A stretch of 33,793 bases of DNA, taken from NCBI GenBank assembly GCA_012838515.1, contig DUPA01000192.1:1-33793 (forward strand), read 5' to 3'. The notes below the pieces were generated by a model. It made no database searches, was not told the DNA's origin, and saw nothing but the letters and a program-made list of their open reading frames with translations. This stretch comes from Natronincola sp. (lineage in GTDB: Bacteria > Bacillota > Limnochordia > Darwinibacteriales > Darwinibacteriaceae). Each line of letters starts with the position of its first letter. The first letter of the stretch is position 1. The position numbers and the translations under genes were made by a program. This document shows positions 1-33,793 of this stretch, piece by piece.

Positions 1-1
1 G

Positions 2-934
2 AAAGTTTGCTTTGGAGTTGATTTAGGAGGAACAAGTATTAAGTTTGGCATGTTTTCGGCCGATGGTAATTTGATTGAAAAATGGGAAATCCCGACGCGA
101 CCCGGGGAATCGGTCTTTCAAGACGTGGCAGATGAGATAAGGGCAAAAACTGCAGAACATGGGTTAGAGCTTAAGGATTTACTGGGTGTGGGAATTGGTG
201 TTCCTGGGCCGGTGCAGGAAAATGGGTATGTTGAGGTGTGCGTTAATTTAGATTTAAGATATACCAATTTCCCCCAAAGATTATCTAAGCTTTTGGATGG
301 AGTCAAGGTTGTTGCCACAAACGATGCCAATGCCGCGGCGTTAGGAGAAAGTTGGCACGGTGGAGGGCAAAATTACAGGCATCTCATGCTAATCACTTTA
401 GGTACAGGTGTGGGTAGTGGTATAGTGTTAAATGGTAAAGTCGTGAATGGTGCCCGCGGTGTTGCCGGCGAGGTGGGACATGTGGTTGTTGACCTTGAGG
501 AAAAGGAACACTGCAAATGCGGAGCACAAGGATGTTTAGAGCAAGTGGCATCAGCGACAGGTGTTGTTAGACATACTAAGAGGTTTTTGCATGCGGATCC
601 CGATGGGGAAAAATCGTCTTTAAGTAAGATAACCGATTTAACGGCAAGGGACGTTATTGATGCGGCGAAAGCCGGTGACGAGCTAGCACAGAAAAGTCTC
701 GAATATTGCATGGAGTTTCTCGGGAAGGCGATTGCTGATTTAGGGCAAATAATTGATCCTGAAGCCTTCATGATCGGCGGCGGTCTTTCCCATGCCGGAC
801 CCTTTTTGCTAGATATAATTGTTAAGTATTATAAACTACACTCGGTTTTCTCAAAGAAACGAGTTGATATAGTCTTGGCCCAATTGGGCAATGACGCAGG
901 TATTCAAGGCGCGGCAAAATTAATTTTAGATTAG
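2..934 (+). CDS. ROK-family sugar kinase (glucokinase-like), 5' truncated
   Basis: Phosphorylates a sugar, probably glucose, with ATP in the cytoplasm. The reading frame is open from base 2, ahead of the ATG at 50 used by the ORF track. It encodes the N-terminal ATP-binding motif (GVDLGGTSIKFG), so the true start lies just outside the window. The ROK zinc motif is complete (CKCGAQGCLE), preceded by the GEVGH segment that binds sugar, and an ATPase-type glycine turn (MIGGGLSHAG) lies near the C-terminus. Length is close to a full ROK kinase, so only a few N-terminal residues are missing. A hairpin terminator follows at once, so the gene ends its transcript. Substrate could be glucose, N-acetylglucosamine or another hexose; sequence alone does not decide. 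Confidence 0.88.
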   Translation, partial: KVCFGVDLGGTSIKFGMFSADGNLIEKWEIPTRPGESVFQDVADEIRAKTAEHGLELKDLLGVGIGVPGPVQENGYVEVCVNLDLRYTNFPQRLSKLLDGVKVVATNDANAAALGESWHGGGQNYRHLMLITLGTGVGSGIVLNGKVVNGARGVAGEVGHVVVDLEEKEHCKCGAQGCLEQVASATGVVRHTKRFLHADPDGEKSSLSKITDLTARDVIDAAKAGDELAQKSLEYCMEFLGKAIADLGQIIDPEAFMIGGGLSHAGPFLLDIIVKYYKLHSVFSKKRVDIVLAQLGNDAGIQGAAKLILD

Positions 935-942
935 TTTGCACT

Positions 943-965
943 CCCCGGAATTTATCCGGGGTTTT
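943..965 (+). terminator. Intrinsic terminator after the ROK kinase
   Basis: Seven-base-pair GC-rich stem (CCCCGGA / TCCGGGG) with a five-base loop followed by TTTT, nine bases past the kinase stop codon. Confidence 0.85.
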
Positions 966-1006
966 CATCAATAAAGTAAATGATCATTTAGGATTGGAGG
1001 ATTATA

Positions 1007-1822
1007 ATGTTTTTTGGGGCGAAAGAGGGATATGTTGATTTAGGGCAAACAAAGATGCGCTATGTAACTTTTGGTCTGGGAGAAGAACCTTTAGTAATTT
1101 TGCCGGGTCTTGGAGATGGCTTAAGAACAGTAAAGGGCATGAGGCTAATTTTGGCCAGGATGTTTAAAGACTATGCTAAAAAATACAAGGTTTTTATATT
1201 TAGCCGTAAGGATGATTTAGAGCAGGATTATTCCATAAAAGAGATGGCCATAGATCAGGCTAAGGCCATGAAAAGGCTGGGCATAGAAAAAGCCCATGTA
1301 TTAGGTGTTTCTATGGGTGGGATGATTGCTCAGCATTTAGCAGTTATTCATCCTGACCTAGTTAGAAGTTTGGTTTTGGCTGTAACAATTTCCAAACCCA
1401 ATGAAACCCTTATTTCTGTCGTGCAAAGATGGATTGGTTTAGCCGAACAAGGAAATTACAGGGGTCTTATGATAGATACATCTGAAAGAAGTTATTCAGA
1501 GGAAAAACTCAAAAAATATAGGGCTTTGTATCCAATCATAACCAGAATCGGAAAACCCAAATCTTTTGACCGATTTATCATCCAAGCTAATGCGTGTATT
1601 AATCATAATATCCATGATGAACTGCATAAGATTACTATTCCCACCTTGATTATTGGTGGAGCACGCGATAAGATTGTAGAAGGAAAAGCAAGTGAAGAAA
1701 TTGCTTCGGCAATCGAAGGAAGTAAGTTGATTGTATATCCCGATCTAGGACATTCGACCTACGAAGAAGCTAAGGATTTCAACAGACATGTACTTGAATT
1801 TTTAGAACACATAAGCGAATGA
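1007..1822 (+). CDS. Alpha/beta hydrolase
   Basis: Soluble alpha/beta-hydrolase of 271 aa. The nucleophile elbow GVSMGG places the catalytic serine near residue 102. The likely acid is the Asp in GGARDKIVEG and the likely base is the His in DLGHSTYEE, giving the usual Ser-Asp-His order. An oxyanion-hole type turn (LPGLGDG) sits near residue 33. There is no signal peptide. GGAGG lies about six bases before the ATG. The AAC(3)-like gene starts 12 bases after the stop, so the two are probably co-transcribed. Substrate unknown; an esterase, lactonase or acyl hydrolase would all fit. Confidence 0.85.
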   Translation: MFFGAKEGYVDLGQTKMRYVTFGLGEEPLVILPGLGDGLRTVKGMRLILARMFKDYAKKYKVFIFSRKDDLEQDYSIKEMAIDQAKAMKRLGIEKAHVLGVSMGGMIAQHLAVIHPDLVRSLVLAVTISKPNETLISVVQRWIGLAEQGNYRGLMIDTSERSYSEEKLKKYRALYPIITRIGKPKSFDRFIIQANACINHNIHDELHKITIPTLIIGGARDKIVEGKASEEIASAIEGSKLIVYPDLGHSTYEEAKDFNRHVLEFLEHISE

Positions 1823-1833
1823 GGTAGAATACG

Positions 1834-2610
1834 ATGCACACTAAAGAAAAACTCTATGCACAAATCGAAAGATTTAACATTAAACCACAGGACACACTCT
1901 TAATTCACTCTTCCATGAAGGCCGTCGGTGAGGTGGAGGGCGGCGCGGATACTATTCTAGACATATTTATTGAACTACTCAAAGATGGTCTTTTTATCTT
2001 ACCAACTCACACCTGGGATAGAATTAATTCTAACAATAGGGTCTTTGATGTGGTGAACACATCTTCCTGCGTGGGGATTCTAACTGAACTTTTCCGCAAA
2101 AGACCGGGAGTTGTTCGTTCTTGGCATCCAACACACTCTGTGGCAGCATTGGGTAAAGATGCGCTCGAATATATTCAAGGGGAAGAACAAATTGATACTC
2201 CGTGTCGCAGAGATGGTTGCTGGGGTAAACTTTATGATCGAGATGCAAAGATTCTATTCCTCGGTGCCCTTACAACTCGCAATACCATTATTCACGGGGC
2301 AGAAGAGTGGGCTAATATACCTGATCGCCTCACTGAGAAACCTGAGGATCTTCAGATTAGAACTCCCGATGGCAAGATTATAGATCGTACAATGTATCGC
2401 CATGCAAGTCCCGCCGGTGATATTTCCCAGAACTATGGGATACTTGAGGTTCCTTTAGAAAAACGGGGTATTTTAACAAGGGGTAAGATCGGTTCTGCCA
2501 CAAGTGTATTGGTGGAAGTAAGACCCATGATAGATTTCACCATCGAATTATTAAAACGGGATCCTGATATATTTTTAACTAACGATCCGATACCGTCCTC
2601 TTGGTACTAA
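1834..2610 (+). CDS. AAC(3)-family N-acetyltransferase
   Basis: Member of the antibiotic N-acetyltransferase family (aminoglycoside 3-N-acetyltransferases and YokD-like relatives), 258 aa, near the usual length. Visible family features are the N-terminal LLIHSSMKAVG, the LPTHTW stretch after the first helices, the SWHPTHSVAA segment and the RNTIIHGAEEW motif containing conserved His and Glu. These enzymes use acetyl-CoA to acetylate an amine. Chromosomal relatives do not always act on aminoglycosides, so resistance is not shown by the sequence. It follows the hydrolase by 12 bases and precedes the LysR gene by 30 bases on the same strand. Confidence 0.85.
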   Translation: MHTKEKLYAQIERFNIKPQDTLLIHSSMKAVGEVEGGADTILDIFIELLKDGLFILPTHTWDRINSNNRVFDVVNTSSCVGILTELFRKRPGVVRSWHPTHSVAALGKDALEYIQGEEQIDTPCRRDGCWGKLYDRDAKILFLGALTTRNTIIHGAEEWANIPDRLTEKPEDLQIRTPDGKIIDRTMYRHASPAGDISQNYGILEVPLEKRGILTRGKIGSATSVLVEVRPMIDFTIELLKRDPDIFLTNDPIPSSWY

Positions 2611-2640
2611 AATTACTTTTATAGCTGAGAAGGGGTAAAG

Positions 2641-3540
2641 ATGTATTTTAGACAGCTCGAATCGTTTGTGGAGATCGCTAAACAAAATAGCTTTACAAAG
2701 GCAGCTGAAGTACTCTATCTTTCCCAGCCTACGTTAACAGGTCATATACAGGTCTTAGAAGGTAAACTTAAGACGGTCTTATTTAACCGTTCGGGCAAAA
2801 ATGTGACTCTAACCGAGGCCGGCGAGATTCTTTACAATCATGCGGTTAATATTCTTAATTTGAGGGAGCAGGCCTTTTACTGTTTATCGCAGTATCAAGG
2901 GAAGTTGCAAGGTGAATTAGCAATCGGTGCAAGCACCGTACTTCAAAATTACGTTTTACCTAGATTGCTCACGGACTTTAACAATGAATATCCTTCGGTC
3001 TGCTTCGAATTAAAACACTTCGATAGCGAGGCCGTAATCAGGGCGATCACATTCGGGTCCATGGATTTTGGCTTTATCGGAACAGATGTTGTGAATCCCG
3101 ATTTAGAGATGTGTCCAATCGGTAGCGATCGCTTAATTCTTATTACAGCTCCGGATATTTCTTTAGTGGGACGTGGCCTAAGTGTTGATGAGATTTTAAA
3201 TATGAGAATAATTATTAGGGAGCTGGGTTCAGCAACTAGAGGACTGTTTCAGCAAGCCTTAGAGAAGAAAGGTTTAGGATTAGAGGATTTAAACGTTGTT
3301 GCTAAAATAGAAAATCCCGAGACGATTAAAAAATGTGTGCGTGCCGGATTAGGTGTGGCAATACTTTCAGAACAGGTTGTTCAAGAAGATATAAAGTTCG
3401 GCTTACTAAACGGCTACACTTTTGATGATCTAGATTTAACGCGTAATTTCTATTTTGTAAGCCATAAAAAAAGGGTTCTAAATCCCATGGCTAGGGTCTT
3501 CAAAGAATTTACTCAAGATTATTTTAAAGAGGCTCCGTAA
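2641..3540 (+). CDS. LysR-family regulator, probably selenium-metabolism associated
   Basis: Typical LysR protein of 299 aa. A winged helix-turn-helix spans residues 1-60 (QLESFVEIAKQNSFTKAAE, then LSQPTLTGHIQVLE), followed by a CysB-type effector domain from about residue 90. Effector-domain signatures include GELAIGAST and DFGFIGTDV. The AAGGGGT site lies a few bases before the ATG. The protein resembles the LysR group known from Clostridia as selenium-metabolism associated, and its neighbours are a cysteine-desulfurase-type gene and the yedE-selD operon, which supports that. The last 17 bases overlap the tail of the convergent desulfurase gene. Its likely target is the divergent promoter region about 1.1 kb downstream; this is inference. 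Confidence 0.85.
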   Translation: MYFRQLESFVEIAKQNSFTKAAEVLYLSQPTLTGHIQVLEGKLKTVLFNRSGKNVTLTEAGEILYNHAVNILNLREQAFYCLSQYQGKLQGELAIGASTVLQNYVLPRLLTDFNNEYPSVCFELKHFDSEAVIRAITFGSMDFGFIGTDVVNPDLEMCPIGSDRLILITAPDISLVGRGLSVDEILNMRIIIRELGSATRGLFQQALEKKGLGLEDLNVVAKIENPETIKKCVRAGLGVAILSEQVVQEDIKFGLLNGYTFDDLDLTRNFYFVSHKKRVLNPMARVFKEFTQDYFKEAP

Positions 3541-4681
3541 GTATCTTCTGTAAACTGGAGATGGTGTAATCCATCTCTTTTTTTGTATTAAAATATCCCG
3601 GACTAAATCGTATAGTACCTTGGGGAAAAGTATCTACAGTTTTGTGAGCCGCCGGTGCGCAATGTAACCCACATCTGGTGCGTATGCCATACTCTTTTTG
3701 CAAAGTATAGGCCACATCGGCATTATCGTGTTTTAAACAATCAATAGAAATGAGAGACGTTCTTTCTTTCATTTCGGAAGAACCAATAATCCGAATGTTT
3801 GGCAGAGCTTTTAAGCCCCCTAGTAAGGCTTGGGTTAATTCAAGTTCGTGTAAACGAATGGCATCTATTCCGGTTTGCATAATGAATTTTAATGCTTGAT
3901 GGAGCCCTGCGATTCCCGGAAGGTTTATTGTTCCCGCTTCGAATTTATCGGGTAAGATCATCGGCTGTTCCTCTCTTTCCGATAGACTACCTGTGCCCCC
4001 GCAAATTAAAGGCTCTATTTTGTCAGCTAAAATGGGGCTAACCACAAAGCCTCCAATTCCTTGTGGACCTAAAAGGCTTTTATGTCCTGTAAAAGCAAGG
4101 GCATGGATTCCCGCATCGGTAAAGTTGATAGGTAATGAACCCAGTGTTTGGGAGCCGTCTACTATGAAATAAAGATCACTTTTAGCGCAAATTTGCCCAA
4201 CTTCTTTAAGGGGTAAAATGGTACCCGTAACATTAGAAGCATGGGTCATAATAATGGCTTTTGTATTACTCTTGATTAACTTAGGAATTGTTGCCACGTC
4301 AAGTTTTCCCTTACTATCGCAAGGAATTCTTGTGCATTCCACACCTATTTGGCTTATCTGGTTTAGGGGCCGCATTACGGCGTTATGCTCCACAGAAGAA
4401 ACGAGGCAATGATCCCCGGGCTTTAAAACCCCTTTAATTAAAATATTTAAACCGGTCGTAGCATTTACGGTGAAGATGATGTTTTCCGTTTTTGTGAAAT
4501 TTACTAAATCACAGATCATTTCCCTAGTTTCAAAGACCAATTCTTCGGCGGTAAAACCCACATTATAACCACTGCGATTAATATTAGTAGCTGATTTTTC
4601 CACGAAGTTTTTAATAGCCTCACCTACACCCGGGGCTTTTGGAAAGGATGTCGCTGCATTATCTAAATACACATCTCGCAT
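3524..4681 (-). CDS. Class V aminotransferase: cysteine desulfurase / selenocysteine lyase-type
   Basis: PLP enzyme of 385 aa that removes sulfur from cysteine, or selenium from selenocysteine, as an enzyme-bound persulfide or selenide. It begins with the family N-terminus YLDNAATSFPK. The PLP lysine is in TGHKSLLGPQG and the active-site Cys is in GLHCAPAAHK. This places it with the stand-alone cysteine desulfurase family often found next to selenium genes, not with IscS. The ORF track starts at 4681+84, but that start has no Shine-Dalgarno site; the ATG at 4681 has AAGGAAGTG about six bases upstream and gives the family N-terminus. It is divergent from yedE and convergent with LysR. Whether it prefers Cys or Sec cannot be read from sequence. 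Confidence 0.88.
   Translation of the reverse strand: MRDVYLDNAATSFPKAPGVGEAIKNFVEKSATNINRSGYNVGFTAEELVFETREMICDLVNFTKTENIIFTVNATTGLNILIKGVLKPGDHCLVSSVEHNAVMRPLNQISQIGVECTRIPCDSKGKLDVATIPKLIKSNTKAIIMTHASNVTGTILPLKEVGQICAKSDLYFIVDGSQTLGSLPINFTDAGIHALAFTGHKSLLGPQGIGGFVVSPILADKIEPLICGGTGSLSEREEQPMILPDKFEAGTINLPGIAGLHQALKFIMQTGIDAIRLHELELTQALLGGLKALPNIRIIGSSEMKERTSLISIDCLKHDNADVAYTLQKEYGIRTRCGLHCAPAAHKTVDTFPQGTIRFSPGYFNTKKEMDYTISSLQKILTEPL
3558..3584 (+). terminator. Intrinsic terminator of the LysR gene, inside the antisense coding region
   Basis: Perfect seven-base stem (GAGATGG / CCATCTC), six-base loop, then seven T. It begins 18 bases after the LysR stop and lies wholly inside the opposite-strand desulfurase gene. 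Confidence 0.85.
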
Positions 4682-4868
4682 TTTGCCACTTCCTTCAGTA
4701 AATCTAATCTGTACAGTATACTGCAATTGTACAATAGAACATACACACTTTACAATAATATCCATCTATAACACACTTATTATTATCGGAACTATCTATT
4801 ATACAGTGAACTTTTTCACAGGTATAATTGGTTTGTAAAGCTAAATTTTGGAAGAGGGGAGATAAATA
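4682..4868. promoter_or_regulatory. Divergent regulatory region of the selenium block, with stacked palindromes
   Basis: This 187-base region separates the desulfurase gene from yedE. On the plus strand TATACA (4800-4805), 17 bases and TATAAT (4823-4828) form a plausible promoter for yedE. Close to the desulfurase start, three short perfect palindromes overlap or adjoin: CTGTACAG (4709-4716), CAGTATACTG (4714-4723) and ATTGTACAAT (4726-4735). They contain two TGTACA half-units and are candidate operator sites, for instance for the nearby LysR protein. No strong minus-strand -35 box was found. Confidence 0.55.
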
Positions 4869-5975
4869 ATGCCTTTTAAGAATAAAGAAGCAAGATTAAT
4901 GCTGATGGTAGGGGCAATGGTGGCGATGCTTGCGGCAGTCTTGGTTGAACTGGGCAATCCGGCTAACATGGGGTTATGCATAGTTTGCTTTCTCAGGGAT
5001 ACTTCAGGCGCACTTGGTTTACATAGGGCAGGTGTAGTTCAATACATAAGGCCCGAAATTATTGGTATCAGTTTAGGGGCTTTTATAATGGCTTTCTCTA
5101 GGAGAGAATTTCGCTCCCGCGGAGGTTCGGCACCATTTACTCGTTTCATTTTAGGAATATTTGTGGTAATCGGCGCCTTAGTTTTTTTAGGGTGTCCTTT
5201 GCGGATGGTTTTGCGCTTGGCAAATGGAGACTTAAATGCACTTTTAGGTCTGGTCGGCTTTGTAGCCGGTATCTTTTCAGGGGTATTCTTTCTCAACCGT
5301 GGTTTCACACTTAAAAGGACTTATGCATCTGTTAATTTAGAAGGATACCTTTTTCCCGCTTTACAACTGGTTTTTTTGGTGTTACTAGTTGTTAGCCCCG
5401 CTTTTATCTTCTTTAGTGCAGAAGGACCCGGATCAATGAAAGCCCCTCTAATTATTGCGTTAGTGGCCGGTGTGCTTGTGGGTGCCGGCGCACAAAGGAG
5501 TAGGCTTTGTATGTCCGGTGGGATTAGGGATGCGATTTTGTTTAAAGACCCCCATTTGTTGTATGGATTCATGGGGATTTTCGCTGTGTCCTTGTTAGCG
5601 AATCTAATTTTAGGTAACTTTACCTTAGGATTTACCGGTCAACCCGTTGCCCACAATGATGGTTTATGGAACTTCTTAGGTATGATGCTAACCGGTTTTG
5701 GAGCAGTATTATTAGGGGGTTGTCCCTTAAGGCAGTTAATATTAGGAGCCGAAGGGAATATGGATTCGGTCATAACCATAATGGGTATGTATGTGGGGAC
5801 GGCAATTTCTCACAATTTTGGCTTGGCTGCATCGGGTGCAGGTGTTCCCTTAAATGGTAAAGTGGCGGTCATGATTGGTTTTGCTGTTGTTTTAACTATT
5901 GGAGTTTTAAATTCGGAGTATATATCTATTTTCAAAGTGAAGGGAGATGCGAATCTTGGAACTCATTCGAGTTGA
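4869..5975 (+). CDS. yedE: YedE-like putative selenium transporter
   Basis: Polytopic membrane protein of 368 aa of the YeeE/YedE (sulphur-transport repeat) family, in the subgroup tied to selenium metabolism. It has about ten hydrophobic segments in two related halves. Conserved cysteine motifs are visible: CIVCFLRD near residue 37, GCPLRM, RLCMSGGIRD and GCPLRQL. In the family such cysteines line the path of thiosulfate or a related chalcogen. GGGGAGAT precedes the ATG. The carrier gene overlaps its 3' end, followed by the DUF3343 gene and selD, so it heads a four-gene selenium operon. Transport of a selenium compound is inferred from this context. Confidence 0.88.
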   Translation: MPFKNKEARLMLMVGAMVAMLAAVLVELGNPANMGLCIVCFLRDTSGALGLHRAGVVQYIRPEIIGISLGAFIMAFSRREFRSRGGSAPFTRFILGIFVVIGALVFLGCPLRMVLRLANGDLNALLGLVGFVAGIFSGVFFLNRGFTLKRTYASVNLEGYLFPALQLVFLVLLVVSPAFIFFSAEGPGSMKAPLIIALVAGVLVGAGAQRSRLCMSGGIRDAILFKDPHLLYGFMGIFAVSLLANLILGNFTLGFTGQPVAHNDGLWNFLGMMLTGFGAVLLGGCPLRQLILGAEGNMDSVITIMGMYVGTAISHNFGLAASGAGVPLNGKVAVMIGFAVVLTIGVLNSEYISIFKVKGDANLGTHSS

Positions 5976-6171
5976 TGGTCGAGGTAGATCCTGCCCGGAG
6001 CCTGTGTTGTTGACAAAAAAGGCCCTAAAGAATAACCCAGCAACGGTCGAGGTCATTGTTGATAACGCTACAGCTAGAGATAATGTTAGGCGGTTAGCAG
6101 GAAATTCCGGTTATGAAGTCCAAATAAGTGAAGCTAATGATGGATTTATTATGATTTTAAAAAGTAGGTAG
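5956..6171 (+). CDS. TusA/SirA-like carrier, N-terminal domain of YedF only
   Basis: Small TusA-fold protein of about 71 aa with the signature CPEPV, whose Cys (near residue 13) would carry a persulfide or perselenide. The ORF track uses the ATG at 5947, which directly abuts GGGAG. The TTG at 5956 has the same GGGAG nine bases upstream and gives a normal family N-terminus, so I prefer it. Either start overlaps the yedE tail. The selenium-linked YedF protein usually has a second, DsrE-like domain after this one; here the frame stops and the DUF3343 gene starts three bases later. Role as a Se/S relay is inferred. Confidence 0.82.
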   Translation: MELIRVDGRGRSCPEPVLLTKKALKNNPATVEVIVDNATARDNVRRLAGNSGYEVQISEANDGFIMILKSR

Positions 6172-6174
6172 ATC

Positions 6175-6411
6175 ATGGAATATATAGCCACATTTTATAC
6201 GCATTCGGGGGCGGTTAAATTTAGTCGTTTTTTAGAAAAGGAGAACATCCATGTGGAGCTAAGACCGGTACCCCGTCAACTTACTTCTAATTGTGGAATA
6301 GCGGCCCAATTTAGCTTTTCCGGAGATGTAAGCCTTTACATCAATGAAGACATTGAGAAAATCTTTTCTATCACCTCGAAAGGGTATGAGCTAATTCACG
6401 AGAATGAATGA
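6175..6411 (+). CDS. DUF3343 / putative Se-S carrier-like protein
   Basis: Small cytoplasmic protein of 78 aa matching the DUF3343 family, sometimes named putative Se/S carrier. It opens with a beta-strand and helix (YIATFYTHSGAVKFSRFLEK) and contains the family PRQLTSNCG segment with a single Cys at about residue 40, the obvious candidate carrier residue. It sits three bases after the TusA-like gene and 20 bases before selD, clearly within one operon. The biochemical function of this family is not established; handing selenium to SelD is an inference from Cys content and position. Confidence 0.82.
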   Translation: MEYIATFYTHSGAVKFSRFLEKENIHVELRPVPRQLTSNCGIAAQFSFSGDVSLYINEDIEKIFSITSKGYELIHENE

Positions 6412-6431
6412 GTATGAAAAGAGGTGGTTAA

Positions 6432-7478
6432 ATGACTGATGTTAGATTAACACAAATGACAAAGAAATCCGGTTGAGCAGCTAAACTAAGCCCTGAGGCT
6501 CTGTCTCAAGTTTTGGGACAGTTACAAACTTTTGATGATCAAAATTTGATTATCGGAATGGGTACGTCTGACGATGCCGCTGTTTATTTGTTAAATGAGC
6601 AGCAGGCAGCAGTATTAACCACGGATTTCTTTACGCCTATTGTAGATGATCCTTACACCTTCGGTCTTGTGGCCGCGGCCAATGCCCTTAGTGATGTTTA
6701 TGCCATGGGTGGTCAGCCCACGGTAGCATTGAATATAGTGTGCTTTCCCCCGAATTTGTCTTTGGAGATCCTCGGTGAAATTTTAAGGGGAGGGGCAGAT
6801 AAGGTAAGGGAAGCGGGAGCAGTCTTAGCCGGAGGTCATACAGTAGAAGATCCGGAACCTAAATATGGGTTAGCGGTGATGGGTTTAGTGCATCCCCAGA
6901 GGATGTTTACTAATACAAAGGCAAAAGTAGGGGATTTACTGGTTCTTACTAAACCTTTGGGAATAGGTATTTTAAATACCGCGATTAAAGCGGATTTGTT
7001 AAGTACTGAGGTTATCGAAAAAACTGTTAATACAATGGCTTATTTAAACAAGGATGCTTCTCAAGTAGCGGCTAAAGTCGGTATAGAAGGTTGTACCGAT
7101 ATTACCGGTTTTGGTTTTTTAGGTCATGCCCTAGAGCTCGCGGAAGGTAGTGGAGTGACTTTAGAGATTTGGAGCGAAAGGATCCCCATTATCTCACAAG
7201 CAATTGATCTCGCCAAAGACGGTATTATTCCGGGAGGAGCCTACCAAAATGCTAAGCATATTGGTGAAAAAGTGCGGTTTACCGAGGGAGTTCCCCAAGA
7301 AATCAGAGATATCATGTATGATCCGCAAACTTCAGGCGGTCTATTGATTTCGGTTCCTGAAGAAAAATCCGGTGAGCTTCTTACTTTGCTCAGTGAAAAG
7401 AATCAGACAGAATTTAGCGTAGTAGGCAGGGTCAAAGACAAAAGCCATAAGTGGCTTGAGGTACAACCAAACGAATAA
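6432..7478 (+). CDS. selD: Selenide, water dikinase (selenophosphate synthetase), selenocysteine-containing
   Basis: Makes selenophosphate from selenide and ATP, the Se donor for Sec-tRNA synthesis. The ORF track opens at a TTG at 6513, but the frame extends 27 codons upstream through one TGA (6474-6476) to an ATG at 6432, preceded by GAGGTGG. Read through, the N-terminus is RLTQMTKKSGUAAKLSPEAL, with U15 where SelD has its catalytic Cys/Sec and K18 as the conserved active-site lysine. Downstream motifs are canonical: GTSDDAAVY, TTDFFTPIVDDP, ANALSDVYAMGG, DITGFGFLGHA and DPQTSGGLL. Total length 348 aa, normal for the family. A hairpin suited to a bacterial SECIS follows the UGA. It is the last gene of the selenium operon. 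Confidence 0.93.
6474..6521 (+). promoter_or_regulatory. UGA(Sec) codon with candidate bacterial SECIS hairpin
   Basis: The TGA at 6474-6476 replaces the catalytic Cys codon of selD. Downstream, CTGTCTCAA (6501-6509) pairs with TTGGGACAG (6513-6521), nine pairs including one G-U, leaving a tiny loop that begins with G. In bacterial SECIS elements a G at the start of the apical loop is typical, as is a loop some 16-37 bases past the UGA; here it is 33. A competing hairpin (TGAG 6494-6497 with CTCA 6505-6508, loop also starting with G) is possible. Confidence 0.65.
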
Positions 7479-7491
7479 TATTATCGAACTT

Positions 7492-7526
7492 AAAAGGGGC
7501 TTTCCGTAGTGGAATTCTCCTTTTTT
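7492..7526 (+). terminator. Probable terminator of the selenium operon
   Basis: AAAAGGGG pairs with CTCCTTTT (one G-U) across a 17-base loop and runs into six T, 14 bases after the selD stop. The long loop makes it weaker than the others here. Confidence 0.55.
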
Positions 7527-7571
7527 GATCTTAAAGATTGCGTGTCCGGTCAAAAAATAAAAATGGTATAA

Positions 7572-7599
7572 AAAGAACGGAGATCATTCTCCGTTCTTT
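7572..7599 (-). terminator. Terminator hairpin after the Rpn gene (may work both ways)
   Basis: Perfect 12-base stem (AAAGAACGGAGA / TCTCCGTTCTTT) with a four-base loop, five bases beyond the stop codon of the minus-strand nuclease gene. The stem ends in A/T on both sides, so it could also back up the selD terminator. Confidence 0.8.
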
Positions 7600-7603
7600 A
7601 AAG

Positions 7604-8449
7604 TTAAATTTCACCCAATTCTTCTTTAGAAAGCCCCGTAGTTTCACTAATAAGGTCAAGGTCTAATCCCTTTGACAGAAGCCTTTGAGCAATTTGCCGC
7701 GCTTTCTCTTCGTGCCCAACTTTTAATCCTTCCTTAATCCCTTCTTCTCGTGCAGAATTATGGCTACTAATCCAATCGCGAGTGGCTTTTTCCCTCAGCT
7801 CATAAAGGCGGCGTGCATTTTTATCTGCGGCTAGTTTTTCTAAGTCAGCATAAGCCCTTTTAATTTCTTTATCCTTCATGAAAATCTCCTCCCTTAACCG
7901 AAGAATGTCTTTACTACCCAAAAAACGAAGCCAGCGCATTAAGGAATCATCTGGATTAACGGAAATCTGCCTAATCTTATTAAGCTCAAGAAAGTGAATT
8001 TCTAAAACATCCGTTAGCCTTTCAAAAGTTTCTTTTTCTAGAAGGTGAAATACATTGTGTACCTTCTCATTTGAAAAATAAGAAAAATCCAAAATGTTGA
8101 TAGATATAGTTTTGCTTAATTCACGGTAATCTTGGCCTTTTTCCAGTTGTGCTGTGAAAAGTTTACTCCAATAATATAAGGATCTTTTTTCAATGTTTCT
8201 CTTGTTTAGGATTTGTACCTCGATATTAATGTGGTGATCCTCGGATGTTAAGGCACGTACGTCTAAGCGACATCCTTTCAGTCCAATTAGTTCAGGGGTG
8301 AGCTCCGTCTCCAACAAAGTGAGATCTTCGATGGGGGCGTTAATATCTTTAGATAAAATTGCATTGAGTAGGTTAATTAGATTATACTTTCTCTCATTTT
8401 TTCCAAAGACAAATTGAAACGCTACATCGTTCATTGGTCTTAAGTTCAA
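7604..8449 (-). CDS. Rpn-family PD-(D/E)XK nuclease (recombination-promoting nuclease / putative transposase)
   Basis: 281-aa protein of the Rpn / PDDEXK_2 family. The N-terminus LRPMNDVAFQFVFGKNE is typical. The nuclease core is seen as the Asp of GCRLDVRA followed by IEVQI, corresponding to the D and (D/E)XQ catalytic positions, with SLYYWSKLFTAQL behind. The C-terminal part is charged and helical (EEGIKEGLKVGHEEKARQIAQRLL), as usual for the family. Start is a TTG with GAAAGGA seven bases upstream. A good promoter (TTGCCA, 17 bases, TAAAAT) lies 40-70 bases ahead on the same strand. Known Rpn proteins are DNA endonucleases that raise recombination. No terminal repeats flank it, so it is not a complete transposon. 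Confidence 0.87.
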   Translation of the reverse strand: MNLRPMNDVAFQFVFGKNERKYNLINLLNAILSKDINAPIEDLTLLETELTPELIGLKGCRLDVRALTSEDHHINIEVQILNKRNIEKRSLYYWSKLFTAQLEKGQDYRELSKTISINILDFSYFSNEKVHNVFHLLEKETFERLTDVLEIHFLELNKIRQISVNPDDSLMRWLRFLGSKDILRLREEIFMKDKEIKRAYADLEKLAADKNARRLYELREKATRDWISSHNSAREEGIKEGLKVGHEEKARQIAQRLLSKGLDLDLISETTGLSKEELGEI

Positions 8450-8488
8450 AGTTTTGTCCTTTCTTCCCCCACCTAGGCTACTAAATAA

Positions 8489-8517
8489 ATTTTACCATAA
8501 AAGTGCTAGGTTGGCAA
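8489..8517 (-). promoter_or_regulatory. Sigma-A-type promoter of the Rpn gene
   Basis: On the minus strand TTGCCA (8517-8512), a 17-base spacer, then TAAAAT (8494-8489), about 40 bases before the TTG start. Confidence 0.7.
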
Positions 8518-8544
8518 AATTAAAAGCCAGTTTATGTGCAAGAC

Positions 8545-8573
8545 TTGACATATTACTGAGTTAGTTCTAGGGT
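8545..8573 (+). promoter_or_regulatory. Possible promoter of the small ABC transporter operon
   Basis: Perfect -35 TTGACA (8545-8550) with a 17-base spacer, but the -10 TAGGGT is poor. An activator or a different -10 may be used. Confidence 0.35.
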
Positions 8574-8635
8574 AATTACAGAGGTGAAAATTAGCAGACA
8601 ATCTAGATGTCTTCACGTAAAAGGGGTTGAAGGAA

Positions 8636-9514
8636 TTGGGTGAGATTGTAGTGGAAAATGTCACCAAGGATTTTGGTGACACAAGGGCCTTAAATAACAT
8701 CATTTTAAGCATAAAACCCAATAAGATTCATGGCTTACTCGGAAGAGAAGGTGCTGGGAAAAGTACTTTACTAAACCTGATTACAGCGAGAGTTCGTCCG
8801 ACGAGGGGAGAAATAAGGGTAAATGGCAAAAACGTATGGGAGAACCCCCAAGCGCTCAGTCAAATTTATTACATGAGCGAGCAGGCTCTTTTACCGGCTA
8901 ATCGCAGGGTTACTCAGCTTTTTAATTGGACCGGCTATTTTTACCCCAAATTTGATCTTACCTATGCCGAAGAATTGGCTAATAAATTCGGTTTAGAACT
9001 TAAGAAAAGTTATGGCGAGCTTTCGGCAAGCTATAAAACAATATGCAAAATAGTTCTAGCCTTAGCAAGTCATGCTCCAATAATGATCTTAGATGAACCC
9101 ATTTTGGATCTAGACGATGGCCAACGAAGTCTTTTATACGCAGAGATACGGGATAATTACGCTCGAAGACCAAAGACCATAATTATTTCAACCCATCTTA
9201 TTGAGGAAGTATCGGAGCTCATAGAAGAAGTGATCATTATAAATTATGGGGAAATTGTCATTAGAAAATCCATAGAATATCTTCTTGAACAAGCTTATAC
9301 CGTTTCGGGCCCGAAAACTGAGGTCGAAAAATACCTTGTGGGCAAAAAGTACATCCAAGAAGAGATTACTGGCGAGAGTAAATCCGTTACCGTGCTTGGT
9401 GAGTATGAAAACCAGAAAGAGCATGGGGATTCAAAACTTAATTTCAGCCGAGCTGAGATCAAAAAACTGGTTAATGGTTTAACGGAGGGGGTTGACGATT
9501 GGGTAGAATATTAG
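8636..9514 (+). CDS. ABC transporter ATP-binding protein with atypical signature motif
   Basis: ATPase subunit of about 292 aa, probably working with the adjacent six-helix permease. Walker A is GREGAGKST (Arg-Glu where Pro-Asn is common) and Walker B is IMILDEPILDLD, followed by the H-loop ISTHL. The signature motif is LSASYKT instead of LSGGQ/LSGGMK. The C-terminal 80 residues form an accessory region. The ORF track starts at a TTG at 8627 touching the AAGGGG; the TTG at 8636 has AAGGGG nine bases upstream and gives a standard N-terminus (EIVVENVTKDF), so I prefer it. It resembles the YtrB/YhcH-like exporters often paired with a GntR regulator, but no such regulator is nearby. Confidence 0.82.
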   Translation: MGEIVVENVTKDFGDTRALNNIILSIKPNKIHGLLGREGAGKSTLLNLITARVRPTRGEIRVNGKNVWENPQALSQIYYMSEQALLPANRRVTQLFNWTGYFYPKFDLTYAEELANKFGLELKKSYGELSASYKTICKIVLALASHAPIMILDEPILDLDDGQRSLLYAEIRDNYARRPKTIIISTHLIEEVSELIEEVIIINYGEIVIRKSIEYLLEQAYTVSGPKTEVEKYLVGKKYIQEEITGESKSVTVLGEYENQKEHGDSKLNFSRAEIKKLVNGLTEGVDDWVEY

Positions 9515-10194
9515 GAGTAACTAAATATCGATTGAAAGAAAGTGGATTTGCCTTCATTTTACTCTATGGGGTTAGCCTGGTCAGTGCAGGGGTTTTTATT
9601 ACATTAGCCAAGCTAGGACAGGCTCCATCGTCTAATTTAACCGCAATATCGGTATTATTGATCTTTTTCTTAGGTATGCTTTCCTTTAGTGACAATTTCA
9701 GATTCATGGTGGCAAATGGATTAACGCGAAAAGAGTACTTTCTTGGCCTAATTTTTCTAGGTGTAATCTTATCTTTGGCAATTTCTTTACTTGATGGGAT
9801 TTTGAATCAAATTTACGCTAAATTTTGGGACCATGTTAGTCTTTTTGAATTTTTATATAGAGACGATGCCTTTATGCCGGACGTAGCCTGGTCTTTTACC
9901 TTCGCCCTACTTTTTTATAGTCTTGGTTTGTTGATTAGATTAATCTGTTATTCCCATATTAAAGCTGTGAAGATTCTAGCATCTTTATCTCCGGTATTGG
10001 TTACGGGGGTTATCATGACACTCTTTTTCGTAAAAAAAGGCGAGCTAGTTATTAAGATAAAAGGCTCTATCTTTGAGACCTTCGGTTTAAATGCACCGGG
10101 CTATCCCTTAAACGGGGCCGGTTGCCTCTTGAGTTTGGCGGCACTGGCTTTGGTTTTAGCCTATCTTTTACTAACCCAATCAGATATTAGATGA
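9499..10194 (+). CDS. ABC transporter permease, six membrane helices
   Basis: Hydrophobic 231-aa protein with six predicted membrane segments, e.g. FAFILLYGVSLVSAGVF, LIFLGVILSLAISLLDG and LLSLAALALVLAYLLL at the C-terminus. It starts at a TTG preceded by GGAGGGGG and overlaps the ATPase gene by 16 bases, so the two proteins are surely made together. No substrate-binding protein is present, which favours an exporter or a regulatory ABC module. No characterised homologue is recognised. A strong terminator follows four bases after the stop region. Confidence 0.8.
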   Translation: MGRILGVTKYRLKESGFAFILLYGVSLVSAGVFITLAKLGQAPSSNLTAISVLLIFFLGMLSFSDNFRFMVANGLTRKEYFLGLIFLGVILSLAISLLDGILNQIYAKFWDHVSLFEFLYRDDAFMPDVAWSFTFALLFYSLGLLIRLICYSHIKAVKILASLSPVLVTGVIMTLFFVKKGELVIKIKGSIFETFGLNAPGYPLNGAGCLLSLAALALVLAYLLLTQSDIR

Positions 10195-10200
10195 AAGTTA

Positions 10201-10237
10201 CCCTCCGGTGAAAGTAGATATTCGCCGGAGGGTTTTT
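10201..10237 (+). terminator. Intrinsic terminator of the small ABC operon
   Basis: Twelve-pair stem (CCCTCCGGTGAA / TTCGCCGGAGGG, one G-U) with an eight-base loop and five T, six bases after the permease stop. Confidence 0.9.
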
Positions 10238-10319
10238 GTATACAAAGCTATTTAGCCGAATGTAACTCCACTCCCATGAATAGAAAAGAATGTAAAGAGA
10301 TATATAGGGGGTGAGTTTA

Positions 10320-11360
10320 ATGAAGGAAAAAAAGAAAACAGCGGTTGTCTTAAGTGGGGGTGGGGCAAAGGGTGCCTATGAAGCAGGCGCTTTGTTAACC
10401 ATAGCCCAAAAGTTACCGGAAATTCATGTAATGTCGGGGGCATCCATCGGTGCCATAAACGCCGCTGTATTTGCTTGGGAATATGAGCAAACTGGTGATT
10501 TAGTAAAAGCCTCTGAAAAGCTCCGCTCTACATGGAAGGAGCTGGATGATTTATTTGAAGTGAATTTCTTAAGAATTGCATTGCAAGCACTTTGCTCCTA
10601 CTTTAGAACAAGATCGCCATTGAATTTTTCGGCCTTAGTTAGTAATAAAAAAATCAAAAAGAAGCTTGATGAACTTATTCCAAAGGATTTAAAAATTAGT
10701 GACTTCACGCGTATAGAATTACTTATTAATGCCACAAGTTTAACGGAGGGGAAAAGCATCTCCTTTAATCGCAAAAATGATGCTAATCTACATGAGGCGG
10801 TGTTAGCCTCTAGCTGTCTGCCCTTAATATTTGAATCGCAACTGATTAAGGGCAGTTTTTATGTCGATGGCGGTGTCTTTAATAATACGCCTTTAAGGGA
10901 TGCTTTAGAGGTTGGTTCCACAGATGTCTACGTGATAGAATTGAAACCCATGTCTAAGGATTTATACTTAGAAACAATTCAAGATCCAACGGATTTTCGC
11001 AGTATAAAAAACGTGGGTTCCAGAATGATCGAGTTAATCACTGATAAAATTATGTATGAGGATCTAAAAAACGCAAAAAGAATCAATGATATAATTGAAG
11101 TAATCCAAACTTTAGAGCACAGCGGGGCAAATAGAAGAATCATTGAAAATCTTAAGAAGTCAATCGGGTATGAGAAGGGAAGCAAACTCAAGCGACATGT
11201 AAGATTTCATGAAATAGCACCCACCGAGCGTCTAGAGCCCCCCGGGACTTTAGGATTTAAAGATAAGGAGGCACTTGAAAGAATAATTAGGTTAGGTGAA
11301 GAAGATGCGGAAAACCAACTTAGAGATTTGACAAGAGGTAGAAGAAAAAGGGTTTCTTGA
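10320..11360 (+). CDS. Patatin-like phospholipase
   Basis: Cytoplasmic 346-aa protein of the patatin family, which hydrolyses acyl esters of lipids with a Ser-Asp dyad. The oxyanion motif is VVLSGGGAKGAYEAG, the nucleophile serine is in GASIGAINAA, and the catalytic Asp is in YVDGGVFNNTPL. The remainder is a charged helical C-terminal region ending ENQLRDLTRGRRKR. The ORF track uses a GTG at 10311 that lies within the Shine-Dalgarno GGGGGTGAG; the ATG at 10320 is better spaced. It stands between two strong terminators and is therefore monocistronic. Natural lipid substrate unknown. Confidence 0.9.
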   Translation: MKEKKKTAVVLSGGGAKGAYEAGALLTIAQKLPEIHVMSGASIGAINAAVFAWEYEQTGDLVKASEKLRSTWKELDDLFEVNFLRIALQALCSYFRTRSPLNFSALVSNKKIKKKLDELIPKDLKISDFTRIELLINATSLTEGKSISFNRKNDANLHEAVLASSCLPLIFESQLIKGSFYVDGGVFNNTPLRDALEVGSTDVYVIELKPMSKDLYLETIQDPTDFRSIKNVGSRMIELITDKIMYEDLKNAKRINDIIEVIQTLEHSGANRRIIENLKKSIGYEKGSKLKRHVRFHEIAPTERLEPPGTLGFKDKEALERIIRLGEEDAENQLRDLTRGRRKRVS

Positions 11361-11361
11361 T

Positions 11362-11400
11362 AAATTACTAATCCCCGATATTCTCGGGGATTAGTAATTT
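11362..11400. terminator. Bidirectional terminator between patatin and cupin genes
   Basis: Perfect 17-base stem (AAATTACTAATCCCCGA and its complement) with a five-base loop, placed between the ends of two convergent genes. The outer part is A/T on both sides, so it can serve both strands. Confidence 0.88.
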
Positions 11401-11405
11401 AAGTA

Positions 11406-11672
11406 TTAACCGAATTTATAGTGTTTTCTAACGGCCTTATGTACCTCCCAAACACACGATAAACCTTGGGGAAAAGTAACTAAATCTCCTTTGCCAAACG
11501 TGACTTCTTGGTTATCTGCTTTTACCGTAACCTCGCCCTCTAATAGATAGCAAGTTTCTTTTTCGTCATAATGCCAGTCAAACGTTGAAGGTTCACATCC
11601 CCATGTTCCCCATTTTGTAACCCCAAGCTGTTCCAGTTTTTCCTTTGTCGGTTGTTCTACTAAGATTTTCAT
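11406..11672 (-). CDS. Small cupin-domain protein
   Basis: Single-domain cupin of about 88 aa. The first cupin motif is degenerate (STFDWHYDEKETCYLLEGEV, with His and Glu positioned as metal ligands) and is followed by FGKGDLVTFPQGLSCVWEV from the second motif. It fits the cupin_3 / EutQ-like group. The ORF track starts at 11699, but ATG at 11672 has AAAGGAG six bases upstream and gives MKILVEQPTKEKL. Promoter TTGACC, 17 bases, TAGAAT lies upstream on the same strand. Such proteins can be enzymes or ligand sensors; no function can be assigned. Confidence 0.83.
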   Translation of the reverse strand: MKILVEQPTKEKLEQLGVTKWGTWGCEPSTFDWHYDEKETCYLLEGEVTVKADNQEVTFGKGDLVTFPQGLSCVWEVHKAVRKHYKFG

Positions 11673-11722
11673 GTTTTTCTCCTTTCCATCAAAGTGCATT
11701 TTGTCAGTTGTCTCTCAATAAA

Positions 11723-11751
11723 ATTCTAACAAACTAAGATGGTAAGGTCAA
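11723..11751 (-). promoter_or_regulatory. Sigma-A-type promoter of the cupin gene
   Basis: On the minus strand TTGACC (11751-11746), a 17-base spacer, then TAGAAT (11728-11723), roughly 50 bases before the ATG. Confidence 0.7.
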
Positions 11752-11835
11752 ATAGGCATAAGGACCTTTTTTGCCGCATTTTATATGGAGGTAAAATGCT
11801 CGGAATACAAGAATTAAATAAAAGGGGGAGTAGTC

Positions 11836-13275
11836 ATGTCAATAATAAAAGCTCAAGAAAAAAAGCCCATAGGTTTAAGGGCGAACAAATTTAAGCAAAT
11901 TCTTGCATTTTACTTACTTTATGTGTTTGTGGGTGGCATCTTTCTCTTTGCTTTACCGCAAAGACCCATGTCTGAAGAAGTTTCTCCCCTAAATATGCAA
12001 GATTTTTCGAGCTTTGAGTCGGGTTTAGATAGGGTCATATTAATTGACGAAGGTGAACAGTCAATTGCATTTCGCCTCGATTTAATTAGACAAGCGGAGG
12101 GGACTTTGGAATTAGCTTATCATAGCCTTCATAAAGGGGTTGTGGCAGATGTCTTTTATGGTGCCTTACTGGAAGCGGCAGATAGGGGTGTGGAAGTTAA
12201 GATTATTATGGATGGGATCTTTCATCGTTTATACGGAAGTATGCGCGGTTTAAGATATGCTTTGGAGGCACATCCTAATATTGAATTTCGCTTATATGAG
12301 CCATTTCATTTGTACAAACCATGGCGATGGAATAATCGTTTGCATGATAAAATAATGGTAGTAGACGGGGAAATTGCATTAATTAGCGGACGTAATATTG
12401 GTAATCGGTATTATCTCGCTGAGGACCTAACAAAAGAATTCGTCTTGGATCTTGATGTTGTGGTTTTCACTAATGATGGTCAAAATCCCCATAGTGCAGT
12501 TCATCAAATGAACGAATACTTTAACTTACTTTGGAATCATCCCTTTACACAAAATATGAGATTTAAGCTAACCTCAAGGAGGCAGGCAAGGGGTGAAAAA
12601 CTTAGCGAGTCTTTAGTTACAGCAGTCACTACAATTCGGTCAGATTATTCGGTAGGCTTCTCGGATTTGCAGACCTTACAAGAACGATGCATACCGGTTG
12701 AGCGGATTAAACTGATTCATAATCCCATTAGTCGGGGAAAAAAAGAACCTTGGGTGTGGGCGAGTTTGGTACATTTGGCCCACGAGGCTAAAGATTCTAT
12801 TGTGGTACAAAGCCCTTATATAATCCCGACCAAAGGGATGCTTGGATATTTGAAAGCAGAATCCCTTGCGGGAAAAGAGGTAACCCTATTAACCAATTCA
12901 TTAGCTTCGAGCCCAAACCTTTTTGGTGTTGCGGGTTATAAAGGAAAACGAAATTTTTTAGGAAATTGGGCAACGGAAATATGGGAATATTATGGTCCGG
13001 GTTCCCTTCATGGTAAGGCCGTTCTTTTCGATGATAATCTAAGTGCTGTGGGATCCTTTAATATGGACGCAAGGAGTAGTTTCCTCAGTACTGAAACCAT
13101 GCTAATTATAGAAGGTAACGAGTTTAACCAATATTTGCGTAGCATTTTAAACAAACATGCGGAATATAGTCAACCAATTCTTTCGTCAAAACAATCACCT
13201 CCTGCACCTTTGCATAAACGGATAATTGCAGGTACAGTTAGGGTTTTTAGCTGGTTTGTTGATTATTTACTCTGA
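11836..13275 (+). CDS. Phospholipase D / cardiolipin synthase-like protein (ClsC-type)
   Basis: 479-aa membrane-anchored member of the PLD superfamily. One N-terminal membrane segment (FYLLYVFVGGIFLFALP) is followed by two HKD half-sites: LHDKIMVVDGEIALISGRNIG and LHGKAVLFDDNLSAVGSFNMD. The GRNIG continuation of the first site and the two-HKD layout recall the ClsC branch of cardiolipin synthases, so transfer of phosphatidyl groups in membrane lipid synthesis is likely. It starts at an ATG with GGGGGAG upstream. The ferritin-like gene begins 69 bases later on the same strand. A nuclease or a plain phospholipase D remains possible. Confidence 0.85.
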   Translation: MSIIKAQEKKPIGLRANKFKQILAFYLLYVFVGGIFLFALPQRPMSEEVSPLNMQDFSSFESGLDRVILIDEGEQSIAFRLDLIRQAEGTLELAYHSLHKGVVADVFYGALLEAADRGVEVKIIMDGIFHRLYGSMRGLRYALEAHPNIEFRLYEPFHLYKPWRWNNRLHDKIMVVDGEIALISGRNIGNRYYLAEDLTKEFVLDLDVVVFTNDGQNPHSAVHQMNEYFNLLWNHPFTQNMRFKLTSRRQARGEKLSESLVTAVTTIRSDYSVGFSDLQTLQERCIPVERIKLIHNPISRGKKEPWVWASLVHLAHEAKDSIVVQSPYIIPTKGMLGYLKAESLAGKEVTLLTNSLASSPNLFGVAGYKGKRNFLGNWATEIWEYYGPGSLHGKAVLFDDNLSAVGSFNMDARSSFLSTETMLIIEGNEFNQYLRSILNKHAEYSQPILSSKQSPPAPLHKRIIAGTVRVFSWFVDYLL

Positions 13276-13344
13276 TTGAAGTCAAGATTTGGGAAGGAAT
13301 ACGTATATGCCTTGCCTAATTGCATGTTAGAGGGAGGCGTTAAT

Positions 13345-13830
13345 ATGAGTGCTTTAAGGTTTGCTATTCAGTTAGAACTTGATGGAGAGAAGTACTATAA
13401 TGAGCAGGCCCAAATCAATAGAGACAATGGTTTGTTCACTGTTTTCCAACTCCTGGCAGAAGAGGAAAGAATGCATGCAGAAATTTTGCAACAATATGCA
13501 GAAAAAGAAGACTATACGCTTGTGGATAGTAAATCCTATTCTGAGTTTGAGAGTGTGTTTGCTAACATGGGCGACTTCAGCAAGAAAACAAAAACCTTAC
13601 CTGGGCAAATTGATGCATATAGATTGGCTTTAACCAAAGAACAAGAAATGATTGATCTGTATAAAGAAATGCATCATGACGCGGAAACCGAGCAAGATAA
13701 AAAGCTGTTCCGGTTTCTTGTGGAGCAAGAAAAGTTACATTATAAATTATTTGATGAAATCATTCAGCACCTAATAAAGGCAGAACAATGGGTGGAGGAT
13801 GCAGAGTTCGGAATAAGGGAAGAGTATTAG
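13345..13830 (+). CDS. Rubrerythrin/ferritin-like diiron protein
   Basis: Four-helix ferritin-like protein of 161 aa, without the C-terminal rubredoxin domain of full rubrerythrins. Iron-ligand patterns are the Glu in [16 protein letters not shown], ExxH in [11 protein letters not shown], the Glu in [11 protein letters not shown] and a second ExxH in [10 protein letters not shown]. The ORF track opens at 13276 from a non-conserved stretch; ATG at 13345 has GAGGGAGG about nine bases upstream and gives the family N-terminus. Such proteins handle peroxide or iron in anaerobes. A hairpin follows the gene. Confidence 0.85.
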
Positions 13831-13841
13831 TAAAACAAAAC

Positions 13842-13875
13842 CATGTCATTGTTTATACATTGACATGGCTTTTTG
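13842..13875 (+). terminator. Terminator between the ferritin-like gene and mgtA
   Basis: CCATGTCA pairs with TGACATGG (eight bases, twelve-base loop), followed by CTTTTTG. It is about ten bases past the ferritin stop. Confidence 0.7.
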
Positions 13876-13898
13876 ATAATGGGAAAGGGAGGTTAGAT

Positions 13899-16610
13899 GT
13901 GATTAGTAAAAAAGCAACTTCTTTACAAGCGGCAGAACGTCGTGACAAAGTAACGAAAAGGTTGTTATCTGTAACACAAAAGGAAAGGGATGCGCTTTTA
14001 CTTGATTTTAAGACATCTATGAACGGACTTGAAGAATCGCAAGTAGAGATAATGCGCGATTTGTATGGCGGAAATGAAGTGAGCCACGGGGAAGCGGATT
14101 CATGGTTAAAGAAGATTATAGAAGCCTTTGTAAACCCATTTACAATTATTCTTTTTGCGTTAGCTGCCGTTTCTTATGTTACCGATGTTGCCTTGGCTCC
14201 CGCGGGAGAAAAGGATTTTATGACTGTAATTATCATTATGACTTTAGTCTTGGTCAGCGGGGTTTTGCGTTTTGTGCAAGAAGCTAGATCAGGTAATGCG
14301 GCGGCTAGATTGCGCGAGATGATTTTAGTAACAACTGCGGTGGAAAGGATCGGCACGGGGAAAAAAGAAATTAATCTCGATGAAGTAGTGGTGGGTGATA
14401 TTGTTCATCTGGCCGCGGGTGATATGGTTCCGGCTGATCTAAGAATTCTACAAGCGAAAGACCTTTTTATCAGCCAGGCCGCTTTAACAGGTGAAAGTGA
14501 ACCTGTGGAGAAATTTGGTTCACCTGCGAATCAAGCTTACCCCACATTAACCGACTACCCTAACTTAGCGTTCATGGGCACCAATGTGATCAGTGGTGCG
14601 GCCATAGGTGTTGTTATCGCGACAGGCGATGATACTGTTTTTGGGGATATGGCCGTTGAAATTGTGGATGTGGATGTGGAAACTAGTTTTGAAAAAGGTG
14701 TTAACTCAGTCTCTTGGGTATTAATTCGATTTATGCTTGCCATGGTGCCCATAGTGTTATTCATTAATGGCTTCACTAAAGGAAATTGGATGGAAGCGTT
14801 TCTGTTCGCCATTTCCATTGCGGTGGGTTTAACGCCGGAAATGCTGCCCATGATTGTTACAGCCTCTTTAGCTAGGGGTGCGGTAACAATGTCTGAGAAG
14901 AAGACGATTATTAAAAATCTAAACTCCATTCAAAATCTCGGTTCGATTGATATTCTTTGTACTGATAAGACCGGAACTTTGACTCAGGATCGGGTTGCTT
15001 TACAGTATTATTTAGATGTCCATGGTGAGTCAAGTGCACGTGTTTTACGCCATGGCTTTCTCAATAGTTATTTTCAAACGGGACTCAAAAATCTTATTGA
15101 TCTAGCGATAATAGAAAGAACGCAAAAACAAAAGGACGATGATGAACCAACTCTCCAAGGTTTAGAGGAAACATATACAAAGGTCGATGAAATACCCTTT
15201 GATTTTGAGCGCAGACGCATGAGTGTGGTAGTTGAAGACAAGACCGGTAAAACCCAGATGGTAACAAAGGGTGCGGTTGAAGAAATGCTTTCAATCTGCT
15301 CTTTCGTGGAATACGAGGGTAAAGTAGAATCTTTGACGCAGGAGATAATTAATGATATATCTAAAACAGTTGGAAGACTGAACGACGACGGAATGCGGGT
15401 AATAGCCGTTGCACAAAAGACAAACCCTTCTCCTGTGGGCGAATTTTCAGTGGCTGACGAAACTGAGATGGTCTTAATTGGTTATTTAGCGTTTTTAGAT
15501 CCACCTAAAGAGACCACTGCCGACGCCATTAAAGGTTTGCGTGATTATGGCGTTACCGTTAAGGTATTAACAGGAGATAATGAGCGGGTTACCCAGGCTA
15601 TTTGTGCCCAAGTGGGCCTGCCTGTAGATGGTATGCTTTTGGGCACTGATGTGGAAGGAATGGACGATGCAACATTGTCCGAAGCGGTGGAAAAGACTAC
15701 AGTATTTGCTAAACTTTCGCCCACTCAAAAGGCACGTGTTGTGACATCTCTGAGAAACAATGGTCACTCAGTGGGATACCTTGGCGATGGGATTAATGAT
15801 GCAGCGGCAATGAAAAGCTCTGATGTGGGCATTTCAGTAAATAATGCTGTTGATATCGCCAAAGAATCTGCAGATGTCATACTTTTGGAAAAAGATTTAA
15901 CGGTCTTAGAAGAAGGTATTATTGAAGGTCGCAAGACTTACGCAAATATGATTAAATATATCAAAATGACCGCGAGCTCCAACTTTGGAAACGTTTTTTC
16001 GGTTTTAATTGCCAGTGCATTTTTGCCATTCTTGCCAATGGCTGCAATCCATTTAGTTTTGCTTAACCTAATTTACGACATCTCGTGTATAGCTTTGCCT
16101 TGGGATAATGTAGATGAGGAATATCTCAAACTTCCTCGCAAATGGGATGCTTCTTCGATATCCAGCTTTATGCTGTGGATTGGGCCCACAAGTTCTATTT
16201 TCGACGTTACTACCTTTGCTTTAATGTACTTCATTATTGCTCCGGCGGTTACCGGTGGTCAACTCTATAGCCAAATAACAGATCCTGCTGTTAAGGCCGC
16301 CTTCATAGCAGTCTTTCAAGCAGGTTGGTTCGTTGAATCAATGTGGTCACAAACCCTTGTTATTCATATGATTCGCACACCAAAGATTCCGTTTTTACAA
16401 AGCAGGGCATCAACCCCCGTTACTGTATTAACTTTCGCCGGAATAGCCTTCTTAACCCTGATTCCTTTTTCGGCATTGGGTGCATCCATAGGTTTGGCAC
16501 CGTTGCCACCCGTTTATTTCGCTTGGCTGGCCTTGACCGTAGTTTTGTATATGGCTTTAGCTCAGCGGGCTAAGAATTTGTATGTGAGACGCTATGGGGA
16601 GCTCCTATAG
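13899..16610 (+). CDS. mgtA: P-type Mg2+-importing ATPase
   Basis: P3-type (MgtA/MgtB) magnesium ATPase of 903 aa in the cell membrane. The actuator motif is [11 protein letters not shown], the phosphorylated Asp is in [11 protein letters not shown], and the hinge [11 protein letters not shown] is intact. Cation-site helices are visible around [10 protein letters not shown], and the C-terminal membrane part includes [18 protein letters not shown], a typical MgtA stretch. The ORF track starts at 13788 inside the ferritin gene; GTG at 13899 has GGGAGG five bases upstream and lies beyond the terminator. The short leader does not leave room for an M-box, so no Mg2+ riboswitch is seen. Confidence 0.93.
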
Positions 16611-16632
16611 AACTGACATTGCGGCCATGAAT

Positions 16633-16666
16633 AAAGATCAGTACTCTCTAAGGGTGCTGATCTTTT
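16633..16666 (+). terminator. Terminator after mgtA
   Basis: AAAGATCAGTAC pairs with GTGCTGATCTTT (twelve pairs, one G-U) followed by a short T-run, 22 bases after the mgtA stop. Confidence 0.8.
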
Positions 16667-16729
16667 CCTTTCTGCAGGAACAATGGTTAGAAAAGGGAAC
16701 TTAGTAAGGGGATTAGATGGGAGGTAGCT

Positions 16730-17920
16730 ATGGAAAATCGGTTTCTTTTGTTAATAAGATATATCGTTATAACAATAGTCGTGGGAACAATGGTTTTATT
16801 TCCTCAAGGTATCCTTTCCTCGAACCACATTGTTTTAGCCCTTTTGCTTATTATCAACTCCCAGCTCCGTTATTTTGTATTCCGAAAAAGGACTTTATTC
16901 TTATGTTTTTCTTTAGTTGCGGAATGCACTCTGGGTGCGAAGATTATTTTAGATTACAATATACTACTACTTCCCATCTTTACTTTAACTATCTATGACG
17001 GCCTTCTTTTTATGAAGACTAAGCTCAAGTATCTTTGCGCGTCTATCTTTCTTGCAACGTTTTTGTTTTTAGGAATGGGACTCCCTTGGGAGGTGAAAAC
17101 CATTGTATATATTTCAATGTTCATCAATGTACTGGTCCTATCACATATCCTTGAACTTAAAAATAGGCAATACGAGTTGGACAAGCTTTACCAAGAATCC
17201 AGGAGAGTGGAGGATGAACTCCTTAAAACCAACGAGGACTTGGAGATATATGCCGAATCGATTAAGGAACTTACCGTATTACAAGAACGCAATCGTATTT
17301 CCCGGGAAATACATGATAGCGTTGGCCATAGCTTGTCAACAATAATTGTTCAACTAGGGGCTATCGAACAAATTGCGGGAAGGGATGGCCAAAAAGCCGC
17401 TATTATGGCAGCTAAATTAAGATGCTTTGCTAAGTCAGGCCTAGAAGAAATCAGAACAGCACTGAGGGAATTGAAACCAAGGGATCTTGACAATTTAAGG
17501 ACTTTGCTATTAATAGAAGCTCTCACAACTAACTTTAGTAAGCTCACGGGTATAGAGGTGTATTTTAAGTTTTCTCAAGGCAAATGGGAACTGGAGGAGT
17601 CAATTTCATTAGTCATTTACCGGGCGATACAAGAATTTTTATCAAATTCGGCCCGTCATGGGCAACCTAAGAAGATAAAGATATTTCTCCATTTCGATAG
17701 CGAAGTGGTAATTTTAACAATGGAAGATGACGGTTTCGGCGTTGAAGAAATCGAACCGGGCATGGGCTTAAGAGGGTTAGCTGACAGGGTGCATGAATTA
17801 GGCGGAAAAATATCTTACAAAAGTGGGCCGGGCAAAGGGTTTTTCTTAAGGATTTCTTTAGAACGCGGGTTTGTTAGCATGGGTCAAAGGGAGGGTAGCG
17901 AATGGAAAAAATCCGTTTAG
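16730..17920 (+). CDS. NarL-type sensor histidine kinase (LnrJ-like)
   Basis: 396-aa membrane kinase. The first 140 residues hold about five or six hydrophobic segments with short loops and no large extracellular sensor, so it probably senses within or near the membrane. A coiled linker (ELDKLYQESRRVEDELLKTNEDLE) leads to the HisKA_3 box with phospho-His near residue 195 (RISREIHDSVGHSLS). The ATPase domain shows SARHGQ, DDGFGV and GMGLRGL. GGGAGG precedes the ATG. It overlaps the response regulator gene by 19 bases. Together with the downstream ABC-2 genes it resembles LnrJ of B. subtilis, but that match is by layout and type, not a search. Confidence 0.88.
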   Translation: MENRFLLLIRYIVITIVVGTMVLFPQGILSSNHIVLALLLIINSQLRYFVFRKRTLFLCFSLVAECTLGAKIILDYNILLLPIFTLTIYDGLLFMKTKLKYLCASIFLATFLFLGMGLPWEVKTIVYISMFINVLVLSHILELKNRQYELDKLYQESRRVEDELLKTNEDLEIYAESIKELTVLQERNRISREIHDSVGHSLSTIIVQLGAIEQIAGRDGQKAAIMAAKLRCFAKSGLEEIRTALRELKPRDLDNLRTLLLIEALTTNFSKLTGIEVYFKFSQGKWELEESISLVIYRAIQEFLSNSARHGQPKKIKIFLHFDSEVVILTMEDDGFGVEEIEPGMGLRGLADRVHELGGKISYKSGPGKGFFLRISLERGFVSMGQREGSEWKKSV

Positions 17921-18549
17921 CGATCATAGATGATGAGAAACTCATAAGAGAAGGTCTACGAATTATACTTACTACATATGAAGATATTGAAGTAGTCGCG
18001 GAAGGGGAAAATGGTTTAGAGGCACTAAAAATATGTGATAGTCATGATATAGATTTAGTCTTGATGGACATTAGAATGCCGATGTCCGATGGAGTGCAAG
18101 GCACTCAATTAATTAAGGAGAAGCATTCCAAAACCAAGGTATTGATTTTAACCACATTTAAAGATACAGAATACATTCAAGACGCCTTAAAAATGGGTGC
18201 GTCGGGTTATTTACTCAAGGACAGTTCACCTCAGTTAATTTATGAAGGAATAAAAGCGGCCGTTTCAGGTAATATTGTAATGCATCCAAAGGTTGCCCAT
18301 AATATTTTAAACTATTCGCTCCAGGGGGGAAATGCCGCGGACTTTTGCACCGAACACGGACTAACCGCTAAAGAATGTACATTGATTAAATTAATCGCAA
18401 CGGGTTTATCTAATCGCGAAATAGCAGAAAAGCTTTATTTATCTGAAGGAACCATAAAGAACTATGTAAGCACTATTTTAACTAAGTTGAATTTGAGAGA
18501 TCGGACCCAACTCGTTGTCCTTGCATATAAAAGTGGTATCGTTAGGTAA
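17902..18549 (+). CDS. NarL/LuxR-type response regulator (LnrK-like)
   Basis: 215-aa regulator. The receiver domain has the acidic pair in IIDDEK, phospho-acceptor Asp56 (LVLMDIRMP), the conserved Thr in LTTFKD and Lys106 (GYLLKDSS). A LuxR-type helix-turn-helix follows from about residue 145 (LTAKECTLIKLIATGLSNREIAEKL, then LSEGTIKNYVSTILTKL). It overlaps the kinase gene, so the pair is cognate. The probable target is the promoter of this operon or the downstream exporter genes; no operator was identified. Confidence 0.92.
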   Translation: MEKIRLAIIDDEKLIREGLRIILTTYEDIEVVAEGENGLEALKICDSHDIDLVLMDIRMPMSDGVQGTQLIKEKHSKTKVLILTTFKDTEYIQDALKMGASGYLLKDSSPQLIYEGIKAAVSGNIVMHPKVAHNILNYSLQGGNAADFCTEHGLTAKECTLIKLIATGLSNREIAEKLYLSEGTIKNYVSTILTKLNLRDRTQLVVLAYKSGIVR

Positions 18550-18692
18550 ATTGGATAATTTTTGAAATAACTTTGTGAAGTTTATATGAACTTTAGGCTT
18601 TGTTGCAGGCTTTAGTATACGGGGCTTGAAGTATTTGCATATCGTGGAGGTAAATTTTGTAGGACAATAAAAATTGCAGGGGCGTGATAAAT

Positions 18693-19238
18693 GTGAAACG
18701 ATGTTTTCCTCTGGTTGCTCTAGTGCTCTGCGTGCTTTTATTTCAGCCGGTAATTGGAGAGCGGGCCGTGGGGGCCACAAGTACCTATGTGTCTTATAAT
18801 AACGATAAATATGGATTCTCACTCAAATATCCAATAGACTGGGTTTTACACGAAGGTTACATGGGGACAATATTTATTGCTTTATCGCCATTCGAAGATG
18901 GCAATGATTTATTTCAGGAAAATATAAATGTTATCACTGAGGATCTACAGGGGTATGAATTCACAATTGAAGAGTATCTAGAATTTACATTATCTGAATT
19001 ACAGGATATGGTTGATAACCTCAAAGTGATCAGTCGCGGAAAACGTCATATTGCCGGCCAACAAGGTAAAGTTATTGTTTTTTCAGGTGAACAATCTGGA
19101 TTCGAATTTCAATGGATGCAGCTTTTCTTTATCTCCGGAACCAACATTTATGTGATTACGTATACTGCTCAAGAAAACAAATACGATAAACATTTACCAA
19201 CCATAGAAAACATCATTAATTCTATAAAGTTCAACTAA
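18693..19238 (+). CDS. Secreted PsbP-like protein
   Basis: About 181 aa with a clear signal peptide (KRCFPLVALVLCVLLFQPV, likely cleaved near AVGA). The mature part resembles PsbP / DcrB-like proteins: YGFSLKYPIDWVLHEG at the start, a central IAGQQGKVIVFSG, then FISGTNIYVITYTAQ and the closing PTIENIINSIKF. These folds are common in extracytoplasmic proteins of Clostridia, mostly of unknown role. GTG at 18693 has AGGGG at a proper distance; the track's GTG at 18684 is too close to it. It lies between the response regulator and the membrane protease, suggesting a place in the sensing or export system. Confidence 0.75.
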   Translation: MKRCFPLVALVLCVLLFQPVIGERAVGATSTYVSYNNDKYGFSLKYPIDWVLHEGYMGTIFIALSPFEDGNDLFQENINVITEDLQGYEFTIEEYLEFTLSELQDMVDNLKVISRGKRHIAGQQGKVIVFSGEQSGFEFQWMQLFFISGTNIYVITYTAQENKYDKHLPTIENIINSIKFN

Positions 19239-19266
19239 AATTATAATATAGCAAAAGCGTTTACCT

Positions 19267-19293
19267 AAGTAGTGACTTTAGTCACTACTTTTT
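19267..19293 (+). terminator. Terminator-like hairpin after the PsbP-like gene
   Basis: AAGTAGTGACT and its exact complement are separated by two bases and followed by further T, 28 bases after the stop. It may reduce read-through into the protease and ABC genes. Confidence 0.65.
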
Positions 19294-19376
19294 GTTACTC
19301 TAGGCAATGGTTTTTTGACGTTAAGGAACATATACTTAGACTTGAAATCATTATTTATGGAGATGGGGGTTATATC

Positions 19377-20549
19377 GTGGAAAAGATAGTAAAGGAACCA
19401 AAAGTATCACGGGCAGCCTCATTGTTTTTTATTGCCCTTTTAGGATTGGTTTTAATAGGTGGTCCGGTGCAATACTTTTTTGAACTATGGGGTCTGGCCA
19501 TCACAGAATTTCTACTCATTTTTATTGCCGTATTATTTATTAAAACCCGAAAGTGGGATTTAAAAGAAGTATTTCCCATGAGAAGACCTAAATTACGGCA
19601 GCTTTTGGCTGTGCTAGTGTCCTGGTGGGGAACACTTTTAGGCATGCTTTTAATTAACCAGATCATTATGTACTTTTTCCCTGTGGCCATGGCGCAAACC
19701 GAAGGAGGTCTCACCGATCTCTTTAAAACCCTCCCATTACCTTTGTCTTTGTTTATCGTGGCGGTTCTACCTGCTATAGGTGAGGAGATCCTCTTTAGAG
19801 GTGCCATTCAATACAATTTTAAGGACAAAAATAAATGGGCTACGGTTTTATGTGTTGGTTTACTCTTTGGACTTTTTCACCTTGATCCCACTAGAATTCT
19901 AGGCACTGCTCTTTTAGGTATGGTGGCAACCTATATAATGTATGAGACTAAAAACCTTGTCTTACCCATGTTCTTGCATCTTGTGAACAATGCTTTCGGA
20001 ATCTCCGCGACCTTTTTATCGGGTGATCTTGCCCACTATACAATTTCACATCCGGTTACTGCATTAAGTAGTATGTTCATGGCAAGCTGGATGGCTCCCC
20101 TTTTAATTTTGGCCGGCAGTCGTTTGCTTAAAACAAAAGAAGAGAGATTGGAGCAACCGATCAGCAATAAAGTAAGTGCAACTGTCATCGTGTTATGCCT
20201 TGTCATTTTGGCAGGGGGTATAATCGTACCCGTGATTGCAGATTTTGAACCTGTGTTCCAAATGAACTTTTCTAATGAACAACTTACGGAAAATATAGAA
20301 CACATTGGTGTGTTTTCCCCTGAGAAAATGGGAAAGCACATGTTAGAGCTGGCTGTTCAGTGCGAAAATGCGGAAACGTCGGTAGTAATGACCAACGGTT
20401 TAGGCGAAACTGTGTATAGTCTTTCAGGCGATAAAATGCGTGATTCGGGCTGGATCGACTTGACTGCAGACGATTATGTTCTCACTATAAATTGTGATTA
20501 TGATGGAGTTAGTGAAGCATCGGTTTATTTTGAAATCTTAATTTACTAA
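19377..20549 (+). CDS. CPBP-family (CAAX-type) intramembrane metalloprotease with C-terminal outer domain
   Basis: 390-aa membrane protein. The ABI/CPBP core shows EEILFRG (Glu136-Glu137, Arg141), FGLFH with His168, and HLVNN with His201, the expected metal-site residues, within about eight membrane helices. After a last helix (VIVLCLVILAGGIIVPVI) there is a region of about 95 residues, probably outside the cell and beta-rich (SVVMTNGLGETVYSL, SVYFEILIY), which ordinary CPBP proteins lack. Start GTG 19377 follows GGAGATGGGGG; the track's earlier start at 19272 falls in the preceding terminator. The ABC ATPase starts 27 bases after its stop, so it is probably co-expressed with the exporter. 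Bacteriocin processing or immunity is a possible role. Confidence 0.82.
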   Translation: MEKIVKEPKVSRAASLFFIALLGLVLIGGPVQYFFELWGLAITEFLLIFIAVLFIKTRKWDLKEVFPMRRPKLRQLLAVLVSWWGTLLGMLLINQIIMYFFPVAMAQTEGGLTDLFKTLPLPLSLFIVAVLPAIGEEILFRGAIQYNFKDKNKWATVLCVGLLFGLFHLDPTRILGTALLGMVATYIMYETKNLVLPMFLHLVNNAFGISATFLSGDLAHYTISHPVTALSSMFMASWMAPLLILAGSRLLKTKEERLEQPISNKVSATVIVLCLVILAGGIIVPVIADFEPVFQMNFSNEQLTENIEHIGVFSPEKMGKHMLELAVQCENAETSVVMTNGLGETVYSLSGDKMRDSGWIDLTADDYVLTINCDYDGVSEASVYFEILIY

Positions 20550-20576
20550 AGATCCAAAGCAAGGAGAGTTAGTGGA

Positions 20577-21515
20577 ATGAATTACATCGAAGTAAAAAAT
20601 ATTTATAAGCAGTTTGACAGCAAAATTGTTTTGGAGAACATTTCCTTTGATATACAAAAAGGCGATATCTTTGGATTTATTGGTCCTAACGGCGCGGGGA
20701 AAACCACCCTAATTCGCATTATGACTGGGTTACTGGACGCTAATCAAGGTTCTGTTATTATGGGTGGCTTCGAAGTTAAAGGTGAAGCTATTAAAGCTAA
20801 GCGATTACTCGGTTTAGTACCGCAAGAACTTGCCATTATTGAAGGTGTTTCTGCCTACGACAATTTAGAGTTTTTCGGAGCCCTGTATGGACTTAGGGGC
20901 AAGAATTTAAAAGGAAAAATAGGAGAAGCGTTGGAGTTTGTTGGCCTTACTGATAAGACAAAGGAAAAAGTTAAAAAGTTCTCAGGGGGAATGAAGCGCA
21001 GACTTAACTTGGCCGCGGCCATAATGCATGAGCCTGAAATATTAATTTTAGATGAACCAACTGTGGGTATCGATCCCCAGTCAAGAAACCATATCTTTGA
21101 TTTTATTAAGCATATTAATCAAGAAAAAGATACAACAGTTTTATACACATCACATTACATGGAAGAAGTGGAGCATTTGTGTGACAACATTTTCATAATT
21201 GACGAGGGAAAAGAGATTGCTTATGGGTCTAAGGCTTCGGTGAAATCCATGATTAGCAACAATAATAAGGTACATGTACAGTTGGATAACTTTGAACCAT
21301 CGCTGCTTGAGCCTATTGAAGCTTTAGATGCAATAGTGAATGTATCTACTGATCATGAAGGTCTTCACCTTCTGGTAAAGGCAGAGGAATTCAAACTGGC
21401 TGATTTATTAAAGGTTTTGGAACAAAATAGCGCTGTTATTAAATCAGTTAGCGTGGACGAGCCCAATCTTGAAGAAGTCTTTTTAAGTCTAACAGGTAAA
21501 AAACTCAGGGACTAG
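20577..21515 (+). CDS. ABC exporter ATP-binding protein (LnrL-like)
   Basis: 312-aa ATPase of the ABC-2 drug-export class. Walker A GPNGAGKTTL, Q-loop region VPQELAI, signature FSGGMKRRLNL, Walker B ILILDEPTVGID and H-loop YTSHYMEE are all standard. The C-terminal 90 residues are an accessory domain ending LEEVFLSLTGKKL, usual for this class. AAGGAGAG precedes the ATG. Two permease genes follow directly. Length and arrangement match LnrL of the B. subtilis linearmycin-resistance transporter; the substrate here is unknown. Confidence 0.9.
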   Translation: MNYIEVKNIYKQFDSKIVLENISFDIQKGDIFGFIGPNGAGKTTLIRIMTGLLDANQGSVIMGGFEVKGEAIKAKRLLGLVPQELAIIEGVSAYDNLEFFGALYGLRGKNLKGKIGEALEFVGLTDKTKEKVKKFSGGMKRRLNLAAAIMHEPEILILDEPTVGIDPQSRNHIFDFIKHINQEKDTTVLYTSHYMEEVEHLCDNIFIIDEGKEIAYGSKASVKSMISNNNKVHVQLDNFEPSLLEPIEALDAIVNVSTDHEGLHLLVKAEEFKLADLLKVLEQNSAVIKSVSVDEPNLEEVFLSLTGKKLRD

Positions 21516-21526
21516 GGGGGATTAAA

Positions 21527-22696
21527 TTGACAGTTTTGGCTTATGTGAGGTTAGCGTTGAAATCGATTATAAAAGAGCTACCGGCTTTTGTAATTGGATT
21601 CGCTATTTTCCCCATCTTTATAGGTCTTTCCATAGGGTTTGCTCAAAAAAATATGTTTTCACCTAAAATCAATGAACCCCTTTTTACCATCTCGGTTATG
21701 GATGAAGATAATTCATGGGAATCGCAAGAACTGATTGCATTTCTACAATCGGAGCAAGTCAGTCAGATCCTCACCGTTGATGTTCATGGAGACGCGGACT
21801 ATGTCTTATCAATTCCGGATGGGTATGGTTTGAGCTTAGTTGGTGCAGGTGAAGCAACTATTAAAGTCGAGCTTAGCAAAGATGCCTCCAGAAGGTTAGG
21901 TAATACCTTAGCATCTATTGTGGAGATGTTTAATACCGAATTTAGTAGGGGCTTAGTCCGCGAACAAAAAATTGCTAAACTTCAAGAAGAATTACAAGTT
22001 ACAGAAGTGGGTGAGAGGATCCGGGATAACTTAACTAAGATCACACCGACTGCAGCTTTGCAGACAAAAATACACAGGGTGAAAAAAAGCTTTACCTCCA
22101 CAGAGTATTATTCCATCAAGTTCTTGCTTTTTGTGTTCAGTATGCTGCTATTGGCAATGATTAATGCAGAAGAACTTGAAAAGAAAATGGGTATAGCGGA
22201 TCGTGTTCTCTCAACACCCGTGACTCGAATTATGCTCTTTAATAGTTCCTTTTTATCAGGTTATATTCAGATTTTAGTATGCACTTTTTTATATGTTGGT
22301 GCTTATAAAGTCACCGGGCTTTCATTTTCCGGCTCCATACCTCTTTTAATTTTAATTGTTTTGGTACAAGGTCTATTAGTAGCCATCATATCGCTGGTAC
22401 TTGTCACTTTCTTTGAAAAGAAAGTTGCTTCTTTGTTAGTGCAAGTTGTTTTGTATTTCACTTTAATCTTCGGAGGTCTAGTGGGCCCATTGGATGAATG
22501 GACGGGGATCTCCATATTCAGGCTCTTAGGGAAGGTCAAGTTGGACTTTTTAATATCTGAACCCTATCATAATTACGTGCTTGATAATAGCTTCGGTTCG
22601 GTGATGGGGCCACTTCTTTTGAGCTTTGCAGTGACGGTTGTTTTGTATGGACTAGCGATTACAGCGGTTAAATTGGGAGTAGGTGAAAAAAGATGA
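21527..22696 (+). CDS. ABC-2 type permease (LnrM-like)
   Basis: 389-aa permease. One N-terminal membrane helix (FVIGFAIFPIFIGLSIGFA) is followed by an outer domain of about 160 residues, then five helices in the C-terminal half (FLLFVFSMLLLAM, IPLLILIVLVQGLLVAII and others). This one-plus-five layout is that of ABC-2 exporters. It starts at a TTG with GGGGGGA upstream, 11 bases after the ATPase gene, and overlaps the second permease by four bases. Confidence 0.87.
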   Translation: MTVLAYVRLALKSIIKELPAFVIGFAIFPIFIGLSIGFAQKNMFSPKINEPLFTISVMDEDNSWESQELIAFLQSEQVSQILTVDVHGDADYVLSIPDGYGLSLVGAGEATIKVELSKDASRRLGNTLASIVEMFNTEFSRGLVREQKIAKLQEELQVTEVGERIRDNLTKITPTAALQTKIHRVKKSFTSTEYYSIKFLLFVFSMLLLAMINAEELEKKMGIADRVLSTPVTRIMLFNSSFLSGYIQILVCTFLYVGAYKVTGLSFSGSIPLLILIVLVQGLLVAIISLVLVTFFEKKVASLLVQVVLYFTLIFGGLVGPLDEWTGISIFRLLGKVKLDFLISEPYHNYVLDNSFGSVMGPLLLSFAVTVVLYGLAITAVKLGVGEKR

Positions 22697-23796
22697 ACTT
22701 TTTAAGCTTAATTAGGGTGAATATCAAAAAGATCATAAAGACTCCCATTCATTTATTGTTTTTTCTGTTGCTACCTTTGGGAACTATTCTTTTCACCACG
22801 GTTATTATAGACGGAATGGATTCGGTGGGGGGGTTTTCCGCTTCCGAGGTGGTGTTTAATAGTGATGATCGTGGTACTTTTGGGGAATCATTTCTAGCTC
22901 CTTTCGCCGATTCCCAAGAGGTTTTTGAAGACGATCTAGATGGTGCTTTGCATCTCCTAGAACGGAATAAGGTTTTAGCAGTTTATAATATTCCATCTGA
23001 CTTTACGAAACGGATTCAGGCAGATGAAAAACCGGTTATAGAGGTTTATAAGCGGGAAGAAGGAAATTTAACAGTCACTTTAGAGGCAAGACTGGAGACT
23101 GCCTTGAACCGATTACTAGAAGAAAGAATTTTGCTGGATAATGGGGTAATTAATGCTATAGATGAATTGGACGTTTTGCAAACGGAAATTATCGTGGAAA
23201 GGGATGCAGAAGTACTCTCTAATGATTTTAACGTAGGCATTATGCTTTTAATCATGTTTGTTTTCTACGGTTCCGTGTCCATGGTAAGTGAATTAAATGA
23301 ATACAGGAAGGCAAGGGTCTTAGCCCGTGCCATTTCAACGCCCAATTGGGGAGGTACAATACTTGCATCGCTGATAATTGCATTTTTCTTGGTCCAATTT
23401 GGCATTAACGCTGTTGTGTTAGTTTGCGGCAAGCTAATTTTGGGTATGTCCATAACGAATTTCCCTGTTGTGATGGTGAATCTGGCCTTAGCGAGCTTAT
23501 TTTCCATAACTTTTTCATTAGCCATCGTAAGATTAATAAAAAATGAATCGGTAGTCTCCATTATCACCGCAATATCTGCATTGGGTAGCTCTTATTTGGC
23601 CATATTTACAGATGTGAAGATTTTTCCCCACGCAACTAAGTGGCTTGTGAACCTTGCTAAATTTGTGCCGCAATATTGGGTGTTTGAAAGTGTTGAGGAA
23701 GGTGTATTATTTCCACATGTTTTCATTCTTTTGCTGATGATAGTTGCTTTGTTTTCCGCGGGGTGTTATAAATTAAGAGGCTTTGTCAATGAATAG
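22693..23796 (+). CDS. ABC-2 type permease (LnrN-like)
   Basis: 367-aa permease with the same layout as its upstream neighbour: an N-terminal helix (HLLFFLLLPLGTILFTTV), an outer domain of about 150 residues rich in acidic residues, and five helices near the C-terminus (VGIMLLIMFVFYGSVSMVS, HVFILLLMIVALFSAGCY). ATGA overlap with the previous gene implies translational coupling, so the two permeases probably form a heterodimer. An inverted repeat spans its stop codon and reaches the tRNA promoter. Confidence 0.87.
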   Translation: MNFLSLIRVNIKKIIKTPIHLLFFLLLPLGTILFTTVIIDGMDSVGGFSASEVVFNSDDRGTFGESFLAPFADSQEVFEDDLDGALHLLERNKVLAVYNIPSDFTKRIQADEKPVIEVYKREEGNLTVTLEARLETALNRLLEERILLDNGVINAIDELDVLQTEIIVERDAEVLSNDFNVGIMLLIMFVFYGSVSMVSELNEYRKARVLARAISTPNWGGTILASLIIAFFLVQFGINAVVLVCGKLILGMSITNFPVVMVNLALASLFSITFSLAIVRLIKNESVVSIITAISALGSSYLAIFTDVKIFPHATKWLVNLAKFVPQYWVFESVEEGVLFPHVFILLLMIVALFSAGCYKLRGFVNE

Positions 23797-23810
23797 TGTT
23801 CCATTGACAA
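23783..23810. repeat. Inverted repeat spanning the permease stop and the tRNA -35 box
   Basis: TTGTCAAT and ATTGACAA are exact complements separated by 12 bases. There is no T-run, so it is not an ordinary terminator. The right arm contains the TTGACA of the tRNA promoter. Confidence 0.6.
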
Positions 23811-23832
23811 TGACGGTGGTAGCAATTATAAT
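23804..23832 (+). promoter_or_regulatory. Perfect-consensus promoter of tRNA-Arg
   Basis: TTGACA (23804-23809), 17-base spacer, TATAAT (23827-23832). Transcription should start near 23839, about two bases before the mature tRNA end. Confidence 0.85.
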
Positions 23833-23840
23833 GTTTTTAG

Positions 23841-23917
23841 GCGCCCGTAGCTCAGCTGGATAGAGCGTTTGACTTCGAATCAAAAAGTCACAGGTTCGAA
23901 TCCTGTCGGGCGTGCCA
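23841..23917 (+). tRNA. tRNA-Arg (anticodon TCG)
   Basis: 77 bases fold as a full cloverleaf: acceptor GCGCCCG / CGGGCGT (first pair G-U), D-stem GCTC / GAGC, anticodon stem TTTGA / TCAAA with loop CTTCGAA, five-base variable region, T-stem ACAGG / CCTGT with TTCGAAT loop, discriminator G and encoded CCA. It reads CGA codons (and others by wobble). Confidence 0.97.
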
Positions 23918-23932
23918 CTTTAAACAACGATG

Positions 23933-23955
23933 AGACCGCTATTTGCGGTCTTTTT
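23933..23955 (+). terminator. Terminator after tRNA-Arg
   Basis: AGACCGC pairs with GCGGTCT around a five-base loop, followed by TTTT, 16 bases past the tRNA CCA. Confidence 0.85.
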
Positions 23956-24195
23956 GTTTATCAAGAAAAACGAAATCAAACAGTGTTTTTGGGGTAAAAA
24001 TGGGGTGAAACCTCAAGCGTACATAGGTAAAAGCTACATAAAAATACCCATGTTTCATTGATGTGGGTAACGAGAGGGTATATATTTCCTATACAATTTC
24101 GAACAAGTATATTTTAATTAATGTCGTAATGATCAGTGAGTCTAAATATAGTTTATTACCATTTACACAAGTTGGTTAGAAAAACAGAATTGCTA
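23956..24195. other. AT-rich intergenic region, no gene found
   Basis: No convincing gene. A short open stretch ending 23979-24007 reads VFGVKMG then stop, which looks a little like the tail of a tyrosine integrase but is too short to call. A small inverted repeat (TACCCA / TGGGTA, 24045-24069) has no T-run. Confidence 0.5.
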
Positions 24196-24224
24196 TTTAC
24201 AACCAAATAAATCCATGATATACT
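24196..24224 (+). promoter_or_regulatory. Promoter of the trp operon
   Basis: TTTACA (24196-24201), 17-base spacer, TATACT (24219-24224), placing the start of transcription just ahead of the T-box. Confidence 0.85.
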
Positions 24225-24235
24225 TACTTCAAATT

Positions 24236-24507
24236 TCAGATGAGAAACCGTTGATGCGGAAATAAAGGCGATGATGAGTACACAGAGAGCTTGGGTTGCT
24301 GAGAACCAAGTTACAAACAAGTCGTCAAATGGACCGCGGAGGGCGTGATGAAAGGCATTTTGCCCAGTATCTCGCGACGTGGGGCATACGTGAGTTGCCG
24401 AGGATATGATAGTATCCTGCTAAGTGCATGAAGATTCTTCATGAATCAAGGTGGTACCGCGAGCTTACTAGCCCGTCCTTGACTATATGTCTAAGGCGGG
24501 TTTTTTT
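24236..24507 (+). ncRNA. T-box leader, tryptophan-specific
   Basis: tRNA-sensing leader that controls the trp operon by terminating when tRNA-Trp is charged. The T-box sequence AAGGTGGTACCGCG is at 24448-24461. Stem I carries a distal hairpin CTTGG / CCAAG (24290-24310), and the specifier codon is most likely TGG at 24330-24332 (context AAATGGACC), matching Trp. The terminator follows: CCCGTCCTT with AAGGCGGG (one bulge), then seven T (24501-24507). The antiterminator bulge reads TGGT, so its last base faces the tRNA discriminator. Confidence 0.94.
24472..24507 (+). terminator. T-box-controlled terminator of the trp operon
   Basis: CCCG(T)CCTT pairs with AAGGCGGG, one bulged T, twelve-base loop, then TTTTTTT. 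Its left arm competes with the antiterminator that contains the T-box sequence. Confidence 0.88.
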
Positions 24508-24588
24508 GTTTTACCCCGAAAGAGCAGAGTATAGTTGAGTTAAGTCAAGATGAGAATAGTCAGATGAGATGAGAAAGGGGATAGAACC

Positions 24589-26073
24589 ATGTTTTACCCA
24601 TCTTTACCCACGGCCGTTAAATTGGCTTCTTCAGAAAACTATGGGTGTATACCCATCAGCCTCGAAATGAACTCCATTTCCATTACACCCATGGAAGTCT
24701 TGGGCAAACTCAAAGCCCAAGGAAAGCCTTGTTACCTTTTTGAATCTGCGGAGGTAAATCACGAAAGGGCACGCTACACTTTTTTAGGGTATGACCCTTG
24801 TTTAGAATTGTCTTGCCTCGATGGCAAGATCACTTTAAGGCGAGGGGCTACCTCCGAAACCATGGTCACCAATCCCAGCAAACTAATACGTGAAATCATC
24901 CAACAGAATAAAAGCCCGTTGATAAAAGGCTTCCCACCTTTCACGGGAGGCTTAGTCGGTCACTTTTCCTTTGAGTATATCCGATACTCAGAACCGAGTT
25001 TAGATTTAAACGCACCTGATCCCGTTGGCTTTAATGATACTGAGCTAATGGTTTTTGAGCAGGTGATTGTCTTTGATCACTTACTGAATAAGATTCTTTT
25101 AATAGCCAATGTAAAATGCGATCAGATCAAAAGTCATTATCCTTCGGTAACAGCATCTTTAATTGATCTTAAAGAGCTAATATTGTCAACTAGCCAAGTC
25201 CCTGAAGAATACGGGGAAGTAACTTCTTCATTCAAAATGTTATTTAGTGAAGAAGAATTTTCTCGAAAGATTGAAAAAGCTCAAGATGCAATTAAACGGG
25301 GTGACTTTAATCAAGTTGTTTTAGCCAATTCTTTAGAAGCTGATTACGAAGGAAGTCTGCTTGGAACCTACGGGATTTTACGCACCATTAACCCTTCGCC
25401 ATATATGTTCTATTTAGGCAATAGTGATGTTGAGATCGTCGGAGCCTCGCCGGAAACGCTTGTCAGGGTAGAAGAAAATGTTGTTCGAACCTTTCCTTTA
25501 GCAGGAACCAGACCAAGGGGGAGAGACCAAGTCGAAGATAAAGAATTCGAAGCTGAACTTTTAGCAGATCCCAAGGAAGTGCACGAACACGAAATGCTTG
25601 TGGACCTAGGACGCCAGGATCTTAATAAAGTGTGCGTGCCCGAAACTATTAAAGTTGCAAAGAAGATGACGGTGGAAAGGTTTTCCCATGTTATGCATCT
25701 CGGATCTACTGTGGAAGGAAACTTGAGAAGTGGGTTTGATGCACTTCATGCCTTAGAAGCCACTTTGCCCGCGGGCACTTTGTCCGGTACTCCCAAAGTC
25801 AAGGTCTGTCAATTAATCAATGATCTGGAGGGCCAAAAGAGGGGAATTTATGGAGGCGCAATTGGTTATCTGGGTTTTAACGGTAATTTAGATACATGTA
25901 TTGCCATTCGCTTAGCTTATCAAAAGAACGGAAAAGTCTATGTGCGTACCGGCGCGGGAATAGTGAGCGAAAGCGATCCGCGAAAAGAATATGAAGAATG
26001 CAATCATAAAGCAAAAGCAATGCTTGAAGCGTTTAAGATCCAGAAAACCTTCTTAAAGGGGGTAGGGTCATGA
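24589..26073 (+). CDS. trpE: Anthranilate synthase component I
   Basis: 494-aa chorismate-using subunit that makes anthranilate, first step of tryptophan synthesis. The N-terminal domain carries the tryptophan-feedback segment [15 protein letters not shown], a variant of the LLES motif. The C-terminal chorismate-binding domain is complete: [73 protein letters not shown] and [16 protein letters not shown] lies before the ATG. It heads the operon and overlaps trpD by four bases. The glutaminase partner TrpG is not encoded in the window. Confidence 0.96.
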
Positions 26074-27092
26074 ATATTAAAGAAGCGATTCAGAAATTAT
26101 TGCAAAACACAAGTTTAACCGCTGACGAAGCAGGCGCGGTCATGGATGAGATAATGACCGGTAAGGCGTCTCATGTACAAACTGCAGCATACCTTGTGGC
26201 CTTGTCCGCAAAGGGTGAAACAATTGAAGAGGTTACGGGTAGTGCGGAACGTATGCGTTTTCACGCTTTACAAGTGGATCACGGCGAAGAAAGCATCTTT
26301 GAAATAGTTGGTACGGGAGGCGATGGCGCGGGTAGCTTTAATATTTCCACCACTTCAGCGATTGTTATAGCGGCCGCGGGCGTTAAAGTAGCCAAGCATG
26401 GTAACCGAGCGGCCTCATCTAAAAGCGGTGCCGCCGATTGTTTGGAATCTCTTGGTGTGAACATTGATTTATGCCCCCAAGAAAGTTCTAGATTACTACG
26501 GGAGATTGGAATTAGCTTTCTCTTTGCCCAAACTTACCATTCGTCCATGAAATATGTGGCGCCTGTACGCAGGGAGCTTGAAGTAAGAACAATTTTTAAT
26601 CTGCTCGGTCCTTTAACCAATCCGGCAAGGGCTACAGAACAGCTATTGGGTGTGTATTCTCCTGATTTGGTTGAGCCCATGGCAAGGGTTCTCAGTAATC
26701 TTGGAGTGCGACGCGGCATGGTGGTATACGGCCAAGACGGTCTCGATGAAATCTCCGTTTCGGCACCTACGTCTTTTTGCTTTTTCGAGAATGGTTCTTT
26801 TTCCACCGGAGTTCTAAATCCGGGAGAGTTCGGGCTAAAGCTTTATAAAAAAGAAGACTTAAAAGGTGGCGACCCCAGGGAAAATGCAGCAATCACAAGA
26901 TCCATTCTCCAGGGGGTGCACGGAGCAAAAAGAGATGCTATTTTATTGAATGCCGGCGCGGGTTTATTCGTTGCGGGGGCAGCCGATTCTATTGGCGATG
27001 GTATAAAATTAGCTGCACAACTAATTGATGACGGCAGTGCATGTGAAAAACTAGAACAGTTAATTATGCGGTCTAGGAGGCAAGTATCATGA
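26070..27092 (+). CDS. trpD: Anthranilate phosphoribosyltransferase
   Basis: 340-aa enzyme joining anthranilate to PRPP. Family motifs are intact: [17 protein letters not shown] (PRPP-binding glycine loop), [50 protein letters not shown] and [11 protein letters not shown]. Length is standard and there is no TrpG fusion at the N-terminus. ATGA-type four-base overlaps join it to trpE and trpC. Confidence 0.96.
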
Positions 27093-27871
27093 TTTTAGGA
27101 CAACTGGCGCAACACGCAATGGATAGGGTTAAAGAAGTTAAAAATACCGCCTCTTTTGATCAGCTCAAAACCCAGGCTTTTTCCATGGCAAAGGGTGAAG
27201 AACGCTTTTTAAATATTTTCAAGTCCGGTTCATTATCCTTCATTTGTGAGCTAAAAAAAGCATCTCCGTCTAAGGGTTTGATAGATCCCAAATTTGACTA
27301 TTTAAGGATCGCTAGGGAATATGAAGAGGCGGGAGCTGACGGCATTTCTTGTCTAACCGAACCCCGCTGGTTTCGGGGTTCGGATCAAATTTTTGAAGAT
27401 GTGAGGCAACAAACGAAGTTGCCCATGCTTCGTAAGGATTTCATAGTGGATGAATATCAGATCTTTGAATCCAAAGTCATGGGTGCCGATGCGATTTTAT
27501 TAATTTGCGCAATCTTAGATGATGCAAAGTTAACCTACTTTATCGAGTTAGCCTCTAAACTTGGCTTGACAGCATTGGTTGAAGCCCATAACGAAGCAGA
27601 AGTGAAAGCAGCCATCTCTTGCGGAGCCCAAATTATCGGAGTAAACAATCGCAACCTAAAAGATTTCACAGTAGATCAGCATAATGCCCTAAAGCTAAGG
27701 CACTTGGTTCCGGAGAATATTTTCTATATCGCCGAATCGGGCATTAGTAACCCGGTAGAAGTTCGTGCCTTAAAAGAAGCAGGCGTTCATGGTCTTTTAA
27801 TTGGTGAAGCCATGATGCGTTCAGAGAACAAGGTGCAATTTCTTGCCCAATTGCGGGGTGAAGGAAAATGA
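27089..27871 (+). CDS. trpC: Indole-3-glycerol phosphate synthase
   Basis: 260-aa TIM-barrel enzyme closing the indole ring of CdRP. Visible active-site segments are [13 protein letters not shown] (catalytic lysine), [23 protein letters not shown] (second lysine), [20 protein letters not shown] and IAESGISNP. Not fused to TrpF, unlike the enterobacterial enzyme. Four-base overlaps on both sides indicate translational coupling. Confidence 0.96.
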
Positions 27872-28473
27872 CTAAGATAAAAATCTGTGGTCTGTTTCGC
27901 CCCGAAGATGCTGATTATGTGAATCTTGCCATGCCCGACTATGTGGGTTTTGTGTTTGCCAAAGACAGCAAACGTCACATCTCGTTTGACCGGGGTAGGG
28001 ATTTCCGCGTGAAAATTAACCCTAAAATTAAAACTGTGGGTGTCTTTGTCAATAGTCCGCTGGAAGATATAGTCTCTATTTATCAAGATAAAACAATACA
28101 GATTATACAACTGCACGGCGAAGAAGATGAAAGATATTTAAGAAGCTTAAGAAATAGGCTTCCGGAAGCGGAAATTTGGCAGGCATTTTTAATTGGTGAA
28201 AAGGACGATTTCAAAAACGCTAAGGACAGCTTAGCCCATAGGGTTTTATTAGATAGTGGCAGGGGATCGGGCAATGAAATAGACCGGAATTTACTTCCCC
28301 CGCTACTTGGGTCAAGATATATTTTGGCCGGGGGACTGACACCGAAGAACCTAAAAAGCAAAGCGAAACTGAGACCTTTCGCTGTGGATCTAAGCTCAGG
28401 GGTGGAATTTAACGGAATAAAAAATAAAGATAAAATACTTGCGGCAGTTCAAGCCATTAGGAAGGTGGTTTAA
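27868..28473 (+). CDS. trpF: Phosphoribosylanthranilate isomerase
   Basis: 201-aa TIM-barrel isomerase converting PRA to CdRP. The catalytic Cys is in KIKICGLFRPEDA, the catalytic Asp in VLLDSGRGSG, and the phosphate site in LAGGLTPKN and AVDLSSGVE. The usual FDW following the Asp loop is replaced by EIDRNLL, a mild departure. It overlaps trpC by four bases and abuts trpB directly. Confidence 0.94.
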   Translation: MTKIKICGLFRPEDADYVNLAMPDYVGFVFAKDSKRHISFDRGRDFRVKINPKIKTVGVFVNSPLEDIVSIYQDKTIQIIQLHGEEDERYLRSLRNRLPEAEIWQAFLIGEKDDFKNAKDSLAHRVLLDSGRGSGNEIDRNLLPPLLGSRYILAGGLTPKNLKSKAKLRPFAVDLSSGVEFNGIKNKDKILAAVQAIRKVV

Positions 28474-29667
28474 TTGAATTTACAACCGAAAGGTCGTTTC
28501 GGAATCCATGGCGGTCAATATATACCGGAAACATTGATGAACGCCGTAATAGAGCTCGAAGAAGCCTATCTTACTTTCAAAAATGATCCGGACTTTCAAA
28601 GGGAATTAACTGACCTTTTTAACGAGTATGGAGGTCGCCCTTCGCGACTTTATTTTGCCAAGAAAATGACTGCTGATTTAGGAGGCGCAAAGATTTACTT
28701 GAAAAGGGAGGACCTTAATCATACCGGATCTCATAAAATAAATAATGTTTTAGGCCAAGCCCTTTTGGCAAAGCGAATGGGGAAGAAGAGATTAATTGCA
28801 GAAACAGGTGCCGGTCAACACGGAGTGGCAACGGCAACGGCAGCAGCTCTTTTAGATTTAGAGTGCGAGATTTTTATGGGTGCCGAAGATGTTAAACGGC
28901 AGGCCTTAAATGTTTATCGCATGCGTCTTTTAGGCTCAAAAGTACACGAGGTTTGTACGGGTACAGCCACTCTAAAAGATGCGGTATCCCAAACCATGCG
29001 TGAATGGACTAGACGTATCGATGATACCCATTATGTGTTAGGTTCTGTTATGGGACCCCATCCTTTTCCCACAATTGTAAGGGACTTCCAAGCGGTTATA
29101 TCCAAGGAAATTAAGGAACAGCTCTTAGAAAGGGAAGGTAGATTACCCTCAGCGGTTGTGGCCTGTGTGGGGGGTGGATCAAATGCCATAGGTGCTTTTC
29201 ACCATTTCATTGAGGATAAAGAAGTGCGTTTAATCGGTTGCGAAGCCGCGGGCAAGGGTATACATACATTCGAAACGGCCGCAACCATCACAACGGGAAA
29301 AGTAGGCATTTTTCACGGTATGAAAAGCTATTTTTGTCAAGATGAGTATGGGCAAATTGCCCCTGTTTACTCAATTTCGGCAGGGCTTGATTATCCCGGT
29401 GTGGGACCGGAACACTCCATGCTATTCGACGAAGGTAGGGCAGAATATGTTGCCATAACAGATGATGAGGCTGTAGACGCCTTTGAGTATCTATCAAGGA
29501 TTGAAGGCATTATTCCGGCCATTGAAAGTGCCCATGCCGTTGCCTATGCAAAGAGACTAGCCATAAATTCAAATAAAGATGACATTTTAGTAGTTAATTT
29601 ATCAGGTCGCGGTGACAAAGATTGTGCCGCCATCGCCCGTTATCGAGGGGAGGATATAGAAGAATGA
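28474..29667 (+). CDS. trpB: Tryptophan synthase beta chain
   Basis: 397-aa PLP enzyme joining indole and serine. The PLP lysine is in GSHKINN, the catalytic Glu in AETGAGQHG, the phosphate-binding loop is GGGSNAIG, and the C-terminal SGRGDKD is present. It matches the TrpB1 form that pairs with TrpA. Start is a TTG with GGAAGGTGG upstream, immediately after the trpF stop. The trpA start overlaps its stop codon. Confidence 0.96.
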
Positions 29668-30434
29668 TTATTGCAGATGCTTTTAAAGACGGTAAAGCCT
29701 TTATGCCTTTTATCACTTGTGGTGATCCTAACCTAGATATAACTGAAGAGATAATTTATGCTTTGGATGAGGCCGGAGCAAGTTTAATTGAACTGGGCAT
29801 ACCCTTTTCCGATCCCACAGCGGAAGGCCCGGTTATTCAAAGCGCTAGCGAAAGGGCCTTGCAGGCGGGAACAACTACTGACAAGGTATTTAATATGGTT
29901 GAAAAGGTCAGGAAGAAAGTGTCCATTCCCCTTGCGTTTATGACCTATGCCAATGTGGTGTATTCGTATGGCATAGAAAACTTTTTTCAACATTCTGCAG
30001 GGCTAAACGTAAATGCGGTTATCTTACCGGATGTACCCTTTGAAGAGAAAGATGAATTCGCCATACCTTGCAAAGAATCCGGTATAGACTTTATCTCCCT
30101 TATTGCACCCACATCAGCTAGACGAGTCGAAACCATTGCTAAGCAGGCACAAGGCTTTATTTATCTAGTTTCTTCATTGGGGGTAACGGGGGTGCGCGAC
30201 CAGATTCATGGTGATATAGCTTCATTAGTGCAAGAAGTACGGAGTCACACAGCAATTCCCATTGCCATCGGTTTCGGTATAGGTAGCGCCCGTAGTGCTC
30301 AAGAAATGGCAAAATATGCCGATGGAGTAATCATGGGGTCAGCTATAATGCAATTGGTGGCAGATCATGGCATTGACGCCCCTGATAAAGTATATGATTT
30401 CGCCCGGGAAATTGTAGAAGCTTTAAAAGATTAA
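29664..30434 (+). CDS. trpA: Tryptophan synthase alpha chain
   Basis: 256-aa TIM-barrel enzyme splitting indole-3-glycerol phosphate. The catalytic Glu is in [11 protein letters not shown]. The Asp60 position of the enterobacterial enzyme (ADGP) is Glu here (AEGP). Other motifs are [38 protein letters not shown] and IGFGIGSA. The track's start at 29622 lies inside trpB; the ATG at 29664 overlaps the trpB stop (ATGA) and gives a normal N-terminus. It is the last gene of the trp operon; no obvious terminator was found after it. Confidence 0.95.
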
Positions 30435-30505
30435 TCCGTATAAAAGCTGATTTTAAGAATGTTTTTTGTTAAGAGCGGAAGACTAAATTATAGGTAAAAA
30501 TTCAC

Positions 30506-30534
30506 TTGACAAGTTTAATGATAAATGTTACTAT
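30506..30534 (+). promoter_or_regulatory. Sigma-A-type promoter of dps
   Basis: TTGACA (30506-30511), 17-base spacer, TACTAT (30529-30534). The resulting leader of about 57 bases contains a small hairpin (TTCAGG / CCTGAA, 30551-30570). Confidence 0.82.
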
Positions 30535-30597
30535 TAACCCAGTAGACAGATTCAGGGTTTACTTCCTGAAACTTCATATACTTAAAGGAGGATTTTC

Positions 30598-31065
30598 ATG
30601 AACAGAATTGGTTTACCAAAGGACGCAACAAAGAAAGTGGTTGATCACCTAGATCAACATTTAGCGGATTTGCATGTACTTTATACAAAGCTGCATAACT
30701 ATCATTGGAATATTGAAGGACCGGAGTTTTATTCCATCCACGAAAAACTTGAAGAACAATATGATGCAGTTGCAGAAGAAATTGATGCAGTTGCAGAACG
30801 TATTTTAATGCTTGGACATCGTCCCTCAGCATCTTTAGCAGATTATCTGAAAAAGGCAAAACTCAAAGAAGCTCCAAGTGTAGCCGTACGTCGTGACGCT
30901 GTAGTTAAAGAACTGGCCGAAGACTATGTAACACTAATCAAGGGCTTGCGTGAAGGTGTTGAAGCCGCTTCAGATGCAGGCGACGAGGTAAGTGCAGATC
31001 TAATGATTGGTTCCTTAACAGAATACGAAAAAATCGTTTGGATGCTCGACGCTAACCAAAAGTAA
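30598..31065 (+). CDS. dps: Dps-family ferritin-like DNA-protection protein
   Basis: 155-aa Dps-type mini-ferritin that oxidises and stores iron and protects against peroxide. The ferroxidase-site signature is clear: LHNYHWNIEGPEFYSIHEKLEE, then AEEIDAVAERI, supplying the intersubunit His, Asp and Glu ligands. LGHRPSASLADY follows as in the family. AAAGGAGG precedes the ATG by about six bases. It has its own promoter and terminator. No PerR-type operator was recognised. Confidence 0.93.
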   Translation: MNRIGLPKDATKKVVDHLDQHLADLHVLYTKLHNYHWNIEGPEFYSIHEKLEEQYDAVAEEIDAVAERILMLGHRPSASLADYLKKAKLKEAPSVAVRRDAVVKELAEDYVTLIKGLREGVEAASDAGDEVSADLMIGSLTEYEKIVWMLDANQK

Positions 31066-31080
31066 GACAATAAATGTGGC

Positions 31081-31109
31081 GGACCCGGTTTGACCCGGGT
31101 CCTTTTTTT
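31081..31109 (+). terminator. Intrinsic terminator of dps
   Basis: GGACCCGG pairs with CCGGGTCC around a six-base loop, followed by seven T. The T-run overlaps the stop codon of the convergent amidase gene. Confidence 0.92.
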
Positions 31110-31980
31110 ACGGCAAATAGACTTTATTCCAATCAAATAAAAATCCGGGATCCCATTTACGCTCATGATCATAGTCTTTATGGGTAATAATATTTTCATA
31201 AGGAATAGTGTATTTCTGGATTAGGTGATTAAAGAGTATATTTAGTGACCTGTATTGCTCTTCGGTATATCCGCGATCCTTAGCCCGAATTTTATTATTT
31301 GCATTGACACCTAAAACCGGGAGCATTTCTTCTTTTGTTCCAATGCCCATGATTTCGATACCGATTGCGTATTGATTCATGTTATTTCTAAGCTCATAAT
31401 TATCGCCCCAAGAACCGAGCCCCGCGTGGTGGGCAATGTTATCATCATCAATAAACTGATGAATGTTTCCCTTACGATCAATTACATAATGCGAATCCAC
31501 ACCATATTCCCGAAAAATGGTAGCAATTCGATCTAGCTCATAGGGATTTTTAGGATTAATCGCCGCATCACTAATGGCATGGAGCATAATAAATTGGATG
31601 TCCTCTAATCCCCCAGGTCGCGGTTTCACCGGCGTTCCGTTTCTTAGAGAAATCATTCCACCGGGTGCGATCTTAATCTCGGGGTCAGATATCTTTTTAA
31701 AGATGGCTTTAATTTTATGCTGTTTGTCAACGAGTAGCTCGGTTTTCCTTTGTAAGCGATCATTAACCGGGCCTTCCCATCGGTAAAATTCCCAACCTTC
31801 AAGGGGAATAGCTTCAACCTCCACAATAGTTTCTCTTTCATAGACCAGATTATTCTCAGGCGCGACTTTACCTTTGCCAATGATCCCAATTGTAAGTTTG
31901 TATTGGTGTTTAATAACGCCGCAACTGGCTAAGGTCAAGGTGCTGATTAAAATAACTGCCATAGAAATAAATTTCCTCAT
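31108..31980 (-). CDS. Lipoprotein N-acetylmuramoyl-L-alanine amidase (Amidase_2) with InlB-like repeat domain
   Basis: 290-aa cell-surface protein predicted to cleave peptidoglycan. A lipoprotein signal ends in the lipobox LTLASC. Residues 30-90 resemble one divergent InlB B-type repeat (IGKGKVAPEN, then VEAIPLEGWEFYRWEG). The C-terminal part is an Amidase_2 / PGRP domain: IMLHAISDA (first Zn His), VDSHYVIDRKGNIHQF, HHAGLGSWG, YAIGIEIMG, and THKDYDHERKWDPG (second His and Asp). ATG 31980 is preferred over 31986, which touches the Shine-Dalgarno AAAAGAG. It is convergent with dps. A role in wall turnover is likely; spore or phage functions are not indicated. Confidence 0.88.
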   Translation of the reverse strand: MRKFISMAVILISTLTLASCGVIKHQYKLTIGIIGKGKVAPENNLVYERETIVEVEAIPLEGWEFYRWEGPVNDRLQRKTELLVDKQHKIKAIFKKISDPEIKIAPGGMISLRNGTPVKPRPGGLEDIQFIMLHAISDAAINPKNPYELDRIATIFREYGVDSHYVIDRKGNIHQFIDDDNIAHHAGLGSWGDNYELRNNMNQYAIGIEIMGIGTKEEMLPVLGVNANNKIRAKDRGYTEEQYRSLNILFNHLIQKYTIPYENIITHKDYDHERKWDPGFLFDWNKVYLP

Positions 31981-32189
31981 TGACATCTCTTTTCTGTTTA
32001 TATAGTTGATAATTAGTTCAGTCCGTAAGCAGACTTTTCCTGCGCCATATTTTTTATAGTATTATGGTAAGTTATACCGAGAAGACGCTACAACATGCTT
32101 TGCTAGTGACCTTTGGCACAGAGAATGTGGTTTCTTTTTTGACTGCGAAGTGATAGACTTGAATAAATATGGACAAGGAGGTAGTTTTA

Positions 32190-32897
32190 TTGGACAAATA
32201 TCGCATACCTGTTGGGGATCACGGCTACGTGTATCTAAAGGACTGGATGGGCACTGATCTATCTCCCGTCAATGATGCCAAGGTTAGTTTTGATAAAGAA
32301 AGTGACGAACTTGGCGAAAGGGAAAAACGGTTGATTGATTATTTAGCCAAGCATCAACATACTTCTCCTTTTAGACATTCAATATTAAAATTTGAAGTTT
32401 ATGCACCTTTGATGGTGGCACGTCAATGGTGGAAGCATGTTATCGGAAGCGAGCATGGAGAAGGCTTCGATAGGATGACCGCTTGGAATGAATCAAGCCG
32501 CCGTTATATTACGGAAGAACCCACATTCCATATTCCCGGTGAAGATGCATGGCGCTCAGTGCCGGAAAACCGTAAACAGGGAAGTGGAGCGGATCTACCA
32601 AAAGAGGTAGGGGCCGAATACACTAAATCTTTACGCAATCACGTGGAAGAAGGTTTGAAATTGTATGAGGAGGCTTTAGAAAATGGCGTTTGTCCGGAAC
32701 AAGCCAGGTTATTCCTACCAGCTTACGGCCTGTATGTTCGCTGGGTCTGGACAGGTAGTTTGCAGGCGATTGCCCATTTCTTAAAACTTCGTCTGGACGA
32801 AGCGGCTCAAAAAGAAATCAGGGATTACGCCGAAGCTGTGGAAACCCTAGCTAAAGAAAAATTCCCTTATTCATTAGAAGCATTATTAAAATATTAA
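32190..32897 (+). CDS. thyX: Flavin-dependent thymidylate synthase, variant motif
   Basis: About 235 aa; makes dTMP from dUMP with FAD and methylene-THF. The N-terminal QHTSPFRHSILKFEV and the stretch MVARQWWKH are typical. The ThyX signature RHRx7S is altered: it reads KHVIGS, followed by about eleven extra residues before AWNESSRRY. The C-terminus has EQARLFLPAYG and RWVWTGSLQAIAHFLKLRLDEAAQKEI, which are standard. The track's ATG at 32169 lies upstream of a perfect AAGGAGGT; the TTG at 32190 sits seven bases after that site, so I choose it. A hairpin terminator follows. Confidence 0.9.
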   Translation: MDKYRIPVGDHGYVYLKDWMGTDLSPVNDAKVSFDKESDELGEREKRLIDYLAKHQHTSPFRHSILKFEVYAPLMVARQWWKHVIGSEHGEGFDRMTAWNESSRRYITEEPTFHIPGEDAWRSVPENRKQGSGADLPKEVGAEYTKSLRNHVEEGLKLYEEALENGVCPEQARLFLPAYGLYVRWVWTGSLQAIAHFLKLRLDEAAQKEIRDYAEAVETLAKEKFPYSLEALLKY

Positions 32898-32907
32898 GGT
32901 CCGGAAA

Positions 32908-32936
32908 AAGTCGCGATCAGTAGACTCGCGGCTTTT
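32908..32936 (+). terminator. Intrinsic terminator of thyX
   Basis: AAGTCGCGA pairs with TCGCGGCTT (nine pairs, one G-U) around a nine-base loop and runs into TT, ten bases after the stop. Confidence 0.75.
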
Positions 32937-33019
32937 ATAATGGTTTAAGCAGAGGAAGTTAATGAGTGGGGCAGAATCATAAGGTTATATCTTAAAGTTT
33001 GAAAGATCCGAGGGATAAG

Positions 33020-33793
33020 ATGAATACAGAAACGAAGACGAGAACGGTTAATTTAATTGAAGGAAGCATATTTACAGCTCTCATTAAACTAGCTTTTCCC
33101 ATAATTGCCACATCTTTTGTGCAGGTTGCCTATGGCTTAATTGACATGATGTGGGTAGGACGCTTAGGTTCAGGGGCGGTGGCGGCCGTTGGTACTGTGG
33201 GCTTTTTCACATGGCTTGCCAATGCCTTTATCATTATACCGAGAACAGGTGCTGAAGTAGGGGTTGCCCAAGCCATGGGAAGAAATGATCGCGGAGAAAT
33301 TGTCAGCCAAATTCAGCATAATATTCAATTGATTATTTTTATGAGCATTATTTACGGTGCAGGATTAATTATTTTTAGATATCCCCTGATTGGGTTTTAT
33401 AAGCTCGGCCCCGCAATCTCGGCAGGGGCAAGGGGCTATATGGTGATTATTTCATTGGGTATGGTATTCTTCGCCCTAAACCCCGTGTTTACCGGAATTT
33501 TCACAGGTGCAGGTGATAGCCGTACACCTTTTAGGGTAAATGTGGTAGGTTTGGTTATTAACATAATCTTAGATCCCATATTTATCTTTGGCTTTGGTCC
33601 CATTCCCCGTTTAGAAACGGCCGGGGCGGCAATTGCAACTGTTATTGCCCAGTTTGTGGCCACATTATCTTTTGTACACGCAATTAGAAAAAGACCCGAA
33701 CTTTTTTCGCATGTGCGATTGTGGAAAAAGCCGGATTTGTCTAAGATAAAACAAATTTTTTCCCTTGGATTGCCCGTTGCAATTCAGAGCGCA
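33020..33793 (+). CDS. MATE-family efflux transporter, 3' truncated by the window
   Basis: Open from ATG 33020 to the last base (258 codons) with no stop, which is why the ORF track omits it. It is a multi-helix protein. The N-terminus (EGSIFTALIKLAFPIIATS) and the following VAYGLIDMMWVGRLG are classic MATE helix-1 features, and later GAGDSRTPF and NIILDPIFIFGFG are the typical helix 4-5 signature. MATE proteins expel drugs or other cations using Na+ or H+ gradients. About half of the usual 450 aa is present. AGGGATAAG before the ATG is a modest ribosome site. It follows thyX after a terminator, so it is probably its own unit. Confidence 0.9.
   Translation, partial: MNTETKTRTVNLIEGSIFTALIKLAFPIIATSFVQVAYGLIDMMWVGRLGSGAVAAVGTVGFFTWLANAFIIIPRTGAEVGVAQAMGRNDRGEIVSQIQHNIQLIIFMSIIYGAGLIIFRYPLIGFYKLGPAISAGARGYMVIISLGMVFFALNPVFTGIFTGAGDSRTPFRVNVVGLVINIILDPIFIFGFGPIPRLETAGAAIATVIAQFVATLSFVHAIRKRPELFSHVRLWKKPDLSKIKQIFSLGLPVAIQSA

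What the first reader, a model, noticed from the sequence alone, without database searches (positions are those of the whole stretch)
16730..23796. Expanded Lnr-like sensing and export operon with a secreted protein and a membrane protease
A NarL-type kinase without an outer sensor domain, its regulator, an ABC ATPase and two ABC-2 permeases reproduce the LnrJKLMN plan (sensing and export of membrane-active polyketides). Here a secreted PsbP-like protein and a CPBP protease with an outer domain are inserted. These extras could capture, process or confer immunity to a membrane-targeting molecule, forming a possible new variant of antibiotic-sensing system.
Basis: partly seen in the sequence, partly recalled or inferred. 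Interest (0 to 1): 0.6.

Follow-up and report, generated by a model that had tools for sequence, protein, structure and literature searches.

The report
Drug-sensing export operon with added protease
This is a common bacterial sensor-and-exporter system for membrane-attacking compounds in which a membrane-embedded protease gene has been slotted between the sensor's DNA switch and the exporter genes, something that has happened at least twice more in related systems, while the neighbouring secreted-protein gene is probably a bystander.

Summary
All seven genes are real. The core is an ordinary five-gene system: NarL/LiaR-type kinase, regulator, ABC ATPase and two ABC-2 permeases. I found the same core in about 75 Clostridium, Clostridioides, Romboutsia and Bacillales loci. 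The PsbP gene occurs in no other locus. A CPBP gene occurs in two others: a Bacillales genome (between regulator and ATPase, control region duplicated in front of each) and C. tetanomorphum (after the permeases).

The main new result is a conserved tandem operator, GTGACTNNAGTCAC-8 nt-GTTACTNNANNNAAT. In clostridial orthologues it lies between regulator and ATPase. A search with this pattern alone recovers the system. In the window it is at 19272-19308, upstream of CPBP and not of the ATPase, 68 nt from the CPBP start (usual operator-to-ATPase distance 56-77 nt). It is the only perfect dyad in the 2.16-Mb genome. So the locus is kinase-regulator-(PsbP), operator, then a regulator-controlled CPBP-ATPase-permease-permease unit. 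CPBP is inside the regulon; PsbP is outside.

Verdict: new variant of a known kind. What CPBP does (immunity, kinase modulation, peptide processing) is open.

The parts
16730..17920 (+). Histidine kinase (HisKA_3, NarL/LiaS/LnrJ type), membrane helices with short loops, phospho-acceptor His195 in REIHDSVGHSL
   Evidence: His195 invariant in a 10-sequence alignment with orthologues
17902..18549 (+). NarL/LuxR-type response regulator; nearest solved relative VraR/LiaR
   Evidence: 53-60% identical to clostridial orthologues
18693..19238 (+). Secreted PsbP_2-like protein with signal peptide; outside the operator-controlled unit, probably a passenger
   Evidence: 45.9 bits; absent from all other homologous loci; solitary homologue in G006
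19267..19290 (+). Perfect 11-bp inverted repeat followed by T-rich stretch: first operator dyad, possibly also a terminator of kinase-regulator-PsbP transcripts
   Evidence: (z -3.9)
19272..19308 (+). Tandem operator GTGACTTTAGTCAC-TACTTTTT-GTTACTCTAGGCAAT, predicted response-regulator binding site
19315..19342 (+). Putative promoter downstream of operator (TTGACG/TAGACT by scan; or activator-dependent with -10 TATACT as in orthologues)
   Evidence: consensus match only
19377..20549 (+). CPBP/Rce1-like intramembrane protease with intact motifs and C-terminal outer all-beta domain; first gene of the regulated unit
   Evidence: (NF041647 1e-44)
20577..21515 (+). ABC ATPase (DrrA type)
   Evidence: 51-60% identical to clostridial orthologues
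21527..22696 (+). ABC-2 permease 1
   Evidence: 22-29% identical to orthologues
22693..23796 (+). ABC-2 permease 2, overlaps permease 1 by 4 nt
   Evidence: 23-35% identical to orthologues

Best explanation
A Lnr-like sense-and-export system in which an intramembrane protease has become the first output gene. The kinase, whose only input domain is its membrane helices, responds to a membrane-active compound or membrane damage and phosphorylates the LiaR-type regulator. Two regulator dimers bind the tandem dyad at 19272-19308 and switch on CPBP-ATPase-permease-permease from a promoter just downstream. The ABC transporter protects the membrane by export or remodelling. CPBP is co-induced, most likely as an added protective or immunity factor, or as a modulator of the kinase through its membrane part. 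PsbP lies upstream of the operator and is probably an unrelated gene read through from the regulator. Shown here: the genes, operator conservation, its position before CPBP with the spacing kept, and independent CPBP additions elsewhere. Inferred: regulator binding, activation, the signal, and what CPBP cleaves or touches.
For: Orthologous HK-RR-ABC-P-P loci carry the operator between RR and ABC. A pattern-only search of 208 genomes of the C. mobile family gave 11 sites in 9 genomes; 8 sites lie exactly between RR and ABC of this system. The perfect dyad occurs once in the 2.16-Mb genome, in front of CPBP; in the window shuffles give 0.01 matches within 2 mismatches. Operator to next gene: 56-77 nt to ABC in 12 of the 15 loci measured, 68 nt to CPBP in the window, 69 nt to the inserted lipoprotein gene in L074. 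A Bacillales locus (L200) has CPBP between RR and ABC with about 130 nt of control region duplicated before CPBP and before ABC; C. tetanomorphum has CPBP 3' of P2. PF02517 has 4-10 copies per genome, so CPBP as 2 of 5 same-strand inserts is unlikely by chance. In B. subtilis lnrLMN is driven by an LnrK-dependent promoter beyond a terminator after lnrK (PMC7472640).
Against: No binding, expression or induction data exist. CPBP appears in only 3 of about 75 loci, in different positions and subfamilies, so single events could be neutral insertions; the chance estimate is post hoc. CPBP homologues closest to the window's (36-38%, G081, G020, G021, G006) stand alone without an operator. The window promoter has a poor -35.
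Confidence: 0.7

Rival explanations
1. CPBP is a neutral passenger: it landed between operator and ATPase, is co-expressed, and has no role in the system.
For: Present in 3 of about 75 loci; nearest CPBP homologues are solitary; other inserts at the slot include a transposase (L146) and an unrelated lipoprotein gene (L074).
Against: Motifs intact; operator-to-gene spacing kept; independent CPBP additions in L200 (with duplicated control region) and L063.
Confidence: 0.25
2. CPBP tunes the kinase rather than protecting the cell: the membrane protease binds the kinase's membrane helices and gives feedback on signalling, as Abx1 does with CovS.
For: Abx1 (PF02517) binds the CovS membrane region and antagonises it (PMC3578759); LnrLMN damps LnrJK signalling by an unknown route (PMC7472640).
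Against: Abx1 is a different subfamily and CovS a different kinase type; nothing tested here.
Confidence: 0.2
3. One reading: a seven-gene sensing operon in which PsbP captures a compound and CPBP processes it.
For: All genes on one strand, with PsbP between regulator and operator.
Against: PsbP absent from all other homologous loci; operator/terminator-like dyad between PsbP and CPBP; solitary PsbP homologue in a relative.
Confidence: 0.1
4. A maturation-and-export cassette like SagE-SagGHI: CPBP removes a leader from a peptide that the transporter then exports.
For: Same set of parts (CPBP, ATPase, two ABC-2 permeases); both permeases hit SagH weakly (1e-7 and 2e-5); SagE is the suspected leader protease (PMC4513790).
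Against: No precursor or YcaO-type modification gene in the window; orthologues lack CPBP yet keep sensor and exporter.
Confidence: 0.08

Closest known systems
LnrJKLMN (YfiJKLMN) of Bacillus subtilis
   Same: Kinase without outer domain, NarL-type regulator, ATPase and two permeases in the same order; transporter unit behind its own regulator-dependent control region (PMC7472640, PMC4672918)
Uncharacterised five-gene orthologues in Clostridium, Romboutsia and Clostridioides difficile
   Same: Same five genes (ATPase 52-60% identical) and the same tandem operator
   Different: Operator sits directly before the ATPase; no CPBP or PsbP at that place
LiaR/VraR/CesR-type regulators
   Same: Closest solved regulators are VraR/LiaR; the CesR box TCAGHCTnnAGDCTGA has the same 16-bp CTnnAG layout (PMC4447274)
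   Different: No LiaF gene here; kinase is multi-helix; target is an ABC-2 exporter
NF041647 ABC permease/CPBP fusion (NatB-like)
   Same: Closest NCBIfam match of the CPBP part (1e-44) is the CPBP half of this fusion
   Different: Here CPBP is a separate protein with an outer beta domain, next to different permeases
SagE-SagGHI of streptolysin S clusters
   Same: CPBP + ATPase + two permeases; weak SagH similarity
   Different: No precursor peptide or modification enzymes; sensor pair present instead

Membership tests
LnrJKLMN-type sensing/export system | Gene order kinase-regulator-ATPase-permease-permease | tested here: met
   Order kept, interrupted by PsbP and CPBP
LnrJKLMN-type sensing/export system | Kinase with membrane helices but no outer sensor domain | tested here: met
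   Hydropathy
LnrJKLMN-type sensing/export system | Regulator-dependent promoter between regulator and transporter genes | tested here: inconclusive
   Conserved tandem operator found, but no binding or expression data; in the window it precedes CPBP
LnrJKLMN-type sensing/export system | Sequence orthology to B. subtilis LnrJKLMN | not tested
   Named B. subtilis sequences were not reached; unnamed Bacillales five-gene loci match the permease and kinase profiles
LnrJKLMN-type sensing/export system | Induction by linearmycins or amphotericin-like polyenes | not testable with these tools
   Needs a reporter assay
LiaFSR three-component system | LiaF inhibitor gene next to kinase and regulator | tested here: not met
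   No LiaF-like gene among the window's neighbouring ORFs
BceRS-AB peptide-sensing system | Bce-type (FtsX) permease with large outer domain | tested here: not met
   Both permeases are ABC2_membrane_3
CPBP (type II CAAX) protease family PF02517 | EExxxR, FxxxH and HxxxN/H motifs in a multi-helix protein | tested here: met
   73 bits vs 22.4 cut-off; motifs EEILFR, FGLFH, HLVNN
PsbP_2 family PF18933 | Score above gathering cut-off | tested here: met
   45.9 vs 27 bits
SagE-SagGHI toxin maturation cassette | Precursor peptide and YcaO/dehydrogenase genes nearby | tested here: not met
   None in the window; rest of the genome not searched for them

The most novel reading that the evidence does not exclude
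CPBP intramembrane proteases are a recurrent fourth arm of Lnr-like systems, taken up repeatedly at the regulator's operator. Here the protease acts at the membrane on the attacking peptide or on the kinase itself, making this a sense-export-proteolysis response rather than sense-export alone.
Probability: 0.3. Interest if true: 0.6.

Novelty: new variant of a known kind. Interest (0 to 1): 0.42.

Why it matters
It gives a concrete DNA target for an uncharacterised sensor-exporter family that is present in Clostridium and C. difficile and resembles the B. subtilis polyene sensor. It also shows that the hairpin after the regulator gene can be the operator rather than only a terminator. Repeated CPBP additions at one regulated slot offer a direct way to learn what bacterial CPBP proteins do beside ABC exporters, which is poorly understood.

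Tried and rejected
Reading the hairpin at 19267-19290 as a plain terminator splitting the locus: rejected as the whole story, because the dyad and its second site are conserved in orthologues. Seven-gene operon: rejected because PsbP lies outside the operator. PsbP as capture protein: no second locus. Single-sequence AlphaFold of PsbP (pLDDT 37) and CPBP (48): only the CPBP outer beta domain is usable; Foldseek on PDB gave no match below 1e-3. PDB sequence search of PsbP found nothing convincing, and of CPBP and permease 2 nothing. C. difficile DraRS as the orthologue: set aside, because DraS has an outer sensor domain (PMC10601699). A search for the guessed C. difficile locus tags found no relevant paper. 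Extra operator hits in L148 (G488) and L140 (ribosomal S4 gene, G612) are probably chance, since the reversed-pattern controls give about as many stray hits.

Full report
What is there. The seven ORFs exist as described, on the + strand. Pfam and NCBIfam give a HisKA_3 kinase, a NarL/LuxR-type regulator, a PsbP_2-like secreted protein, a CPBP/Rce1-like protease, a DrrA-type ATPase and two ABC2_membrane_3 permeases. The kinase N-terminus is all membrane helices with short loops. The CPBP start should be GTG 19377, behind a good ribosome site. CPBP keeps the EExxxR, FxxxH and HxxxN motifs and ends in about 100 outer residues modelled as beta strands (low confidence, single sequence).

The core is common, the extras are not. 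One scan of 85,000 species with the ATPase and neighbourhood reading found the same kinase-regulator-ATPase-permease-permease set in C. intestinale, C. mobile, Romboutsia weinsteinii, Clostridium sp. CCUG 7971 and four Clostridioides records, with no PsbP or CPBP between regulator and ATPase. A permease profile in 399 Bacillales genomes found matches in 79. I read 62 of those loci, counting the two reached through handles. In the pooled table, 70 loci have the sensor pair directly beside the ATPase and 5 have genes between: the window (PsbP, CPBP), L063 (two reversed unrelated genes), L074 (a lipoprotein), L146 (a REP-type transposase) and L200 (a CPBP). PsbP appears only in the window. In relatives of the window genome, the best PsbP and CPBP homologues are solitary genes. 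An ATPase tree puts the window copy as a deep branch inside the Clostridiaceae/Peptostreptococcaceae group (99/98 support).

The operator. The gap between regulator and ATPase in the clostridial orthologues holds a tandem element: GTGACTNNAGTCAC, 8 nt (7 in C. tetanomorphum), then an imperfect second copy GTTACTNNANNNAAT, followed by a -10-like sequence. In the window the element is complete at 19272-19308, but it is upstream of CPBP. In 33.8 kb the 16-bp dyad is expected 0.01 times within two mismatches; within the 2.16-Mb genome it is the only perfect copy. Searching 208 genomes of the C. mobile family with the pattern alone gave 11 sites in 9 genomes, and 8 of them are in front of the ATPase of this same system. 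One more, in G635 (L143), lies before an ATPase and a NatB-like permease and hints at a wider regulon. In G300 (L146), a transposase gene sits between regulator and operator while the operator stays 57 nt from the ATPase. The distance from operator to next gene is 56-77 nt in 12 of the 15 loci measured, 68 nt to CPBP in the window and 69 nt to the inserted lipoprotein gene of L074. The 22-bp repeat of the two sites suggests two dimers bound on one DNA face (inference). The regulator's nearest solved relatives are VraR/LiaR, and the CesR box has the same CTnnAG layout (PMC4447274).

What this means for the finding. The apparent terminator after PsbP is also the operator dyad. The locus is best read as kinase-regulator-(PsbP), operator, CPBP-ATPase-permease-permease. 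In B. subtilis too a terminator and a regulator-dependent promoter lie between lnrK and lnrL. Published truncations show that 20 nt at about -163 to -144 are essential (fragments of 147 and 127 nt ending at -16; PMC7472640), and a 143-nt fragment starting just after the terminator failed (PMC4672918). I infer, without having the B. subtilis sequence, that the same overlap may occur there.

CPBP additions elsewhere. In Bacillales genome G828 (L200) a PF02517 gene lies between regulator and ATPase, and about 130 nt of control region are duplicated before CPBP and before the ATPase. In C. tetanomorphum a CPBP without the outer domain follows permease 2. With 4-10 PF02517 genes per genome, CPBP as 2 of 5 same-strand inserts is unlikely by chance (about 1e-4 if 0.3% of genes are CPBP; post hoc estimate).

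Function. Most likely steps: a membrane-active compound is sensed by the kinase helices, the regulator is phosphorylated, the operator is bound, and CPBP plus the exporter are induced. Only the sequence-level parts are shown. For CPBP three roles remain open: immunity, kinase tuning (Abx1-CovS precedent, PMC3578759), or peptide processing (SagE precedent, PMC4513790; no precursor or YcaO-type gene in the window). Mere passenger status cannot be excluded.

Limits.

Noticed in passing
L200 (G828:C2:407500-418200), 3504-4819: CPBP gene between regulator and ATPase of a Bacillales five-gene system, with about 130 nt of control region duplicated before each.
   Followed up: yes
L143 (G635:C9), operator at 5620: A second copy of the tandem operator, in front of an ATPase and a NatB-like permease (NF041647 permease half), in a genome that also has the main system.
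   Followed up: partly
L147 (G123:C2), operator at 9324: A weak operator match (3 mismatches) between a NarL-type kinase-regulator pair and a small membrane protein with no Pfam match.
   Followed up: no
L074, 7822-8995: Dyad followed at operator-like spacing by a 355-aa secreted lipoprotein without a Pfam family, then the ATPase; another gene in the same slot.
   Followed up: partly
window 6432-7478: selD reads as a selenoprotein: in-frame TGA at 6474 in the active-site motif SGUAAK; the ORF list starts it too late at TTG 6513. YedE-like (4869-5975) and class V aminotransferase (3524-4765) genes lie nearby.
   Followed up: partly
window 24242-24483: T-box leader upstream of the trp operon (trpE at 24589).
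   Followed up: no
window 23804-23917: Perfect sigma-70 consensus promoter (TTGACA-17-TATAAT) just after permease 2, driving tRNA-Arg(TCG); no terminator was seen between permease 2 and the tRNA.
   Followed up: no
window 7604-8449: PDDEXK_2-family transposase on the minus strand.
   Followed up: no
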